Positions 1 through 64,000 of a stretch of 64,000 nt of DNA are shown one piece after another. The notes beneath the pieces were generated by a model. That model was given only the letters and a program-made list of their open reading frames with translations, had not been told where the DNA came from and did not search any database. The position numbers and the translations under genes were made by a program. How positions within the stretch are numbered: the first letter of the stretch is position 1; each line of letters begins with the position of its first letter. Origin of the DNA: Amylibacter marinus (lineage in GTDB: Bacteria; Pseudomonadota; Alphaproteobacteria; Rhodobacterales; Rhodobacteraceae); the NCBI RefSeq assembly GCF_030160015.1, contig NZ_BSNN01000004.1, positions 310,001 through 374,000 of the forward strand, read 5' to 3'.

Positions 1-927
1 GGTGACGTTACGCATAAATCTGTTGCGGCCAATACGCTTGATCGGGTTCTTGCTGAATTTCTGACGAAAGCTGGCATCATCTAGCTGTGCCAGCTCTGCC
101 AGTTTCGGGGCGCGCAGGCCATCGCGGGTGTGATAACCTATCTCTTGCGCAGTTTGCGCGAATTTATTCCACGGGCAGGCCGCCAAACAATCGTCGCAAC
201 CATAAATCCGATTGCCCATTTTTGCGCGCAGATCAGGCGCAACAGGCCCGTCGTATTCAATGGTTAGATAGGATATGCATTTGCGCGCATCTAATTGATA
301 AGGTGCGATAAACGCATCTGTGGGGCAGGCATCCAAACAAGCACGGCAATTGCCACAATGATCATCTTCGGCCCCATCGGCAGGCAAATCCAATGTGGTA
401 AAAATAGATCCCAGAAAAAACCAACTGCCCAGCTGACGCGAAACCACATTGGTATGTTTCCCCTGCCATCCCAGCCCTGCGGCCTGAGCCAACGGTTTTT
501 CCATCACAGGGGCAGTATCGACAAAAACCTTGATTTCGGCCCCACCAGCGGCATCGATCAACCAGCGGCCAAGGCGTTTTAGTCGCTTTTTCACCAAATC
601 GTGGTAATCTTTGTTCTGGGCGTAGACAGAAATTGTCGCCCGGTCATCCAGCGCAAGATCCTGCATCGGATCGTAATCTGGGCCATAGTTTTCCGCCAGC
701 ATGATCACCGATTTGGCCTCTGGCCACAGCGCAGACGCATCACCGCGCCAATGCATGCGCTGTTCCATCCATTGCATCTGTCCATGCAGCCCTGCATCCA
801 CAAATGTTTGCAATTTTTGCATTGTACCGGGTGCGGCATCTGGGCTGCAAATCGCGGTGGCGCTAAATCCCTCTAGCTGGGCGCGCTGTATCAGCGCCTG
901 TTTCAGATCTGTGCCAGACAGTGCCAT
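1..927 (-). CDS. queG: Epoxyqueuosine reductase QueG (3' end cut by window edge)
   Basis: QueG reduces epoxyqueuosine to queuosine, the last step of making the modified wobble base of several tRNAs; it is a cobalamin and iron-sulfur enzyme of the cytoplasm. Translating the minus strand from the ATG at 927 gives 309 codons open to base 1. Two ferredoxin-like cysteine clusters are visible: [18 protein letters not shown] near residues 190-205, and [15 protein letters not shown] near residues 245-258, the pattern that binds two [4Fe-4S] clusters. The last visible residues, GRNRFMRNV, match the conserved region late in the family, so only the C-terminal end is missing. The start overlaps the stop codon of the upstream GST-like gene by one base (TAATG), which supports cotranscription. 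Identity is firm from the cysteine pattern and its surroundings. Confidence 0.93.
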
Positions 928-1592
928 TAAAAATCTAGGTTGGCATAATGCGTCGGTTGTGGAAATCCGGGCAATTGATCGGCCAGCAGAGAACGGAACG
1001 CAGGGCGCGATTTGATCTTGGCATACCAATCCTTAACCACATCATGGCGGTTCCAATCCACATCAGAAATATAATCGATGCAGGATAACTGCGCCGCAGC
1101 AGAAAAATCCGCCAAGGTCATTTGATCCCCCGCCAACCAGCGGCGATGATCCAACAGCTGTGCCATATAGTCCAGATGAAATTTGATACGCCGCGCGCCT
1201 TCCTTGACGTTCTTACTTTCTGGGTAACCAGCGCCTGTAACCTTCTTCATCACCCGTTCCCCCAGCAGGTTTTTGGTCACCTCGTGATAAAAGGCATCAT
1301 CAAACCAATTTACCAAGCGGCGCACCTCGGCACGATCCTCGGGTGTGCGCGGCATTAGGGGGGGTTGAGGGGTGCGCTCTTCTAGGTATTCACAGATCGC
1401 GTTAGATTCGGAAAAAACCCGCCCGTCATATTTCATCACTGGCACCCGCCCACAGGGGTTCAGACGCAAAAACTCGGTGCTGGGATCCCAATAGCGCTCT
1501 TCGATCAGCTCTACATCAATCTTTTTCTCGGCCAAAACCAAGCGTACTTTGCGCGAAAATGGAGAGAGCGGATAGTGATAGAGTCTGTGCAT
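927..1592 (-). CDS. fzlA: Glutathione S-transferase-like protein, probably FzlA
   Basis: A 221-residue protein with the glutathione transferase fold: an N-terminal thioredoxin-like half ([20 protein letters not shown], then [13 protein letters not shown] and [11 protein letters not shown]) and a helical C-terminal half ([21 protein letters not shown]). The well-conserved segments [40 protein letters not shown] and the ending HYANLDF are, as I recall, typical of the alphaproteobacterial FzlA group. FzlA binds FtsZ filaments and controls constriction at division rather than conjugating glutathione. The reading frame extends to a TTG at 1604, but the ATG at 1592 opens directly onto the fold and is preferred. 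It is followed by queG with a one-base overlap. A generic GST or maleylacetoacetate isomerase is the alternative; the GST fold is certain, the FzlA assignment is inference. Confidence 0.7.
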
Positions 1593-1651
1593 ACCGGTGA
1601 GCAATCATTTTTCTAAGAGTTGATTACCAATGCCAAGAAAAAGCAGAGAAT

Positions 1652-2362
1652 TCAACCACTCTCGAAACATTCAGCGCGCCCATCGGCGGCAATTGTTGCA
1701 GCCCCTGATCGAATTGCACCTGTGCGTTTGCGCACATAGGTGCTTGGGGCGCTGGCTGATCGGGCCTTTGGGTTTGGGAGAATCGCCGCCAAACGCGCCG
1801 CCTGAAGTGGTGTAAGGCGATCCGCATCAACGCCGAAATAATGCTGGGCCGCGGCACCCACCCCAAACACACCTTCGTCAAATTCTGCGATATTTAGGTA
1901 GACCTCCAGAATGCGGCGCTTGGTCCAAAGCGTTTCGATCAGTACGGTGAACCCCGCCTCTAAACCCTTGCGTAGATAGCTGCGCTGATGCCACAGAAAC
2001 AGATTCTTGGCGACCTGTTGCGAAATACCCGATCCACCGCGACCCTCGTTGATGGCCTGTTTAATCGCGCTGACGTCAAATCCAAAATGTAGACAGTAAT
2101 TGGCATCCTCGGCGGCCACGGCAGATCGTGCCATAACGGGTGCGATATTCTCCATATTCACCCAATTTGCTTCGATATGCCCAAGGCGACGTGCCTCGGC
2201 CCCCATATAAAACCCGCCACTTGGATCAATAAAACGAAATAGGATAACCGCGTAAGTAGCTATAAAACATAAGAAAAACAGGGTTTTCGCACACCGCAAT
2301 AGGCCAGAGCGCAGACCTCTCCATAGCGGAGAACCTTGTTTAGCGGGAGATTTCTTTTTCAT
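1652..2362 (-). CDS. mtgA: Monofunctional biosynthetic peptidoglycan transglycosylase
   Basis: MtgA polymerises lipid II into glycan strands at the outer face of the inner membrane. The 236-residue product has one N-terminal membrane segment ([17 protein letters not shown], about residues 28-45) followed by a GT51 domain. The catalytic-glutamate motif [14 protein letters not shown], the donor-site motif [16 protein letters not shown] and the later motif [19 protein letters not shown] are all present, and no transpeptidase domain follows, as expected for the monofunctional type. The ATG at 2362 is chosen over an upstream TTG at 2386 because it has an AAGG-type ribosome site and starts the usual short basic cytoplasmic tail. 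The C-terminus carries an unusual Arg/Ala-rich tail of about 25 residues after the domain. It sits alone between gltB and the GST-like gene. Confidence 0.93.
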
Positions 2363-2446
2363 TGCTATAGAGGCCTTGCAGTGCAAGTGCCAAGGTTTCC
2401 AAACCTGCGCCTAATGTCAAGAGTAGAGACGAATATACAGATAGTG

Positions 2447-2474
2447 AAAACCCCCAGCAGATACCTGCTAGGGG
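2447..2474 (-). terminator. Rho-independent terminator of gltB
   Basis: On the minus strand, 17 bases after the gltB stop, GCCCCTAGCAG is followed by TATC and CTGCTGGGGG, forming a GC-rich hairpin with one bulged A. A TTTT run then follows at 2450-2447. This is a standard intrinsic terminator closing the gltD-gltB operon. Confidence 0.8.
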
Positions 2475-2490
2475 CGATATTTAATTGAAA

Positions 2491-5400
2491 TTAGGCGCTT
2501 TTCTTGCCTTCATCTTTGCTCAGAGGGTGCTGAATATGCTTTAACATCTCTTTTGGGCAAATCTGAACAAACCGCGGCAACTCTTCTTCCCAGCGGCGCA
2601 AGATTTTCTTGGCTTTGGGGCTTTTTGTCTCGTCAAGATGCTCTTGGATTAGGCCCTTTAACTGACGCTCCCAGAAATCCACGGTCACAGGCACGGCAAC
2701 CAAGCTTTCCATATTGGCCAATTTCTCAAACTCGCCGTTTGGATCGTAAACATAGGCCATACCACCCGTCATACCCGCACCAAAGTTAGAGCCAATAGAC
2801 CCAAGGATCACCGCAACACCGCCAGTCATATATTCACAACCATTAGAACCACAGCCTTCGATCACCACTTTAGCACCCGAATTACGCACCGCAAAGCGCT
2901 CGCCCGCGCGCCCATTGGCGAACAATTTACCGTCCGTCGCACCGTATAGAACGGTGTTACCGATGATGGTGTTGTCCGCAGGGATCAGCGCGCTGGCCAA
3001 TGGTGGGCGCACAACGATTTTGCCCCCAGATAGCCCCTTGCCCACATAATCATTTGCATCGCCCGAGACCTCTAGCTTTAGCCCCGGTGCGGCGAACGCC
3101 CCCAGCGCCTGACCGGCGCTACCCGTCAGTTTCACGGTCAGGTGATCCTCTAGCAATTCATTGCGCATACCGAATTTTTTAACGATATGGGATGAAACCC
3201 GCGTGCCGATGGTGCGCAGGGTGTTTTGCACCGCATAGGACAGCTGCATTTTTTCACCATGCTTAAAGAACGGGCCGGCATCATTTAGGATCTGAGCATC
3301 CAACGTATCAGGCACTGCCTGACGTGGGCGATCACGATCGTAATTGATAGATGCGGCATCGTCCAAACTGATCAACATAGGGTTCAAATCCAAGTCATCA
3401 AGATGCGCGGAACCGCGGCTAACCTGTGCCAGCATATCCGCGCGGCCAATAACCTCGTCCATGGATCGCATACCAAGGCTAGCCAATACTTCACGAACCT
3501 CTTGGGCATAGAATGTGATCAGGTTTACCACCTTATCCGCAGAACCAGTGAATTTCTTACGCAGCTCCTCGTCTTGTACACAAACACCCACTGGGCATGT
3601 ATTGCTTTGGCACTGGCGTACCATGATACAGCCCATGGCGATCAATGCGGCGGTGCCGATGCCGTATTCCTCGGCCCCCAGCATCGCGGCAATCACAATA
3701 TCGCGGCCCGTACGCAGGCCACCATCGGTACGCAATGTTACCCGATCACGCAGGTTGTTCATGGCCAAAACTTGATGCGCCTCGGACAGGCCCATTTCCC
3801 ACGGCAGACCCGCATGTTTGATAGATGTTGCAGGGCTGGCACCTGTACCACCGTTGTGACCAGAGATCAGGATCACATCGGCCATGGCCTTGGCCACACC
3901 CGCCGCAATTGTACCAACACCAGAAGAGGCCACCAATTTCACCGTTACCTTACAGCGCGGGTTGATCTGTTTCAGATCGTAAATCAGCTGAGCCAAATCC
4001 TCGATAGAATAGATATCGTGGTGGGGGGGCGGCGAAATCAGCGTTACACCCTTGGTCGAGTGGCGAAGCCGCGCGATCAAATCGGTAACCTTGATACCGG
4101 GCAGCTGCCCGCCTTCGCCCGGCTTGGCACCCTGGGCGACCTTGATTTCCAGCTCTTCGCATTGGTTCAGATATTCCGCCGTCACGCCAAAACGTCCAGA
4201 GGCCACCTGTTTAATTTTCGCACTTGGGTTGTCGCCGTTTGGCTCTGGTACGAAATGTGCCGGATCTTCGCCGCCCTCGCCGCTGTCGGATTTTGCGCCG
4301 ATACGGTTCATAGCCACGTTCAGTGTTTTGTGGGCCTCTGGGCTAAGCGCACCCAAGGACATACCCGGTGTGACGAAGCGCTTGCGGATCGATGTGATGC
4401 TTTCGACCTCGTCTACAGGTACGGGTTTGGCCACCGGTTTGAAATCCAGCAGATCGCGTAGATGGATCGGTGGATTGGCCCGCATTTTTGCGGAATACTG
4501 CTTCCACAGATCAAATGAAGCGCGGTCACAAGCAGATTGAAGCATATGCATTGTCTGCGCTTCCCATGCGTGTTTTTCGCCGGTGCGGCGTGCCTTGTAA
4601 AATCCACCGATGGGCAAGAAATCAGTGCCTGACAGCCAGCCCTTGGCATGGATTTTGACAACTTTCTTCTGGATGCCGAACAAACCGATACCTGAAATGC
4701 GACTTTGCATACCGGGGAAGTATTCCGCCACCAATGCGCGGCTTAGGCCTACCGCTTCGAAATTCAGGCCACCACGATAGCTGGAAATCACTGATATTCC
4801 CATCTTGGCCATGATTTTCAGCAGGCCTTGGTTGATGGCCTCTTTGTAGTTTTCCATCGCTTGATCTAGCGATAGATCCAGCAGGCCGCGATCGATGCGA
4901 TCGGCAAGGCTGTCTTGGGCCAGATAGGGGTTCACTGTCGTAGCACCAGAGCCGATCAGCACCGCGAAATAGTGCGGGTCTACGCATTCTGCTGATTGCA
5001 CGTTAATGGAACAGAAGGTGCGCAGACCAATGCGTGTCAGGCCAGAATGCACGGCACTGGTAGCCAAGATCATCGGCATTGCAACGCGTTCGGTGCCCTG
5101 TGCTTTGTCAGACAGGATGATTTGGCCAGCACCAGAGCGCACGGCATCTTCGGCCTCTTCGCGGATGCGTTTTAGGCCGGTGGTCAGCCCATCCTGTGAT
5201 CCCGCCTCGAAGGTACAATCAATGGTGGTTACCGCATCACCGAACCGTTTGACCATCGCGCCAAACTGCGCATTGGTCACAAAGGGCGAGGACAGTGACA
5301 AAACCTCGGTCAGCTCGTTGCTGTCATCCAGTACATTGCCCAGATTGCCAAAACGGGTTTTCAGGCTCATCACCGCAGATTCGCGCAAACTGTCGATCGG

Positions 5401-7017
5401 AGGGTTGGTGACCTGCGAGAAGTTTTGGCGGAAATAGTGGCTAAGCGGGCGATACATTTCCGACAGAACCGCAGAGGGCGTATCATCCCCCATAGACTGC
5501 AAGGTCTCTTTGGAATCCTCGACCATCGGATGCAGGATCATTTCCAGCTCTTCCACGGAATAACCCGCCGCCACTTGACGTGTGCGTAGCTGTTCGCCGC
5601 TAAACTCTACTGTTTCGTTTTGCCCTGATGTCAGCTCGTCTAGGTCGACAACCGCCTTCACCTTCTTGGTGAAATCACGGCTGGCGGCCAGCTCGTCCTT
5701 TAGCTGTTCATCGTGTAGTAATCGGCCCTCGACCATATCCACGGCAATCATCTGCCCTGGGCCAAGCGCGCCCTTTTCACGCACAGTGCTCTCGTCTGTG
5801 GGTACCATGCCCACCTCGGAACCTGCGATCAGCAGATTATCCCCCGTGATTACATAGCGCATCGGGCGCAGACCATTGCGATCCAGACCGCCCACAACCC
5901 AGCGTCCATCAGTCATGGCCAATGCGGCAGGCCCATCCCATGGTTCCATAACAGAGTTACAGAATTCATACATATCACGCCAGTCATCCTTGACCCCTAT
6001 GGCATTCACAGATTCTGGCACCAGAATTGTTTTCGCCATCGGCGCATTGCGCCCTGCACGTACAATTGCCTCGAACACAGAATCAAGTGCGGCTGAATCC
6101 GAAGAACCCGCAGAAACCAGCGGCTTAATATCCTCGGCATAATCGCCAAAGCTTTTGGAAGCCATGCGAATTTCGTGGCTCTTCATCCAATTCACGTTAC
6201 CCTTTAGGGTATTGATTTCACCATTATGCGCCAACATACGGAAAGGCTGAGCCAACCACCACTGTGGGAAAGTATTGGTGGAATACCGTTGGTGATAAAT
6301 CGCAAATGCGGATTCAAAACGCTCGTCCATAAGATCGGGGTAGAATACCGCAACCTGCTCTGCCAACATCATACCTTTGTAAATGATAGAGCGGCAAGAC
6401 AAAGAACAGATGTAGAAATCCTGAACCTGTGCGGCGGTCACGGCCTTTTCGATGCGGCGGCGGATCACATAGAGCTCGCGCTCGAAGGTTACCTCGTCTA
6501 CGCCTTTGGAATTAGAGATCAGAATTTGCTCGATCTCGGGGCGGGTGGCATTTGCCTTCTCGCCCAGACAGGTTACATCCACCGGCACGTGGCGCCAGCC
6601 ATAGATGTAGTACCCCATGCGCAGAACTTCTGATTCTACAATTGTGCGGCATGTTTCCTGCGCGCCAAAATCTTGGCGTGGCAAAAACACCTGACCCACA
6701 GCGATATATTCGCCCTTGCGCGGTTCGTGGCCGGTACGCTCGACTTGATCATAGAAGAACGGGATGGGGATTTGCACGTGAATTCCCGCGCCATCACCGG
6801 TTTTACCATCCGCATCCACCGCACCGCGGTGCCAGATCGCCTTCAGCGCCGAAATGCCATTTTCAACCACCTTGCGGGACTTTTCGCCATCAACAGAAAC
6901 CACCAATCCCACACCACAAGAGCTGTGCTCGTCGGCCTCGGAATACATGCCATGGGCATCCATATAGGCGCGCTTGGCTTCTTGTTCTGCTTTCCATTTT
7001 GCATCGAATTTAGTCAT
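2491..7017 (-). CDS. gltB: Glutamate synthase (NADPH) large subunit
   Basis: The large subunit releases ammonia from glutamine and transfers it to 2-oxoglutarate, making glutamate; with GltD it forms the GOGAT complex of cytoplasmic nitrogen assimilation. At 1508 residues it has the family length. A 33-residue propeptide precedes the catalytic N-terminal cysteine (HSSCGVGLVV, Cys34) of the class II amidotransferase domain. The synthase domain carries the FMN site and the [3Fe-4S] cysteines CIMVRQCQSNTCPVGVC starting near residue 1130. The C-terminal beta-helix with many GG and GN turns (about 1230-1480) is complete. Gene order is gltD first, then gltB 47 bases on, the reverse of Escherichia coli. 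The start has an AAAGAAAG ribosome site. Confidence 0.97.
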   Translation of the reverse strand: MTKFDAKWKAEQEAKRAYMDAHGMYSEADEHSSCGVGLVVSVDGEKSRKVVENGISALKAIWHRGAVDADGKTGDGAGIHVQIPIPFFYDQVERTGHEPRKGEYIAVGQVFLPRQDFGAQETCRTIVESEVLRMGYYIYGWRHVPVDVTCLGEKANATRPEIEQILISNSKGVDEVTFERELYVIRRRIEKAVTAAQVQDFYICSLSCRSIIYKGMMLAEQVAVFYPDLMDERFESAFAIYHQRYSTNTFPQWWLAQPFRMLAHNGEINTLKGNVNWMKSHEIRMASKSFGDYAEDIKPLVSAGSSDSAALDSVFEAIVRAGRNAPMAKTILVPESVNAIGVKDDWRDMYEFCNSVMEPWDGPAALAMTDGRWVVGGLDRNGLRPMRYVITGDNLLIAGSEVGMVPTDESTVREKGALGPGQMIAVDMVEGRLLHDEQLKDELAASRDFTKKVKAVVDLDELTSGQNETVEFSGEQLRTRQVAAGYSVEELEMILHPMVEDSKETLQSMGDDTPSAVLSEMYRPLSHYFRQNFSQVTNPPIDSLRESAVMSLKTRFGNLGNVLDDSNELTEVLSLSSPFVTNAQFGAMVKRFGDAVTTIDCTFEAGSQDGLTTGLKRIREEAEDAVRSGAGQIILSDKAQGTERVAMPMILATSAVHSGLTRIGLRTFCSINVQSAECVDPHYFAVLIGSGATTVNPYLAQDSLADRIDRGLLDLSLDQAMENYKEAINQGLLKIMAKMGISVISSYRGGLNFEAVGLSRALVAEYFPGMQSRISGIGLFGIQKKVVKIHAKGWLSGTDFLPIGGFYKARRTGEKHAWEAQTMHMLQSACDRASFDLWKQYSAKMRANPPIHLRDLLDFKPVAKPVPVDEVESITSIRKRFVTPGMSLGALSPEAHKTLNVAMNRIGAKSDSGEGGEDPAHFVPEPNGDNPSAKIKQVASGRFGVTAEYLNQCEELEIKVAQGAKPGEGGQLPGIKVTDLIARLRHSTKGVTLISPPPHHDIYSIEDLAQLIYDLKQINPRCKVTVKLVASSGVGTIAAGVAKAMADVILISGHNGGTGASPATSIKHAGLPWEMGLSEAHQVLAMNNLRDRVTLRTDGGLRTGRDIVIAAMLGAEEYGIGTAALIAMGCIMVRQCQSNTCPVGVCVQDEELRKKFTGSADKVVNLITFYAQEVREVLASLGMRSMDEVIGRADMLAQVSRGSAHLDDLDLNPMLISLDDAASINYDRDRPRQAVPDTLDAQILNDAGPFFKHGEKMQLSYAVQNTLRTIGTRVSSHIVKKFGMRNELLEDHLTVKLTGSAGQALGAFAAPGLKLEVSGDANDYVGKGLSGGKIVVRPPLASALIPADNTIIGNTVLYGATDGKLFANGRAGERFAVRNSGAKVVIEGCGSNGCEYMTGGVAVILGSIGSNFGAGMTGGMAYVYDPNGEFEKLANMESLVAVPVTVDFWERQLKGLIQEHLDETKSPKAKKILRRWEEELPRFVQICPKEMLKHIQHPLSKDEGKKSA

Positions 7018-7064
7018 TTTGTGTCTTTCTTTCTGGTACCTTGATCCTGCTCAAAAGAGCTGGC

Positions 7065-8501
7065 TCATTCTGCCGCGACCACGTCTTGTGCATTCAAGTA
7101 TCCCAGAATGCTATCTGCTGCTTCGCGCCCATCGCGGATGGCCCAAACCACCAATGATGCGCCGCGTTCGATATCACCTGCGGCATAAACACCGTCGATG
7201 CTGGTGGCATGTGTTGTGAAATCAGATTTCACAGTGCCCCAGCGGGTGACCTCTAGTTCTGGTGTTCCCCAAAGGGTCGGCAGGTCTTCTGGGCTAAAGC
7301 CCAGCGCCTTGATCACCAGATCTGCATCTTCTTTGTAATCAGCCCCAAGGATTTCCTCGGGTGATTGGCGCCCTGATGCATCTGGTGCGCCTAGGCGCAT
7401 TTTGGATACCATCACACCTGTTACATCGCCCTCGCCGGTGAAACCCTTGGGCGCGGATAGCCAGACGAAATCCACGCCTTCCTCTTCGGCGTTTTGGGTT
7501 TCACGTTGGGAACCTGGCATATTCTTTTTATCACGGCGGTATAGGCATTTAACCGATGTTGCACCTTGGCGAATAGCCGTGCGGACGCAATCCATGGCCG
7601 TATCACCACCACCGATAACCACCACCTTTTTACCAGCGGCGGATAATTCACCGCTTTCGATTTCTGGAACGGTATCGCCCAAGTTCACACGGTTAGAGGC
7701 CGTTAGATAATCCAGCGCTTTTACGATGCCTTTGTTTCCAGAACCAACACCAGACAGCTCACGGGATTTGTAGACACCCGTGGCGATCAAAATCGCATCG
7801 TGTTTTGCGCGCAGATCGGCAAAGCTGATGTCCTCGCCAACGTTTGTGTTCATCACAAATTTAACACCGCCCTCAGCCAGCAATTCATTGCGGCGCATCA
7901 CCACATCTTTTTCCAGCTTGAACCCAGGAATACCATATGTCAGCAAGCCACCCGCGCGGTCATAGCGGTCATAGACCGTAACCTGTACGCCCGCTTTGCG
8001 CAGGCGATCTGCTGCTGCCAACCCTGCGGGGCCGGCCCCAATAATCGCCACATCTTCGCTACGCTCTTGCGTTGGGGCATTGGGTTTTACCCAGCCTTTT
8101 TCCCAGGCGGTATCTGTAATGTATTTTTCTACTGATCCGATGGTCACTGTGCCGTGGCCGGATTGCTCGATCACACAGTTGCCTTCGCACAGGCGATCCT
8201 GTGGGCAAATGCGGCCACAGATTTCAGGGAAGGTATTGGTGTCTTGGCTGATCTGATAGGCTTCTTGCAATCGCCCCTCGGCGGTCAATCGCAGCCAATC
8301 CGGGATATTGTTATGCAAAGGGCAATGAGACTGGCAATACGGCACCCCACATTGGCTACACCGGCTTGCTTGTTCTTCTGCTTTTACAGATGCGTATTGT
8401 TGATAAATTTCATCGTAATCATTCTTGCGAAGATCAGGGACACGCTTTTCTGGCATATCCCGCTCAACGTTTACGAATTTCAACATTTTCGTTTCCGCCA
8501 T
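7065..8501 (-). CDS. gltD: Glutamate synthase (NADPH) small subunit
   Basis: The 478-residue electron-input subunit of GOGAT takes electrons from NADPH through FAD and two [4Fe-4S] clusters to GltB. The N-terminal cysteines CSQCGVPYCQSHCP and CGRICPQDRLCEGNCV are intact. The FAD-binding motif AIIGAGPAGLAAADRL lies near residue 150 and the NADPH-binding motif VVIGGGDTAMDCVRTA near residue 285; AAGDIERGASLVVWAI closes the FAD site at the C-terminus. The frame opens further upstream to 8570, but that codon lies in the -10 box of the promoter at 8570-8599. The ATG at 8501 has an AAGGGTAGGG ribosome site and starts directly before the family's usual N-terminus. It is the first gene of the gltD-gltB operon. 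Confidence 0.96.
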   Translation of the reverse strand: MAETKMLKFVNVERDMPEKRVPDLRKNDYDEIYQQYASVKAEEQASRCSQCGVPYCQSHCPLHNNIPDWLRLTAEGRLQEAYQISQDTNTFPEICGRICPQDRLCEGNCVIEQSGHGTVTIGSVEKYITDTAWEKGWVKPNAPTQERSEDVAIIGAGPAGLAAADRLRKAGVQVTVYDRYDRAGGLLTYGIPGFKLEKDVVMRRNELLAEGGVKFVMNTNVGEDISFADLRAKHDAILIATGVYKSRELSGVGSGNKGIVKALDYLTASNRVNLGDTVPEIESGELSAAGKKVVVIGGGDTAMDCVRTAIRQGATSVKCLYRRDKKNMPGSQRETQNAEEEGVDFVWLSAPKGFTGEGDVTGVMVSKMRLGAPDASGRQSPEEILGADYKEDADLVIKALGFSPEDLPTLWGTPELEVTRWGTVKSDFTTHATSIDGVYAAGDIERGASLVVWAIRDGREAADSILGYLNAQDVVAAE

Positions 8502-8569
8502 AACCCTACCCTTGTTCGTCAAAATTTCAGAACGCCGTTCTACGGAATTCTGCAATGAATGAAAAGTCA

Positions 8570-8599
8570 ATTATACTGACCTATATTCAATAATTTCAA
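8570..8599 (-). promoter_or_regulatory. Probable sigma-70 promoter of gltD-gltB
   Basis: On the minus strand, TTGAAA (8599-8594) and TATAAT (8575-8570) are separated by 18 bases, a near-consensus housekeeping promoter about 70 bases ahead of the gltD ATG. Its position rules out translation starting at 8570. Confidence 0.65.
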
Positions 8600-8721
8600 A
8601 CATGACGCAAGGAAAATCAGCAAATACCACCAAAACAAGTCACCCAAGCTTACCTAATTAAATTAAATTCCCTTCTGTTTCAATTGCTTTTACTGTTCGC
8701 GAATCAACCCAAGGAAACCCT

Positions 8722-9525
8722 ATGCCCCTGTATTATCTTCTGCTACTTGCCATCATTCAGGGCCTAACCGAATTTTTACCGGTATCTTCATCGGGGCATC
8801 TGGCGGTTTTACCCAGCCTCACGGGCCAAGAAGACCAAGGCCAATTCATTGATGTGGCCGTGCATATCGGCACTTTGGGCGCGGTTGTTTTATATTTTTG
8901 GGCGGATGTAAAGATGGCCTTCTGGGGGTTCTTGCGCTGGTTCAAGGGCGATTTCACATCCCCAGGGGCGCAATTGGCGCTGTTGCTGGCGCTGGCCACC
9001 GTGCCGGTGGTGCTGTTTGGCATTCTGCTGAAACTAACAGGTATGGACGATGCGATACGTTCCGTAAAGGTAATCGCATGGTCAATGCTGCTGTTTGGGG
9101 TGGTGCTCTATGTGGTTGATCAGAAATCCCCCCAGCACAAATCAAAATCACAATGGTCAATAAAGGACGCCCTGATCATGGGCATGTGGCAGGCTGTGGC
9201 GTTGATCCCAGGCTCATCACGCTCTGGCACCACCATAACTGGCGCGCGCATTTTGGGATATTCGCGCACCGAGGGGGCCAAGCTGGCCATGTTGATGTCT
9301 ATCCCTACAATCATCGCATCTGGCACATTGCTGGGGGCAGAGGTTGCATCTACCGCCGATTGGGCCGCCGCCAAAAACGGCGCGATTGCAGCGATATTTG
9401 CATTTGGCTCTGGTTTAATCGCGCTAAAACTGATGATGCGGTTTTTGTCCAGCATCAGCTTTACGCCCTATGTGATCTACCGAATAATCCTAGGCATCGC
9501 GCTACTGATTTTTGCCTATAGCTAG
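8722..9525 (+). CDS. uppP: Undecaprenyl-diphosphatase (BacA type)
   Basis: UppP dephosphorylates undecaprenyl diphosphate so that the lipid carrier for peptidoglycan and surface glycans can be reused; it is an integral inner-membrane enzyme. The 267-residue protein has the two signature regions, GLTEFLPVSSSGHLAVL near residues 15-31 and IPGSSRSGTTITGARILGY near residues 155-173, containing the catalytic Glu and the Ser/Arg of the phosphate-binding loop. About seven to eight hydrophobic segments follow the family layout. The start has an AAGGAAA site. It runs alone on the plus strand, diverging from gltD, and its last four bases overlap the end of the convergent NAD-binding protein gene. Confidence 0.96.
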   Translation: MPLYYLLLLAIIQGLTEFLPVSSSGHLAVLPSLTGQEDQGQFIDVAVHIGTLGAVVLYFWADVKMAFWGFLRWFKGDFTSPGAQLALLLALATVPVVLFGILLKLTGMDDAIRSVKVIAWSMLLFGVVLYVVDQKSPQHKSKSQWSIKDALIMGMWQAVALIPGSSRSGTTITGARILGYSRTEGAKLAMLMSIPTIIASGTLLGAEVASTADWAAAKNGAIAAIFAFGSGLIALKLMMRFLSSISFTPYVIYRIILGIALLIFAYS

Positions 9526-10514
9526 GTTTTCAGATCCTTGGCGGATTCTGTTAGCTCGCTATACTGCCCATAGGGGCGGAAACGGTACAGGTACTCGGGC
9601 AATATCCCATCCATCGCGCACGGTGTAATCCCCAGATCGGCAAATGATTTTGCTGTGCTGTCTACCACACAATCTAGCGATAGGGTTCGCAACTGATCCG
9701 CTGATAGAATCTTGTTCTTGATCAGACCACCCGTCAGACGCTGGCATAAATCAAAGGACACAGCCTTAATCTTTGCCGCAAAGTTTGGCACCGCTATCAT
9801 CAGGCGCCTGCGGCGAATAACGCCGAGCATCTGCGCCATCAGCGCACGGTGCGATGCAACATCAGGCCCGCCCAGCTGATAAACCCCTGCTGAGGCACGG
9901 CCCAATACCGCCTGCGCGATAGCCGCCGCTACATCGTCAACATACACAGGTTGTTGCTGACTGTTGGCGCCCACAATGGGTAGAACCGGCGAAAGCCCCG
10001 CGAAAAATGCAGGGCGGTTAAAAAATCGATCCTCATTTCCAAACATCACCGCAGGGCGCATAATTACCGCAGACCTAAAGGCCGCCTTGACCAGCGCTTC
10101 TCCCGCCGCTTTGGTTTGGAAAAACCGGCTATTGCTGTGCACATCCGCCCCCAGTGCCGAGAGGTGAACCAAGCGCCCAACCCCCGCTTGTTGCGCCATC
10201 TTTGCAATGCGTTGTGCGCCATCCACCTGCACCGCATCCACATTGTTCTTGCCAAAGCAATCAAAGCTGCCGACACAATTCACCACAGCATCCGCCCCCG
10301 TCACAGCCGCCAGTGTAGAGGCATCATCGCGGATATTTGCCAAAATCGGTTCTACCTGACCAACGGCTCCGTAAGGGCGCACATGCAGGGCCTCGTTAGG
10401 ACGGCGCACAGCCACACGCACACGCCAACCCTCTTTCGCCATTCTCTGGGCAACATAGCGCCCCAGAAATCCGGAACCTCCGAAAATGGTAACCAGCTTG
10501 GGTGTAGATGACAT
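9522..10514 (-). CDS. NAD(P)-binding protein of the complex I NDUFA9-like family
   Basis: A 330-residue atypical short-chain dehydrogenase. The glycine-rich nucleotide-binding turn FGGSGFLGRYVAQRMAKEG stands at residues 10-28, followed by VRVAVRRP, the basic residues that favour NADP(H). NCVGSFDCFGKNN and HLSALGADVHSNSRF follow, and the usual catalytic Tyr/Lys pair is replaced (FFQTKAAGEALV keeps only Lys). This resembles NDUFA9-type proteins, which bind NADPH and stabilise respiratory complex I, and related ubiquinone-associated SDRs. The ATG at 10514 is used because it starts at the Rossmann fold; the open frame begins at 10568. No complex I genes are in the window, so a role in respiration is family knowledge, not context. 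Confidence 0.82.
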   Translation of the reverse strand: MSSTPKLVTIFGGSGFLGRYVAQRMAKEGWRVRVAVRRPNEALHVRPYGAVGQVEPILANIRDDASTLAAVTGADAVVNCVGSFDCFGKNNVDAVQVDGAQRIAKMAQQAGVGRLVHLSALGADVHSNSRFFQTKAAGEALVKAAFRSAVIMRPAVMFGNEDRFFNRPAFFAGLSPVLPIVGANSQQQPVYVDDVAAAIAQAVLGRASAGVYQLGGPDVASHRALMAQMLGVIRRRRLMIAVPNFAAKIKAVSFDLCQRLTGGLIKNKILSADQLRTLSLDCVVDSTAKSFADLGITPCAMDGILPEYLYRFRPYGQYSELTESAKDLKT

Positions 10515-10731
10515 GGTTTTCTCCGATAGATTTGGATAAAAAGTACCGCGCCGGCCGCTATCGAACAAGATAGAATTATCACAAAACGCGCCATGTCGCG
10601 AAAAATCAACTGAAACGCGAAATAGTGATTAAAGTCTCAATTTATGCGTGCTTATGGTGCATAATGCCCACAAAATGAATACCTTGGCGTCATAAATTTA
10701 TACAATATGTCACTCATTTCTAGGGTAACAA

Positions 10732-10759
10732 TTGAAGTTTATTTAAAATTGTCTAATCT
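10732..10759 (+). promoter_or_regulatory. Possible promoter of the small secreted protein gene
   Basis: TTGAAG (10732-10737) and TAATCT (10754-10759) with a 16-base spacer lie about 36 bases before the ATG at 10796, inside an AT-rich 280-base intergenic region. The match is moderate and unsupported by other data. Confidence 0.35.
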
Positions 10760-10795
10760 TTTCTCGCATTCACACAAGTATTAAAAGGGGATACC

Positions 10796-11029
10796 ATGAA
10801 AAAACTTATGCTTTCAGTTGCGGCGTTCGCAACTGCCTCCACCGCCGCATTCTCAGGCACACTTACCGAACCAATGGTCGAAGAAATGGTCGAAGACGTA
10901 GAAACAGGCGGCAGCAGCTCGTCTGGCATTCTGGTACCATTGTTGATTGTTGCGGCCGTAGCCGCCCTAATCGCCAGCAGCGACGACGATGATGATGACA
11001 ACTCTCTGACCAAGCGCATAACACGCTAA
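10796..11029 (+). CDS. Small exported, membrane-anchored acidic protein, function unknown
   Basis: A 77-residue protein I cannot assign a function. It has a clear signal peptide (MKKLMLSVAAFATASTAAFS, cleavage near residue 20) and a short acidic region with PMVEEMVEDVE. A serine/glycine linker leads to a hydrophobic helix (GILVPLLIVAAVAALIA, about residues 44-60), then six aspartates and a basic end (LTKRITR). Its likely topology is an exported N-terminus with a C-terminal anchor. An AAAGGGG ribosome site precedes the ATG and a hairpin follows the stop. I recall short proteins of this layout in roseobacters, usually left as hypothetical. It stands alone, convergent with the carrier-protein operon. 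The signal peptide, anchor and ribosome site make it a real gene despite its size. Confidence 0.75.
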   Translation: MKKLMLSVAAFATASTAAFSGTLTEPMVEEMVEDVETGGSSSSGILVPLLIVAAVAALIASSDDDDDDNSLTKRITR

Positions 11030-11036
11030 TCGATCC

Positions 11037-11059
11037 GGTGGCGCATAACTTGCGCCACC
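11037..11059. terminator. Shared hairpin between convergent genes
   Basis: GGTGGCGCA, TAACT, TGCGCCACC form a perfect 9-base-pair stem lying between the stop of the small secreted protein and the stop of the acyl carrier protein gene. There is no clear U-run on either strand, so it may be a weak bidirectional terminator or a 3'-end stabiliser. Confidence 0.55.
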
Positions 11060-11286
11060 TACTCTTCCATCAGTATATTGCGCAGGCTTTGCAGATTTTC
11101 CAGCGCAAGCACCGCATCGGGCGTTAACCTGCGTTCCAGTGCCTTCTCTACCGCCAAGATAATGTTCATATGGGCAATACTGTCCCATTCTGCGCTGCGC
11201 CCCAGCGCAAAACTGTTATCAATACGCGCACTTTCCACCCCCAATGCCAGAGCCAAAATTTCCACCGCCGGATCATGCTTGGCCAT
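11059..11286 (-). CDS. Free-standing acyl carrier protein
   Basis: A 75-residue carrier protein. The attachment motif is EWDSIAHMNIILAVEK, in which Ser36 would receive the 4'-phosphopantetheine arm; the following helix and the ending LENLQSLRNILMEE fit the four-helix ACP fold. It differs from housekeeping AcpP (DSLD motif), so it is a dedicated carrier. The ATG at 11286 has a GGGGGTGG ribosome site and overlaps the GNAT gene by 14 bases; the longer frame from 11331 would run deep into that gene. It is last in a ligase-GNAT-ACP operon, so the ligase probably loads an acyl group onto this carrier. The substrate cannot be read from the sequence. Confidence 0.88.
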   Translation of the reverse strand: MAKHDPAVEILALALGVESARIDNSFALGRSAEWDSIAHMNIILAVEKALERRLTPDAVLALENLQSLRNILMEE

Positions 11287-11875
11287 TGCCACCCCCTGTT
11301 TCTGAAAGAACATCATCGGCCATTTTTTCAAACAGACAGACCCCTAGGTGCTGTTGTGCCTTCCTATCCAAATAGGATTTCTGCACAAACCCTACACTGC
11401 GAAAACCCAGTCTTTTATAATTATAGATCGAGGCAAAATTGCGATCTAAGCACTTACCAGAAAAGCGCATCACTCGATCACTTTGGGCAAAGTGTTGGAT
11501 AATTTTTTGGCGCGCCTCAAAATATATATCTTGCCCCCACCACTCTTGGGCATGGATAACCACGGCCATATCTATCGTGCCACTCTCGGCCAATATCACC
11601 TGATGTAGACCCACTGCCTTGCCGATTTCCTTGGGCACCAACGCGTGATAAAAAATGCTGTGACGGTCTGGCCATTTCATTTTACGCTGCCACTGAAGGT
11701 TCGAATAACCTTGGGTGTTCATCATCAAATTACGCCTGATATCTTCGCTGTTTTGCCAATGGCGCGCCAGATTCTGGGCCACTTTTTTGCTACAAATCAC
11801 CAAGCGCAAGCGCTCTGTTTCAAGTGTTTGATGCAGGTATCGATCCGTTTCTTTCCTGTTAAACATCCTGGTCAT
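11273..11875 (-). CDS. GNAT-family acyltransferase (RimJ/RimL-like)
   Basis: A 200-residue GNAT protein. It opens with LETERLRLVIC, the usual first strand of the Acetyltransf_3 (RimJ/RimL) branch; GKAVGLHQVILAESGTIDMAVVI gives the central strands; and NFASIYNYKRLGFRSVGFVQ is the helix and strand that hold the acyl donor. The expected donor is an acyl-CoA or, given the neighbours, an acyl group on the carrier protein encoded next. The gene starts 17 bases inside the 3' end of the ligase gene and overlaps the ACP gene, so the three are translationally coupled. An ATG at 11866 is an alternative start. The acceptor is unknown; an amine on a sugar, amino acid or peptide is the family norm. Confidence 0.78.
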   Translation of the reverse strand: MTRMFNRKETDRYLHQTLETERLRLVICSKKVAQNLARHWQNSEDIRRNLMMNTQGYSNLQWQRKMKWPDRHSIFYHALVPKEIGKAVGLHQVILAESGTIDMAVVIHAQEWWGQDIYFEARQKIIQHFAQSDRVMRFSGKCLDRNFASIYNYKRLGFRSVGFVQKSYLDRKAQQHLGVCLFEKMADDVLSETGGGNGQA

Positions 11876-13277
11876 CCAATCCTATACAAAGTGCGCGGAT
11901 TTCCGAACGCACCACCTTGCCGCGATCATTGCGGGGCAGCGAGGGCATTCCAAAAATCATGCTGGGTACCGCCTCGGCGCGACATTGGGTGCGACACCAC
12001 GCTATCAAATCCGATACCGCGGTGTTCGGGCCCGCCACCACTGCCACGGCAACTTGTTCACCGGCTACCGGATCAGGTATGCCAAATGCGCAGGCCTCGG
12101 ATACATCTGGGTGGCGCTCCAACAACATGTCTATTTCCTCTGCCAGCACCTTTATCCCGGCGCGATTAATCTCACTTTTAATACGGCCAACCAGCGTTAG
12201 CTGGCCTTGGCTGATTTCGCCAATATCACCGGTGCGCAACCATTCACCATAGAAGTGCGCATTGGGATTGTCTGCGCCCTGCCAGTACCCCTGCATTATG
12301 GTTGGGCTGTTCACCAGAACCTCGCCGCGGCCTTCGGCCTTTACCCGCCCGTTCGCATACACCGCCAGCGTTCCACCCCAAGCGCGGCCAACATAGCCCC
12401 CCTGACCCTGCGCATCAGATAGTGCGCCACCAGAAATCCAGTTAGCCGTTTCTGTCATCCCATAGGTGTTAAATACCTCACCCCCACCCAGCCAATCCGC
12501 AATGTCCTGCCACAATCCAATCGACAGAGGTGCAGACCCCACATGCACCCGCGCAGGCACATTCGCTGGGCGCGGCGATATTTGTAATGCCATTTTCCAG
12601 AAGGTCGGCACCGATGAGAAAAATGAGATAGCCTGTTGATCCAGCATCGCACCAAAGCCCCCTAGCACCCTGAAACCCGGACTGGGCCACAGGATCAGAC
12701 GCCCCCCCGCCAACAGCGGTGTTAGACAGTTCCCGATCAGCCCATGGCCAAAAAACACAGGCAGGATGCACAGCGTTCGGCACAGGGTATCGCGGCCAAT
12801 TTCAGCGATGTTTAAGGATGCCCTAGAGCGCAATCCGTGTAGGCTATGGGTAACGCCCTTGGGGATACCCGTGGTGCCCGATGTCATCAGGATCAGTGCC
12901 GGATCATCCGGCCCAAGGGGTGCAGTATCGACACCGTGGGCAAGTTTCGGGAATTTCAATTCTGTTTGGCCTAGCCATGCCCCGGCATTTACGGCGCGCA
13001 CCACGCGGGATTGCTCGTCAGGCTTTAGGTTCGGGTTAACACAGACCGCCACCAACCCTACCTGCCAACACGCAAATAGTCCCACCAAAGTATCCAGCCC
13101 GCTTTTCTCGGCTATCACCACACGCGCCAAGCGCGGCAAATGCAGCGCACGCAACCCCTCAGCGGCTCTGTGAATAAGGTGAATCAACTCATCATAGCAA
13201 ACCTCGCGGCCGGTTTCGGGCTCGGCAATCTCTACGGTCGTTGGAAAATCACTGACCAGTATAGGCAAAGCACACAT
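11859..13277 (-). CDS. Class I adenylate-forming acyl ligase
   Basis: A 472-residue ANL-superfamily enzyme that activates a carboxylic acid as an acyl-adenylate and passes it to a thiol. Core motifs are complete: LILMTSGTTGIPKGVTHS (phosphate loop, near residue 142), NTYGMTETANWISG, LRTGDIGEI, VGRIKSEINRAGIKV, and the C-terminal lysine in NDRGKVVRSEI. The region corresponding to motif A4 reads PVFFGHGLIGN, without the aspartate that binds the amino group in amino-acid-activating domains, so a non-amino acid substrate is more likely (inference). The ATG at 13277 has an AAGAGGGA ribosome site; the frame extends to 13385 without a good start. With the overlapping GNAT and ACP genes it looks like a small acyl-transfer pathway rather than beta-oxidation. 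Confidence 0.85.
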   Translation of the reverse strand: MCALPILVSDFPTTVEIAEPETGREVCYDELIHLIHRAAEGLRALHLPRLARVVIAEKSGLDTLVGLFACWQVGLVAVCVNPNLKPDEQSRVVRAVNAGAWLGQTELKFPKLAHGVDTAPLGPDDPALILMTSGTTGIPKGVTHSLHGLRSRASLNIAEIGRDTLCRTLCILPVFFGHGLIGNCLTPLLAGGRLILWPSPGFRVLGGFGAMLDQQAISFFSSVPTFWKMALQISPRPANVPARVHVGSAPLSIGLWQDIADWLGGGEVFNTYGMTETANWISGGALSDAQGQGGYVGRAWGGTLAVYANGRVKAEGRGEVLVNSPTIMQGYWQGADNPNAHFYGEWLRTGDIGEISQGQLTLVGRIKSEINRAGIKVLAEEIDMLLERHPDVSEACAFGIPDPVAGEQVAVAVVAGPNTAVSDLIAWCRTQCRAEAVPSMIFGMPSLPRNDRGKVVRSEIRALCIGLDDQDV

Positions 13278-13394
13278 GACAAAGTCCCTCTTAATTCTTG
13301 CAAACCTAACAGTACCGGACGAAATTTTCCACCCAAGGCACGCATCCATGTTGACAGCAATTTTTAGGTCAGATAGGTGGGCCAAACCACCTGT

Positions 13395-13480
13395 GCCCAG
13401 GTGGCGGAATGGTAGACGCGCTAGCTTCAGGTGCTAGTGTCCTTATGGACGTGGAGGTTCAAGTCCTCTCCTGGGCACCA
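13395..13480 (+). tRNA. tRNA-Leu, anticodon CAG
   Basis: An 86-base tRNA with encoded CCA. The acceptor arms GCCCAGG and CCTGGGC pair over seven bases, and the anticodon stem encloses TTCAGGT, giving anticodon CAG for CUG codons. A long variable arm (GTCCTTATGGAC) marks a class II tRNA, and the T arm has GGTTCAAGTCC. It lies between the divergently oriented ligase operon and the downstream end of the polyamine oxidase gene. Confidence 0.96.
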
Positions 13481-13723
13481 GATATCTCATCACCAAGCCG
13501 CAGAATTCTGAATGTCCAATGACCCGTCGGCTTAAAAACAAAAGCTAACCAATTTCGCGCGCTTGGGCCATAAGGATAGCCCCATCGTCAGAGCATACGG
13601 AATTGTCTGAAGTGCGCCGGCCCTCGGCATCCCTATTAGCGAAGGGGGCCTGACCAAATCCTAACCTGAAGGGTCTTCAAACTGCGCGAACTGCTTTGTG
13701 CACTTGATTGCACACAGCGACAC
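13481..13723. other. Intergenic region without recognised gene
   Basis: These 243 bases between tRNA-Leu and the convergent oxidase gene contain no credible open frame. A TGTGCA/TGCACA inverted repeat lies at about 13696-13713, next to the oxidase stop, and could help end that operon, but lacks a U-run. No attachment-site duplication of the tRNA 3' end is evident by eye. Confidence 0.5.
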
Positions 13724-15022
13724 CTAAATTCGATCTCGCATGCCATACCACAGCATCGCCAGCACCAACAATGGCGTGCGCATATGTCGCCCGCCCGGGA
13801 AACGCGGTGTCGGAACGGATGCCATTAGATCAAAGCCTTCTTTGCGGCCCATCACCGCCTCTGCCGCCAGCTTGCCACCCATGGACGCCATGGCAACACC
13901 ATGCCCAGAATAGCCCGAGGCGCTGAAAATATTCTCATCCACATAGGCAAAGCTGGGCATGCGGTTCATAGTTATCCCTAAGGTTCCCCCCCACGCATAA
14001 TCAATACGCGCCTCAGCCAGTTGTGGAAAAATCTGCAACATCGGCTTGCGCACTTTGGATGCGATATCCTTTGGGAACCGATAACCATAAGATTCACTCC
14101 CCCCGAAAACCATTCGCCCATCTTCGGAAAACCGAAAGTAATTTACCACAAATTTGCTGTCAGCCACCGCATAATCATAGGCAATTAGCGCCGCGCGCTG
14201 TACAGAATCCAATCGCTCTGTTGCCACAATAAAATTGTTGATCGGCATCAGGCGCTCGGCCACTTGGCCTTCCAAATCTCCTAAATATCCATTGCACCCT
14301 AGGATCAAATGATCCGCTGTAATCTGGGCATCGTCGGTGCTGATACGCACCTGCGCCCCGCGCTCAATACTAAGTGCGGCGCTCTCTTCAAAAATCTTTA
14401 CCCCTGCGGCCAAGGCCATTTGAGCCAACCCAATGGCATAGCGCAAGGGCTGGATATGCCCGGCCCCTTGGTCAAGAGAGCCACCAAAATAGGCCTCGGA
14501 TCCCACCATAGCGCGCATCTCGTCACAGGACAGACAGCGAATATCACTGTAGCCATAGTCTTGGTTCAATTTTTGAACATAAGCGTGGTCAACGCGCACA
14601 TGGCGAGGGCGGTGCATTGCGTGGATGATCCCGGGCCGAAAGTTACAGTCCGGTATTTGCGACACCAAATCCTTAACCAGCTGCACGGCATCCTGCGCAA
14701 TCCCCCATAGCGCGCGCGCATCCGACCGGCCGATCATCGCTTCCAACGCGTCTTGCTCTAGCCGCTGGCCAGTGCCCACCTGCCCGCCATTGCGCCCGGA
14801 TGCGCCAAATCCGATGCGCTGGGCCTCGATCAAGGTAACGTCGTAGCCCGCCCACGCTAGATGAAGCGCGGCCGACAATCCCGTAAACCCCGCACCAATG
14901 ACGCAAACTTGTGTCTGTATCTGCCCGTGTGCCTTTGGTTGGCGTGGCAGAGGTTTTGCATCCGCCGCGTAATATGAGGCGGGGTATTCCCCCTGTTGGT
15001 CATTGGCATAGAGCAGATCCAT
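13724..15022 (-). CDS. FAD-dependent oxidase, PuuB-like (gamma-glutamylputrescine oxidase)
   Basis: A 432-residue flavoprotein of the DAO family. The FAD-binding turn VCVIGAGFTGLSAALHLAWAG is at residues 39-59, followed by GASGRNGGQVGTGQRLEQ, the extended motif shared with gamma-glutamylputrescine oxidase PuuB. The C-terminal SGYSGHGVAMASMGGKLAAE contacts the flavin. PuuB oxidises gamma-glutamylputrescine to the aldehyde with release of ammonia and hydrogen peroxide. The start overlaps the aminotransferase stop by one base, and the PuuA-like ligase and GntR regulator lie upstream on the same strand. Related DAO enzymes act on other secondary amines, so the substrate rests on context: high for polyamine degradation, moderate for the exact compound. 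Confidence 0.82.
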   Translation of the reverse strand: MDLLYANDQQGEYPASYYAADAKPLPRQPKAHGQIQTQVCVIGAGFTGLSAALHLAWAGYDVTLIEAQRIGFGASGRNGGQVGTGQRLEQDALEAMIGRSDARALWGIAQDAVQLVKDLVSQIPDCNFRPGIIHAMHRPRHVRVDHAYVQKLNQDYGYSDIRCLSCDEMRAMVGSEAYFGGSLDQGAGHIQPLRYAIGLAQMALAAGVKIFEESAALSIERGAQVRISTDDAQITADHLILGCNGYLGDLEGQVAERLMPINNFIVATERLDSVQRAALIAYDYAVADSKFVVNYFRFSEDGRMVFGGSESYGYRFPKDIASKVRKPMLQIFPQLAEARIDYAWGGTLGITMNRMPSFAYVDENIFSASGYSGHGVAMASMGGKLAAEAVMGRKEGFDLMASVPTPRFPGGRHMRTPLLVLAMLWYGMRDRI

Positions 15023-16419
15023 TACGCCGCTTTCATCAGACCTTCGGCGCGCATAATCACCAGCGTCTCATCCAGAGATTTCACCGCCAGTTCAATCATC
15101 CGGTCAATATCAGCACGCGACATGGTCAAGGGTGGCGAGATGATCATCTGATCACCCACATGGCGCATGATCAAATGGTTGGCGAAGCAGCGGTTGCGGC
15201 AGATCAGCCCCACAACGCCCACTTCAGATGCAAATTTTGCGCGCGATGCCTTATCTGGCGTTAGGGCCAAGGCCCCCATCATGCCGCATATGCGCGCCTG
15301 CCCGACAAGCGGATGCGCCTCTAGCTCTGCCCAGCGCTTGGCCAGGTAGGGCGCGGTATTCTCGCGCACATTCTCGATCAATTTTTCTTCTTCTAGAATC
15401 CGCAAGTTTTCCAACGCCACGGCACAGGAAACAGGGTGTCCCGAATAGGTATACCCATGATTGAACTCGCCAGCCTTGCCCACCACATCCGCTACCTCGT
15501 CGGAAACCATAGAGCCCCCAATCGGGGCATACCCCGACGACAGACCCTTGGCGATTGTCATAATATCAGGTTTAATACCAAAAGTTTGCGATCCAAACCA
15601 ATTCCCCGTACGACCGAAGCCGCAGATCACCTCATCCGCGATCAGCAGGATTTCATGGGCATCGCAAATGCGCTGAATTTCGGGCCAGTATGTTTCTGGT
15701 GGGATAATCACCCCACCTGCACCCTGCACTGGCTCTGCGATAAATGCCGCAACATTATCGGCCCCCAGCTCTGCTATTTTTGTCTCTAACTGGCGGGCGC
15801 GTTCCAGCCCAAATTCGGCGGGATCGGTATCACCGCCTTCAACATACCAATTAGGTTGATCGATATAATCGATATCAGGAATAGGTAGGCCACCCTGCGC
15901 ATGCATGCCCTTCATACCCCCCAAAGACGCCCCCCCCATAGTAGAGCCATGATAGGCGTTGTGGCGGCTTATGATGGTTTTCTTGGTTGGTTTGCCTTTG
16001 GCCGCCCAATAGTGTCGCACAAGGCGGATATTGGTGTCATTGGCCTCGGATCCCGAGCAGGCATAAAAGACATTGTTCAAATCATGCGGCGCCAATTCCG
16101 CCAGCTTGCTGGCCAAGGCGATAGCAGGCACATGTGTAGTCTGGAAAAAGGTATTGTAATAGGGCAATTCACGCATTTGGCGCGCCGCCGCATCGGCCAG
16201 CTCGGTGCGACCATAGCCGATATTCACACACCACAGCCCAGACATGGCATCCAGAATTTGGTTGCCCTCGGAATCCGTCAGATTAACCCCATCGGCCCGA
16301 GTAATCACCAAGGCACCAGTATCTGCCAACTCGGCGTTGGCGGTAAAGGGATGCATGTGATGGGCCGCATCCAGCGCTTGTAGCTCGTTTGTTGGTAGAT
16401 GATTTGAAATCTTGTTCAT
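15022..16419 (-). CDS. PLP-dependent omega-aminotransferase, putrescine/polyamine type (SpuC-like)
   Basis: A 465-residue class III aminotransferase that would move the terminal amino group of putrescine or a related amine to pyruvate or another keto acid. Visible are the cofactor phosphate region ACSGSEANDTNIRLVRHYW, the stacking-residue region SRHNAYHGSTMGGASLGG, the aspartate of LLIADEVICGFGRTGNWFG, and the Schiff-base lysine in DIMTIAKGLSSGYAPIGG. The length and the sequence HTFTYSGHP-like stretch (NHGYTYSGHPVSCAVALE) match the SpuC and putrescine-pyruvate aminotransferase branch. It lies ten bases after the PuuA-like gene and is coupled to the oxidase. The two enzymes may serve parallel routes, transamination versus glutamylation and oxidation. 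Confidence 0.87.
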   Translation of the reverse strand: MNKISNHLPTNELQALDAAHHMHPFTANAELADTGALVITRADGVNLTDSEGNQILDAMSGLWCVNIGYGRTELADAAARQMRELPYYNTFFQTTHVPAIALASKLAELAPHDLNNVFYACSGSEANDTNIRLVRHYWAAKGKPTKKTIISRHNAYHGSTMGGASLGGMKGMHAQGGLPIPDIDYIDQPNWYVEGGDTDPAEFGLERARQLETKIAELGADNVAAFIAEPVQGAGGVIIPPETYWPEIQRICDAHEILLIADEVICGFGRTGNWFGSQTFGIKPDIMTIAKGLSSGYAPIGGSMVSDEVADVVGKAGEFNHGYTYSGHPVSCAVALENLRILEEEKLIENVRENTAPYLAKRWAELEAHPLVGQARICGMMGALALTPDKASRAKFASEVGVVGLICRNRCFANHLIMRHVGDQMIISPPLTMSRADIDRMIELAVKSLDETLVIMRAEGLMKAA

Positions 16420-16428
16420 GGGGGTTCC

Positions 16429-17808
16429 TTATACATTCAATAGCAAATGCTGACGTTCCCACGGCGAAATCTCGCGTTGATACTCCTCCAGCTCTGCGTG
16501 TTTAATATTGCAATACATGGTACAAAACTCTTCGCCCAGAACCGCGCGGATATCATCTGCTTGCTCTAGCAAGCGTAGTGCGGCACTTAGGCTAGCGGGC
16601 AAATCTTGTTCTGATTGATAAACCTCGGTAGTGGCCGCATCGCGCGGGGCAACCGCATTCATCATGCCTAAATATCCCGCCGCCAAGCTCGCGGCCAGCG
16701 ATAGATATGGGTTGGTGTCCGCACCAGTAACGCGGTTTTCCACCCGCCGCCCAGCCGCATCGGAATGGGGGATACGCAGACCAGTGGTGCGATTATCCTC
16801 CGCCCATTCCAGATTGGTTGGCGCGCTCATTTGCGCTGCAAAACGGCGATAGGAATTCACATATGGCGCCAGAAAGGGGACGACCTCCATCAGGTGTTTT
16901 TGCGATCCACCAAGAAAATGATAGAAGGCCTCCGTGGGTGCGCCTGCCTCATCGGAAAAAATATTGCGCCCTGTCTTGGTATCTATGACGGATTGATGGA
17001 TGTGCATGGCGCTGCCTGGTTGATCGCGCATGGGCTTGGCCATGAATGTGGCATACAGCCCATGTTTCAGCGCGGCCTCTTGGATCGCACGCTTAAAATA
17101 GAACACACGATCTGCCAATCGCATCGGATCGCCATGCATCAGATTGAATTCAATTTGGCCAGCCCCGCCCTCTTGGATCACGGTGTCGATTTCTAACCCC
17201 TGTGCCTCGGCATAATCATAAATGGTATCAATCACGGCGCCGTAATCATCTACGGCCACCATGGAAAAGGGTTGTTGACGGGCGCCTTTGCGCCCTGTGC
17301 GCCCAATGGGCGCCTCGATATCCTTGGTTGGATCTGTATTTGGTTTGGTCAGATAGAATTCTATTTCCGGGGCGACGATGGGCTTCCACCCTTGTGCCGC
17401 ATAAAGATCCAGAACCCGCCGAAGCACGGTACGCGGTGCAACAGCCAAGGGTGCGCCATCGCGCGTTTCTAGATCATTAATCACCTGCATACTGCAATCT
17501 GCGGCCCACGGAACGGCACAGGCGGTGCTGATATCTGGGCGCAAAACGATGTCTTTTTCCATCCACTGGTTTTCAATATCCATATCCACATATTCGCCAG
17601 AAATTGTCTGATAGAACAAAGAAATCGGCAGAAAGAATGTCTGCTTGGGCGAGAATTTGTAATGCGGCATCGCCTTGCCACGGGACATACCCGCAAGATC
17701 TGGAATGATGCATTCCACCTCGTCTAGGTTCCGTCCATTGCGGTACTCATTGAATGCCTTTGGCAGAGCCTCGATCCAGTTTTTACTATTCACGGGTTGT
17801 CCTAACAT
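16429..17808 (-). CDS. Glutamine synthetase-like gamma-glutamylamine ligase (PuuA-like), first copy
   Basis: A 459-residue member of the glutamine synthetase superfamily. It has GS catalytic features: PEIEFYL (metal-binding Glu), EGGAGQIEFNL, the nucleotide/metal His in GSAMHIHQSV, NSYRRF, and ENRVTGADTNPYL near the C-terminus. The family member PuuA joins glutamate to putrescine, opening the gamma-glutamyl route of polyamine breakdown; a housekeeping GlnA is unlikely given sequence and context. The frame reaches a TTG at 17859, but that would sit within the promoter and operator at 17847-17876, so the ATG at 17808 is the start. First gene of the ligase-aminotransferase-oxidase operon. A second, diverged copy lies at 22639-23976. 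Confidence 0.87.
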   Translation of the reverse strand: MLGQPVNSKNWIEALPKAFNEYRNGRNLDEVECIIPDLAGMSRGKAMPHYKFSPKQTFFLPISLFYQTISGEYVDMDIENQWMEKDIVLRPDISTACAVPWAADCSMQVINDLETRDGAPLAVAPRTVLRRVLDLYAAQGWKPIVAPEIEFYLTKPNTDPTKDIEAPIGRTGRKGARQQPFSMVAVDDYGAVIDTIYDYAEAQGLEIDTVIQEGGAGQIEFNLMHGDPMRLADRVFYFKRAIQEAALKHGLYATFMAKPMRDQPGSAMHIHQSVIDTKTGRNIFSDEAGAPTEAFYHFLGGSQKHLMEVVPFLAPYVNSYRRFAAQMSAPTNLEWAEDNRTTGLRIPHSDAAGRRVENRVTGADTNPYLSLAASLAAGYLGMMNAVAPRDAATTEVYQSEQDLPASLSAALRLLEQADDIRAVLGEEFCTMYCNIKHAELEEYQREISPWERQHLLLNV

Positions 17809-17846
17809 TTTTTGAGAACCCTGCGGAATGCTGTGCAGGGGTGAAA

Positions 17847-17876
17847 TAAATATGATCAAATTATTTCAACTGTCAA
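17847..17876 (-). promoter_or_regulatory. Promoter with internal operator for the polyamine degradation operon
   Basis: On the minus strand, TTGACA (17876-17871) and TATTTA (17852-17847) are spaced by 18 bases. Between them, and touching the -10 box, lies AATTTGATCATATT (17862-17849), a 13/14 match to the perfect palindrome in the potF promoter. The site overlaps the end of the GntR gene. Likely bound by the GntR/FCD regulator encoded beside it (inference). Confidence 0.7.
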
Positions 17877-18538
17877 TCGGCTTCTTCACCATTCTGAAAG
17901 ATCATATCCTGTCGAACGTGATCCATGCCTTGGCGCAAATCCTCTTCGATAGCTGAATAAACCATGCTGGAATCCGATGCCACTAAACCGGTGATCGCCT
18001 TGTCGTGTTTATCAGGCAGGTTCGTGGTGCCACGCCGTCCACCCACCGCCCGCAGGCTTGGCCCAATTCGCAGCCACAAAGACAGCGCGATAGATTGCAG
18101 AACCTCGGCTTCGGCAGCGCGATACAGGCGGAAATGAAATGCGTGGTTCTCGCGCAGATATGCCCCAATATCGCCCTTGGCGATCGCCGCGTCCACACGA
18201 TCATCTATGATCTGTAGATCCGAAACCAGCCTAGGTGTAGATTTTTTTGCGGCTATTTCAGCTAATTTTGGCTCGATCGCCAAACGAGCATAATAAATCT
18301 CTTCCAGATGGGATAACCCCAATTTGGGCACAACAATACGCCGATTACCCATGGCCATCAACGCCCCCTCAGCGGTCAATCTGCGCAATGCCTCGCGCAC
18401 AGGTGTCATGCCCACATCCAGCTGATCAACCAATCCCTGAATGGTAACGGGTTGGCCTGGCACCAAATCACCAAACAAAATCATGTCCCGCAAACAGCCA
18501 TAAACCCGCGCATGCTCTGGAATATTTTTCGACGTCAT
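17873..18538 (-). CDS. GntR-family regulator with FCD domain, probable polyamine regulon repressor
   Basis: A 221-residue regulator. Residues 5-70 form the GntR winged helix-turn-helix (RVYGCLRDMILFGDLVPGQ, then MTPVREALRRLTAEGAL). The rest is a helical FCD effector domain (IDDRVDAAIAKGDIGAYLRE, NHAFHFRLYRAAEAEVL, SMVYSAIEEDLRQGMDHV) with histidines that usually bind a metal or acid ligand. It lies between the catabolic operon it precedes and the divergent potFGHI operon; both promoters carry the same TTTGATCAAA-type palindrome. It therefore probably represses both and responds to a polyamine or a glutamylated intermediate. That control is inferred from site placement and gene order. Confidence 0.88.
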   Translation of the reverse strand: MTSKNIPEHARVYGCLRDMILFGDLVPGQPVTIQGLVDQLDVGMTPVREALRRLTAEGALMAMGNRRIVVPKLGLSHLEEIYYARLAIEPKLAEIAAKKSTPRLVSDLQIIDDRVDAAIAKGDIGAYLRENHAFHFRLYRAAEAEVLQSIALSLWLRIGPSLRAVGGRRGTTNLPDKHDKAITGLVASDSSMVYSAIEEDLRQGMDHVRQDMIFQNGEEAD

Positions 18539-18623
18539 TTCTCTACCACCACTATCTGCGCTATTGCCATTTTACCCTCGTATCACAAAACTATCCCCGA
18601 GCCAAAAAGCTTGCATCGAATCG

Positions 18624-18640
18624 TATAATTTGATCAAATT
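18624..18640 (+). promoter_or_regulatory. potF operon -10 box overlapped by operator palindrome
   Basis: A consensus TATAAT at 18624-18629 is overlapped by the perfect 14-base palindrome AATTTGATCAAATT at 18627-18640, 43 bases before the potF start. No good -35 box is visible upstream. Bound protein would block the promoter. The same motif occurs at 17849-17862. Confidence 0.68.
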
Positions 18641-18682
18641 CACCAGTGCGGGTCAATTCCCCCGTTTCAAAAGGAGCAAAAA

Positions 18683-19768
18683 ATGATGAAATCCGTTTTA
18701 ACAATGGCCACAGCGCTGGCGCTAGGTGCCACGGCATCTATGGCAGAAACAGTACGCGTCTATAATTGGTCAGATTATATCGACGAGGCCCTGTTAAATA
18801 AATTCCAAGAGGAAACAGGCATCGAGCTGATTTACGATGTGTTTGATTCCAACGAGGTACTGGAAACCAAATTGCTGGCCGGTGGATCGGGTTATGATGT
18901 GGTGGTTCCCTCAGGTACATTCCTACAGCGCCAGATCACCGCTGGTGCATTTCAAAAACTGGATGCTGCACAGCTGCCCAATTCCGCAAACCTGTGGGAT
19001 CTGATTCAAGATCGCACATCGATTTATGACCCAGGGAATGCCTATTCCATTAACTATATGTGGGGAACCACAGGTATTGGCGTGAACACAGCGAAGGTGG
19101 CCGAGGTTCTGGGCGATGATGCACCGATCGATTCCTTGGAATTGATCTTTAATCCCGAAAATATAGAAAAATTGTCGGCCTGTGGTGTGCATATTCTGGA
19201 TGCGCCGTCGGAAATTTTCCCTGCGGCACTGGCCTATATCGGTGAAAATCCTGACGCGCATGACAAAGAGACATTGGCCAAGGCAGAACCTGTTTTAACC
19301 GCAATCGCACCGCATGTTACCAAATTCCACAGCTCTGAGTATATCAATGCATTGGCTAATGGGGATATCTGTGTGGCCTTTGGCTGGTCTGGCGATATTC
19401 TTCAGGCACGCGATCGTGCCGACGAGGCAGAAAACGGTGTAGAGATCGCCTATAATGCCCCAACCGAGGGCGCATTGATGTGGTTTGACCAAATGGCCAT
19501 TCCTGTAGATGCCCCAAACCCAACTGGTGCGCATAAATTTATCAACTTTATCTTGGATGCCCAGAACATGGCCGATGCATCGAACTATGTGTATTATGCC
19601 AATGGCAACAAGGCATCTCAGCCACTTTTGGAAGAGGATGTAATCAATGACCCCGCGATCTATCCCTCCGCTGCGGCGCTAGAAAAGTTATATATCACAA
19701 CACCTTACGAGCAAAAGCCTCAGCGCCAAGTAACCCGTATGTGGACCAAGATTAAATCAGGCACATAG
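18683..19768 (+). CDS. potF: Polyamine ABC transporter, periplasmic binding protein (PotF-like)
   Basis: A 361-residue periplasmic protein that captures putrescine or spermidine and delivers it to the PotHI permease. The signal peptide MMKSVLTMATALALGATASMA is cleaved near residue 21, and the mature protein opens with ETVRVYNWSDYIDEALLNKF, the hallmark of the PotD/PotF/SpuD group. Ligand-site features include the tryptophan/aspartate-rich regions (SINYMWGTTGIGVN, VAFGWSGDI, LMWFDQMAIP). The AAAAGGAG ribosome site is strong. First gene of potFGHI-puuA-agmatinase; a GC hairpin follows before potG, expected to protect the 5' part of the mRNA so that this protein is made in excess. Putrescine is more likely than spermidine given the degradative neighbours. 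Confidence 0.93.
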   Translation: MMKSVLTMATALALGATASMAETVRVYNWSDYIDEALLNKFQEETGIELIYDVFDSNEVLETKLLAGGSGYDVVVPSGTFLQRQITAGAFQKLDAAQLPNSANLWDLIQDRTSIYDPGNAYSINYMWGTTGIGVNTAKVAEVLGDDAPIDSLELIFNPENIEKLSACGVHILDAPSEIFPAALAYIGENPDAHDKETLAKAEPVLTAIAPHVTKFHSSEYINALANGDICVAFGWSGDILQARDRADEAENGVEIAYNAPTEGALMWFDQMAIPVDAPNPTGAHKFINFILDAQNMADASNYVYYANGNKASQPLLEEDVINDPAIYPSAAALEKLYITTPYEQKPQRQVTRMWTKIKSGT

Positions 19769-19778
19769 CCCTAATTTC

Positions 19779-19799
19779 GGCGCGCACATGGTGCGCGCC
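19779..19799 (+). other. Intercistronic hairpin after potF
   Basis: GGCGCGCAC, ATG, GTGCGCGCC form a perfect 9-base-pair stem with a 3-base loop in the 53 bases between potF and potG. There is no U-run, so it probably stabilises the potF message or partly attenuates transcription into potG. Confidence 0.7.
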
Positions 19800-19821
19800 C
19801 AACCTTCTGACCGGGGATAAA

Positions 19822-20940
19822 ATGAACACTCAAGAACCCTTTGCGCCATGGGAAAACCCAGCCGAAATCCCCTTGATACAGTTTAAAAATGTGACCAAAA
19901 AATTCGGCGACTTTACCGCAATCGATGGGTTAAATCTGGATATTTACGCACGCGAGTTCTTTGCCCTGCTGGGGCCATCTGGCTGTGGTAAAACCACCCT
20001 GATGCGCCTGTTGGCGGGATTTGAAACCCCGACCAGTGGCCAAATCACCCTTGGCGGCACCGATTTGGCACCGATCCCCCCGAACAAACGGGCGGTAAAC
20101 ATGATGTTCCAATCCTACGCGCTGTTCCCACATCTATCTGTAGCCGACAACATTGCATTCGGCCTGAAAAGATCAGGTGTCGGGCGCGATGCGCTACAGG
20201 CCCGCGTAGACGAGATGCTAAAGCTGGTTCAGCTGGGAAAATTTGCCAACCGCAAGCCGCATCAAATCAGCGGCGGCCAGCGCCAACGCGTGGCGCTTGC
20301 GCGATCTTTGGCCAAGGCCCCGAAGCTGTTGTTGCTGGATGAACCCCTAGGGGCGCTTGACAAGAAACTGCGCCAAGAAACCCAGTTTGAGCTGATGGAC
20401 ATCCAAGAAAGCACCGGCACCACATTTGTTATTGTTACCCATGACCAAGAAGAGGCCATGACTGTGGCCAGCCGCGTGGCAATTATGAACCACGGCAAGC
20501 TAGAGCAAATAGACACCCCCGATGGTATTTATGAAACCCCCAATTCCGCATATGTAGCGGACTTCATAGGCGAGGTTAACCTGATCCAAGGCCGCGCAAC
20601 CGCACCCCATCACCTAGACTGGGCCGAGGGTGAAATCCCCCTGAACACCCCCGAACAATCCCCTATGGATCAGGGCAGAGAGTATCAGCTAGCTATTCGA
20701 CCAGAGAAAATCAATGTCACCGCACAACCCCCTGAAAAAGCGGACAATTTGGTACAAGGCCAAGTATTGGATATCGCCTATCTCGGCAATTTATCGACCT
20801 ATCACGTAAAACTAAAAGGCGGGCAAATAATAAAGGCGCAATCCGCCAATTCGCGCCGCCTGTCGCGCCGCCGCTTTACATGGGAAGATCAGGTATACCT
20901 GTCATGGGCGGCCTCTGCTGGGGTGGTGCTGGATAAATGA
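19822..20940 (+). CDS. potG: Polyamine ABC transporter, ATP-binding protein (PotG-like)
   Basis: A 372-residue ATPase that powers polyamine import. It has Walker A GPSGCGKTTLMR (about residues 53-64), the Q-loop MMFQSYALFPHLSV, the ABC signature ISGGQRQRVALARSLAKAP, Walker B LLLLDEPLGALD and the switch histidine in VIVTHDQEEAMT. About 110 residues after the ATPase domain form a TOBE-type ligand or regulatory domain (YQLAIRPEKINV). It overlaps potH by four bases (ATGA). Family length is typical. Confidence 0.93.
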   Translation: MNTQEPFAPWENPAEIPLIQFKNVTKKFGDFTAIDGLNLDIYAREFFALLGPSGCGKTTLMRLLAGFETPTSGQITLGGTDLAPIPPNKRAVNMMFQSYALFPHLSVADNIAFGLKRSGVGRDALQARVDEMLKLVQLGKFANRKPHQISGGQRQRVALARSLAKAPKLLLLDEPLGALDKKLRQETQFELMDIQESTGTTFVIVTHDQEEAMTVASRVAIMNHGKLEQIDTPDGIYETPNSAYVADFIGEVNLIQGRATAPHHLDWAEGEIPLNTPEQSPMDQGREYQLAIRPEKINVTAQPPEKADNLVQGQVLDIAYLGNLSTYHVKLKGGQIIKAQSANSRRLSRRRFTWEDQVYLSWAASAGVVLDK

Positions 20941-21833
20941 AGATGCGCCGCGCGTTTTTAATTTGCATTCCCTATTTTTGGCTGATCGCCCTGTTTTTCA
21001 TACCGTTCTTGATCGTTGTGAAAATTGCGCTATCGGATTCCATGCTGTCTATCCCGCCCTATGCGCCTAAATTGGATATCAGCGCAGGCTGGGCCGGCCT
21101 AAAAGCATTTTTCGCCGCTCTGGATTTTGAAAATTTCACCTTTCTGGCAGAGGACGATCTGTACTGGAAAGCCTATCTTTCCAGCGTGAAAATCGCCGCC
21201 ATTTCTACCCTGCTCACCTTGTTGGTTGGGTTTCCCATCGCCTATGGTATGGCCCAAAGCGCGCCAGAATGGCGGCCAACGCTGATGATGCTGGTTATCC
21301 TACCCTTCTGGACAAGTTTTCTAATCCGTGTTTACGCATGGATCGGCATCCTATCAAACGAGGGGTTTCTAAATCAGTTTTTGATGTGGCTGGGGATCAT
21401 TTCTGACCCGCTAATCATTCTAAATACCAATACCGCGGTTTATATCGGCATTGTTTACACCTATCTGCCCTTTATGATCCTGCCAATCTATGCCTCGCTG
21501 GAAAAGCTGGACAGCTCTCTGTTAGAGGCCGGTCAAGATCTGGGCTGCTCGCGCGTATCGGCATTTTGGCTGATCACCATACCATTGTCCAAGGCAGGAA
21601 TCATCGCTGGCTGTTTTCTAGTGTTCATTCCCGCACTTGGCGAATTTGTCATTCCATCACTATTGGGTGGATCAAAAACCCTGATGATCGGCAAGGTGCT
21701 GTGGGAGGAGTTCTTCTCTAACCGGGATTGGCCCGTGGCCTCTGCCGTGGCGGTAATCCTGTTGTTATTGTTGATCATCCCGATCATTCTGTTTCAACGC
21801 AACGAGCAGAAAAATCGCGAGGCAGAGCAATGA
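20937..21833 (+). CDS. potH: Polyamine ABC transporter, permease (PotH-like)
   Basis: A 298-residue inner-membrane subunit with six hydrophobic segments; the first is at residues 8-28 (LICIPYFWLIALFFIPFLIV). The cytoplasmic EAA loop, LEAGQDLGCSRVSAFWLITI, which docks to the ATPase, is near residues 195-215. NPxLG-like and TFWTSFLIRVYAWIGIL-type segments (LPFWTSFLIRVYAWIGIL) are characteristic of the PotB/PotH family. Starts in the potG stop (ATGA) and ends in the potI start (ATGA), so the three are translationally coupled. Confidence 0.92.
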   Translation: MKMRRAFLICIPYFWLIALFFIPFLIVVKIALSDSMLSIPPYAPKLDISAGWAGLKAFFAALDFENFTFLAEDDLYWKAYLSSVKIAAISTLLTLLVGFPIAYGMAQSAPEWRPTLMMLVILPFWTSFLIRVYAWIGILSNEGFLNQFLMWLGIISDPLIILNTNTAVYIGIVYTYLPFMILPIYASLEKLDSSLLEAGQDLGCSRVSAFWLITIPLSKAGIIAGCFLVFIPALGEFVIPSLLGGSKTLMIGKVLWEEFFSNRDWPVASAVAVILLLLLIIPIILFQRNEQKNREAEQ

Positions 21834-22642
21834 GACGCCTAAGCTGGTTCAATGTCACATCCCTAACGCTGGGGTTCGCATTCCTGTACATCCCAATGAT
21901 TATACTGGTTATTTACAGCTTCAATGAATCCAAGCTGGTCACAGTATGGTCTGGGTTCAGCGCAAAATGGTACGGCGAGCTGTTTCAAAACGAGGCCTTC
22001 ATGCGCGCCGCATGGGTCACCATAAAGGTTGCCTTTTTCTCCTCCACATTTGCCACCGTTTTGGGCACCATGGCCGCCTATGTCATTGTGCGCGGCGGGC
22101 GATTTTATGGGCGGACATTATTTTCAGGATTCATCTATGCGCCACTGGTCATGCCCGAGGTCATCACCGGATTATCCCTCTTGCTGTTGTTTATCTCCAT
22201 CGGCCTTGATCGCGGTGTATTGACCATTGTTTTGGCACATACGACGTTTTCTATGTGCTATGTATCTGTTGTGGTCTCTTCGCGCTTGGCCAGCTTTGAT
22301 CGCGCACTAGAAGAGGCCGCGCTTGATCTGGGGTGCACCCCGTTTGATGCCTTTCGCTTGGTTACCCTGCCGATTATCGCGCCAGCGGTTATCGCGGGTT
22401 GGCTGTTGGCCTTTACCCTTTCATTGGATGATTTGGTCATCGCATCATTTACCGCCGGCCCATCCGCCACGACGCTACCGATTAAGATATTTTCATCTGT
22501 ACGCTTGGGTGTATCCCCCGAGATCAATGCCCTATCCACGCTGATGATCGCCATCGTGACCTTTGGCGTACTGTCCACCTCCATCTATTCCAAGCGCGCG
22601 ATTGCACGCCAACAAAAAGAAGAACAAGAGGCCGAACAATGA
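21830..22642 (+). CDS. potI: Polyamine ABC transporter, permease (PotI-like)
   Basis: A 270-residue permease pairing with PotH. Six membrane segments are visible, beginning with SLTLGFAFLYIPMIILVIYSF, and the EAA loop LEEAALDLGCTPFDAFRLVT is near residues 165-185. The segment FNESKLVTVWSGFSAKWYGEL is typical of PotC/PotI. The longer open frame begins at 21728, but the ATG at 21830 overlaps the potH stop by four bases and begins just before the first membrane segment, so it is preferred. Its stop overlaps the start of the second PuuA-like gene. Confidence 0.92.
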   Translation: MRRLSWFNVTSLTLGFAFLYIPMIILVIYSFNESKLVTVWSGFSAKWYGELFQNEAFMRAAWVTIKVAFFSSTFATVLGTMAAYVIVRGGRFYGRTLFSGFIYAPLVMPEVITGLSLLLLFISIGLDRGVLTIVLAHTTFSMCYVSVVVSSRLASFDRALEEAALDLGCTPFDAFRLVTLPIIAPAVIAGWLLAFTLSLDDLVIASFTAGPSATTLPIKIFSSVRLGVSPEINALSTLMIAIVTFGVLSTSIYSKRAIARQQKEEQEAEQ

Positions 22643-23976
22643 CCTTCGCAGAAGAGTTTGAGCGCCATTGCAATACCTATGGGCGGCCAGAACGCCTAGA
22701 GCTGATGCTGTGCGATTTAAATGGCGTTATGCGCGGCAAATGGTTGCCTGCAAGCGATGTGCAAAAACTGATAAAGGGTCAGGTACGCCTGCCACTGTCG
22801 ACCTATGCACCCAATATTTTTGGAGAGGAAGTGGCCGAAACCGGTCTGGGAATAACCATTGGCGATCCAGATGGCATATTGCGCGCGGTCGCAGGCACGC
22901 TGTGCCCTGTGCCTTGGGCCGAACATCCCGCCGCACAGGTAATGGTGGAAATGCATGACCCCAGTGGCGAGGTCAGCGCACTTTCCCCGCGCAAAATCCT
23001 TGCCAATCTTGTGGATCGCTTTGGCCGGCTGGGCCTGCGCCCCGTGGTGGCATCAGAGCTGGAATTCTACATCGTGCAGAGGCGTGCACAGACATATGAT
23101 GCACCGAAACCGCCCGCGGGCGTGCCAAATGCGCAGAATTACGACCTAGAGGTGCTGCAAGCCCAAGAAGTCATATTAACAGAAATTCAAACCAGCGCCG
23201 CACAGCTGGGGCTGCCGATTGATACATTGATCGCCGAGTACGGGCCCGGCCAGTTTGAAATTAACTTCCATCATAGCGATGATATTTTGGCCGCGGCGGA
23301 TACCGCCCAGATTTTCCGACGCTTGGTACGTAATGTCGTGGCCAAGCACGGGTTCGAGGCCACCTTTATGGCCAAGCCCTATGCAGACTTTCCAGGCAAT
23401 GGCATGCATCTACATGCCTCCGTATTAGACGCCAAGGGATGCAATATTTTCGATCGCAACAGCGGCATCCACCCTCGTCTGCTACATGCGGTGGCGGGAT
23501 GTTTGGAGACAATGCGCGATCTACAGGCGATATTCGCACCGCACGCAAATTCCTATCGTCGGTTTATGCCCAACAGCTTTGCCCCCTGTGCGCCTAACTG
23601 GGGGATCGACAATCGCAATGCAGGTATTCGCCTGCCCCAGACCACAGGCCCCGCCGCTCGTATGGAGCATCGCATTTGTGGTGCCGATGTGAACCCCTAT
23701 CTGGCCTTCACCGCAATTCTAGGGGGCATGTTATTGGGGATCGAAAACAAGCTAAGCGCACCAAGATCATTAGATGATCCCGATTTTGAACCTGCGGCGG
23801 ATTTGACTCAATCATGGGCCGATGCGCTAGAGCGCTTTGCGCAATCAGATGTGGCGGCGGACTTGTTTGGGGCGCACTACCGCGATATCTATGCGGCTGT
23901 GCGCCGAGACGAGATGCAAAAGCTTTCGAATATTATTCCGCCGATGGAATACCAAGCCTACCTCAGCCGCCTATAG
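22639..23976 (+). CDS. Glutamine synthetase-like gamma-glutamylamine ligase (PuuA-like), second copy
   Basis: A 445-residue glutamine synthetase-superfamily ligase, clearly diverged from the copy at 16429-17808. It shows SELEFYI (metal Glu), EYGPGQFEINF, GNGMHLHASV (nucleotide/metal His), NSYRRFMPNSF and EHRICGADVNPYL. An N-terminal CDLNGVMRGKWLP corresponds to the LPD.GRGK region of the other copy. It is coupled to potI by an ATGA overlap and followed closely by the agmatinase-family gene. That position in the uptake operon suggests it glutamylates the imported amine, whereas the first copy sits with the oxidase. The two may differ in amine preference (putrescine, spermidine, ethanolamine or others); sequence alone does not decide. 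Confidence 0.85.
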   Translation: MTFAEEFERHCNTYGRPERLELMLCDLNGVMRGKWLPASDVQKLIKGQVRLPLSTYAPNIFGEEVAETGLGITIGDPDGILRAVAGTLCPVPWAEHPAAQVMVEMHDPSGEVSALSPRKILANLVDRFGRLGLRPVVASELEFYIVQRRAQTYDAPKPPAGVPNAQNYDLEVLQAQEVILTEIQTSAAQLGLPIDTLIAEYGPGQFEINFHHSDDILAAADTAQIFRRLVRNVVAKHGFEATFMAKPYADFPGNGMHLHASVLDAKGCNIFDRNSGIHPRLLHAVAGCLETMRDLQAIFAPHANSYRRFMPNSFAPCAPNWGIDNRNAGIRLPQTTGPAARMEHRICGADVNPYLAFTAILGGMLLGIENKLSAPRSLDDPDFEPAADLTQSWADALERFAQSDVAADLFGAHYRDIYAAVRRDEMQKLSNIIPPMEYQAYLSRL

Positions 23977-23982
23977 GAGATA

Positions 23983-24957
23983 ATGATGACCAATCCCAAG
24001 GGCGATTTCGCCTTTCGTTCCGACAGCAATATGGGCAACTGGCACGAGATGACCTATGGCGGCGCGCTTAGCTTTTTGCGCCGCCGATATAGCCGCGATC
24101 TGGTAGGGGTTGATGTGGCGGTTAGCGGTGTGCCCTATGACTGTGCGGTGACCAATAGATCGGGGTGTCGTTTGGGCCCACGGGCGATCCGCGCCGCCTC
24201 TACGCAATTGGCCGAGCTTGATGCCTTTCCTTTTGGATTTAATCTATACGAGCAATTGAGCATCGTTGATTTTGGCGATTGCCACATTGACCCTCATCAC
24301 CCAGAAACCGTTGCACAGACCATCGAGAACCACGCCAAGGGCATCCTGCAAACGGACACAAAAATGCTGACCTTCGGCGGGGACCATTTCATCACCTATC
24401 CGCTGTTGCGTGCCCATGCGGATAAACACGGGCCCATCGCCCTGATCCAATTTGATGCCCACTGCGACACATGGGCGGATGACGGCACCGCCACTGACCA
24501 TGGCACAATGTTTGCCCGCGCCGCACACGAAGGCATAATCGACACCGGAAAATCCACGCAAATCGGCCTGCGTACCTATAATGACACCGATGCAGGGTTT
24601 GAAATCCTGACCGCACCTTGGGTGCACCGGCATGGCATTGATGCGGCCTTGGATGTTATCAAAGCCCGTGCAGGCGATGCGCCGGTTTACCTGTCCTTTG
24701 ATATTGATGGGCTAGATCCTGCATTTGCACCGGGAACAGGGACGCCCGTAATGGGGGGCCTAAACAGCTGGCAGGCCTTGGAATTCATTCGCGGCTTGGG
24801 TGATCTAGACTTGATTGGTATGGATGTGGTCGAGGTATCCCCCGCCTATGACCACGCAGAAATCACCGCAATCGCCGCAGCCACGGTTGCGCATGATTTT
24901 CTCTGTGTTCTGGCCCAACAGGCCGGTGCATCAGGCAAAAAAATAGGCCGCATTTAA
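23983..24957 (+). CDS. speB: Agmatinase / ureohydrolase family enzyme
   Basis: A 324-residue binuclear manganese ureohydrolase. Metal ligands are in place: TFGGDHFITYPL (His), IQFDAHCDTW (Asp, His, Asp) and LSFDIDGLDPAFAPGTGTP (two Asp). NRSGCRLGPRAIRAAS is the conserved N-terminal loop. Agmatinase cleaves agmatine to putrescine and urea; guanidinobutyrase, guanidinopropionase and other guanidino hydrolases share these motifs. As the last gene of the polyamine import operon, it would funnel imported agmatine or a guanidino compound into putrescine breakdown. An AGGAGA site precedes the ATG at 23983; the next codon is also ATG. The exact substrate is uncertain. Confidence 0.85.
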   Translation: MMTNPKGDFAFRSDSNMGNWHEMTYGGALSFLRRRYSRDLVGVDVAVSGVPYDCAVTNRSGCRLGPRAIRAASTQLAELDAFPFGFNLYEQLSIVDFGDCHIDPHHPETVAQTIENHAKGILQTDTKMLTFGGDHFITYPLLRAHADKHGPIALIQFDAHCDTWADDGTATDHGTMFARAAHEGIIDTGKSTQIGLRTYNDTDAGFEILTAPWVHRHGIDAALDVIKARAGDAPVYLSFDIDGLDPAFAPGTGTPVMGGLNSWQALEFIRGLGDLDLIGMDVVEVSPAYDHAEITAIAAATVAHDFLCVLAQQAGASGKKIGRI

Positions 24958-24969
24958 CAGCGGCCTATT
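24937..24969 (-). terminator. Terminator of the small lysine-rich protein gene, overlapping speB end
   Basis: AATAGGCCGC (24942-24951) pairs with GCGGCCTATT (24960-24969) over ten bases with an 8-base loop. Read on the minus strand it ends in a run of seven T (24943-24937), a strong intrinsic terminator 15 bases after the minus-strand gene. It lies across the stop codon of speB and could also end that transcript. Confidence 0.8.
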
Positions 24970-24984
24970 GTGTAGAATCTGTTC

Positions 24985-25254
24985 TTATTTGCCTTCTTCG
25001 GTGACCGCGTCGCTCAGGCCTTCGCCTTCTTTTTTCGCCTTGGCGCATTCCTTGGACAGCTCTGCAACCTTACCTTTGCCCAGTGGTGCATCATTTAGGC
25101 ATTTCTTCTTTTTCTTCTTTTTGAAGAATTTAATACCCTTGGTAATATCACCAACGCCTACATCACCTGCATGTGCAACGGGGGCATAGGTGATCATAGA
25201 TGCGGCCAAAAATGCGGCACATGTGGTGGAAGTAGCAATATTTTTAAAACGCAT
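24985..25254 (-). CDS. Small exported lysine-rich protein, function unknown
   Basis: An 89-residue protein I do not recognise. A signal peptide covers residues 1-29 (cleavage likely after APVAHA). The mature part of about 60 residues begins GDVGVGDITKGIKFFKKKKKKKC, including a run of seven lysines. It continues CLNDAPLGKGKVAELSKECAKAKKEGEGL, with two cysteines about 23 residues apart that could form a disulfide in the periplasm. It has a GGAGACG ribosome site at the ATG and its own strong terminator, which argues for a real, separately expressed gene. Convergent with speB, downstream of a KAS III-like gene on the same strand but 155 bases away. Binding an acidic partner (membrane, LPS or nucleic acid) is a guess. 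Confidence 0.72.
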   Translation of the reverse strand: MRFKNIATSTTCAAFLAASMITYAPVAHAGDVGVGDITKGIKFFKKKKKKKCLNDAPLGKGKVAELSKECAKAKKEGEGLSDAVTEEGK

Positions 25255-25360
25255 GGAAACGTCTCCTTTGAATGGGTTCTGGTGCGACTAAATTTGAGAT
25301 TAGGTTAATGGGTTTCCTCAGTCTCAACAAGAAAGTTTCGCCAGAACCGCGCTCGAGCAG

Positions 25361-25379
25361 CTGTTTTCGCCGAAAACAG
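25361..25379. other. Perfect inverted repeat in an intergenic region
   Basis: CTGTTTTC, GCC, GAAAACAG form an 8-base-pair stem 30 bases after the stop of the KAS III-like gene and about 105 bases before the small lysine-rich gene. No U-run follows on the minus strand. It may be a weak terminator or an operator for the small gene. Confidence 0.45.
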
Positions 25380-25409
25380 TGACAAAAAACACCAATTTAC
25401 CGCCCGATT

Positions 25410-26531
25410 CTAGGCACGGCGCAGCAAGACGCTGCCAACAGAATATCCCGCGCCAAAGGAACAGATGATTCCAATATCCCCGGCCTGTAGATCATCCGAG
25501 TATTTGGAAAATGCGATAATCGATCCGGCAGAAGAGGTGTTTGCGTAGTCCTGTAATATGTTTGGCTGCTCTTCTGGTGTTGGTGTGCGGCCCATCACCT
25601 TGCGGCCAATAAAATCATTCATGCTCTTGTTGGCTTGGTGCAACCACATGCGCGACAGACTATCCGGGGCTATCTGCTCCTCATTAAGATGCCCCAGCAT
25701 ATGGGCGCTGACCATGGGTAGAACCTCCTTAAAAACCTTGCGGCCATTTTGCATAAATTGCATATCACGGCGGTCTTTCATGTTGTCGGGCCTTGTGCGG
25801 CGCAAAAACCCATCGTTGTTGCGGATATTGTTTGAAAACTGTGTTGCGCAGCGCGTCGACAAAATATCGAAATGCCCATCCCTAGCGCTGTCTTTGGCTT
25901 CTAAAACTGTGGCAGTGCACACATCGCCAAAAATAAAGTGGCAATCGCGATCCCGCCATTCCAAATGCGCCGAACAGATTTCTGGATTCACCACCAAGGC
26001 ACGCTGAACGCTACCAGATTTTATCATATCTGACGCGGCCTGGATCCCAAAGGTGGCCGAACTACAGGCCACATTCATATCAAAGGCAAACCCGCCAGTA
26101 CCTAATAGCGCCTGCACCTCTACTGCCACCGCAGGATAGGCGCGCTCGTGATTAGAGGCCGCCACAATCACAACATCGATAGCAGAGGCATCCACACCAG
26201 CCTGCGCCAGCGCCTTTTGCGCGGCATCCAATGCCATTTCGGCCATGATCGAGGGCTCGCTGTCAGTGCGTTGGCGCAACTGTGGGCGCATGATTTTAGG
26301 ATCGAGAATACCCGATTTGTTCATCACATAGCGGCTCTCAATCCCAGAGGCCTTGGTGATAAATTCGGCGCTAGAATATTCCAACCGCTCTTGGGTTCCG
26401 TCTGTTATCTCTTGTGCGTTCTGTGCATTGTGCAAATCCACATAGGCATCAAACGCTGCAACCAATTCATCATTTCCAATCGACTCCTTTGGCGTGAATA
26501 CACCAGTTCCGCTGATTACAGGTAGGTTCAT
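25410..26531 (-). CDS. Beta-ketoacyl-ACP synthase III-like thiolase-fold enzyme
   Basis: A 373-residue thiolase-superfamily protein of the KAS III type, which condenses an acyl-CoA with malonyl-ACP or transfers acyl groups. The catalytic triad is complete: FDMNVACSSATFGIQ (Cys), MWLHQANKSMNDFIG (His) and DYANTSSAGSIIAFSKY (Asn). It is about 50 residues longer than FabH, with an inserted stretch near residues 25-65 rich in Gln/Asn/Glu. That places it in the longer FabH-like group found in many proteobacteria, beside rather than instead of the housekeeping enzyme. The ATG at 26531 with AAAGGGA is used; the frame extends to 26684. It stands alone, divergent from the aldo/keto reductase, with no other fatty-acid genes nearby. 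Confidence 0.82.
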   Translation of the reverse strand: MNLPVISGTGVFTPKESIGNDELVAAFDAYVDLHNAQNAQEITDGTQERLEYSSAEFITKASGIESRYVMNKSGILDPKIMRPQLRQRTDSEPSIMAEMALDAAQKALAQAGVDASAIDVVIVAASNHERAYPAVAVEVQALLGTGGFAFDMNVACSSATFGIQAASDMIKSGSVQRALVVNPEICSAHLEWRDRDCHFIFGDVCTATVLEAKDSARDGHFDILSTRCATQFSNNIRNNDGFLRRTRPDNMKDRRDMQFMQNGRKVFKEVLPMVSAHMLGHLNEEQIAPDSLSRMWLHQANKSMNDFIGRKVMGRTPTPEEQPNILQDYANTSSAGSIIAFSKYSDDLQAGDIGIICSFGAGYSVGSVLLRRA

Positions 26532-26682
26532 ATATCGATCCCTTTGTTTTAATAACATGGGCCTGAATATGCTGGGCGCGGTGCAGTTGGTCAAATGCTT
26601 CGTGGCGTCGCTTGCACAGGGCATTGGTATTGCGTTTGGTTGATCCGAGGCATAGTCTTTGCGAAAAACAGTGGAGCACCAC

Positions 26683-27711
26683 ATGAGCTATCAACCCAAT
26701 CCCAGCAGATATGACACAATGATCTATAACCGATGTGGTGCGTCGGGGTTGAAACTTCCGGCGATTTCCTTGGGGCTTTGGCATAACTTTGGTGATGATA
26801 CCCCACACCAAACCAAGCGCGATATATGCACCACCGCCTTTGATCTGGGCATCACCCATTTTGATCTGGCCAATAATTACGGCCCCCCCGCAGGCAGCGC
26901 CGAGCAAAGCTTTGGCGCGCTTTTGAAAACAGAATTCGCAGGTCTGCGCGATGAACTAATTATTTCATCCAAGGCGGGGTATCTAATGTGGCCGGGGCCA
27001 TACGGCGAATGGGGCAGCCGAAAATATATGATCTCGTCTTGCGATCAATCTCTGAAGCGGCTGGGCGTGGATTATGTGGATATCTTCTATTCGCACCGCT
27101 TTGATCCCAATACGCCACTAGAGGAAACCATGGGCGCGCTAGATCACATCGTGCGCTCTGGACGCGCGCTATATGCGGGGATTTCCTCTTATAATTCCGA
27201 GCGCACACGCGAGGCAGTGGCCATTTTGGAACGTTTGGGCACCCCCTGTGTGATCCATCAACCCAGCTATAACATGATTAATCGCTGGATCGAGCGCGAT
27301 GGATTAAAGGATACGCTCACAGAGCTGGGCGTTGGATCTATCGCGTTTACGCCGCTGGCTCAGGGTATGCTGACCAACAAGTACCTAGGAGGTGTATCAA
27401 AGGACAGCCGCGCCGCACAGGGCAAATCTCTGGGCGAGCAATGGCTGACAGAGGCGGCTATTGCCAAGATCAGCGCGCTGAATGATATCGCCGCCCAGCG
27501 CGGGCAAAGCTTGGCGCAGATGGCGCTAGCCTGGGTGCTGCGCGATGGTGGTATCACTACGGCGCTGATCGGCGCATCCAGACCCTCTCAGGTAACAGAC
27601 TGTGTTGGCGCGCTTCAGAACCTTGAATTCACTGCGGCAGATCTGGCCGCGATTGATGAGATAGCAACAGATGAAGACATCAATATTTGGGCCAAGTCTT
27701 CTGAAAGTTAG
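26683..27711 (+). CDS. Aldo/keto reductase, YghZ-like
   Basis: A 342-residue NADPH-dependent aldo/keto reductase with the TIM-barrel catalytic set: HFDLANNYGPPAGSAEQSFG (Asp and Tyr), ISSKAGYLMWPGPYGEW (Lys) and DIFYSHRFDPNTPLEETM (His). GPYGEWGSRKYMISSCDQSLKR and PLAQGMLTNKYL place it near YghZ, which reduces L-glyceraldehyde 3-phosphate and methylglyoxal, and near the KCNAB-like group. The ATG at 26683 follows a GGAG; the frame begins at 26659. It precedes the xylose genes by 87 bases and may act on a sugar aldehyde, but a perfect inverted repeat separates it from xylB, so it may be a separate unit. Confidence 0.85.
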   Translation: MSYQPNPSRYDTMIYNRCGASGLKLPAISLGLWHNFGDDTPHQTKRDICTTAFDLGITHFDLANNYGPPAGSAEQSFGALLKTEFAGLRDELIISSKAGYLMWPGPYGEWGSRKYMISSCDQSLKRLGVDYVDIFYSHRFDPNTPLEETMGALDHIVRSGRALYAGISSYNSERTREAVAILERLGTPCVIHQPSYNMINRWIERDGLKDTLTELGVGSIAFTPLAQGMLTNKYLGGVSKDSRAAQGKSLGEQWLTEAAIAKISALNDIAAQRGQSLAQMALAWVLRDGGITTALIGASRPSQVTDCVGALQNLEFTAADLAAIDEIATDEDINIWAKSSES

Positions 27712-27754
27712 CATGCCCTAAATATTTTATTCTCACGACCAGAGAAAAAGATTG

Positions 27755-27781
27755 ATTGATCACAGATTTTCTGTGATCAAT
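27755..27781 (+). promoter_or_regulatory. Perfect 12-base inverted repeat in front of xylB
   Basis: ATTGATCACAGA, TTT, TCTGTGATCAAT: two perfect 12-base arms around a 3-base centre, 17 bases before the xylB ATG. It has no U-run, so an operator (odd-spaced dyad) or a leader hairpin near the ribosome site CGGAGG is more likely than a terminator. It does not match the repeats in the xylF/xylR region. Confidence 0.6.
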
Positions 27782-27798
27782 ACGTCGCGGAGGATAAA

Positions 27799-29244
27799 AT
27801 GTACTTAGGTTTAGATTTGGGAACCTCGGGCCTAAAGGGCTTGTTGGTTTCGCACGACGGCACCCCTGTGGGCGAGGCATCGGCGCACTATGGCGTGCAA
27901 CAGCCCCATGCGGGCTGGTCAGAACAGGATCCCAAGGTTTGGGTGGATGCGCTATCACAGGTATTGAAAAACCTGCGCATAGACCACGCGGCGGAATTCG
28001 CCGCCCTACGCGGGCTATCGTTTTCTGGACAGATGCATGGGGCGGTCTGCCTTGACGATACGGGCACCCCTCTGCGACCCTGTATTCTGTGGAATGACAC
28101 GCGCAGCGCACAACAGGCCGCAGAGCTGGATAGGATGCAGGGCCAGCGCGATATTTCAGGCAACATAACCTTCCCCGGCTTTACCGCGCCAAAATTGCGC
28201 TGGATGCAGGATAACGAGCCTGATTTGTTTGCAATGGTTCACAAGGTGCTGTTACCAAAAGATTATTTATCATTCCACCTAACGGGACGCTATGTCACCG
28301 ATATGTCCGATGCCGCTGGCACCAGCTGGCTAGATGTAGGTGCAAGGCGCTGGTCAAAGGCCCTATTAGCGGCCGGAAACATGCGCCTAGATCAGATGCC
28401 TGATCTGGTCGAGGGCTGTGATGTGATTGGCACGCCTCTGCCGCAAATCTGTGCTGAATACGGGCTTTCCCCCACGGTACAGGTGGTTGCGGGGGGTGCG
28501 GATAATGCAGTGGCGGCCTGTGGAACCGGCACAGTTTCTCAGGGCCAAGGCTTTGTCTCACTGGGCACCTCTGGGGTGTTACTGGCGGCACGCGATTCCT
28601 ATGCGCCCGATGCCGCCACAGCGGTGCATACATTTTGCCACGCGATACCAGATCGGTGGTATCAAATGGGTGTAATCCTATCTGCAACCGACAGCATGAA
28701 CTGGTTAGCCCGTACCCTTAACAGCACCCCAGAACAGCTGGCGGAACTGGTGGTGCGCGATATATCTGGGCCTTCGCATATAACCTTTTTGCCCTATCTT
28801 TCTGGCGAGCGCACCCCACACAATGATGCAGATATTGGCGGTGCATTTATCGGCCTGCGGGCGCATTCGACACCTGCGGATATGACCCAAGCAGTGATGG
28901 AGGGCGTGGGCTATGCCCTGCGCGACTGTTTGAACGCCCTGCGCAAGACAGGCGCAGACCTAGAACAGCTGTTGGCAATCGGTGGCGGCACCAAGTCCGC
29001 CTTTTGGCTCAACAGCATCGCCACCATTTTAAACCTAGATTTGGTCTTGCCAGACAAGGGTGGGTTTGGCGGCGCATTAGGGGCGGCGCGCCTAGCGATG
29101 CTAGCAGATGGGGCAGATATCAAATCCGCGCTAGCGCGGCCCAAAATTCAAGAAACAATCAAGCCGACTGACGCGCTGATCTCTGCCTATGACACAGGCT
29201 ATCAGCGCTTTGCCAAACTCTATCCATCTATAAAGGAACTGTGA
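27799..29244 (+). CDS. xylB: Xylulokinase
   Basis: A 481-residue FGGY-family kinase that phosphorylates D-xylulose to xylulose 5-phosphate for the pentose phosphate pathway. It opens with [17 protein letters not shown] (phosphate loop); [13 protein letters not shown] and [14 protein letters not shown] are sugar-contact regions typical of Xyl[19 protein letters not shown] with [10 protein letters not shown] forms the second phosphate motif and [17 protein letters not shown] the adenosine site. It has a CGGAGG ribosome site, and its TGA overlaps the xylA ATG by one base, so kinase and isomerase are coupled. Confidence 0.96.
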
Positions 29245-30563
29245 TGAGCACCTCTTTTTTCAGCACCGACCAAATCCCCTACAAAGGGCCAAATAACACA
29301 GACCCATTGGCCTTTAGCCACTATAACCCAAGCGAGGTGATCATGGGAAAAACCATGGCCGAGCACCTGCGCTTTGCGGTGGCCTATTGGCACAATTTCG
29401 CATGGCCCGGGGGCGATCCTTTCGGGGGTCAAACCTTTGACCGGCCTTGGTTTCCAGATCGGATTTCTGATCCGATGCAGGGCGCAAAGCTAAAAGCAGA
29501 TGTGGCTTTTGATATGTTCACCACGCTTGGCGCACCGTATTTCTGTTTCCATGATGCGGATGTGCGCCCCGAGGGCGCAAATTTTGCCGAGAACACCCGC
29601 AACCTAGAAGAAATCACAGATGTTTTTGCGGGCAAAATGGAACAAACGGGCGTAAAGCTGTTGTGGGGCACGGCCAACCTGTTCTCGCACCGCCGCTTTA
29701 TGTCGGGGGCCTCTACCAATCCTGATCCTGATGTCTTTGCCTTTTCTGCCGCCACCATCAAAACATGCATGGATGCGACCCACCGCCTTAGCGGCGAAAA
29801 CTATGTTCTATGGGGTGGGCGCGAAGGATATGAGACCCTGCTGAATACCGATCTGAAGCGCGAAATGGATCAGATGGGGCGGATGCTGAACATGGTGGTC
29901 GAGTACAAGCACAAAATTGGGTTCAAGGGCATGATCATGGTAGAGCCAAAACCCCAAGAACCCAGCAAACATCAGTATGATTTCGATGTGGCCACGGTCT
30001 ATGGGTTCTTGCAGAAATACGGCCTAGAGGGCGAGGTCACCATGAACCTAGAACAGGGCCATGCGATTTTGGCTGGGCACAGCTTTGAGCACGAGATCGC
30101 ATTGGCGCAGGCGCTGGGGGTTTTTGGATCGATTGACATGAACCGCAATGATTACCAATCCGGCTGGGATACGGACCAGTTCCCCAATAACGTGCCCGAG
30201 GTCGCATTGGCCTACTACCACATCCTACGCGGCGGCGGGTTCACCAGCGGTGGCACCAATTTCGATGCTAAGCTGCGCCGCCAATCGCTGGATGCGGATG
30301 ATCTGCTGATGGCCCATATAGGCGGCATGGATATCTGTGCGCGCGGGTTCAAGGCCGCCGCGGCGATGATAGAGGATGCAACGCTGGAAAATGCCGTGCA
30401 ACAGCGCTATGCGGGCTGGAACGATACGCAGGCACGCGATATGCTGGCCGGCAAAATGGATCTAACCTCGATAGAACAACATGTACGCAGCAATGACATC
30501 AACCCAGAACCACGATCTGGCCGCCAAGAATATCTGGAGAACCTCGTCAATCGGTTTGTCTGA
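29244..30563 (+). CDS. xylA: Xylose isomerase
   Basis: A 439-residue metal-dependent isomerase converting D-xylose to D-xylulose. Both family signatures are present: [16 protein letters not shown], and [20 protein letters not shown] with metal-binding Glu. The catalytic His lies in [12 protein letters not shown], and further metal ligands in [17 protein letters not shown] and [20 protein letters not shown]. The length fits the longer class II isomerases. The start is placed at the ATG overlapping the xylB stop; a GTG three bases earlier is possible. galM follows after 3 bases. Confidence 0.97.
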
Positions 30564-30566
30564 TTT

Positions 30567-31502
30567 ATGATATCCATTTCAAAAATTGCTGAATTTGATG
30601 GCAGGCCGGTTTGGTCTGCCATTTTACACTCTGGTGATACCCGCGCCCAGATTCTAAGCTATGGTGCAATTACCAAGGCCCTATCCTACCGCGATCATCC
30701 GATGATACTGGGCTATGATAACGCCTCGGCTTACGAAACAGATCCCTACTATCTGGGCGCCATTGCAGGGCGCGTTGCCAATCGCATCGCCAATGCGCGC
30801 TTTGCGCTGAATGGGCAGAGCTATCAACTACAGGCTAACGATGGCACCAATTGCCTGCATGGGGGGCATGTTGGTCTGGGCAGGCGCCATTGGGAAATGG
30901 AAATAGCGGGTGATAGCCTGCTGTTAAAGTATCACTCGCCGGACGGCGAAGAGGGCTTTCCCTGTGATGTAGACTTTATGGTTCAAGTTGATCTAGGCCC
31001 AGATAGCATAACCTATCGGCTACAAGGAATGCCAAGCGCGCCCACCCCGATTAACCTCGCACAACATAATTATTATACCCTAGCACCCAATCTAGCAGAG
31101 ACCCAGCTCTGGCTGAATGCGCATCGCTATACGCCGGTAGATAATGCAAAAATCCCCACGGGTCACCAAATTCAGGTTCCGCCAGAATTTGATTTCACAA
31201 ATGCTCGTTGCTTGGGGCCTCAGCCACTTGATATTGATCATAATTTTATCCTTGATCACAATGGCAATCACGCGGCCACGCTAATGGGGCCGCACTATGG
31301 GATGCATTTGGATACGGATCAATGCGGGCTTCAGGTCTATTCTGCGGGGGGGTTGGGCACGCCATTTGTACCCTATGGGGCGATCTGCCTAGAGCCTCAG
31401 CATTTCCCCAACGCCCTGAATACCCCCCGCTTTCCCAGCATGATCCATAGCCCCGCGCACCCCTATAGCCAAACCACCTCTTTGCGGTTTTTTCAGGTAT
31501 AA
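30567..31502 (+). CDS. galM: Aldose 1-epimerase (mutarotase)
   Basis: A 311-residue aldose epimerase that interconverts the alpha and beta anomers of the imported sugar so that xylose isomerase gets its preferred form. Catalytic residues are visible: NGTNCLHGG-type loop (DGTNCLHGGHVGLGRRHW), INLAQHNYYTLA (His) and CLEPQHFPNAL (Glu). It begins three bases after xylA and closes the operon; its stop lies beside the bidirectional hairpin at 31501-31523. Length is typical of the family. Confidence 0.92.
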   Translation: MISISKIAEFDGRPVWSAILHSGDTRAQILSYGAITKALSYRDHPMILGYDNASAYETDPYYLGAIAGRVANRIANARFALNGQSYQLQANDGTNCLHGGHVGLGRRHWEMEIAGDSLLLKYHSPDGEEGFPCDVDFMVQVDLGPDSITYRLQGMPSAPTPINLAQHNYYTLAPNLAETQLWLNAHRYTPVDNAKIPTGHQIQVPPEFDFTNARCLGPQPLDIDHNFILDHNGNHAATLMGPHYGMHLDTDQCGLQVYSAGGLGTPFVPYGAICLEPQHFPNALNTPRFPSMIHSPAHPYSQTTSLRFFQV

Positions 31503-31523
31503 AAAAGGGCGCTAGAAGCGCCC
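31501..31523 (-). terminator. Terminator of the xylFHG operon
   Basis: GGGCGC, TAGAA, GCGCCC form a 6-base-pair GC stem. On the minus strand it follows the xylG stop by 6 bases and is succeeded by six T (31506-31501), a standard intrinsic terminator. It also sits just after galM and may serve both operons. Confidence 0.82.
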
Positions 31524-31529
31524 AAATTC

Positions 31530-32312
31530 TTAGCTATCACTGGCCCCTGGCCCAGGGGTGGCCCCAGGGGGGCATTTACCCAGAATAATCATCCCCAAGA
31601 CCTCGTCTTTGGTCACATCTTTGGTCTTGGCATAGCCAACCATCTTGCCGTTTTTCATCACCGCAACACGGTCTGCCAGATCAAACACATCGTGAATATC
31701 GTGGCTGATCAGGAAAATCCCGATACCATCGCTCTTTAGCTGTTGGATCAGCTCTCCCACCTGCTCTGTCTCTTGTGGGCCCAGCGCCGCGGTTGGCTCA
31801 TCCATGATCAATATTTTCGCATTGAACAGAATGGCCCGCGCAATGGCCACCGACTGGCGTTGCCCGCCCGATAGTTTGGCCACCGGTTCTTTGAATCGCT
31901 GAAAGTTGGGGTTCAGGCGGCCCATTACGCGACGCGCCTCGGCCTCCATCGCGGTATCATCCAATGTGCCATAGGTTGTTAGAATTTCGCGCCCCAAATA
32001 CAGGTTCGCCGCCGCATCCACATTATCGGCAACCGCAAGGGTTTGATATATGGTTTCAATGCCGTATTTCTTGGCATCGCGTGGATTGGCGATATCTGCC
32101 ACCTCGCCATTGACTAGAATTTGCCCGCTGTCGCGCTTGTACGCACCAGACAGAATTTTAATCAGCGTTGATTTACCCGCACCATTGTGACCCAAAATCG
32201 CCACCACTTCGCCGGGGAACAAATCAACATCTGCATGATCCACGGCCTTGATCCCACCAAAGGCGATCGAGATATCCTTTGCTTCGATTAAAGGAGTCGT
32301 TTTCTTATCCAT
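31530..32312 (-). CDS. xylG: Xylose ABC transporter, ATP-binding protein (single-domain XylG-like)
   Basis: A 260-residue ATPase for sugar import with Walker [16 protein letters not shown] (about residues 38-52), signature [16 protein letters not shown], Walker [13 protein letters not shown] and switch His in [12 protein letters not shown]. Escherichia coli XylG has two ATPase domains in about 510 residues; this protein has one, so it must work as a homodimer. The C-terminal tail [13 protein letters not shown] is low-complexity and follows KCP. It lies 11 bases after xylH and ends at the operon terminator. Confidence 0.9.
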
Positions 32313-32323
32313 TATTTCTCTCC

Positions 32324-33640
32324 TTATTTCGCCCGGCGGCGATACAATGTATCAACCCAAACCGCGAAAACCAAAACCGAGCCCACAACGATCTGTTGCA
32401 TGGCAGCATCAAAGCCGATCAGCACCATTCCCGTTTGCAGGCTTTGCATAACCACGGCGCCTAATATGGCACCGTAGATCGTGCCAATCCCACCAGCAAA
32501 AGATGTGCCCCCAATCACCGCAGCGGCGATTACATACAACTCATCCAACTGTCCCAGCTGTGCCGAGGCAGAACCCAAACGCGCACTGGCAATCACCGCA
32601 GACAAGGAGCACAACGCCCCCATCAGCGCAAAGATTTTGACCGTTACCCAGCGCGTGTTAATCCCCGCCAGCTCTGCCGCATCTGGATTACCACCGATGG
32701 CAAACACATAGCGCCCAAATCGCGTGCGTGTTGTTAGGAATGTCATACCAACCCCTACCGCGATGAGGATTAGAACAGGGATGGCAAACCCGTGGCTGAT
32801 GAATATCTCGTTGATAGGTGTGTCGATGTTATTCTCGGCAACGTATTTTTTCACGATGCCCTTGGGCCACGGATAGGCATTCACCAGCATCACCAGCCCC
32901 AGAATAGAGGCGCATGAAACCGCCGCGACAAAACCCTCGGCCCATATCGGGCGCTGTGGGAAATCAAATCGGGCCCGCGTGCGCCGCCCCTGTATCATAA
33001 ACCAAAACACGGCGGCACAGCCCAATAGGCCAATCGCCCAACTGGCACCCGCACCAATGGCCCCGTATGGCCCACCGCCCAGTTTCGCAAATGTTGTGTC
33101 CACCGGCGAAATGGTTTCGCCGCGCGTCAGCAGAAATGCCACCCCGCGCCACACCAGCAAACCACCAAGCGTCACAATAAAGGCAGGAATGCCGTGATAG
33201 GCGATCAGATATCCATGAATTGCCCCAATAACCGTGCCGATAATCAGCCCAGTAATAATTGAAATGATCCAAATCATCGGATGCCCCAGCCCGAATATTT
33301 CGGGCAGGATACGCACCTGCATGATCGCCATGCACATGCCGGTAATACCCAATATTGATCCAACAGACAGATCGATATGCCGGGTCACGATCACCAGAAC
33401 CATCCCCGTTGCCATCACCCCAATTGAGGCGGTCTGAACAGACAGGTTCCACAGGTTTCTCGGTGTTAGGAAGGCGCCGAAATCATTGATGATAACACCG
33501 TACAGATGGAACCCAACCCATATCAGGGCAAGGGCCGCGATCATCCCCAAGAGGCGCGCATCAATTTCTGTAGCCCTAAGGAAGCGCGTCCAGATCGGTT
33601 CGCCCTCGACCTTTTCGGCAAGTTGCGTTGTGTTTTTCAT
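32324..33640 (-). CDS. xylH: Xylose ABC transporter, permease (XylH-like)
   Basis: A 438-residue permease of the ribose/xylose type. It has about ten to twelve hydrophobic segments, the BPD_transp_2 signature [21 protein letters not shown] near residues 80-100, and a second repeat with [19 protein letters not shown] and [22 protein letters not shown]. The large hydrophilic loop in the middle ([20 protein letters not shown]) is typical of XylH rather than RbsC. It follows xylF with an 84-base gap that holds a GC hairpin. Confidence 0.93.
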
Positions 33641-33693
33641 TTTTGCAGTAGCTCCGCGGATATTGGCATGGGCAATTCGTCAAGTGTAGAATT

Positions 33694-33718
33694 GGGCCGC
33701 ACCCACTGGATGCGGCCC
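33694..33718 (-). other. Intercistronic hairpin after xylF
   Basis: GGGCCGCA, CCCACTGGA, TGCGGCCC: an 8-base-pair GC stem directly after the xylF stop on the minus strand and before xylH. There is no U-run. It is the same arrangement as after potF and after the BMP-family binding protein gene. Confidence 0.68.
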
Positions 33719-33724
33719 TGCGTG

Positions 33725-34756
33725 TTAACAGCCGTTTACGCCGTCAATTGCGCCGTCACAGACCTTGTCTTTGGCAATGTGACCTGCATCAATAACAACA
33801 CTGATGTTATCCTTGTTGATCGGTGTTGGGGCTAAGAAGATTGCGTTCATCTCTACACCTTTGGCGCCACCTGACCATTTAACGGCATCCGGGATTGCAC
33901 CCATATCTTTACCATCGGCCAGCATTGCGGCAATTGCGCCTGCGGCCTTGCCCAATTCGCGGGCGTCTTTCCAAACAGATGTATTCTGTGTACCGCGTGC
34001 AACACGGTTCAGCGCCGCGTGGTCGCCATCTTGGCCAGATACAGGGATATTCATGCCCTGTGCGGCCAATGCGGCAATAACACCACCCGCCATGCCATCA
34101 TTTTCAGATAAAACCGCATCAACGTTGTTGTTATTTGCGGTTAGGATTTGTTCCATGTTTTTCTGGGCGTTGTCAGGCTTCCAACCATCGGTAAATGCCT
34201 CGCCAACGATTTTGATTTTACCTGCGGCGACATCATCGCCGATCACATCCATCATGCCCTCTAGCAGGAATAAGGCGTTTGGATCACCTGGGTCACCCTT
34301 GATGATAGCATAATTGCCAGTGGGCTGAACCTCTAGGATCGAGCGGGCGATTACGCGGCCAACTTCTTTGTTATCAAATGTCAGATAGAACGCGCGATCA
34401 TCCTCTATCAGTCGATCATATCCGACCACGGGAATACCCTCGGCGGCGGCCTTGTCTACCGCGGTACCAATGGCGCCACTGTCAACCGATAGGACCACCA
34501 AGGCATCGGCACCCTGCGCGATCAATGCTTCGATGTCGGTCAGCTGCTTGGCGGCCGAGGCCTGCGCATCTGCAGAAATATATGTATCGCCATTTGCCTC
34601 GATTGCGGCCTTCATTGCGGCCTCATCAGTTTTCCAGCGCTCCTCTTGGAAATTTGACCATGATACGCCGATCTTTTTGCCCTCGGCCTGCGCAGTTGCT
34701 GCCAATGCAGATACCGCTACAGATGCGACCAATGCCGCTTTTAGAAATGTTTTCAT
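33725..34756 (-). CDS. xylF: Xylose ABC transporter, periplasmic binding protein (XylF-like)
   Basis: A 343-residue periplasmic sugar-binding protein with signal peptide MKTFLKAALVASVAVSALAATAQA (cleavage near residue 24). The mature N-terminus KKIGVSWSNFQEERWKTDEA and the segments ASAAKQLTDIEALIAQGADALVVL, VVGYDRLIEDDRAFYLTFDN and VLSENDGMAGGVIAALAAQG are characteristic of XylF and related pentose-binding proteins. The C-terminus has the cysteine pair CDGAIDGVNGC. First gene of xylFHG, divergent from xylR, with candidate operator repeats in the 198-base gap. Confidence 0.94.
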   Translation of the reverse strand: MKTFLKAALVASVAVSALAATAQAEGKKIGVSWSNFQEERWKTDEAAMKAAIEANGDTYISADAQASAAKQLTDIEALIAQGADALVVLSVDSGAIGTAVDKAAAEGIPVVGYDRLIEDDRAFYLTFDNKEVGRVIARSILEVQPTGNYAIIKGDPGDPNALFLLEGMMDVIGDDVAAGKIKIVGEAFTDGWKPDNAQKNMEQILTANNNNVDAVLSENDGMAGGVIAALAAQGMNIPVSGQDGDHAALNRVARGTQNTSVWKDARELGKAAGAIAAMLADGKDMGAIPDAVKWSGGAKGVEMNAIFLAPTPINKDNISVVIDAGHIAKDKVCDGAIDGVNGC

Positions 34757-34812
34757 CTAGTCCTCCCATGAACCTTTAAACAAGTCTTGTGACTTTATAT
34801 GTAACAACCAAA

Positions 34813-34883
34813 TATTTTTCTTGGCAGTCGAGAAAAATAAACACGATTCCCTTTCCACGTCAACTCATGTCGTGAGAAAAATA
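34813..34883. promoter_or_regulatory. Candidate XylR operator repeats between xylF and xylR
   Basis: TATTTTTCT (34813-34821) and AGAAAAATA (34831-34839) form an inverted repeat around a 9-base spacer. The half-site GAGAAAAATA recurs at 34874-34883, exactly 44 bases (about four helix turns) from its first copy. The AT-rich half-sites suit a ROK-family regulator; assignment to the xylR product is inference from position. Confidence 0.55.
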
Positions 34884-34954
34884 TTGCCAGAGGTCTGAAA
34901 AAGCGCGATAAAGGGCCCAGAGATCAAACCCGCAAAAAGCAGAAAGCCAGCAAA

Positions 34955-36199
34955 TTGTCCTTTTACAATGCCACAATCACTACCGAAGGTCTACGCCACT
35001 ATAATCGGGGCATGGTATTGAAATGTATAAGAGAATTTGGCCCATCCGCCCATACAGTTATTGCCAGTAAAACGGGACTGGCTTCGGGTACTATATCTGC
35101 AATCACCAATGAGTTGCTTGAAGACGGCGCCCTAGAAAAGCTAGAACAGGCCCCCGCCAGCGGCCGCGGCCGCCCCCGAATTCTATTCGGCCCAAAGGCT
35201 GGATTCGCATACTTCGTTATGGTGCGCATCACCGCAGAGCATATCGAATATTCGCTGGTTGATTATCGTAGCGCCATGATTGACCGCCAAATCATTGACC
35301 GCACCACACTGCACAATGACATAGATAAATTCTGTACTGAATTCAAACGTACCCTACTAGAATTTGTCTCGCGCTCTGGCCTTACGCCTGATGATATCCA
35401 GGTGGTGTCTATCACCACCAAAGGCGAGGTGATCGAAGCCCTGCGCACCCTTGTTTGGTCACCTATTTTCGGCGATCACAGCATTGATTTTCAGACCTTG
35501 CTAAAGAGCACTTGGCCACATGAGGTTAGGCTGACCAGCGATATCAGCTTTATTTCGCACAACGTTATGGCCGCCGCCGATGCCGCCAATGTCATCAGCC
35601 CCGGTGATCAGTTGGCGGTTCTATCCTTGGCTGATAGCATCAGTCTGGGTATTGCCACCATGGATGCGCGCGGCGAGATTGGCCTGTCCTCGCCATCGTT
35701 TGGCCATATGCCTAACAGCCCCGATGGCCCGCTGTGCCGGTGTGGCGCACAGGGATGCCTAGAAAGCTATGCTGGGTTTTATGGTATTTTGCGCACAGCA
35801 TTTGATGCGCCATCCGATGTGATCCCCGCCAAGTTCATCCCGCTGGAACAAATGCGAAATCTGGCCGCATCCGCACGCAAGGGCGATCGCAAAACCATCT
35901 ATGCATTCCGTCAGGCAGGCATTGCCCTTGGCATGTGCCTATCTCGCATGTTCAACGTGCTAGGCCCCATGCCGCTTACAATTGTAGGCAAGGGGCTAGA
36001 ATTTTTTGACCTGATCCAAGAGGGCCTAGAACAACAACTTCATCAGAGTTTTCTGGTGCGGCTGGGCCAAGAACCTGCCATTCGGCTACATACAGAGGAT
36101 TCCGAGATGTCGTTTGACAGCAATGTTTCCGTGACGCTGCGCGAATTTGATCGCGATTACGTTGCCACCCGTAGCTTTATGCAAGCTGATGTGAAATGA
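34955..36199 (+). CDS. xylR: ROK-family transcriptional regulator, probable xylose repressor
   Basis: A 414-residue ROK regulator. The N-terminal helix-turn-helix is ASKTGLASGTISAITNELLE (about residues 37-56), preceded by GLRHYNRGMVLKCIREFG as in other XylR/NagC proteins. The C-terminal sugar-kinase-like part has the zinc site CRCGAQGCLESYAG. The usual ExGH motif reads SPSFGHMP, with the Glu replaced. No ATG precedes the HTH in frame except one at residue 20, which would remove part of the HTH support; a TTG at 34955 is used, with a CTG at 34895 possible, so the start is uncertain. It diverges from xylFHG and probably represses the xyl genes until xylose or a derivative binds. Its stop overlaps the next gene by four bases. 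Confidence 0.87.
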   Translation: MSFYNATITTEGLRHYNRGMVLKCIREFGPSAHTVIASKTGLASGTISAITNELLEDGALEKLEQAPASGRGRPRILFGPKAGFAYFVMVRITAEHIEYSLVDYRSAMIDRQIIDRTTLHNDIDKFCTEFKRTLLEFVSRSGLTPDDIQVVSITTKGEVIEALRTLVWSPIFGDHSIDFQTLLKSTWPHEVRLTSDISFISHNVMAAADAANVISPGDQLAVLSLADSISLGIATMDARGEIGLSSPSFGHMPNSPDGPLCRCGAQGCLESYAGFYGILRTAFDAPSDVIPAKFIPLEQMRNLAASARKGDRKTIYAFRQAGIALGMCLSRMFNVLGPMPLTIVGKGLEFFDLIQEGLEQQLHQSFLVRLGQEPAIRLHTEDSEMSFDSNVSVTLREFDRDYVATRSFMQADVK

Positions 36200-37611
36200 G
36201 GCTGGTTGCCGCCGCACTGCTTGCGGCACTAACCCCCATCGTTGGCTGGGCCGAGGACACCCCATGGGCCGAGAAAACCCATGCATTGGGAGTATTTGAC
36301 AGCCCGCCTGCTGGCCTGCAATCCGGCGACCAACTGGATCGCCTCTTGGATCTAGGCGAGGCCCTTTTTGCAGCCCCCTTTACCACCCTTGATGGCGCGG
36401 GGCGGCCCCGTGCCACACAGGCTATTCTGCCCACCAAGACCAAGCGCCCGCTACGCAGTGCCTTTGCACGCACCTCTGGGCCGGATGCGAACTCATGCGC
36501 GTCCTGTCATAACCAGCCCGTGCTGGGTGGTGCCGGTGATTTCACCATGAATGTTTTCGTATCCGAAGGGTTTAACAACCACGATTTCGATACCACAGAC
36601 CCAGAGTTTTCTAACGAACGCGGCACCAATCATCTGTTTGGCGCGGGGTTGATAGAATTACTAGCACGCGAAATATCCTTTGATTTGATAGAGTTGCGAC
36701 GCGATGCTCTGTCGCAGGCACGCGCATCCAACGCCCCAATAGTAACCACACTAACATCCAAGGGCATATCCTTTGGCACCCTTACGGCGCATCCCTCTGG
36801 GATTGTTGATCTGGGCGATATATCTGGTGTCGATGCAGATTTGGTTGTACGCCCATTCACCCAAAAGGGCGTGGTGGAATCCCTGCGCCAGTTCAGCATA
36901 AACGCCATGAACCACCACCACGGCATGCAGGCCAGCGAACGTTTCGGGGCGCGCTGGACAGGCGAGGCCGATTTCGACGAAGATGGTATCAACGACGAGC
37001 TAAGTGGTGGGGATATTTCTGCGCTTGTAGCATGGCAGGCCACCCTGCCCGCGCCTCGGATTTGGGCACCTGATAGCCCGCAATGGCAATCCGCCGCCGC
37101 CAAAGGGCAGACCAACTTCACCGCCTTTGGCTGTGCCACATGCCACAAAATGGCCCTACCGCTGAACAGTATGATTTTCACAGACCCCAGCCCCTTTGAT
37201 GGTGCGGGCACCCTACGCGCCAGCGAGACCGCCGATCCCATGCAGATTGATCTGGCGCAATTGCCATGGGCACAGAACTTGGTGCGCAATGCTCAGGGGC
37301 AAGTGATGGTGCCGCTATTTGGTGATCTAAAGCGCCACAAAATGACTGATGCCGAGGTTGCCACGCTGGGTAACGAGTTATTCTCCCAGCGCTTCGTGGG
37401 ACGCGATACATTTATGACCGCCGAGTTATGGGGCGTGGGATCCACCGCCCCCTATGGCCACCGCAATGATCTAACCACGCTGGATGAAATTATCCGTGCC
37501 CACGGCGGCGATGCCCGTGCCAGCCGCGATGCCTATATCGCCGCCAGTAAATCCAATCAGCAAGAGATCATCGCCTATCTAAAAACCCTTAGAATTTCAG
37601 AGGTGGACTGA
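36196..37611 (+). CDS. Exported di-haem cytochrome c, DUF1111/thiol oxidoreductase-like
   Basis: A 471-residue exported protein with signal peptide to about residue 19 (AALTPIVGWA). Two c-type haem motifs are visible: CASCH near residue 101 and CATCH near residue 313. The C-terminal block FMTAELWGVGSTAPYGHRND then TLDEIIRAHGGDA is the conserved end of the DUF1111 (di-haem oxidoreductase) family; the usual HDG there is HRN. Such proteins are related to bacterial cytochrome c peroxidases, but their substrates are mostly unknown. The start overlaps the xylR stop (ATGA) and the stop overlaps the next gene (TGATG), so regulator, cytochrome and FG-GAP protein may be one transcript. Periplasmic electron transfer is likely; the electron donor is not shown. 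Confidence 0.85.
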   Translation: MRLVAAALLAALTPIVGWAEDTPWAEKTHALGVFDSPPAGLQSGDQLDRLLDLGEALFAAPFTTLDGAGRPRATQAILPTKTKRPLRSAFARTSGPDANSCASCHNQPVLGGAGDFTMNVFVSEGFNNHDFDTTDPEFSNERGTNHLFGAGLIELLAREISFDLIELRRDALSQARASNAPIVTTLTSKGISFGTLTAHPSGIVDLGDISGVDADLVVRPFTQKGVVESLRQFSINAMNHHHGMQASERFGARWTGEADFDEDGINDELSGGDISALVAWQATLPAPRIWAPDSPQWQSAAAKGQTNFTAFGCATCHKMALPLNSMIFTDPSPFDGAGTLRASETADPMQIDLAQLPWAQNLVRNAQGQVMVPLFGDLKRHKMTDAEVATLGNELFSQRFVGRDTFMTAELWGVGSTAPYGHRNDLTTLDEIIRAHGGDARASRDAYIAASKSNQQEIIAYLKTLRISEVD

Positions 37612-39239
37612 TGCAATCCATGTCTAAAACGGCCCTAGCCAGCGCGGCGCTGATCGCTACAACAGCCGCTGCCGATACCCCATTTACGGGCGATGTGCCC
37701 CTTTACCAAGAACAGGCGATAGAGGCCGGAATTGATCACCACTATACAGGTGGTTTCGAGTTTTTTGTCGGGGGTGGTGCGGCCAGCTTTGATTGCAATG
37801 ACGATCGCCTGCCTGATCTGTTTCTGGCAGGCGGGCAAAACAGCGCAAAGCTGTATATCAATCACTCCACTACGGGCGGCGCATTGGCCTTTGTCGCGGG
37901 GGAAATACCCACCCTTACAGATGTTACCGGTGCCTATCCGATCAATCTGGACAATGATGAACATATGGATCTGATTGCCCTACGGCTGGGCGAAAATATT
38001 GCTCTACGTGGGCTGGGGGGGTGTAGGTTCGAAACCGCTAACAAGCATTTCGCCCTAGACGGTGGCCGCGATTGGACCACAGGGTTTTCCGCCATCTGGG
38101 AAGCCGGCGCACAATTTCCCACATTGGCCTTTGGCAATTACATTGACCGAGATGCAGCGGGATCACCATGGGGCACTTGCGCCGACAACCAATTGATCCG
38201 CCCGCAATCCGATGCCGCAGATTTCAGCGCCAGCACCCCCCTGTCACCTGGATATTGCAGCCTGTCTACCATGTTCACAGATTGGAACAATCGCGGTGCA
38301 TTTGATCTGCGCATCACCAATGACCGCCAATACCACCGCGGCGGCCAAGAACAGATGTGGTCACTAAGTGGTGGCGGGGCGCCGCGCCTGTTTACCAATC
38401 GCGATGGGTGGCAAAAGCTAGTGATCTGGGGCATGGGTATCGCCCAAACAGACCTAACCGGCGATGGCAAACCTGAATATGCGCTCTCGTCCATGGGGGA
38501 TACCATGTTGCAATCTTTGGACGCGGAACGTGACGGTGACCAACCGCGGTACAGAGATATCGCATTTGATCGCGGCACCACCGCGCATCGCCCCTATACG
38601 GGCGGCGAGGTTGTGCCGTCGACGGGGTGGCATACGCATTTCGCTGATTTCAACAATGATGCCCGTAGCGATCTGTTCATCGCCAAAGGCAACGTAGAGG
38701 CCATGCCAGATTTCGCCAAATTTGACCCCGATAACCTGCTGTTGGGCGATTGGCGGGGGCAATTCTCCGAACAGGGAGCACAGGCTGGTATTGCCCTAGA
38801 TCGACGCGGGCGCGGCGCTGTTGTGACCGATTTTAATGCCGATGGCATGCTAGATCTGCTGGTGGTTAACCGGGACGCCCCAGCCAGCCTGTTCCGCAAC
38901 TTGGGCGTAGAAAGTGCGGATGGCCATGCGCCCATGGGCAATTTTCTAGCCATAGAGCTGGATAATGGTGCCATAAACCCACAGGCCGTGGGGGCCAAAA
39001 TAGTCGTGAAAACTGGTAACCTAACCCAGACCCATACGGTGCAAATAGGCGGTGGGCATGCATCTGGGCAGATTGGGTTCGTACATTTTGGGCTGGGTGT
39101 TGCGCCACGCGCGCGGGTTCAGATAAAATGGCCAGATGGCAAGACCAGCCAGTTCATGCGGGTTTTTGCCAATAATTTCATCCGCATAGAGCGCGACAAT
39201 CCAGAGCCAAAATATTGGTATCCACAGGCCCAGAACTGA
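37611..39239 (+). CDS. Exported FG-GAP repeat protein with C-terminal ASPIC/UnbV domain (CRTAC1 family)
   Basis: A 542-residue protein with signal peptide to about residue 22. The body is a beta-propeller of FG-GAP/VCBS repeats, with calcium-binding loops at FDCNDDRLPDLFLAGG, LDNDEHMDLIALR, TGDGKPEYALSSMGD, DFNNDARSDLFIAKGN and DFNADGMLDLLVVNRD. The C-terminal part, VGAKIVVKTGNLTQTHTVQI, then FGLGVAPRARVQIKWPDGKT, is an ASPIC/UnbV domain. This pairing defines the CRTAC1 family, named for a vertebrate cartilage protein; bacterial functions are undefined. It is coupled to the di-haem cytochrome gene by a one-base overlap, suggesting the two act together in the periplasm or on the surface. It is shorter than many family members. 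Confidence 0.88.
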   Translation: MQSMSKTALASAALIATTAAADTPFTGDVPLYQEQAIEAGIDHHYTGGFEFFVGGGAASFDCNDDRLPDLFLAGGQNSAKLYINHSTTGGALAFVAGEIPTLTDVTGAYPINLDNDEHMDLIALRLGENIALRGLGGCRFETANKHFALDGGRDWTTGFSAIWEAGAQFPTLAFGNYIDRDAAGSPWGTCADNQLIRPQSDAADFSASTPLSPGYCSLSTMFTDWNNRGAFDLRITNDRQYHRGGQEQMWSLSGGGAPRLFTNRDGWQKLVIWGMGIAQTDLTGDGKPEYALSSMGDTMLQSLDAERDGDQPRYRDIAFDRGTTAHRPYTGGEVVPSTGWHTHFADFNNDARSDLFIAKGNVEAMPDFAKFDPDNLLLGDWRGQFSEQGAQAGIALDRRGRGAVVTDFNADGMLDLLVVNRDAPASLFRNLGVESADGHAPMGNFLAIELDNGAINPQAVGAKIVVKTGNLTQTHTVQIGGGHASGQIGFVHFGLGVAPRARVQIKWPDGKTSQFMRVFANNFIRIERDNPEPKYWYPQAQN

Positions 39240-39272
39240 TTTATAGGCGTGTGACATCTATAGGGAGTCATA

Positions 39273-39887
39273 ATGCTTGAATTCTATATCACATCTTTCG
39301 TCACATTGTTTTTGATCATCGATCCCTTGGGCCTGCTGCCCATGTATATTTCGGTGACCCAAGGTTTTACCAGAAAACGCAACGGTATTGGCCTTAGGGC
39401 CTGTGTGATCAGCGCGATTTTGTTGGCGGTGTTTGCCATGGCCGGCGAGAAGGTTCTATCCTTCATCGGAATCGGCATGCCTGCCTTTAGAATTTCGGGG
39501 GGCTTGCTGTTGTTCCTAACGGCCGTTGAGATGCTGTTTAACAAACGCAGCCAGCGGCGCGAGGAACAATCCGAAGACGAAGAGCGCGATGACCCATCCG
39601 TGTTCCCTCTGGCCACCCCCCTGATCGCAGGTCCAGGATCAATGGCGGCGGTTATTCTATTATCTGGGGAAACCAGCACCGAATTCAACGCAACCCTGAT
39701 TGTGATGGCCGCAATGGTCACGGTACTGATTTTAACCTATTTGTTCTTCATGATGGCCGGTGCTGCCGAGCGCATGCTGGGCAAGACCGGAATCAATGTT
39801 ATCACCCGCCTAATGGGCCTGTTGCTTGCGGCCCTTTCGGTGCAATTCGTTGTGGATGGTGTGAAAGACTTGATCGTCATGGGCTGA
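39273..39887 (+). CDS. MarC-family integral membrane protein
   Basis: A 204-residue protein with six hydrophobic segments, starting SFVTLFLIIDPLGLLPMYIS, the conserved MarC opening (DPxGxxPxF-like). FPLATPLIAGPGSMAAVILL near residues 112-131 is the second family signature. A charged cytoplasmic loop (RSQRREEQSEDEERDD) separates the halves. The family was once linked to multiple antibiotic resistance, but no function is established. A GGGAG site precedes the ATG. It stands alone between the CRTAC1 gene and the convergent gcvP. Confidence 0.92.
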   Translation: MLEFYITSFVTLFLIIDPLGLLPMYISVTQGFTRKRNGIGLRACVISAILLAVFAMAGEKVLSFIGIGMPAFRISGGLLLFLTAVEMLFNKRSQRREEQSEDEERDDPSVFPLATPLIAGPGSMAAVILLSGETSTEFNATLIVMAAMVTVLILTYLFFMMAGAAERMLGKTGINVITRLMGLLLAALSVQFVVDGVKDLIVMG

Positions 39888-39900
39888 TTTCTCAGCCCAT
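39879..39900. terminator. Shared hairpin between marC and gcvP
   Basis: ATGGGCTGA, TTTC, TCAGCCCAT form a perfect 9-base-pair stem across the marC stop and 5 bases after the gcvP stop on the other strand. No strong U-run follows either way; probably a bidirectional terminator or 3' stabiliser. Confidence 0.6.
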
Positions 39901-39904
39901 GCAT

Positions 39905-42751
39905 CTACTCTGTACCATCTAGGTAATCAGACATCGGCGGGCAAGAACAGATCAAGTTACGATCACCAAAGGCATTGTCCACGCGATTAACCGGCGCCCA
40001 GTATTTATCCACGCGGAATGATCCCGGAGGGAAGCACCCCTGCTCGCGCGTATAGGGGCGATCCCATTCCCCCACCAAATCGCGCATGGTATGAGGCGCA
40101 TTGACCAGTGGGTTATTGTCTTGTGGGTATTTGCCATCGGCAATATCCTGAGCCTCGGCGCGGATTGCCAGCATGGCATCGCAGAACCGGTCCAGCTCTG
40201 CCTTGGGTTCTGATTCCGTAGGCTCGATCATCAATGTGCCCGCCACAGGGAAAGACATGGTCGGCGCATGAAAACCGCAATCGACCAAACGCTTGGCAAT
40301 ATCATCAACGCTGACGCCAATATCGGCCAAGGGACGCGTGTCCAAAATGCATTCGTGCGCAACACGCCCATTGGGGCCTTTGTACAGGATATCATAGGCG
40401 CCCTCTAGGCGCTGTGCGATATAGTTGGCGTTTAGGATGGCAAATTTGGTCGCACGGGTCAGACCCTCGGCCCCCATCATCAAGCAATAGGCCCATGAAA
40501 TCGGCAATAGGCTGGGAGAGCCAAAGGGCGCGGCAGAAACCGCACCACCCGTATCAGACTGGCTATGCCCCGGCAGATGATCCACCAAATGCGCGCCAAC
40601 ACCAATCGGGCCCATACCCGGCCCACCACCCCCATGGGGAATGCAGAAGGTTTTGTGCAGGTTCAGGTGCGATACATCCGACCCGATCTCGCCAGGCTTG
40701 GCCAGACCAACCATTGCGTTCATATTGGCCCCATCCATATAGACCTGACCGCCATGATCATGGGTAATCTGGCAAATCTCGCGCACGGATTCCTCGAACA
40801 CGCCATGTGTGGACGGGTAGGTGATCATACAAGCTGCCAAATTGTCTGAATGCGCCTCGGCCTTAGCACGAAAATCAGCCACATCAATATCGCCGTTTTC
40901 AGATGTGGCCACCGCCACCACCTTGTATCCAACCATCTGCGCACTGGCAGGATTGGTACCATGGGCGGATGTGGGGATTAGGCAAATGTTGCGATGCGCA
41001 TCACCGCGCGATTGGTGATAGGATGCAATGGTCAACAGCCCCGCATATTCTCCCTGTGCACCAGAATTTGGCTGCATCGAAATCGCCGCATACCCTGTGA
41101 TCTCGCACAGCTTTGCAGATAGGTCATCAATCAAGAATTGATAGCCCTTGGCCTGATCCTTGGGTGCGAAGGGATGAATATTTGAAAACCCCTTCCATGT
41201 TACGGGCATCATTTCTGCCGCAGCATTTAGCTTCATGGTACAAGACCCCAGCGGGATCATCGCGCGATCCAGCGCCAAGTCCCGATCCGCAAGTCGACGC
41301 ATATAGCGGGTCATCTCGGCCTCGGAGCGGTTCATATGGAAAATCGGATGCGTCATGTACTCGCTTTGACGCGCCATACCACTGGGCAGGCGATAGCCAG
41401 CCATTTCAGGGAAATCAGCATCCTTGATCCCAAAGGCACGCCAAACCTTGCCCAGCGTTTCCATGGTGGTCATTTCATCCAGCGCTACGCCGATTTTGCT
41501 GTTGCCGACCTTGCGTAGGTTCACACCTTCGTTCAGCGCAGATTTCATCACAACAGACTGAAGCCCACCTACATCAACAGTGAATGTATCAAAGAATTCA
41601 GAGGCTTCTACATCAAAGCCAATGCTTTCAATCCCCTCTGCCAATGTGGCGGCATGTAGGTGAATGCGCTGTGCAATCGCCTTTAGGCCATCGGGGCCGT
41701 GAAACACACCGTACATAGACGCCATCACCGCCAACAATGCCTGCGCGGTACAGACATTGGACGTGGCCTTCTCGCGACGGATATGTTGTTCGCGGGTTTG
41801 TAGGGCCAATCGATAGGCGGTGTTGCCATTGGAATCGACAGATACCCCCACAATCCGACCGGGCATCGAGCGTTTGAATTTATCTCGTGTGGCCATGAAT
41901 GCGGCATGTGGGCCGCCATAACCCAAGGGCACACCAAAACGTTGTGAAGAGCCGATGCAGATATCCGCATCCATCGCCCCCGGTTCGCGCAACAGTGTTA
42001 GCGATAGCAAATCCGCCGCAATCACCCCGACCGCACGGGTATTGTGCAGGCGCGCGATATGATCTGTGAAATCGCGCACGTCACCATGGGTGCCGGGGTA
42101 TTGGAAAATCGCCCCAAACACCGCATCTGCATCCAGCGTATCCGGATCACCGATGATCAGCTCGATCCCCAATGGTTTGGCGCGTGTGCGCATCACATCA
42201 ATGGATTGCGGGTGGCAATTCTCATCAATGAAAAAAGCCCCCGCTTTGGTTTTGGAAATGCGTTGCGCCATGGTCATTGCCTCGGCGGCGGCGGTGGCCT
42301 CATCTAAAAGCGATGCATTGGCAACCTCTAGCCCCGTAAGATCAATCACCATGGTTTGAAAGTTCAGCAATGCCTCTAGGCGACCTTGGGATATTTCTGG
42401 CTGGTAGGGGGTATAGGCGGTATACCACGCTGGATTTTCCAGAATGTTTCGCTGAATAGCGGGGGGGGTAAATGTATCGTGATACCCCTGCCCAATCAGC
42501 GAAGGAATGACCGTATTCATTTTTCCAACACTGCGCATATAGCTTAGTAATTCGCCCTCCGACAGACCCTCGGCCGGCGCCAGGGGTTCGGACTGGCGAA
42601 TATCTTGGGGCACTGTTTCATCAATCAGCGCATCCAAACTGGCGGCTTTGACGACCTGTAGCATTTCCTCGGCTTCTGCTGGCGATGGGCCAATATGGCG
42701 CCGGTTAGCAAAATCATACGGTTGGTAATCAGTAATTTTGTAGGTCATCAA
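39905..42751 (-). CDS. gcvP: Glycine dehydrogenase (decarboxylating), P protein
   Basis: The P protein decarboxylates glycine with pyridoxal phosphate and places the aminomethyl group on the lipoyl arm of GcvH. At 948 residues it is the fused homodimeric form with both halves. The N-terminal half shows [17 protein letters not shown]; the C-terminal half has the cofactor lysine in [20 protein letters not shown] and the loop [28 protein letters not shown] marks the middle boundary. The first two codons are both ATG. Last gene of gcvT-gcvH-gcvP, 10 bases after gcvH, under the glycine riboswitch. Confidence 0.97.
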
Positions 42752-42761
42752 AGCCCCCTGT

Positions 42762-43121
42762 TTAGCCGATCAAGGCCTTGTAAGCATCTTCGTCCAGCAG
42801 ATCGTTGTAATCCGATGGATTTGCCAATTTCATTTTAAACATCCACGCAGCACCCAGCGGATCCTCGTTTACCAATGCGGGGTTTTCATCCAACGCATCG
42901 TTCACGGCGGTGATTTCGCCGTCTAGAGGGATCAGAACATCCGATGCGGCCTTCACGCTTTCGATCACCACGGCGTCATCACCCTTGGCCACAGCGCCGC
43001 CCACCTCGGGCAATTCGACAAACACCAAGTCGCCCAGCGCCTCGGCTGCATGTTCTGTAATGCCAACGGTCACTTCGTCACCATCCAGCGTTAGCCATTC
43101 ATGTTCTTCTGTAAATTTCAT
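42762..43121 (-). CDS. gcvH: Glycine cleavage system H protein
   Basis: A 119-residue lipoyl carrier that shuttles the aminomethyl group between GcvP, GcvT and the dihydrolipoyl dehydrogenase. The lipoylation site is the lysine in [20 protein letters not shown] near residue 60; [20 protein letters not shown] is the conserved N-terminus and [16 protein letters not shown] the C-terminal part. A GGAGAG ribosome site precedes the ATG. It lies between gcvT (15 bases) and gcvP (10 bases). Confidence 0.97.
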
Positions 43122-43136
43122 TTGATTCTCTCCTTG

Positions 43137-44267
43137 CTATCGTTTGAAATTTGCGGGGGTAAAGGGCATCTTTGCCACCTCGGCAGGCAGGTATTTACCC
43201 CGTACCTCGGCATAGATTTCGCGGCCCAAGTCCTTGAAATCGGCACCAACATATCCCATGGCCACGGGCCCCTGCACTGTCGGGCCAAAACCGCCTGATG
43301 TTATTTGTCCAATGGGGGTTGCACCTTGTTTGTCTGCAAATAACCGCGTGCCTGCGCGCATTGGGGCGCGGCCACTGGGGCGTATGCCTACACGTTTTTG
43401 CGCCGATCCATTGACCAATTCGTCTAGAATGATATCAGCCCCAAGAAAGCCACCAGCCCGCTCGCCATCTGTGCGACGAACTTTCTGGATTGCCCAGATT
43501 AAACCTGCCGCGATGGGGGTGGTGTCTGTGGTGATATCGTTGCCATATAGGCATAGGCCTGCCTCTAGGCGCAGACTGTCGCGCGCCCCAAGACCGATGA
43601 ATTCTACCTCTGGTGCTGCCAATAATTCCCGCGCCAAGACACCCGCAACATCATTGGGTACAGAAATTTCATATCCGTCCTCGCCAGTGTACCCCGAACG
43701 TGAAACCCAAGCCTCGATACCCGCCAGCTGTACCCGCGCCACATCCATAAACCGCATATCCGCAACACTAGGGGCCAAGCGCGTCAGCACGGCCTCGGCC
43801 GATGGGCCTTGTAGGGCCAACAGGGCGCGATCTTCGATCACCTCGATATCACAGGTCTCAGCAAGGTGATTTTGCAGATGCGCGATGTCCTGTGCCTTGC
43901 AGGCCGCATTCACGACCAAAAACAGGTGATCCCCACAATTGGCGATCATCAGGTCATCCAAAATTCCGCCTTGCTCGTTGGTGAAAAATGCATAGCGTTG
44001 GCGGTTTTCGCCAAGCCCTGCAATATCCATCGGCACCAGCCGTTCCAGCGCCAACGCCGCATCTGCCGTATTGCCAGACTTTGCGCGCAAGATCACCTGC
44101 CCCATATGCGATACATCAAACAATCCCGCCTGTTCGCGGCAATGGGTATGTTCCTTCATCACGCCAAGGGGGTATTGCACGGGCATGTTATAGCCAGCAA
44201 ATGGCACCATTTTAGCGCCAGATTCCATATGCAGTTCTGCAAGAGCCGTAAGTAATAGTTCAGCCAT
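43137..44267 (-). CDS. gcvT: Aminomethyltransferase (glycine cleavage T protein)
   Basis: The T protein transfers the one-carbon unit from the aminomethyl-lipoyl group of GcvH to tetrahydrofolate, releasing ammonia. The 376-residue product has the family features MVPFAGYNMPVQYPLGVMKEH, LFDVSHMGQV (with the catalytic Asp region), SRSGYTGEDGYEISVP and EAGLCLYGNDI, and the C-terminal OB-like domain with VGIRPSGRAPMRAGT and ITSGGFGPTVQGPVAMGYV. First gene of the operon; its leader carries a tandem glycine riboswitch. Confidence 0.96.
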   Translation of the reverse strand: MAELLLTALAELHMESGAKMVPFAGYNMPVQYPLGVMKEHTHCREQAGLFDVSHMGQVILRAKSGNTADAALALERLVPMDIAGLGENRQRYAFFTNEQGGILDDLMIANCGDHLFLVVNAACKAQDIAHLQNHLAETCDIEVIEDRALLALQGPSAEAVLTRLAPSVADMRFMDVARVQLAGIEAWVSRSGYTGEDGYEISVPNDVAGVLARELLAAPEVEFIGLGARDSLRLEAGLCLYGNDITTDTTPIAAGLIWAIQKVRRTDGERAGGFLGADIILDELVNGSAQKRVGIRPSGRAPMRAGTRLFADKQGATPIGQITSGGFGPTVQGPVAMGYVGADFKDLGREIYAEVRGKYLPAEVAKMPFTPANFKR

Positions 44268-44331
44268 ATTTCACGTTCCTGTTGTTGGCTGAAAATCAGC
44301 ACCGATTGCCAAGGCATTTGCCTTGCTTGGT

Positions 44332-44480
44332 GCCCCCTCTGTTCGGATGCCTGAGATCATTATCCCTTCGGCGAGCGATCAAACGCTTCTCTCCAGAGTT
44401 CTTAAATCTGTTCGGTCCTTTTACCTGAGAGTTTCCGAGGCGGTTGCTCCTTCGGTCCTGAGAGCATCAGTGTCTCCCGA
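44332..44480 (-). ncRNA. Tandem glycine riboswitch controlling gcvT-gcvH-gcvP
   Basis: On the minus strand, aptamer 1 reads GGGAGAC, then CCGAAGGAGCAACC, AAACTCTCAGGTAAAAGGACC. Aptamer 2 reads CTGGAGAG, CGCCGAAGGGATAA, then ATCTCAGGCATCCGAACAGAGG. These are the conserved cores of the cooperative glycine riboswitch, two aptamers joined by a short linker. Aptamer 2 has GCATCCGAACAG where GCAAAAGGACAG is usual. Downstream, toward gcvT (65 bases), two alternative hairpins follow: CAAGGC/GCCTTG (44310-44325) within GCACC/GGTGC (44299-44333), and GCTGA/TCAGC (44288-44300), which share two bases and may form the expression platform. Glycine is expected to turn expression on. This, with the flanking promoter region to 44582, accounts for the 315 bases without a protein gene. 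Confidence 0.93.
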
Positions 44481-44582
44481 ACTAGATGTCTGTAATTAAC
44501 GCAAAAGAGTCGCATATGTAAACCGATTTTTCCAAATACAGCTCTGCAAAGGAAATCAAACACCTCGCACCCGCGCTGTCCG

Positions 44583-45890
44583 CTACTCTGGTGCGGCCAG
44601 ATCGAATTTCTGCTTGGGGAAGTACTTTTGCAATCTGATGTCGGCGGTGCGGGCATGTCCCTCCATGCCCTCTAAGCGAGAAATGCGCGCTGTTGCCTGG
44701 GCTATGTTTTTGGCGCCCTCGCGGGTTGCACGTTGCCATGTGACCACCTTCATATACTTGTGAACAGACAAACCCCCCGTATAGCGCGCAGAGCCAGACG
44801 TGGGCAGAACATGGTTAGGGCCGGTCGATTTATCGCCATATGCCACGGTGGTTTCCTCGCCTAAAAACAAAGACCCATAACAGGTTAATGTCTCTAGCCA
44901 CCAAGACAAATCTGTGGCGTGCACCGATAGATGCTCTGGTGCGTAATCATCTGATACTGCGGCCATTTCTGTGCGATCACTGCATAAGATCACCTCGCCG
45001 TAATCACGCCAAGCAGCCTGCGCATTTATGCGATTCAACTCTGGTAACTCTGTGATCAGGCGATCCATCATGCCCAAAACCTGTTCTGCCAATGCTAGAT
45101 CATCGGTCACCAGCCAGACCGGCGAATTATACCCATGCTCGGCCTGCCCCACCAAATCAGCGGCCACAATATGCGCATCCGCGGTTTTATCCGCCAATAT
45201 CAGAGTGTCGGTTGGGCCAGCAATCATATCGATCCCCACGCGGCCAAACAGCTGTCTCTTGGCCTCGGCCACAAATTGATTTCCCGGGCCTACAATGATA
45301 TCCGATTTCGGCAGACCAAACAGCCCAAAGGCCATGGCCGCCACCCCCTGCACCCCGCCCATGGACAGGATATGATCCGCGCCGCACAGATCGGCCGCAT
45401 ATATAACCCCAGGGCTAATACCCGTATCACCACTGGGCGGAGAGCACGCGACGATTTTTTGAACACCGGCCACCTGAGCGGTGGTAACAGTCATCATCGC
45501 AGATGCCACATGTGCATAACGCCCACCGGGTACATAGCACCCTGCGGCGGACACTGGGATCATCCGTTGGCCCGCAATTACACCGGGGCTGATTTCCATT
45601 TCCATATTGCTCATGGTTTCTTTCTGTGCCTGTGCAAAGCGGCGAATATTGTCATGGGCAAATTTCATATCATCGCGCAGGCGTTGTGGCACCTTGGATC
45701 GCGCAGTGGCGATTTGTTCTGCCGAAAGCACCGCAGGGCCAGAGAAATTATCAAACTTTCGCGCATATTCAGCGGCCACTTTATCGCCCCCCTGCTCGAT
45801 CCGCGCCAAGATTTCCGAAACCGCGCTCTGAACATCGCTGGTCTCCGTTATCGAGGTCTTTACGGCCTGTTTAAGGTATACTGGCGCCAT
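44583..45890 (-). CDS. hpsN: Histidinol dehydrogenase-family enzyme, probably sulfopropanediol 3-dehydrogenase (HpsN-like)
   Basis: A 435-residue zinc and NAD-dependent dehydrogenase of the HisD fold. Zinc and catalytic residues are kept: DLVGQAEHGYNSPVWLVT, DDYAPEHLSVHA and STGPNHVLPTSG. True HisD usually has NHVLPTxGxARxxSGLSVxDF, while here TSGSARYTGGLSVHKYMKVV and the C-terminal RISRLEGMEGHARTADIRLQK match, as I recall, the HpsN group. HpsN oxidises (R)-2,3-dihydroxypropane-1-sulfonate, a plant and diatom sulfonate, to (R)-sulfolactate in two steps. No hisG or other histidine genes are near. The usual partners (hpsO, hpsP, sulfolactate genes, transporter) are also absent from the window. 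An AGGGGAT ribosome site supports the start. A HisD function cannot be excluded. Confidence 0.72.
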   Translation of the reverse strand: MAPVYLKQAVKTSITETSDVQSAVSEILARIEQGGDKVAAEYARKFDNFSGPAVLSAEQIATARSKVPQRLRDDMKFAHDNIRRFAQAQKETMSNMEMEISPGVIAGQRMIPVSAAGCYVPGGRYAHVASAMMTVTTAQVAGVQKIVACSPPSGDTGISPGVIYAADLCGADHILSMGGVQGVAAMAFGLFGLPKSDIIVGPGNQFVAEAKRQLFGRVGIDMIAGPTDTLILADKTADAHIVAADLVGQAEHGYNSPVWLVTDDLALAEQVLGMMDRLITELPELNRINAQAAWRDYGEVILCSDRTEMAAVSDDYAPEHLSVHATDLSWWLETLTCYGSLFLGEETTVAYGDKSTGPNHVLPTSGSARYTGGLSVHKYMKVVTWQRATREGAKNIAQATARISRLEGMEGHARTADIRLQKYFPKQKFDLAAPE

Positions 45891-46057
45891 GTTCTGATCC
45901 CCTGTTCGAAATGTTGGACTATTTTAGGCCCGCAAAAATTGAATAAATAGGGGGCCTTGGAAATTCTAAACTTAGATTTAGAAAAGCCGACGGTCACGAA
46001 ACTGTTGATTGCTTGTGATTACAGAACTCCTATTCATAGGGAAAAAAAGGGCTGACC

Positions 46058-46687
46058 ATGAAAAAATCTATATATATTCTTGTAACCTCCATCCTGTTGG
46101 GCGCCTTGCCTGCACAGGCCCGCCAAATTGAAACCGCCGTTTTTGCGGGCGGATGCTTTTGGTGTATTGAATCCGATTTCGAGAGCGTGAAGGGCGTGAA
46201 GGAGGTGGTCTCTGGCTATACCGGCGGCAGCACCAAAAACCCTACCTACAAAACCATAGCCGATCATTACGAGGCCGTCGAAATCACCTATGATGCAGAC
46301 ATTGTGGATTATGAAACATTGGTAAATTTGTTTTTCCGCTCGGTTGACCCGCTAGATGCAGGTGGGCAATTTTGTGATCGCGGCAAAAATTATAGCACCG
46401 CAATTTTCGCCCAAACTCCCCAGCAAAGTGAAACCGCCACCAAGGTAAAGGCGCAAATCGATGCAAGCAAAGTGTTGCGTAAAAAAATCGTCACACCGAT
46501 TTTGGGCAAGTTTGAATTCACCAATGCTGAGGCGTTTCACCAGAACTATTACAAAAGCTCAAAGCGGGTGGTCACCCGATTTGGAGTGGTTCAGAAAAAA
46601 GATGCCTATAAACGCTATCGCAAAGGATGCGGGCGTGATGCGCGGGTGAAACAGCTATGGGGTGATGCCGCCGCCTTTGCACATTAA
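46058..46687 (+). CDS. msrA: Exported peptide-methionine (S)-S-oxide reductase
   Basis: MsrA reduces methionine S-sulfoxide in proteins. The 209-residue product has an N-terminal signal peptide (KKSIYILVTSILLGALPAQA), so it should act in the periplasm. The catalytic motif VFAGGCFWCIESDF follows at about residues 28-41, then GVKEVVSGYTGGSTKNPTY; FRSVDPLDAGGQFCDRGKNY is the variant substrate pocket. The C-terminal RKGCGRDARV holds a recycling cysteine. Periplasmic MsrA needs an electron source such as a thioredoxin-like protein; none is adjacent and no msrB accompanies it. The last four bases overlap the convergent cdd. Confidence 0.92.
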   Translation: MKKSIYILVTSILLGALPAQARQIETAVFAGGCFWCIESDFESVKGVKEVVSGYTGGSTKNPTYKTIADHYEAVEITYDADIVDYETLVNLFFRSVDPLDAGGQFCDRGKNYSTAIFAQTPQQSETATKVKAQIDASKVLRKKIVTPILGKFEFTNAEAFHQNYYKSSKRVVTRFGVVQKKDAYKRYRKGCGRDARVKQLWGDAAAFAH

Positions 46688-47085
46688 TCTAGGGTAAAGG
46701 CATCCGGTAACAGGTCGGATATCAGGTATTCCCTGTATCCACCTGAATTATCACAACAAAATACTGGGATATTCGGGTCAAACTCATAGATAAACTGTCG
46801 GCAGATTCCACAGGGCGTTATCTTGGTATCCGTGGTGTTGGTCACACAAATCGCGCGGATATCGCGCCGGCCATCGGCAATAGCAGTGGTGATGGCCGTG
46901 CGTTCCGCACAGATCGTGGCCCCAAAGGATGCGTTTTCTACATTACAGCCCTGAATAATTCCGCCATCAGACAGCAAAACCGCGGCCCCTACGCGAAATT
47001 TGGAATAGGGTGCATAGGCGTTATCCATCGCATTTGTCGCGGATTCAATCAGGCGCGCAATGGTTGCAGGATCTACAGAGCTCAT
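46684..47085 (-). CDS. cdd: Cytidine deaminase
   Basis: A 133-residue tetrameric-type cytidine deaminase, converting cytidine and deoxycytidine to uridine and deoxyuridine. The zinc and catalytic residues are NASFGATICAERTAI (Cys and Glu) and ITPCGICRQFIYEF (two Cys). VENAS binds the nucleoside and SKFRVGAAVL is the conserved N-terminal strand. It is the last gene of the nucleoside uptake operon, 9 bases after the second permease, and processes imported cytidine before the hydrolase or phosphorylase step. Confidence 0.95.
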   Translation of the reverse strand: MSSVDPATIARLIESATNAMDNAYAPYSKFRVGAAVLLSDGGIIQGCNVENASFGATICAERTAITTAIADGRRDIRAICVTNTTDTKITPCGICRQFIYEFDPNIPVFCCDNSGGYREYLISDLLPDAFTLD

Positions 47086-47094
47086 TTTCTAACC

Positions 47095-48063
47095 TTACTT
47101 GTTATAGGGCTGACCAATAGCCGCCGGTGCCGTCGGGCGACCAATAAAACCAGCCAACAACAGAACTGTAACGATGTAGGGCACTGCCAACATCAGCTGA
47201 ATTGGAATTTCACCAATCAGGGGCAAATCAACCCCCTGTAGGCGCGATGTCCCTGCCTCTAGGAAGCCAAACAGCAAACATGCGAACAGCGCCTTGTAGG
47301 GGCGCCAATTGCCAAAAATCACCGCCGCCAGCGCGATGTATCCCTTGCCCGCAGACATTTCGCGCACAAAATTTGCACCGTGCGATATAGACAGATAAGC
47401 CCCCGCAATACCACATAGCGCACCACCAACAATCAGCGCACGATACCGAAGCCACGTAACCGAAATACCCGCAGAATCCACCGCCTCTGGCAATTCGCCC
47501 ACCGCACGCAGGCGCAGACCAAAGCGCGATTTGTACATTACAAAGGCACAGATAGGTACCAAAACCAGCGCTAAATACACCAGCAGAGAATGTCCAGAAA
47601 TCAACTCTCGGTAAATCGTACCAATAACGGGTACATTGTTCAGGGTTTCCACCCCGTAAAACTCGATCGCGCGAAAGCGAGATTCGTTGGGCAGATGCGG
47701 AGTTTGACCGCCCTTCGCAAACAGCGCGATACCGGCAATTACCGTCATCCCAGAGGCCAGAATATTAATTGCCACCCCGCTGACCACCTGATCGCCCTTG
47801 TGGGTAATACAGGCAAAGCCATGGATCAAAGACATAAACACCGATGCCCCAATCGCCGCAAACAGGCCCAGCCACGCAGATCCCGTAATGGCCGCCACAG
47901 CCGCCGCGACAAAGGCACCTGTTAGCAATTTACCCTCAAGCGAGATATCAACAATCCCGCTACGCTCGGCAAAAATCCCTGCCATAGCACACAGGATCAG
48001 CGGCGTCGCCAGACGTAATGTGGCATCAAGTGCCAACAACAGCTGCAATAGAAAATCAAGCAT
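47095..48063 (-). CDS. Nucleoside ABC transporter, permease 2 (NupQ/BmpC-like)
   Basis: A 322-residue permease with about eight to nine hydrophobic segments; it starts LDFLLQLLLALDATLRLATPLILCAM. The block SGIVDISLEGKLLTGAFVAA resembles the G-x-x-N/D-x-S-x-E-G motif of BMP-type permeases, and GISVTWLRYRALIVGGALCGIAGA forms the ATPase-docking region. It overlaps the upstream permease gene by eight bases. The ATG at 48063 with GAAAGG is preferred to a GTG at 48072. It belongs to the family that imports purine and pyrimidine nucleosides with a BMP binding protein. Confidence 0.9.
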   Translation of the reverse strand: MLDFLLQLLLALDATLRLATPLILCAMAGIFAERSGIVDISLEGKLLTGAFVAAAVAAITGSAWLGLFAAIGASVFMSLIHGFACITHKGDQVVSGVAINILASGMTVIAGIALFAKGGQTPHLPNESRFRAIEFYGVETLNNVPVIGTIYRELISGHSLLVYLALVLVPICAFVMYKSRFGLRLRAVGELPEAVDSAGISVTWLRYRALIVGGALCGIAGAYLSISHGANFVREMSAGKGYIALAAVIFGNWRPYKALFACLLFGFLEAGTSRLQGVDLPLIGEIPIQLMLAVPYIVTVLLLAGFIGRPTAPAAIGQPYNK

Positions 48064-49174
48064 CCTGCACACCTTTCACCAGACCAATGCGCACCAAAAA
48101 CCGCGCCAATGGCGGATTAAACATATAAGCCAGCGCCCCCGAGAACAGGATGATCATGCCTTGGATCAACAAAACCATTTCTCGGGTGATGGATTTAAAT
48201 TCAAAATCCAGCTCTGCCCCACCTTGGTACAAAACCCCAAACAACAGGCTGGCAAGGAATATACCAATAGGATGGTTGCGCCCCATTAGCGCCACCGCGA
48301 TCCCTGTAAACCCATACCCTGCTGTGAAATTCAGGATCACACGGTTATGCACCCCCAACACCTCGTTGGTGGCCATCAGCCCCGCAAAGGCCCCCGATAT
48401 CGCCATGGCAATAATAATCGTACGCGCCACATTGATGCCCGCGTAATGCGCCGCCTCTGGGTTTTTACCTACTGTGCGGATCTCGTACCCTAGGCGCGTT
48501 TTCCAAATCAGCACATAGAAAATACCCAGTGCTACAATGGCCAACAAGAAAGAGATATTCAGCGGCGATTTGGCAATCTTTACCCCAAAAATAGCAAAGA
48601 TCTCTGACATTTTTGGCAGATGTGCCGATGTATCGAAAATCGCTGTCTGAGGCGATTGTTGTCCCTGTAACATCATCGGCCCTGCCAGCAACCAAACCAT
48701 CAAAGACGCCGCTAGGAAATTAAACATAATGGTCGTGATCACAATATGACTGCCGCGCTTGGCCTGCAAATACCCAGGAACCATCGCCCAAAATGCCCCA
48801 AAGGCCGCCGCCCCCAAAATACACAGCGGTAGCGTAATGAACCAAGGTGCAAACGGCCCAACCAAAAAGGCCGCAAAGGCCGCGCCAAGGCCGCCCACAT
48901 AGGCCTGCCCCTCGCCGCCAATATTAAACATCATCGCATGAAATGCGGTGGCCACGGCCAGTCCTGTAAAGATGAAATTAGTGGTATAGTAAAGCGTGTA
49001 GCCCAAGCTTTCTGGATAAATAAACGCACCCTTGATCATCACACCAAAGGCCTGAAATGGGTTTTCGCCAATCACTGCGATAATCACACCGCAAATTGCC
49101 AAGGCCACAAACAGGTTGATCACTGGCAATAAAATCAAATCTGCCCAGCGGGGCAATGGGGGGGTGTTACTCAT
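48056..49174 (-). CDS. Nucleoside ABC transporter, permease 1 (NupP-like)
   Basis: A 372-residue permease with about ten hydrophobic segments. It has AFHAMMFNIGGEGQAYVGGLGAA, the BMP-permease motif (FNIGGEGQ), and the docking region IRTVGKNPEAAHYAGINVARTII. It overlaps the ATPase gene by four bases upstream and the second permease downstream, as usual in these operons. Together with the ATPase and the binding protein it forms a complete importer. Confidence 0.91.
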   Translation of the reverse strand: MSNTPPLPRWADLILLPVINLFVALAICGVIIAVIGENPFQAFGVMIKGAFIYPESLGYTLYYTTNFIFTGLAVATAFHAMMFNIGGEGQAYVGGLGAAFAAFLVGPFAPWFITLPLCILGAAAFGAFWAMVPGYLQAKRGSHIVITTIMFNFLAASLMVWLLAGPMMLQGQQSPQTAIFDTSAHLPKMSEIFAIFGVKIAKSPLNISFLLAIVALGIFYVLIWKTRLGYEIRTVGKNPEAAHYAGINVARTIIIAMAISGAFAGLMATNEVLGVHNRVILNFTAGYGFTGIAVALMGRNHPIGIFLASLLFGVLYQGGAELDFEFKSITREMVLLIQGMIILFSGALAYMFNPPLARFLVRIGLVKGVQDA

Positions 49175-50739
49175 TCTGCGGCTTCCTGTGAAATACCGGC
49201 CATCATCAGGCCCAATTGATTTACATCCGTATCAGCGGCATCCACAATGCCCACGGATTGCCCATCGTTCATCACCATTATGCGGTCAGACAGGCCCAGC
49301 ACCTCTTCTAGTTCTACCGATACCACCACTATCGCACAGCCCGCATCGCGCAGCGCAATCAGCTGTTTATGGATGAATTCAATCGCGCCCACATCCACAC
49401 CGCGCGTCGGTTGCCCAACGATCAGCACCCTAGGGTTAGAATAAATTTCACGTGCGATCACAATTTTCTGCTGGTTCCCACCAGAAAAGTTTTTGGCATT
49501 CAGCGCAGGGTTTGAGGGGCGCACATCAAAGGTTTCCATGCGTTCGGCACAGTGCGTATTAATCACATCACGATCAATCAGGGCACCGGTTCCCGTGATA
49601 TCATCGCGGTGATAGCCCAGCACCACATTTTCCTGTGCCTCGAAATCCAAAACCAATCCGTGGATATGGCGATCCTCGGGAATATGGGCCAACCCCATTT
49701 CGCGCAGCTCTCTTGGATTTTTCGGCGAGGTTTTGGATATTTTGTCTCCTAGGATATTCACCTGCCCACGATCAGGCACGCGCATACCGGTTAGAATTTC
49801 CAGCAATTGTGTTTGGCCATTTCCAGAAACACCAGCAATCCCTAGAATTTCACCACCCCGCAGATCAAAGCTCATATCCTTCAGCACGTCATGACCACGG
49901 CTGCTAACCGCGCCTAGATTGTCAACGGACAGTAATATTTCCGTCGGGTTAGCCGGGCCTTTTTCCACCGTTAGCAAAACCTTGCGCCCAACCATCAGCT
50001 CGGCCAATTCGGCCGCATTTGTCTGTGCCGTTTCGCGGTGCCCCACCATCGTACCAGCACGCATGATCGATACATTATCGGTGACGGCCATGATTTCATC
50101 TAGCTTATGGGTGATCAACAGGATCGTTACCCCATCATCGCGCAGAACCTTCAAAATCTCGAACAGCTGCTCCGTCTCTTGGGGGGTCAAAACGCCGGTT
50201 GGTTCATCCAAAATCAATATCCTAGCGCCGCCTTTTAGGGCCTTTAGGATTTCTACACGCTGACGTGTGCCCACATTTAGATCGGATATCAACGCATTGG
50301 GATCTACCACCATGCCATAGGTTTCACCCAAGCGTTTCAGCGTATCCAAGGTGGCACCACGACCCGCACGTAGCAATCCACCACCCTCGGAACCCAGCAT
50401 CACATTTTCCAAAACAGAGAAACGCGGCACCAACATGAAGTGCTGATGCACCATGCCAATTCCCAGCGCAATTGAATCCGCAGAGGATCGGATTTTACAG
50501 GGCGTGCCATCTATCCGCATCTCGCCGGCATCTGCGCGGTGCAGACCATATAGGATATTCATTAGGGTCGATTTACCAGCGCCATTTTCCCCAATGATGC
50601 CGTGAATAGTGCCGCTAGGCACCTGCAAATCAATATCGCGATTTGCGCGAACTGTACCAAAAGATTTGCTGATCCCCTGAAGCTCAAGCGCAAAACGAGC
50701 GGGGGTATCGCCGCTCGTTTTTAATTCAATATCAGACAT
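49171..50739 (-). CDS. Nucleoside ABC transporter, double-domain ATPase (NupO-like)
   Basis: A 522-residue protein with two ABC domains, as in simple-sugar and nucleoside importers. Domain 1 has Walker [17 protein letters not shown], signature LNVGTRQRVEILKAL and Walker B ILILDEPTGVLTPQE. Domain 2 has a degenerate Walker A, GVSGNGQTQLLEILTG, with signature FSGGNQQKIVIAREI and LIVGQPTRGVDVGA in place of a full Walker B. This asymmetry (one strong, one weak site) is normal for the family. It follows the binding protein gene after a 51-base gap with a hairpin. Confidence 0.94.
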   Translation of the reverse strand: MSDIELKTSGDTPARFALELQGISKSFGTVRANRDIDLQVPSGTIHGIIGENGAGKSTLMNILYGLHRADAGEMRIDGTPCKIRSSADSIALGIGMVHQHFMLVPRFSVLENVMLGSEGGGLLRAGRGATLDTLKRLGETYGMVVDPNALISDLNVGTRQRVEILKALKGGARILILDEPTGVLTPQETEQLFEILKVLRDDGVTILLITHKLDEIMAVTDNVSIMRAGTMVGHRETAQTNAAELAELMVGRKVLLTVEKGPANPTEILLSVDNLGAVSSRGHDVLKDMSFDLRGGEILGIAGVSGNGQTQLLEILTGMRVPDRGQVNILGDKISKTSPKNPRELREMGLAHIPEDRHIHGLVLDFEAQENVVLGYHRDDITGTGALIDRDVINTHCAERMETFDVRPSNPALNAKNFSGGNQQKIVIAREIYSNPRVLIVGQPTRGVDVGAIEFIHKQLIALRDAGCAIVVVSVELEEVLGLSDRIMVMNDGQSVGIVDAADTDVNQLGLMMAGISQEAAE

Positions 50740-50763
50740 ATAACAGTAAAACCTTATATATGT

Positions 50764-50784
50764 TGCCCCCCATTTCGGGGGGCA
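50764..50784 (-). other. Intercistronic hairpin after the BMP binding protein gene
   Basis: TGCCCCCC, ATTTC, GGGGGGCA form an 8-base-pair GC stem 6 bases after the binding protein stop on the minus strand. No long U-run follows (AACATATATAAGG), so it likely protects the upstream message or attenuates rather than fully terminates. Confidence 0.7.
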
Positions 50785-50790
50785 TCAAAA

Positions 50791-51786
50791 TTACATTGGG
50801 CAGGTGTTATCAGTGCGGTAATCATGCACGGCAATTTCGCCGGATGTGATTTTAGCCGCGGCCGCATCAATTGCTGCCTTGATATCATCGGTGATCAGAT
50901 CAGCATTGTGCTCATCCAATGCCCAACCAATGCCACCCTCGGCCAGACCCAAGGTTTGTACCCCAGCGGTAAAATTGCCGTCCATTGCATCCTTGAATGT
51001 GTTATAGGCCGCAACATCAACACGCTTTAGCATCGAGGTCAGAACCGATCCTGGTGCCATGTGGTTTTGGTTAGAATCAACGCCGATCGAGAATTTACCA
51101 GCGTCTTTTGCCGCTTGGATAACGCCAACACCTGTACCACCAGCGGCTTGGTAGATCACATCAGCGCCGCGATCGATCTGACCTTGGGCCAATTCGGCAC
51201 CTTTGGCGGGATCATTCCATGCCGCAGGTGTTGTGCCTGTCATGTTTTGCAGAACTTCTGCATCGGCACTAACGGATTTCGCACCCTGAACGTAGCCACA
51301 GGCAAATGCGCGGATCAATGGAATATCCATGCCACCCACAAATCCAACCTTGGCAGACGATGATTTCAATGCCGCAGCTACACCAACCAGATAAGAACCT
51401 TCGTGTTCTTTAAAGGCATATTGGCGCAGGTTTGGCGCATCCAGCCAGCTGACGTCGATGATCGAAAATTGAACATCTGGGTTTTCACCCGCAACCTTGG
51501 CAATTGCATCTGCTTGGCCAAAACCCACACCCAGAACAACAGTTGCGCCGCGCTGCACCATGCGGCTCATGGCCTGCTCACGCTGTGCTTCGTTGGTTAC
51601 TTCGAATTCCATAACCTCTACACCGGTTTCTTCGGTGAATTTCTTAACACCAGCCCAAACACCCTCGTTAAAGGATTTGTCAAACTTGCCGCCCATATCG
51701 TAGATCACTGCGGGTTTAAAATCCGCGAATGCAGCGCTGGTGGCCAGTGAAACCACGGCACTAAGTGCGATTGTTTTTAATTTCAT
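50791..51786 (-). CDS. BMP-family periplasmic nucleoside-binding protein
   Basis: A 331-residue exported protein of the BMP/PnrA family, which binds purine or other nucleosides. The signal peptide is MKLKTIALSAVVSLATSAAFA (cleavage near residue 21), with no lipobox cysteine, so it is soluble in the periplasm. The mature part begins FKPAVIYDMGGKFDKSFNEG, the family hallmark, with FSIIDVSWLDAPNLRQYAFKEH, GFVGGMDIPLIRAFACGY and IYQAAGGTGVGVIQAAKD around the ligand site. It is preceded by an AGGAGAG ribosome site and followed by a GC hairpin. Its neighbours (hydrolase, ribokinase, deaminase) support nucleosides as ligands. Confidence 0.93.
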   Translation of the reverse strand: MKLKTIALSAVVSLATSAAFADFKPAVIYDMGGKFDKSFNEGVWAGVKKFTEETGVEVMEFEVTNEAQREQAMSRMVQRGATVVLGVGFGQADAIAKVAGENPDVQFSIIDVSWLDAPNLRQYAFKEHEGSYLVGVAAALKSSSAKVGFVGGMDIPLIRAFACGYVQGAKSVSADAEVLQNMTGTTPAAWNDPAKGAELAQGQIDRGADVIYQAAGGTGVGVIQAAKDAGKFSIGVDSNQNHMAPGSVLTSMLKRVDVAAYNTFKDAMDGNFTAGVQTLGLAEGGIGWALDEHNADLITDDIKAAIDAAAAKITSGEIAVHDYRTDNTCPM

Positions 51787-51833
51787 TTTTCTCTCCTAGT
51801 TGATGCGCGAGCAGATGCGCAATTATTGTTCGA

Positions 51834-52673
51834 TCACTTTAGACCGATTTCCTTCAAGCGCTGGTCTAAAAACTCTCCAGCGGTTTGATGATCCAAAACA
51901 ACCTCGCTACGAGGATGCATAAACAGCGGCATGGAATAACGCGAGCGGTTTTCCTGTGCCGGTGGATTAATTACGCGATGTGGGGTGGATGGGTAATGGC
52001 CCCGCGTTGCTTGTTCTAACATATCACCCGCATTCACGGTGATATAGCCAGATTGGCAGGGTACATCGTGCCATGTGCCGTTCACATCCTGCGCCTGTAG
52101 GCCGGGCTCTGACCCGGTAACCAGCAATGTAATCAGATTGATATCGCCATGCGCCGCGGCACGCGTTGCGCCAGGCTCTACGTCATCGGGTAGGGGTGGA
52201 TAATGCAACACGCGCAGCAGGTTATTATCGCTGGCCTCGATCATTTTTTCGAACGGCTCGCCCAATAACCCCTGTACATCTGCGGGGGTAACCTGATCCA
52301 ACCAGCCCAGCAATTTTGCGCCCAGCGCGATCAATTTTGTATTGAAATCACGGGTGATTTCCCTAACTGAATCTGGTACCTCTTTGGATTGATAGACATG
52401 GAAAAATTCTTTCAAATCCTTCTGTTTCACATCCTTGGCGTTTTCTGATTTATAGCCAAAGTAGCCATTAGACTCCCCCGCCTGCACGGCAAAGTCCTCT
52501 TTGTTTTCGCTCGCAAACCACTCAGCCCATACGCGATACATGGCATCAATTTCAGCCACGGGGATATCGTGATCCTTGATGATCGCAAATCCAGTTTCGC
52601 GCAATGATTTGGCGAATTTTTCCGCCGCATCCGCATCGCTGGGGCTGATTGCCAAAACACTAAAATCGCTCAT
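51834..52673 (-). CDS. 2-Oxoglutarate/Fe(II)-dependent oxygenase, isopenicillin N synthase-like
   Basis: A 279-residue oxygenase of the plant/fungal-type (IPNS-like) branch. The N-terminal DIOX_N region (FAKSLRETGFAIIKDHDIPV) is followed by the iron ligands in AAHGDINLITLL (His, Asp) and STPHRVINPP (His). The 2-oxoglutarate-binding Arg-x-Ser is in NRSRYSMPLF. Substrate is not evident from sequence. The gene sits inside the nucleoside operon between the hydrolase (18 bases) and the binding protein (47 bases). Fungal thymine 7-hydroxylase and related nucleobase or nucleoside dioxygenases belong to this branch, so oxidation of a nucleobase or deoxynucleoside is a reasonable inference. A generic function is the alternative. 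Confidence 0.85.
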   Translation of the reverse strand: MSDFSVLAISPSDADAAEKFAKSLRETGFAIIKDHDIPVAEIDAMYRVWAEWFASENKEDFAVQAGESNGYFGYKSENAKDVKQKDLKEFFHVYQSKEVPDSVREITRDFNTKLIALGAKLLGWLDQVTPADVQGLLGEPFEKMIEASDNNLLRVLHYPPLPDDVEPGATRAAAHGDINLITLLVTGSEPGLQAQDVNGTWHDVPCQSGYITVNAGDMLEQATRGHYPSTPHRVINPPAQENRSRYSMPLFMHPRSEVVLDHQTAGEFLDQRLKEIGLK

Positions 52674-52691
52674 GTTATCTCCGTCTTATAC

Positions 52692-53618
52692 CTAGAAACC
52701 CGCTTGGATCGTATCCATAAACAGGGCTTTCACCTCTTCTGCCTTAACGCCCGTACAGACCTGTGTATGCGATCTATTCGGGATATCCGAATGGCATGTT
52801 TGGCCGATTTCCGCACCGTTAACCTTAACTTCTACTGGATAATTCTCAAGTGAAAAGAGTTCGGGCCGCAGCGTCGCAATCACCGCCATCGGATCGTGCA
52901 TATAACAGCCATTGATACCCACTACGCGGCGGTAAAAATCAATATAATAATCACCCGCCTGCTGAAGGAATCCGCCTAGCACTGGGGCCTTGGCCGCCAA
53001 TTGCGCAAAATCATCGGGATCAAACACCACAGCATGGGTCACATCCAGCCCCACCATTTTCAACGACCAGTCGGCGGCAAATACCGCATCGGCCGCATGG
53101 GGGTCGTTCCAGATATTTGCCTCGGCATGCGGGGATACATTGCCCGCCACGCCATAGGCGCCACCCATGATCACCACCTCTTTCACCTTGTGCGCAATGC
53201 TGGGATCCAGTTCTAGCGCCAGCGCGATGTTGGTCAAAGGCCCAATCGGGCACAGGGTGATTTCATTGGGGTTTTCATTGATCATGCGCACAATAAATTC
53301 TGCCGCTGTTTCATCCAGCGCGGTGCCCTTGATGGGCTGGGGCTCCATATCGCCAAAGCCTTCGGTGCCATGCACATAATCCGATACGGGATTGGGCGCC
53401 TGTACCAGCGGCCGCTGTGCGCCGCGCGCCACCGGCGTGGGCTGGCCAGCGCGTTCGCCCAACACGATGGCATTTCGCGTGGCCACATCCACGGTCACAT
53501 TGCCAAAAACCGCGGTCAGGCCCATAACTTCGATATCAGGATGCAATAGCGCAAAAAAGATCGCCATCGCGTCGTCCACGCCTGGGTCGGTATCAATAAT
53601 CAGCTTAACCTTTGCCAT
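52692..53618 (-). CDS. Inosine-uridine preferring-type nucleoside hydrolase
   Basis: A 308-residue calcium-dependent N-ribohydrolase that splits nucleosides into base and ribose. The metal-binding N-terminus LIIDTDPGVDDAMAIFFAL is intact, as are TLCPIGPLTNIALALEL, EVVIMGGAYGVAGNVSPHAE (with Asn/Glu for ribose) and VGLDVTHAVVF (Asp). It begins one base after the ribokinase stop; the ribose released would be phosphorylated by that kinase. IunH, RihA and RihC share this layout, so pyrimidine versus purine preference is undecided. Confidence 0.93.
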   Translation of the reverse strand: MAKVKLIIDTDPGVDDAMAIFFALLHPDIEVMGLTAVFGNVTVDVATRNAIVLGERAGQPTPVARGAQRPLVQAPNPVSDYVHGTEGFGDMEPQPIKGTALDETAAEFIVRMINENPNEITLCPIGPLTNIALALELDPSIAHKVKEVVIMGGAYGVAGNVSPHAEANIWNDPHAADAVFAADWSLKMVGLDVTHAVVFDPDDFAQLAAKAPVLGGFLQQAGDYYIDFYRRVVGINGCYMHDPMAVIATLRPELFSLENYPVEVKVNGAEIGQTCHSDIPNRSHTQVCTGVKAEEVKALFMDTIQAGF

Positions 53619-53619
53619 A

Positions 53620-54510
53620 TTATGCCTCTGCTTTTCGCGTCAAAAATTCTGTTACAGCATCGAATGATGGGATCGCCGTGGCCGCCCCCGGCTGTTCTAC
53701 CTGCAGTGCCGCCGCCGCCGCCGCATAGCGCAGCGCATGTTCTGCATCGCCCGTCACATCCAGCCGCGCTAGAAACGCCCCCAGAAAGGTGTCGCCCGCA
53801 CCCGTGGTATCCACAACGTCCGCCGGAAATGATTTTTGGTGTAGGCGCGCTGAATTCTGGCGCAATTCGGCCCCGCGCGCGCCATAGGTGATCAAAACCA
53901 TATCCACAGGCAGATCCGCAACGCTTTTGCCGGTGGCGCGGGCCAGCTCTGCGGCCTCGTGTTCATTAACCGCCAATAGGTCAATCATATCCAGCATCGG
54001 CACCGCATGATGCGCATCAAAAGGCGCCGCACTATAGGCCACGCGCGCGCCACGCGCCTTGGCCGCCAATGCGATCTGATGCACAAAGCTGGTCTCGTTT
54101 TGCAAGACGACCCAGTCCTGTGGCCCCAGCCCCGCCAAGACATCCCCCAACAAGGCCTGATCCAGCGTCTGGTTTGCACCCCCCAAGATCACAATCTGGT
54201 TCTCGCCAGCCTGATCCACGGTGATCACAGCATTGCCTGTCGGCGCCTCTACGCGAAAAATATGAGAACAATCCAATCCAAATGCGCGCATCTGATCCAA
54301 CGCCCAATCGCCATCAGGCCCAACCGCCCCGATATGCCACACATCCGCCCCAGAACGCTGTGCGGCTACAGATTGGTTCAGCCCCTTGCCGCCCATAAAC
54401 CGCGCGAATTCCTGTGCAACCAAGGTTTCCCCTGCCCGTGGCAAACGGTCTAGGCGATAAACATTATCGATGTTGATAGAGCCGAAATTCTTAATCACAT
54501 TTGTATCCAC
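53620..54510 (-). CDS. rbsK: Ribokinase-family sugar kinase
   Basis: A PfkB-family kinase of up to 296 residues expected to make ribose 5-phosphate from ribose freed by the adjacent hydrolase. It has the N-terminal NFGSINIDNVYRLDRLPRAGE and FMGGKGLNQSVAAQRSGAD (sugar site). VVDTTGAGDTFLGAFLA carries the catalytic Asp and anion hole, and LAVNEHEAAELA is the mid-protein motif. The open frame starts at a GTG at 54510; a second GTG at 54498 would give an N-terminus MIKNFGSI closer to the family and is equally possible. It is the first gene of the eight-gene nucleoside operon. Confidence 0.88.
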   Translation of the reverse strand: MDTNVIKNFGSINIDNVYRLDRLPRAGETLVAQEFARFMGGKGLNQSVAAQRSGADVWHIGAVGPDGDWALDQMRAFGLDCSHIFRVEAPTGNAVITVDQAGENQIVILGGANQTLDQALLGDVLAGLGPQDWVVLQNETSFVHQIALAAKARGARVAYSAAPFDAHHAVPMLDMIDLLAVNEHEAAELARATGKSVADLPVDMVLITYGARGAELRQNSARLHQKSFPADVVDTTGAGDTFLGAFLARLDVTGDAEHALRYAAAAAALQVEQPGAATAIPSFDAVTEFLTRKAEA

Positions 54511-54641
54511 TAAATCTTGTGCAAGAGCCCACTATCCATAGGAATGCCCCCTCGCGCAAGAGATTTTCACTAACTTGGGAATTTCCGCCCATCGGATCAA
54601 AGGTGCTTTCGCATTGTGCAATCCGCGCCTATATAAGGAAC

Positions 54642-55253
54642 ATGACAAATCATCTCTATAAAAACGACCTGCCCGATGATCTGGATCTAGGGCCCGTCGT
54701 CGCCATCGATACCGAAACAATGGGATTAAACCCGCATCGGGATCGGCTCTGTGTTGTTCAGCTGTCTTCTGGGGATGGGGATGCGCATATTGTACAGATA
54801 GAACAGGGTGTGAAAAATGCCCCCAACCTGTGCCGTATGCTCACCAATCCCGATCAGGTGAAGCTGTTTCATTTTGCGCGTTTTGATATTGCTGCGCTGG
54901 AAAACCATTTCGGTGTGCGCACGGCCCCAGTATATTGCACCAAGATCGCCTCGAAACTGGTACGCACCTATACGGATCGCCACGGGTTGAAAAACCTGCT
55001 GCACGAATTGCTGAAGGTGGATGTATCCAAACAACAGCAAAGCTCTGATTGGGGTGCACAAACCCTAACCGATGCCCAGCTGGATTATGCCGCTAGTGAT
55101 GTTTTGTATCTACATGGTCTGATGGAAAAGCTGAATGTAAACCTAATCCGCGAGGGCCGCATGGAAACGGCGCAGGCTTGTTTTGATTTCTTGCCTACAC
55201 GTGCCGGATTGGATTTGGCGGGCTGGCCCGAAACAGATATCTTTGCCCACTAA
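54642..55253 (+). CDS. rnd: Ribonuclease D, short form
   Basis: A 203-residue 3'-5' exoribonuclease of the DEDDy class acting in tRNA and small RNA maturation. ExoI motif VVAIDTETMGL, ExoII FHFARFDIAALENHF and ExoIII YAASDVLYLHGLM supply the four acidic residues and the Tyr. Escherichia coli RNase D is about 375 residues with two HRDC domains; here only the nuclease domain is present, as in many alphaproteobacteria. The frame opens at 54501, but the ATG at 54642 with AAGGAA is the natural start. Its TAA overlaps the lptC ATG by one base. Confidence 0.92.
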   Translation: MTNHLYKNDLPDDLDLGPVVAIDTETMGLNPHRDRLCVVQLSSGDGDAHIVQIEQGVKNAPNLCRMLTNPDQVKLFHFARFDIAALENHFGVRTAPVYCTKIASKLVRTYTDRHGLKNLLHELLKVDVSKQQQSSDWGAQTLTDAQLDYAASDVLYLHGLMEKLNVNLIREGRMETAQACFDFLPTRAGLDLAGWPETDIFAH

Positions 55254-55885
55254 TGACCGCGCGGCGCGATACATATTCCACGGTGGTAAAATGGACCAAA
55301 CGCATTTTGCCACTGTTTGCGCTGTTGTTGCTGATCAGCATTTTCACCCTGACCAAGGGTGACGCCTTACGTAATGGTACGCTGTTTGTCCCGCCCGAGG
55401 TGCTAAATCTGGCCACTGGACAGAAAATCACCAACCCGCATTTTTCAGGTGTAACGGATGCGGGCGATGCCTATCTGGTGGCCGCCGATGCCGCCCTGCC
55501 TGATGCCCCAAAACCCAGCCGCATCGATCTGGAAAACCCGCGGCTAGAAATAAACACCCACAAGGGGCTAACCCTAAATTCCACTGCCCAGTCAGGGGCG
55601 CTGAACATCAAGTCGCATTCAGCAAACCTGCGCGGGGATGTCATTCTGGAAACATCTAATGGATATCTGGCCCAGGGTCAGGGCATCGAATTTAATCTAA
55701 AAACCGGCAGCGCCACCAGCGCAGGCAAGGTACAGGTAGAAGGCCCCATCGGCAGCATCACTGCCGGCCAATTCAGTGTGTTTCAAAACACATCGACCGA
55801 TGCGCGTCGCAATCAAGGTGTCTTAAAATTCAGCCAAGGGGTACGGTTGATATACTTGCCTTCTGAACGTAAATCCGCAAAGTAG
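55253..55885 (+). CDS. lptC: LPS export protein LptC
   Basis: A 210-residue bitopic inner-membrane protein of the Lpt bridge that carries lipopolysaccharide from the inner membrane to LptA. One N-terminal membrane helix is visible (ILPLFALLLLISIFTLT, about residues 18-34), followed by a beta-jellyroll region with repeating strands (PHFSGVTDAGDAYLVAADAA, GYLAQGQGIEFNLKTGSA). Sequence conservation in LptC is weak; identification rests on topology and on its place directly before lptA and lptB. Confidence 0.87.
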   Translation: MTARRDTYSTVVKWTKRILPLFALLLLISIFTLTKGDALRNGTLFVPPEVLNLATGQKITNPHFSGVTDAGDAYLVAADAALPDAPKPSRIDLENPRLEINTHKGLTLNSTAQSGALNIKSHSANLRGDVILETSNGYLAQGQGIEFNLKTGSATSAGKVQVEGPIGSITAGQFSVFQNTSTDARRNQGVLKFSQGVRLIYLPSERKSAK

Positions 55886-55889
55886 GCGC

Positions 55890-56372
55890 ATGAAAAATTT
55901 ATTTGTATCCATATTCATTACCAGCGCCTGTATTTCTGGCCTTGCATATGCACAGGGCGCTAGTCTTAGTCTAAGCAGCACCCCCCATGATGCCAGCCAG
56001 CCCGTAGAGGTTACAGCAGACAGCCTGACGGTTGACCAAGCCTCTAGAACAGCGGTGTTTTCTGGATCAGCCCGCGTCGGCCAAGGGGCCATGCGCCTCG
56101 GTGCAGATCAAATTCAGGTAACCTACAGCGACACAGCCTCAGAAATTTCCAAGGTCAGCGCCACCGGCTCTGTGGTGTTCACGAATGGCGCCGAAAACGC
56201 CGAGGCCGACCGCGCCAATTATGATGTGGCCAAGGGTCTATTGATCATGCAAGGCAATGTTCTGCTGCTTCAGGGGGGCAATGCATTTTCTGCGGATACG
56301 CTGGAATTGGACGTATTGAATAATTCTGCCAACCTAACGGGTAATGTAAAAACCGTACTGGTACCCAAGTAA
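55890..56372 (+). CDS. lptA: LPS export protein LptA (OstA-like)
   Basis: A 160-residue periplasmic protein forming the filament that conducts lipopolysaccharide across the periplasm. The signal peptide ends near residue 22 (GLAYAQG). The OstA-type jellyroll follows: VEVTADSLTVDQASRTAVFS, GSARVGQGAMRLGADQIQVTY, VSATGSVVFTNGAENAEADR, and YDVAKGLLIMQGNVLLLQGG. It ends exactly where lptB begins (no gap) and starts 4 bases after lptC. Confidence 0.93.
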   Translation: MKNLFVSIFITSACISGLAYAQGASLSLSSTPHDASQPVEVTADSLTVDQASRTAVFSGSARVGQGAMRLGADQIQVTYSDTASEISKVSATGSVVFTNGAENAEADRANYDVAKGLLIMQGNVLLLQGGNAFSADTLELDVLNNSANLTGNVKTVLVPK

Positions 56373-57116
56373 ATGAACACCGAATCACCCCAGAACAAGG
56401 GCCTAACTGTCGAAGGATTGGGCAAGGCCTACAAAAAGCGCGTGGTGTTACGTGACGTCAGCTTATCGCTAAAACAAGGCGAGGTCGTTGCACTGTTGGG
56501 GCCAAACGGCGCCGGGAAAACCACATGCTTCTATTCTATTGCGGGGTTGGTTACCGCAGACAAGGGCGTGGTTACGGTGGATGGTTTGGATGCAACCCGC
56601 CTGCCCATGTATCGCCGCGCCAAGCTGGGGTTGGGCTATTTGCCCCAAGAGGCCAGCATATTTCGTGGCCTAAACGTAGAGCAAAATATCGCCGCTGTTG
56701 CCGAGCTGTGGGTCAGCAGCAAAAGCGCCCAGCGCAAACGCGTCGAGGAACTGCTAGAAGAGTTTTCAATCACCCATATTCGCAAGGCCCCTGCCGTTGC
56801 CCTATCTGGTGGTGAGCGCCGCCGAGTCGAGATTGCGCGCTGTCTGGCCGCCGACCCGCGCTATGTTCTACTGGATGAACCCTTTGCGGGGGTTGATCCG
56901 ATTGCGGTTGGGGATATTCGCGCTTTGGTTGCACAGCTAAAGCAGAGGGAAATTGGTGTGTTGATCACCGATCACAATGTGCGTGAAACCCTAGAAATTG
57001 TCGATCGGGCCTATATTCTGCATGATGGTCATGTTTTGATGAGTGGCACCCCTGATGAGGTGGTCAAAGATCCGGATGTGCGGCGGGTCTATCTGGGTGA
57101 TGATTTTCGCGCCTAA
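56373..57116 (+). CDS. lptB: LPS export ABC transporter ATP-binding protein LptB
   Basis: A 247-residue ATPase driving extraction of lipopolysaccharide through LptFG. It has Walker A GPNGAGKTTCFYSIAGL, Q-loop GYLPQEASIFRGL, signature ALSGGERRRVEIARCLA, Walker B YVLLDEPFAGVDPIA and switch His VLITDHNVRETLEI. These match the highly conserved LptB sequence. It abuts lptA. In many proteobacteria rpoN follows; here 194 bases of non-coding DNA lead to hpf. Confidence 0.96.
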   Translation: MNTESPQNKGLTVEGLGKAYKKRVVLRDVSLSLKQGEVVALLGPNGAGKTTCFYSIAGLVTADKGVVTVDGLDATRLPMYRRAKLGLGYLPQEASIFRGLNVEQNIAAVAELWVSSKSAQRKRVEELLEEFSITHIRKAPAVALSGGERRRVEIARCLAADPRYVLLDEPFAGVDPIAVGDIRALVAQLKQREIGVLITDHNVRETLEIVDRAYILHDGHVLMSGTPDEVVKDPDVRRVYLGDDFRA

Positions 57117-57220
57117 GGCGAATCGCCGCGCGCCACAGGGCCTAGCGGTCGCTAAATTATGCCGAAAAAAAATTCAATATCAAGATTGTCAGCGCAAAAA
57201 TCTACGCATAGACTGATTGT

Positions 57221-57285
57221 ATGCACGACCGATGAAATACACGTTAAGCTTTGGATAACCTGTCCAAGGTTAACTATGCGTGCAT
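57221..57285 (+). promoter_or_regulatory. Nested inverted repeats in the hpf leader
   Basis: The outer arms are ATGCACG (57221-57227) and CGTGCAT (57279-57285); the inner arms are GTTAAGCTTTGGA (57243-57255) and TCCAAGGTTAAC (57263-57274) with one mismatch and one bulge. Both lie just ahead of the AAAGGAG site and ATG of hpf. They could fold into a long leader hairpin or hold operators. No U-run follows, so it is not a simple terminator of lptB. Confidence 0.5.
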
Positions 57286-57310
57286 GACTTGAAACTCTAA
57301 AGGAGAACAT

Positions 57311-57886
57311 ATGCGGTATAAAATCAGCGGAAAACAAATTGATATTGGTACATCCCTGCAAACACATGCGGAAACGGAGCTGGCTGAAATACTTGATAAA
57401 TACGCTGAACGACCGACAGATGCGATCGTAACCTTTTCTAAGGACGCCCATGAATATGTCTGTGAAACCGCCATCCACCTGTCCACAGGTCTGTCGGTAA
57501 ATTCCAAAGCACGGGCCACAGAAATTTACGATAGCTTTGATAAATCCGCCCAGCGCGTGGAAAAGCAATTGCGCAGGTACAAGCGCCGCCTGAAAGATCA
57601 TGCCAACACGCGCACAACACCCATTGAAACATTCGGCGCATCGGCGTATATCCTCGCATCAGAAGAAGAAGACTCTCGTGCGGACGAAACGGATCTAACA
57701 CCCATTATCATCGCCGAAATGGAAACAGGCATCAAATCCCTGTCCGTTGGCGAAGCAGTGATGCAAATGGAGCTGGCCGATGAATCTGCAATCGTTTTTA
57801 GAAACAACAGCCATGATGGGCTGAATGTTGTCTATAAACGTGCTGATGGAAATATTGGTTGGATTGACCCCCAGAATATGAAATAG
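57311..57886 (+). CDS. hpf: Ribosome hibernation-promoting factor, long form
   Basis: A 191-residue protein that dimerises 70S ribosomes into inactive 100S particles in slow growth. The N-terminal S30AE/RaiA domain (about residues 1-105) has MRYKISGKQIDIGTSLQTHA and basic RRYKRRLKDHAN. After a linker, the C-terminal domain (ESAIVFRNNSHDGLNVVYKR, then DGNIGWIDP) is the dimerisation module of the long form. A strong AAAGGAG site precedes the ATG. It is followed 23 bases later by ptsN. Confidence 0.94.
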   Translation: MRYKISGKQIDIGTSLQTHAETELAEILDKYAERPTDAIVTFSKDAHEYVCETAIHLSTGLSVNSKARATEIYDSFDKSAQRVEKQLRRYKRRLKDHANTRTTPIETFGASAYILASEEEDSRADETDLTPIIIAEMETGIKSLSVGEAVMQMELADESAIVFRNNSHDGLNVVYKRADGNIGWIDPQNMK

Positions 57887-57909
57887 GGGCGGTCTAATTG
57901 GAGAATACT

Positions 57910-58374
57910 ATGGATTTGAAAGATATAATGAGCAGCGATGCCGTGCGTAATTTACCGCAGGCAAGCAGCAAGAAACGGCTGTTGCAAACTATATCAGAAC
58001 AGGCAGCGGCAGTTTACAATCTGGACGCCTCCGAGGTTCTTGGTGCACTCAGTGAACGCGAAAACTTAGGATCAACAGGCGTGGGGCACGGTGTTGCCAT
58101 TCCCCATGCGCGGTTTGAATCATTGGATCGCGTGTATGGGCTGTTCACGCGCCTCGACAAACCGGTTGATTTCGATTCCATTGATCGCCAACCGGTAGAT
58201 CTGGTGTTCACCATTCTTGCACCCCAAAACGAAGGTGCCGAACACCTAAAGGCGCTTGCGCTGGTTTCTAGAACTCTGCGCGCAGAAAACATATGTACAA
58301 AACTGCGCGCAAACAACGATGAAACTACGCTGTTTACCCTGTTAACACAGCAAGACGATATCCGGGCCGCCTAA
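57910..58374 (+). CDS. ptsN: Nitrogen phosphotransferase system EIIA component
   Basis: A 154-residue EIIA-Ntr protein, a phosphate acceptor that regulates potassium transport, metabolism and stress responses. The phosphorylated histidine is in VGHGVAIPHARFESLDR near residue 70; NLGSTGVGHG before it and VDLVFTILAPQNEGAEHLKAL after it are conserved. The ATG at 57910 has GGAG upstream; a TTG at 57898 is in frame but less likely. It lies after hpf, as in many proteobacteria, and its end overlaps the convergent sulfotransferase gene by four bases. Confidence 0.94.
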   Translation: MDLKDIMSSDAVRNLPQASSKKRLLQTISEQAAAVYNLDASEVLGALSERENLGSTGVGHGVAIPHARFESLDRVYGLFTRLDKPVDFDSIDRQPVDLVFTILAPQNEGAEHLKALALVSRTLRAENICTKLRANNDETTLFTLLTQQDDIRAA

Positions 58375-59840
58375 GGGCGCCCCGGCCAATCCAAAATTCC
58401 ATATTTTTGATAGTCGATAGCATAGGCTCTGCGGGTCAGGCGCTCGATATCTGTGGAATACACATCCGCCAATGGAAAATTATGCGCCGCGACCTGATAA
58501 GGATTATCGGCCAATGGCGTTAGCTCAAACATCTGCTCTATCCATGTCTGGCATTCCTTTAGCCTATGTGGAGGGATGATCATATGAGGCTGGCACCAGC
58601 GCGCATAGCTATCGATCCAAACAGATTGCGACCCCCAGGCCGGCAGGGCTGGAGCACGCGTTTGATTGCGCAAGTTCCCCGCCAAAAAAGGGATGAACTT
58701 TTTAAAATTCCGCGCATGCTTTTCAAGGCTATAGCCCGATGCAATTAGATCTTCTGTACTGACGCCTAAACGCAACTTAGGGTCGGGCAAATCCATTTGA
58801 TAGAAATTGATCATCATATTGCGAACCCAATTCATACCCTTGGTTCCCTTGAACAATAACAAATTGCAAAAGCTATCGTAGGCGCGCTCGACAGGGTGCT
58901 GAAGACATGTGAAAACCCACTTATCCGTATGGGAGTTCAACCATTTATTTACCTCGGCGCCTGCCAGACCAGATCGCGGCAAGGCACCATCCCTCTCTAG
59001 GCTAGCCATCCAACCACTGATGGGGTCAGACCGGCTCTCATGCAGCGGCAAATACATCAGGGGCATGGAGTTTGCCACCTGTATGCGCTTGCTCGACGGA
59101 GAATGGCGCGGCTCTAGATAGGGGGCGATCTCTGGTTCGAATATATTCAGCTGTCGAACATCGGCGCAAAGCTGATCATAATTGCTTACCTTTTCAGATA
59201 GCGGCTCTGGGTTTTGGCGGCTTCCGCGAATGCCAAAATTCTTGATTTCCTCATCAGATCCCAAAAACTTGGCCAGACCATTGAACACCGAAATCTCGCT
59301 TAAATCGTCATAGCTGATATGAAATGCCGCTTGACCGGTGGTCTGCAATACAGAATGTATGTAATCCGCATTTTCTCGACGCTTACCCAAAAACAGCTGA
59401 AACTCATCAAAATCAAACTCTACCTTCTGGGTGCGACGGCGGTGTAAATCGCCCAATTTCCACTGATCCGTTGCCTTGGCAATCTTGTGCGAAACATAGC
59501 TGTCCATCGGGTTGCGGGTTAAAATAATTTTCGCACATCTCGGATCTTGTAAAACGTGATCTAAAATACGTGGATCATGGCCGGTAAACAGCCGAAAGCC
59601 TGGTAAGACATCCGCATCCAGCGCAATCATTTCCTCTATCAGCGCCACAGGGTTCTGCTCGCGCTGCTCAACTGTCATATCAAACAGCGACTCCTTGATC
59701 GGGTAGCCGACGAAATGTGGGTTAAACAATTCCCCATGACAGGTAAAACCGTCAAAGCTCTGCATCGTGCGCTCAAACAAGTTTGATCCTGTGCGCATAT
59801 TGCCCAACAATACATAATAGCGAAATTTTTGCGCGCTCAT
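58371..59840 (-). CDS. Sulfotransferase-family protein with two sulfotransferase-like halves
   Basis: A 489-residue protein expected to transfer sulfate from PAPS to a carbohydrate. The N-terminal half has the PAPS 5'-phosphosulfate loop as LLGNMRTGSNLFERTMQS (residues 11-28) and the 3'-phosphate motif AKIILTRNPMDSYVSHKIAK (near residue 105). The C-terminal half (from about residue 255) begins MPLMYLPLHESRSDPISGWM and has WVFTCLQHPVERAYDSFCNL. That resembles the RxPxxRxxSxY element of a second, membrane-type carbohydrate sulfotransferase. Relatives are often labelled NodH in roseobacters (recalled). It overlaps the GT14-like gene by four bases and ends a glycan gene cluster; the second half may be a degenerate or separate active site. 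Confidence 0.82.
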   Translation of the reverse strand: MSAQKFRYYVLLGNMRTGSNLFERTMQSFDGFTCHGELFNPHFVGYPIKESLFDMTVEQREQNPVALIEEMIALDADVLPGFRLFTGHDPRILDHVLQDPRCAKIILTRNPMDSYVSHKIAKATDQWKLGDLHRRRTQKVEFDFDEFQLFLGKRRENADYIHSVLQTTGQAAFHISYDDLSEISVFNGLAKFLGSDEEIKNFGIRGSRQNPEPLSEKVSNYDQLCADVRQLNIFEPEIAPYLEPRHSPSSKRIQVANSMPLMYLPLHESRSDPISGWMASLERDGALPRSGLAGAEVNKWLNSHTDKWVFTCLQHPVERAYDSFCNLLLFKGTKGMNWVRNMMINFYQMDLPDPKLRLGVSTEDLIASGYSLEKHARNFKKFIPFLAGNLRNQTRAPALPAWGSQSVWIDSYARWCQPHMIIPPHRLKECQTWIEQMFELTPLADNPYQVAAHNFPLADVYSTDIERLTRRAYAIDYQKYGILDWPGRP

Positions 59841-61528
59841 TTTTCTACCAATTTTGGCGTTGCAGACGCCGGTTTACCCACAGCAGGTTTTGGGATTACA
59901 TCCGTGTTTAACTTAAACCCCTCGTTGCGCAACCCGCGCACAGTAGAATTAAAGCGCGACAGGTCGATCATTTCAGGCATATCGATCAACGGCTGCCCCT
60001 CGCTCGAGCTGGTTAGGATCGAAAGCGTTCTCAAATATTCCGTAGGAGATTGAATAACATCCAACAACTCAAATTCCAGCACATTGGCCCGCGTGCTTTC
60101 CCAAAACAAAGAGCTGTAGTGACGCCGCTCGGCTGCCGCCAGAAACTTGGCCGTATAGGTCAGGTTTCCCCCTGAGCGCACCAAGTTATGATAATTGACC
60201 AGCCATGCTTCCTTCAAGAAAACCACCGTCGCGTTTGGATCGCCCAAAATGCGATCCCCCCCACGCAACATATCCCCCACATCAAAAAATATGCTGGGGT
60301 TATACCCGCGCCCATTCCAGATCACATTGCGTAAAAACCCATGAGAGGCATAATTGCGCAACGCCCTAGATCGCGTAAGGTTGCCAAAATAAAACGGATC
60401 ATCATCGGGAAACTCCACCCGATCCCGCCCAAATAGATTACCGTGACAGTGCCCATCTGGCAGGTTATTCAACCATGATTTTAGATTAGGAAACAGATGT
60501 TTACCACCCGCAATTACGGTATAGTTCTGTCCGGTAATATCGGGTCGATCCAGTCGCCGCGTTGGATAGCGGCCCGCGTTAAGATTGCCAATTAACCCTG
60601 GCGCCTGAACTTGTTTGGCCCGTTTGAACGGCTGGCTGAGTATCCGGCTATCACCTTTTCCGGTGCTATGTTCTGTCCGATTATGCGATAGAAGCTCTGT
60701 GTATAATTTGTCTGCCCCTGCCCACACCTTGCGAACCATAAAATGTTCGGAATCTAAAATCGGCTCCAGATGATCATCATATAAAATGCACGGCTTGCCT
60801 GATTTATCGAATTTAACCCAAGTCAAACTGCGGGATTCCATGCGAATAGAATGCAACCGCGCCAAAGATTGAAAGTATGCTTCGTCTGGAATCCATGTCG
60901 CACGGAAAAATTTGTCGAAATGGCGCCGACGCGGGTCATTTACGATGCGCAGCAAAGTACGCCGCGATAGGCACCACCACTGTGACCCCAAAAAAGGTAT
61001 CAATCCAAAGGGCAACCGTCTGCGAACCCCCAGCCGGCGCTGTATTTTGACACCAAGGTCAAATAATTTTCGGTGCTTTTTCCATGAAAACGGAAAATAT
61101 AGCGTGAAACGCTCTTTGTTCAGGCCATCTTGAACCCATTGCTCGCTTTCTAAAGACACAGATTCAATAAAATCTACATCCGATTTTTGCGATAAAAATG
61201 ATTTTAGCTGTGAAACAGGCTTGGCTGGTAGACAGGATCCGCTGGTCAGAACCACATGATTGATGTCTGGATACCCATCCAACAATATCTTGCTGGCATC
61301 CAGGGTGGCCTGTACCAATGAAAACCGACCCCAATCGCATCTACGCCGTGGAACAAAGTTAATATTTTCAATATCCTGCAACGCGTTCTCAAGGAGCCTG
61401 AACTGGGCCGACCCCGCGCGCAGGTCTACGTGAATTGCCACCGGACAGCTGTTCTCGGCCAGATATTTGGCCAGCGCCTCTGCCCGATGCAGATCTTGGT
61501 GGGCCAATATGACAAAACCAATCGTCAT
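59837..61528 (-). CDS. Core-2/I-branching (GT14-like) glycosyltransferase with extra C-terminal domain
   Basis: A 563-residue protein. The N-terminal half resembles GT14 enzymes, which in animals add branching GlcNAc or xylose: IGFVILAHQDLHRAEALAKY, AIHVDLRAG, RRRCDWGRFSLVQATLDA, VVLTSGSCLPAKP, FLGSQWWCLSRRTLLRI and TWIPDEAYFQSLAR. The C-terminal half, from about residue 300, is a separate domain of unknown function, which I recall as DUF5928 in roseobacters (HCHGNLFGRDRVEFPDDDPF is a clear motif). The ATG at 61528 with GGGAGG overlaps the upstream stop by four bases; the frame extends to 61576. It is coupled to the sulfotransferase, suggesting that one adds a sugar that the other sulfates. 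Confidence 0.82.
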   Translation of the reverse strand: MTIGFVILAHQDLHRAEALAKYLAENSCPVAIHVDLRAGSAQFRLLENALQDIENINFVPRRRCDWGRFSLVQATLDASKILLDGYPDINHVVLTSGSCLPAKPVSQLKSFLSQKSDVDFIESVSLESEQWVQDGLNKERFTLYFPFSWKKHRKLFDLGVKIQRRLGVRRRLPFGLIPFLGSQWWCLSRRTLLRIVNDPRRRHFDKFFRATWIPDEAYFQSLARLHSIRMESRSLTWVKFDKSGKPCILYDDHLEPILDSEHFMVRKVWAGADKLYTELLSHNRTEHSTGKGDSRILSQPFKRAKQVQAPGLIGNLNAGRYPTRRLDRPDITGQNYTVIAGGKHLFPNLKSWLNNLPDGHCHGNLFGRDRVEFPDDDPFYFGNLTRSRALRNYASHGFLRNVIWNGRGYNPSIFFDVGDMLRGGDRILGDPNATVVFLKEAWLVNYHNLVRSGGNLTYTAKFLAAAERRHYSSLFWESTRANVLEFELLDVIQSPTEYLRTLSILTSSSEGQPLIDMPEMIDLSRFNSTVRGLRNEGFKLNTDVIPKPAVGKPASATPKLVEK

Positions 61529-62538
61529 GCCCATCCTCCCGAGGACATCAACCCTAGGTCCTCTAGTTGATGCCAACCAGAGAATTTCTCGCTTTTGCCC
61601 GTGTATAGTATTGGCGATTTAGAGGAAAATTCGGCATAGGGTTCATATTCTCTACCCGCCGCATAGTGTTGTTTTCTAACGGTTTCGTCCCGCGCCTTCT
61701 CTGCAAAGCTATGGATAAATTTGGCATGCAGAAGGCACCCTGAAATACGTTGTCCGCCATCGCGCGCATACACAATATTCAAGCTGCGCGGCAAAATGGA
61801 ATGCGTAGAGCTGACATAGGTGTTCCCGCGCGTCCATTTCACAAGTGGTATTTTATTCAGCGCGGGCCCGTACTGGGGTTTTTGTTCGAAAAACACGCGC
61901 TGTCGCACCCCGCCCTGAATCCACAGATTGCCGTATTTGGGGTTGACGGAATAGACGTAGTTTCCGCTATCAAAATAGGGGTTAACCTCCATCGGGTTAT
62001 CCCCGGCCTTGTAAACCACACGATTGATTTCCTGTTTTGGATACAGATCCAACAACAATGTACCAAAAGAGCGAATAGATGATGCATCTAGCCAATCAGT
62101 TAGTGCCGAAATAGGACGTTGGTCGCAAAACGGATAGACGAAAAATTCATCGACATCGACCACCAAGCACCAATGACCATCTGCATATTTATTCTGCAAA
62201 AAATTCAACCAATGCACACCAAAGCCCGCCCTCTTGTAGCTGGCTTTGGTGTGCCAGATTGATGTATCAGGCTGTTTTTTTAGGTATTCCAGTGTCCCGT
62301 CTTTGGATCCGTTATCCACAAAGATGAATTTGTTAACGCCCAATTTACGATAGTATTCAAAGAAGAACGGCAAGCGAACGGCCTCGTCCCGTACGGTTGA
62401 AAACAGTATGATGTCTTTCTTGCGGATATTATTGGTACGGTTTTTTACGCAGGACAAATCCCTAGTGCCGCGCCGAATGGCACGCAGGCGGCGGCGTTTC
62501 CGCTCTAGGCGTAGCCGATATCGTCCAAATAGGTTCAC
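61525..62538 (-). CDS. Family 2-type glycosyltransferase (Glyco_tranf_2_4 / DUF23-like)
   Basis: A 337-residue GT-A fold protein. The N-terminus is strongly basic (RYRLRLERKRRRLRAIRRGT). FSTVRDEAVRLPFFFEYYRK, FIFVDNGSKDGTLEYL and CLVVDVDEFFVYP (the DxD metal site) follow the group of transferases related to GT92 and Glyco_tranf_2_4. The remainder has SFGTLLLDLYPK and a histidine-rich C-terminal part (LLHAKFIHSFAEKA). It begins 9 bases after the GT1 gene and is coupled by ATGA to the GT14-like gene. Sugar and acceptor are unknown. Confidence 0.84.
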   Translation of the reverse strand: MNLFGRYRLRLERKRRRLRAIRRGTRDLSCVKNRTNNIRKKDIILFSTVRDEAVRLPFFFEYYRKLGVNKFIFVDNGSKDGTLEYLKKQPDTSIWHTKASYKRAGFGVHWLNFLQNKYADGHWCLVVDVDEFFVYPFCDQRPISALTDWLDASSIRSFGTLLLDLYPKQEINRVVYKAGDNPMEVNPYFDSGNYVYSVNPKYGNLWIQGGVRQRVFFEQKPQYGPALNKIPLVKWTRGNTYVSSTHSILPRSLNIVYARDGGQRISGCLLHAKFIHSFAEKARDETVRKQHYAAGREYEPYAEFSSKSPILYTGKSEKFSGWHQLEDLGLMSSGGWA

Positions 62539-62547
62539 TAGGTCAAC

Positions 62548-63786
62548 TTAATCATAACTTCTATGGTTTGAATAAACGCTGTTAAAAAAATGTGTCCAAT
62601 TAATGACAAAAGCAGGCATATCGGTAAACACTGGATCAACAGTTCTTGTATTGTTTTTGGATGCGTAGCGCAATATCGTTTCAGCCCACCTATTTTGTGC
62701 GGTTGCGGGGATAAATTCGCCACTCCGAGGTAATATCTCTTGAAACACCGGTATATCCGAGCAAATCACATCTCGACCACAGGCCAGAGCCTCGATCGCT
62801 GGTAGACCAAAGCCCTCGACATAACTTGGGAACAGCAGTGCTTTGCTGGCCTTCAGGGCTGATGCTACTTGCTGATCCGAGAAATTATTGTATTCAAAAA
62901 TATGCTGACCCCGCATCGGGTGATTATCAAGACTGTGAAAAAATTCCTGGGTTTCCCACCCGCGCTTTCCCACCAGTAGTAGATTGGGGATATCGGCCGT
63001 TGGCAATGTTTTCCCGTAATTTTCCCAGATATTTAGAAGCATCTGTATATTTTTGCGCGGTTCGATCGTGCCTAGACACAGAAAAGATGGCCGATCATTA
63101 ATGTGCAATGCCATAACAGAATCCAGATCAGGGACCGTGTGCACCAAATAGTGCACCGAGGTTTCACACACGCTCCTTGGATTCTTGACCCTAATCACCC
63201 GCTGCACACATGCCTCGGTATATTCAGAATTACAAATTATCTGATCCGCATATTTCGCCACATTGCCCAACATGCGATCAAACCGTTGACTGACCTCAGG
63301 ATTGCAAAACTCTGGGAAATCAATCGGGATCACATCATGGATCATTACCATCACCCTGTCGCACTTCCCGGCCTTTAAATCAGACATCGTAGAATCAGAA
63401 AGGTTGGAATGGCTGGGATTGAAATACGTAAAAGGGCCATCGAATTGCCCCCTTAGATTTGTAATTATTTCCGCAAGTCTTGCCTGCATCAGCGCCAAGT
63501 CGCGCATCGAAGTAAGGATACGGCGAAACAGCTTAGTACGTTTAAACCGCAGGCGATCTATCCCCCGCGCCCTTTGCCATTGATTGGTTTCAGACATCCG
63601 AAGCAGGCGCTGCATTCCGTGGCGATCAAACAGAAAATGAACCCGTTTAGACCTGTATACGAAATAGGGGTTTTCACAGCGATCTAGGGCATCTAGCACA
63701 GCTGCGCGCATCACGCGATCTATGCCTGTATCGTGACCCATGGTAAATCGGGACACGAAGCGCGTTATATCTAAAATCAAGTTCAT
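62548..63786 (-). CDS. GT4-type (glycosyltransferase group 1) enzyme
   Basis: A 412-residue GT-B fold transferase, probably retaining. The N-terminus LILDITRFVSRFTMGHDTGI with DRVMRAAVLDAL resembles the group that begins with GIxR rather than a plain GG motif. VMIHDVIPIDFPEF and CNSEYTEACVQRVI follow. The donor domain has FLCLGTIEPRKNIQMLLNIW, LLLVGKRGWETQEFF and the E-x7-E motif PSYVEGFGLPAIEALACGRD with its glutamates. A hairpin covers its ribosome site, between it and galU. Mannosyl or other transfer cannot be told. Confidence 0.88.
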   Translation of the reverse strand: MNLILDITRFVSRFTMGHDTGIDRVMRAAVLDALDRCENPYFVYRSKRVHFLFDRHGMQRLLRMSETNQWQRARGIDRLRFKRTKLFRRILTSMRDLALMQARLAEIITNLRGQFDGPFTYFNPSHSNLSDSTMSDLKAGKCDRVMVMIHDVIPIDFPEFCNPEVSQRFDRMLGNVAKYADQIICNSEYTEACVQRVIRVKNPRSVCETSVHYLVHTVPDLDSVMALHINDRPSFLCLGTIEPRKNIQMLLNIWENYGKTLPTADIPNLLLVGKRGWETQEFFHSLDNHPMRGQHIFEYNNFSDQQVASALKASKALLFPSYVEGFGLPAIEALACGRDVICSDIPVFQEILPRSGEFIPATAQNRWAETILRYASKNNTRTVDPVFTDMPAFVINWTHFFNSVYSNHRSYD

Positions 63787-63788
63787 GC

Positions 63789-63811
63789 GCTCTTCTTATC
63801 GATAGAAGAGC
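63789..63811 (-). promoter_or_regulatory. Hairpin between galU and the GT4-type gene, covering the ribosome site
   Basis: GCTCTTCT, TATCGAT, AGAAGAGC: a perfect 8-base-pair stem. On the minus strand the 3' arm includes AGAAGAG, the only purine-rich ribosome site, two bases before the GT gene ATG at 63786. It might act as a weak attenuator or hide the ribosome site; there is no U-run. Confidence 0.55.
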
Positions 63812-63821
63812 AAAATGACCA

Positions 63822-64000
63822 CTATTGCGCGGCGCGGCGAATTTCCACGGTCTGTACAAGGAAATCCATGAACTCATCTGACAGCTCTTCACGGGCTAGA
63901 CCAAAGGCCACCGTGGCCTGTAGGAACCCCGCCTTTGACCCGCAATCATACCGCTGACCATCAAACCGTAATCCGTAGATATTGTCAGATTTCTGAATTT
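63822..64000 (-). CDS. galU: UTP-glucose-1-phosphate uridylyltransferase, C-terminal part (cut by window edge)
   Basis: The last 59 codons of a minus-strand gene that runs past base 64000. The visible residues include SDNIYGLRFDGQRYDCGSK, then AGFLQATVAFGLAREELSDE, and end in VEIRRAAQ before a TAG. This is the conserved GalU C-terminus, with the GxRxDCGSKxGxLxA motif. GalU makes UDP-glucose from UTP and glucose 1-phosphate, the donor for many surface glycans, which fits the glycosyltransferase genes that follow it on the same strand. Only the C-terminus can be judged. Confidence 0.9.
   Translation of the reverse strand, partial: IQKSDNIYGLRFDGQRYDCGSKAGFLQATVAFGLAREELSDEFMDFLVQTVEIRRAAQ

Follow-up and report, generated by a model that had tools for sequence, protein, structure and literature searches.

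Transfer of an activated carboxylic acid from a free acyl carrier protein (ACP) to an amine has been shown in vitro for SbzL (adenylation), SbzG or SbzK (ACP), and SbzI (GNAT N-acyltransferase) of the altemicidin and SB-203208 system (PMC6331615). The locus described here shares this logic, namely, an adenylate-forming enzyme, a free ACP, and a GNAT, which here would N-acylate an amine from acyl-ACP. However, Sbz belongs to a large Streptomyces cluster with a known product, whereas the present locus is a bare three-gene alphaproteobacterial operon and is likened to Sbz by gene roles. Both the discrete adenylate-forming enzyme with intact motifs and the stand-alone carrier protein with a modifiable serine that mark an Sbz-type module were found. 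In alphaproteobacteria, the acyl-ACP synthetase AasR acylates its own AcpR rather than CoA (PMC9386255). There, likewise, a dedicated synthetase and a specialised ACP are encoded together; the acyl-ACP passes to a serine palmitoyltransferase, not to a GNAT, and no such gene lies alongside the sets examined.

FeeM-type N-acyl amino acid synthases, as cited in PMC6331615, are GNAT-type enzymes taking the acyl group from an ACP; the GNAT studied here matches a single Pfam family (Acetyltransf_3), and the likeness to FeeM is one of description. Flagellin glycosylation islands contain an ACP and an AMP-dependent synthetase among amino-sugar genes (PMC7874193, PMC4875605), but they add reductases and lux-type genes, and the fixed ligase-GNAT-ACP triple is not described there. 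PseH-like and other nonulosonate N-acyltransferases also belong to the GNAT family; relatives of the present GNAT occur in NeuB/DegT clusters, and so does one of the sets. PseH uses acetyl-CoA and has neither a ligase nor an ACP of its own. A literature search covering few subscription papers found the same three-gene set nowhere described. It constitutes a new family whose chemical logic is known. Outside Alphaproteobacteria, a locus of genome G780 (L172, 11733-15539) has the order GNAT-ligase-ACP with a different ligase, followed by a P450-like gene; the same logic may have been assembled there independently.

Gene content of the set

The window is the whole analysed stretch of 64,000 nucleotides from Amylibacter marinus. 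Its features relevant to the set are listed in Table 1. The earlier note had placed an overlapping ligase, GNAT, and ACP here, which the coordinates, Pfam matches, and alignments bear out; the ligase and GNAT genes overlap by 17 bp, and the GNAT and ACP genes by 14 bp. As that note also said, polyketide or peptide synthetase genes were not seen nearby. Its view that the operon holds nothing else is right for the three-gene unit and needs correcting for the inserted stretch, which adds a small secreted-protein gene.

Table 1. Position and assignment of the set, the inserted stretch, and its edges (window coordinates).
Feature	Length	Position	Strand	Assignment or remark
NAD(P)-binding epimerase-like protein		9522..10568	-	Resident gene, left edge of insertion
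Inserted stretch		10545..13345 (limits approximate)		Between epimerase gene and tRNA-Leu promoter
Small secreted/membrane protein gene	77 aa	10796..11029	+	Convergent with ACP gene; absent from empty sites
Stand-alone acyl carrier protein	75 aa	11059..11286	-	WDS motif with phosphopantetheine serine, ACP profile
GNAT acyltransferase	200 aa	11273..11875	-	Acetyltransf_3, aligned invariant columns, family profile
AMP-forming acyl ligase	472 aa	11859..13277	-	Pfam AMP-binding and AMP-binding_C, aligned motifs
tRNA-Leu (CAG)		13395..13480	+	Resident gene, right edge of insertion

The ligase matched Pfam AMP-binding (165.7 bits) and AMP-binding_C (44.3 bits). Its catalytic motifs are retained: the P-loop TSGTTGxPKG, YGMTE, TGD, and the C-terminal lysine motif RNDRGK were all found, and they are invariant or nearly so in an alignment of 14 ligases of the family. 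The nearest solved-structure matches of the ligase profile are CoA ligases (oxalate-CoA ligase and FadD13), a likeness that does not settle the acyl acceptor. The alignments compared contained no amino-acid adenylation domain, so the earlier note's argument against an amino acid from a missing A4 aspartate stays a conjecture. As to a FAAL-specific insertion, the window ligase is short and its predicted model poor. The predicted structures had mean pLDDT values of 46 for the GNAT and 37 for the ligase, too low for pocket analysis or fold searching.

The GNAT scored 30.5 bits against Acetyltransf_3 (cut-off 25.4), and the W-G, E, and N-Y columns were invariant among 14 aligned GNATs. Its family profile matched structurally solved GNATs, the match to the solved PseH entry being weak (E=0.056). 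The ACP fell just below the Pfam PP-binding cut-off (20.2 against 20.8 bits); nevertheless, its assignment is secure, since W-D-S, containing the phosphopantetheine serine, is invariant in all 15 aligned rows (the window and 14 of the same family). The ACP profile also matched structurally solved ACPs. The ACP reading frame can be read upstream as far as a TTG at 11331. The promoter and terminator scan of the set gave nothing above chance level.

The small secreted-protein gene, whose product has an acidic tail, belongs to a multi-copy family with 6 matches in the window genome, common in Rhodobacteraceae and matched in 78 of 100 genomes. A homologue is likewise convergent with the ACP gene at L015. 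In genome G001, the copy beside the set is not that genome's best match to the window protein. The protein was considered as a pathway partner and rejected, given the many copies, the wide occurrence, and the G001 result; the gene is probably a passenger and does not encode a pathway enzyme.

Recurrence and insertion site

Complete sets were located by GNAT and GNAT-profile searches followed by reading of the neighbourhoods. In alphaproteobacteria, 16 were obtained (window, L014, L015, L016, L054, L055, L056, L058-L064, L169, and L194), distributed over ten family codes and one unplaced MAG. The gene order is ligase-GNAT-ACP in 15 of them and ligase-ACP-GNAT in L059, with intergenic distances mostly from -17 to +9 bp. 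In a class-wide sample, a ligase and an ACP adjoin 10 of the 12 GNAT matches at E<=1e-27 (the window's own excluded); of the other two, L065 is a contig fragment that has the ACP, and at L057 the GNAT stands by itself. Ligase and GNAT tree distances are strongly correlated (Mantel rho 0.85, 0 of 5000 permutations, 15 sets). Those of the ACP, which is too short for good tree resolution, also correlate (0.38 and 0.47; 73 and 9 of 5000 permutations). On a wider GNAT tree, membership of the set takes 3 changes versus 10.2 in shuffles. A ligase tree with outgroups was discarded because of long branches.

The three genes are thus inherited as one unit, as shown by conserved linkage, order, and co-inheritance, and these sequence comparisons support a real functional unit rather than a chance neighbourhood. 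The earlier note would have been refuted had the three genes not co-occurred in relatives. They do so in ten or more families, with matching ligase and GNAT trees, and the note is therefore not refuted on this count. The spread is very patchy, with the set in 1 of 33 genomes of the genus and in 3 of 295 genomes in one family sample. A plasmid collection yielded no match.

In the window genome, the set is an insertion. The epimerase gene has conserved neighbours in congeners (uppP/bacA-like and gltD). In each of the 13 congeners where the stretch compared included tRNA-Leu(CAG) upstream of the epimerase gene, the site is empty, consisting of the epimerase gene, about 130 bp, and the tRNA-Leu with nothing between, whereas this distance in the window is about 2.8 kb. 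Since the site is empty in these congeners, the set and the small secreted-protein gene form an insertion of about 2.8 kb. The TTGACA promoter element of the tRNA is retained just upstream of 13395; this places the insertion 5' of tRNA-Leu, with the tRNA promoter at one edge and the epimerase gene at the other, away from the usual 3' attachment end. Classical integration into tRNA genes takes place at the 3' end. No convincing flanking repeats, att repeat, or IS ends were found at the insertion, nor did the flanking genes scanned include an integrase. A tRNA-targeted integrative element was rejected on the 5' position and the missing repeats and integrase. The earlier note had read the adjacent tRNA-Leu as a common boundary of accessory genes; the adjacency holds, but that meaning is not supported. 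To judge from synteny, the tRNA-Leu is an old neighbour of the site. At 13724-18538, the window contains genes for an FAD oxidoreductase, a class III aminotransferase, a glutamine-synthetase-like protein, and a GntR regulator, resembling a polyamine/amine utilisation operon.

Proposed acyl transfer and its alternatives

According to the proposed mechanism, the ligase would adenylate one carboxylic acid with ATP, the acyl group of the resulting acyl-AMP would be loaded onto the dedicated ACP at its phosphopantetheine arm, and the GNAT would move the acyl group from the acyl-ACP to an amino group. The earlier note had outlined the same route; SbzL, SbzG/K, and SbzI give it a demonstrated precedent (PMC6331615), extended here by analogy. 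ACP rather than CoA is a plausible carrier, because specialised acyl-ACP synthetases (AasR/AcpR) exist in alphaproteobacteria. Alternatively, the GNAT may draw on acetyl-CoA or an acyl-CoA, and the ACP may work with another enzyme. We estimate a joint probability of about 0.66 that the set is a horizontally spread, mobile, self-contained operon and that it N-acylates an amine with one acid via the ACP and the GNAT.

The neighbourhoods conflict as to the acceptor. Tentatively ranked first is a surface-glycan amino sugar. This choice is favoured by L064 and by the DegT/NeuB neighbourhoods of related GNATs: L064 lies inside a NeuB/PseB-like/DegT cluster whose products include NeuB, a fusion of CTP transferase and aminotransferase, a DegT aminotransferase, a Polysacc_synt_2 dehydratase, and a GT28-GNAT fusion, and GNAT relatives lacking the set (L066-L069, L173, L174, and L176) are found near DegT aminotransferases and partly near NeuB. 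NeuB is absent from 8 of the 13 genomes carrying the set, and therefore nonulosonates are not a general acceptor. Beside the window copy, there are no sugar genes, and the combination of NeuB and an aminotransferase found at L064 does not occur there; in the window genome, the acceptor would have to come from genes at another place on the chromosome. The single NeuB of this genome lies elsewhere, and the ten neighbours scanned there include no DegT gene. Another small amine or an amino lipid is a possible second choice, and a peptide, the third, is unlikely. At L060, L061, and L063 (one family), the genes directly upstream of the set are homologous and match ATP-grasp weakly; the set stands alone in the window, at L015, L058, and others.

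Contig C2 of the window genome (G000) also carries the NeuB locus L178 (G000:C2:828500-848400), where positions 3527-11796 encode NeuB, UDP-GlcNAc 2-epimerase, CTP transferase, two Kdo-transferase-like proteins, and an LpxL-like protein, possibly for a nonulosonate in the lipid A core. The same contig, distinct from that of the window, has a lasso-like cluster (L188, G000:C2:268000-287000, at 8101-12986) that encodes B1, B2 (76.1 bits against a cut-off of 33), an HprK-like kinase, and a protein resembling a cyclase, together with three precursors in tandem that are nearly identical.

Tailoring of a ribosomal peptide, in which the GNAT would acylate a free amine after B1 leader recognition and B2 cleavage, replacing lasso closure or besides it, is an unlikely reading, although it draws on close relatives of the window copy. 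At L169 (6813-12169) and L016 (4122-7678), the set is embedded in or adjoins genes for lasso-type B1/PqqD, B2, an HprK-like kinase, and NTP_transf_5. The B2 model NF033537 scored 57.8 bits at L169 and 32.9 bits, against a cut-off of 33, at L016; a small ORF at L169 has a YxxP leader-like stretch, L055 is near a C39-peptidase ABC exporter, and GNAT acylation of RiPPs is already known from albusnodin and selidamides. However, a lasso cyclase was recognised at neither L016 nor L169, and no precursor peptide was found at L016. B1/B2-type genes are missing at L015 and in the contig part covered at L194, and the window copy has no B1, B2, cyclase, or precursor beside it. Genome G001 has no B2-type protein anywhere, and most of the 16 sets lack a RiPP neighbour. 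A narrower form, confined to the window clade, is very unlikely: B1/B2 would free an N-terminus that the GNAT caps with the ACP-borne acid in place of lasso cyclisation, the window copy acting on a peptide encoded elsewhere. If true, such a peptide-acylating module would imply a class of linear peptides that are lasso-derived and N-acylated.

It is also rather improbable that the ligase and the ACP form a specialised acyl-ACP synthetase pair of the AasR/AcpR kind for lipid synthesis and that an amino lipid is what the GNAT N-acylates. The arrangement of a ligase with a dedicated ACP does match rhodobacterial sphingolipid synthesis (PMC9386255), but lipid genes, that for serine palmitoyltransferase included, are absent from the window operon and were not recognised beside other annotated sets. 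Least probable is a ligase supplying acyl-CoA to general metabolism, with the GNAT and the ACP as mere neighbours. The closest solved relatives, which are CoA ligases, together with several further ligases of the superfamily in the window genome, point in that direction; such an accidental neighbourhood is disfavoured by the three-gene linkage in at least ten families and the congruent ligase and GNAT trees.

N-acylation of an amine through the ACP is the preferred reading of this compact enzyme family, which has no name in the libraries searched. Should loading of the ACP and transfer by the GNAT be borne out, the set would be a very small natural three-protein N-acylation kit, which cells would pass around as a ready-made means of attaching one acid to an amine. 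Its varied neighbourhoods (sugar, peptide, and stand-alone) make the choice of acceptor testable by comparison.
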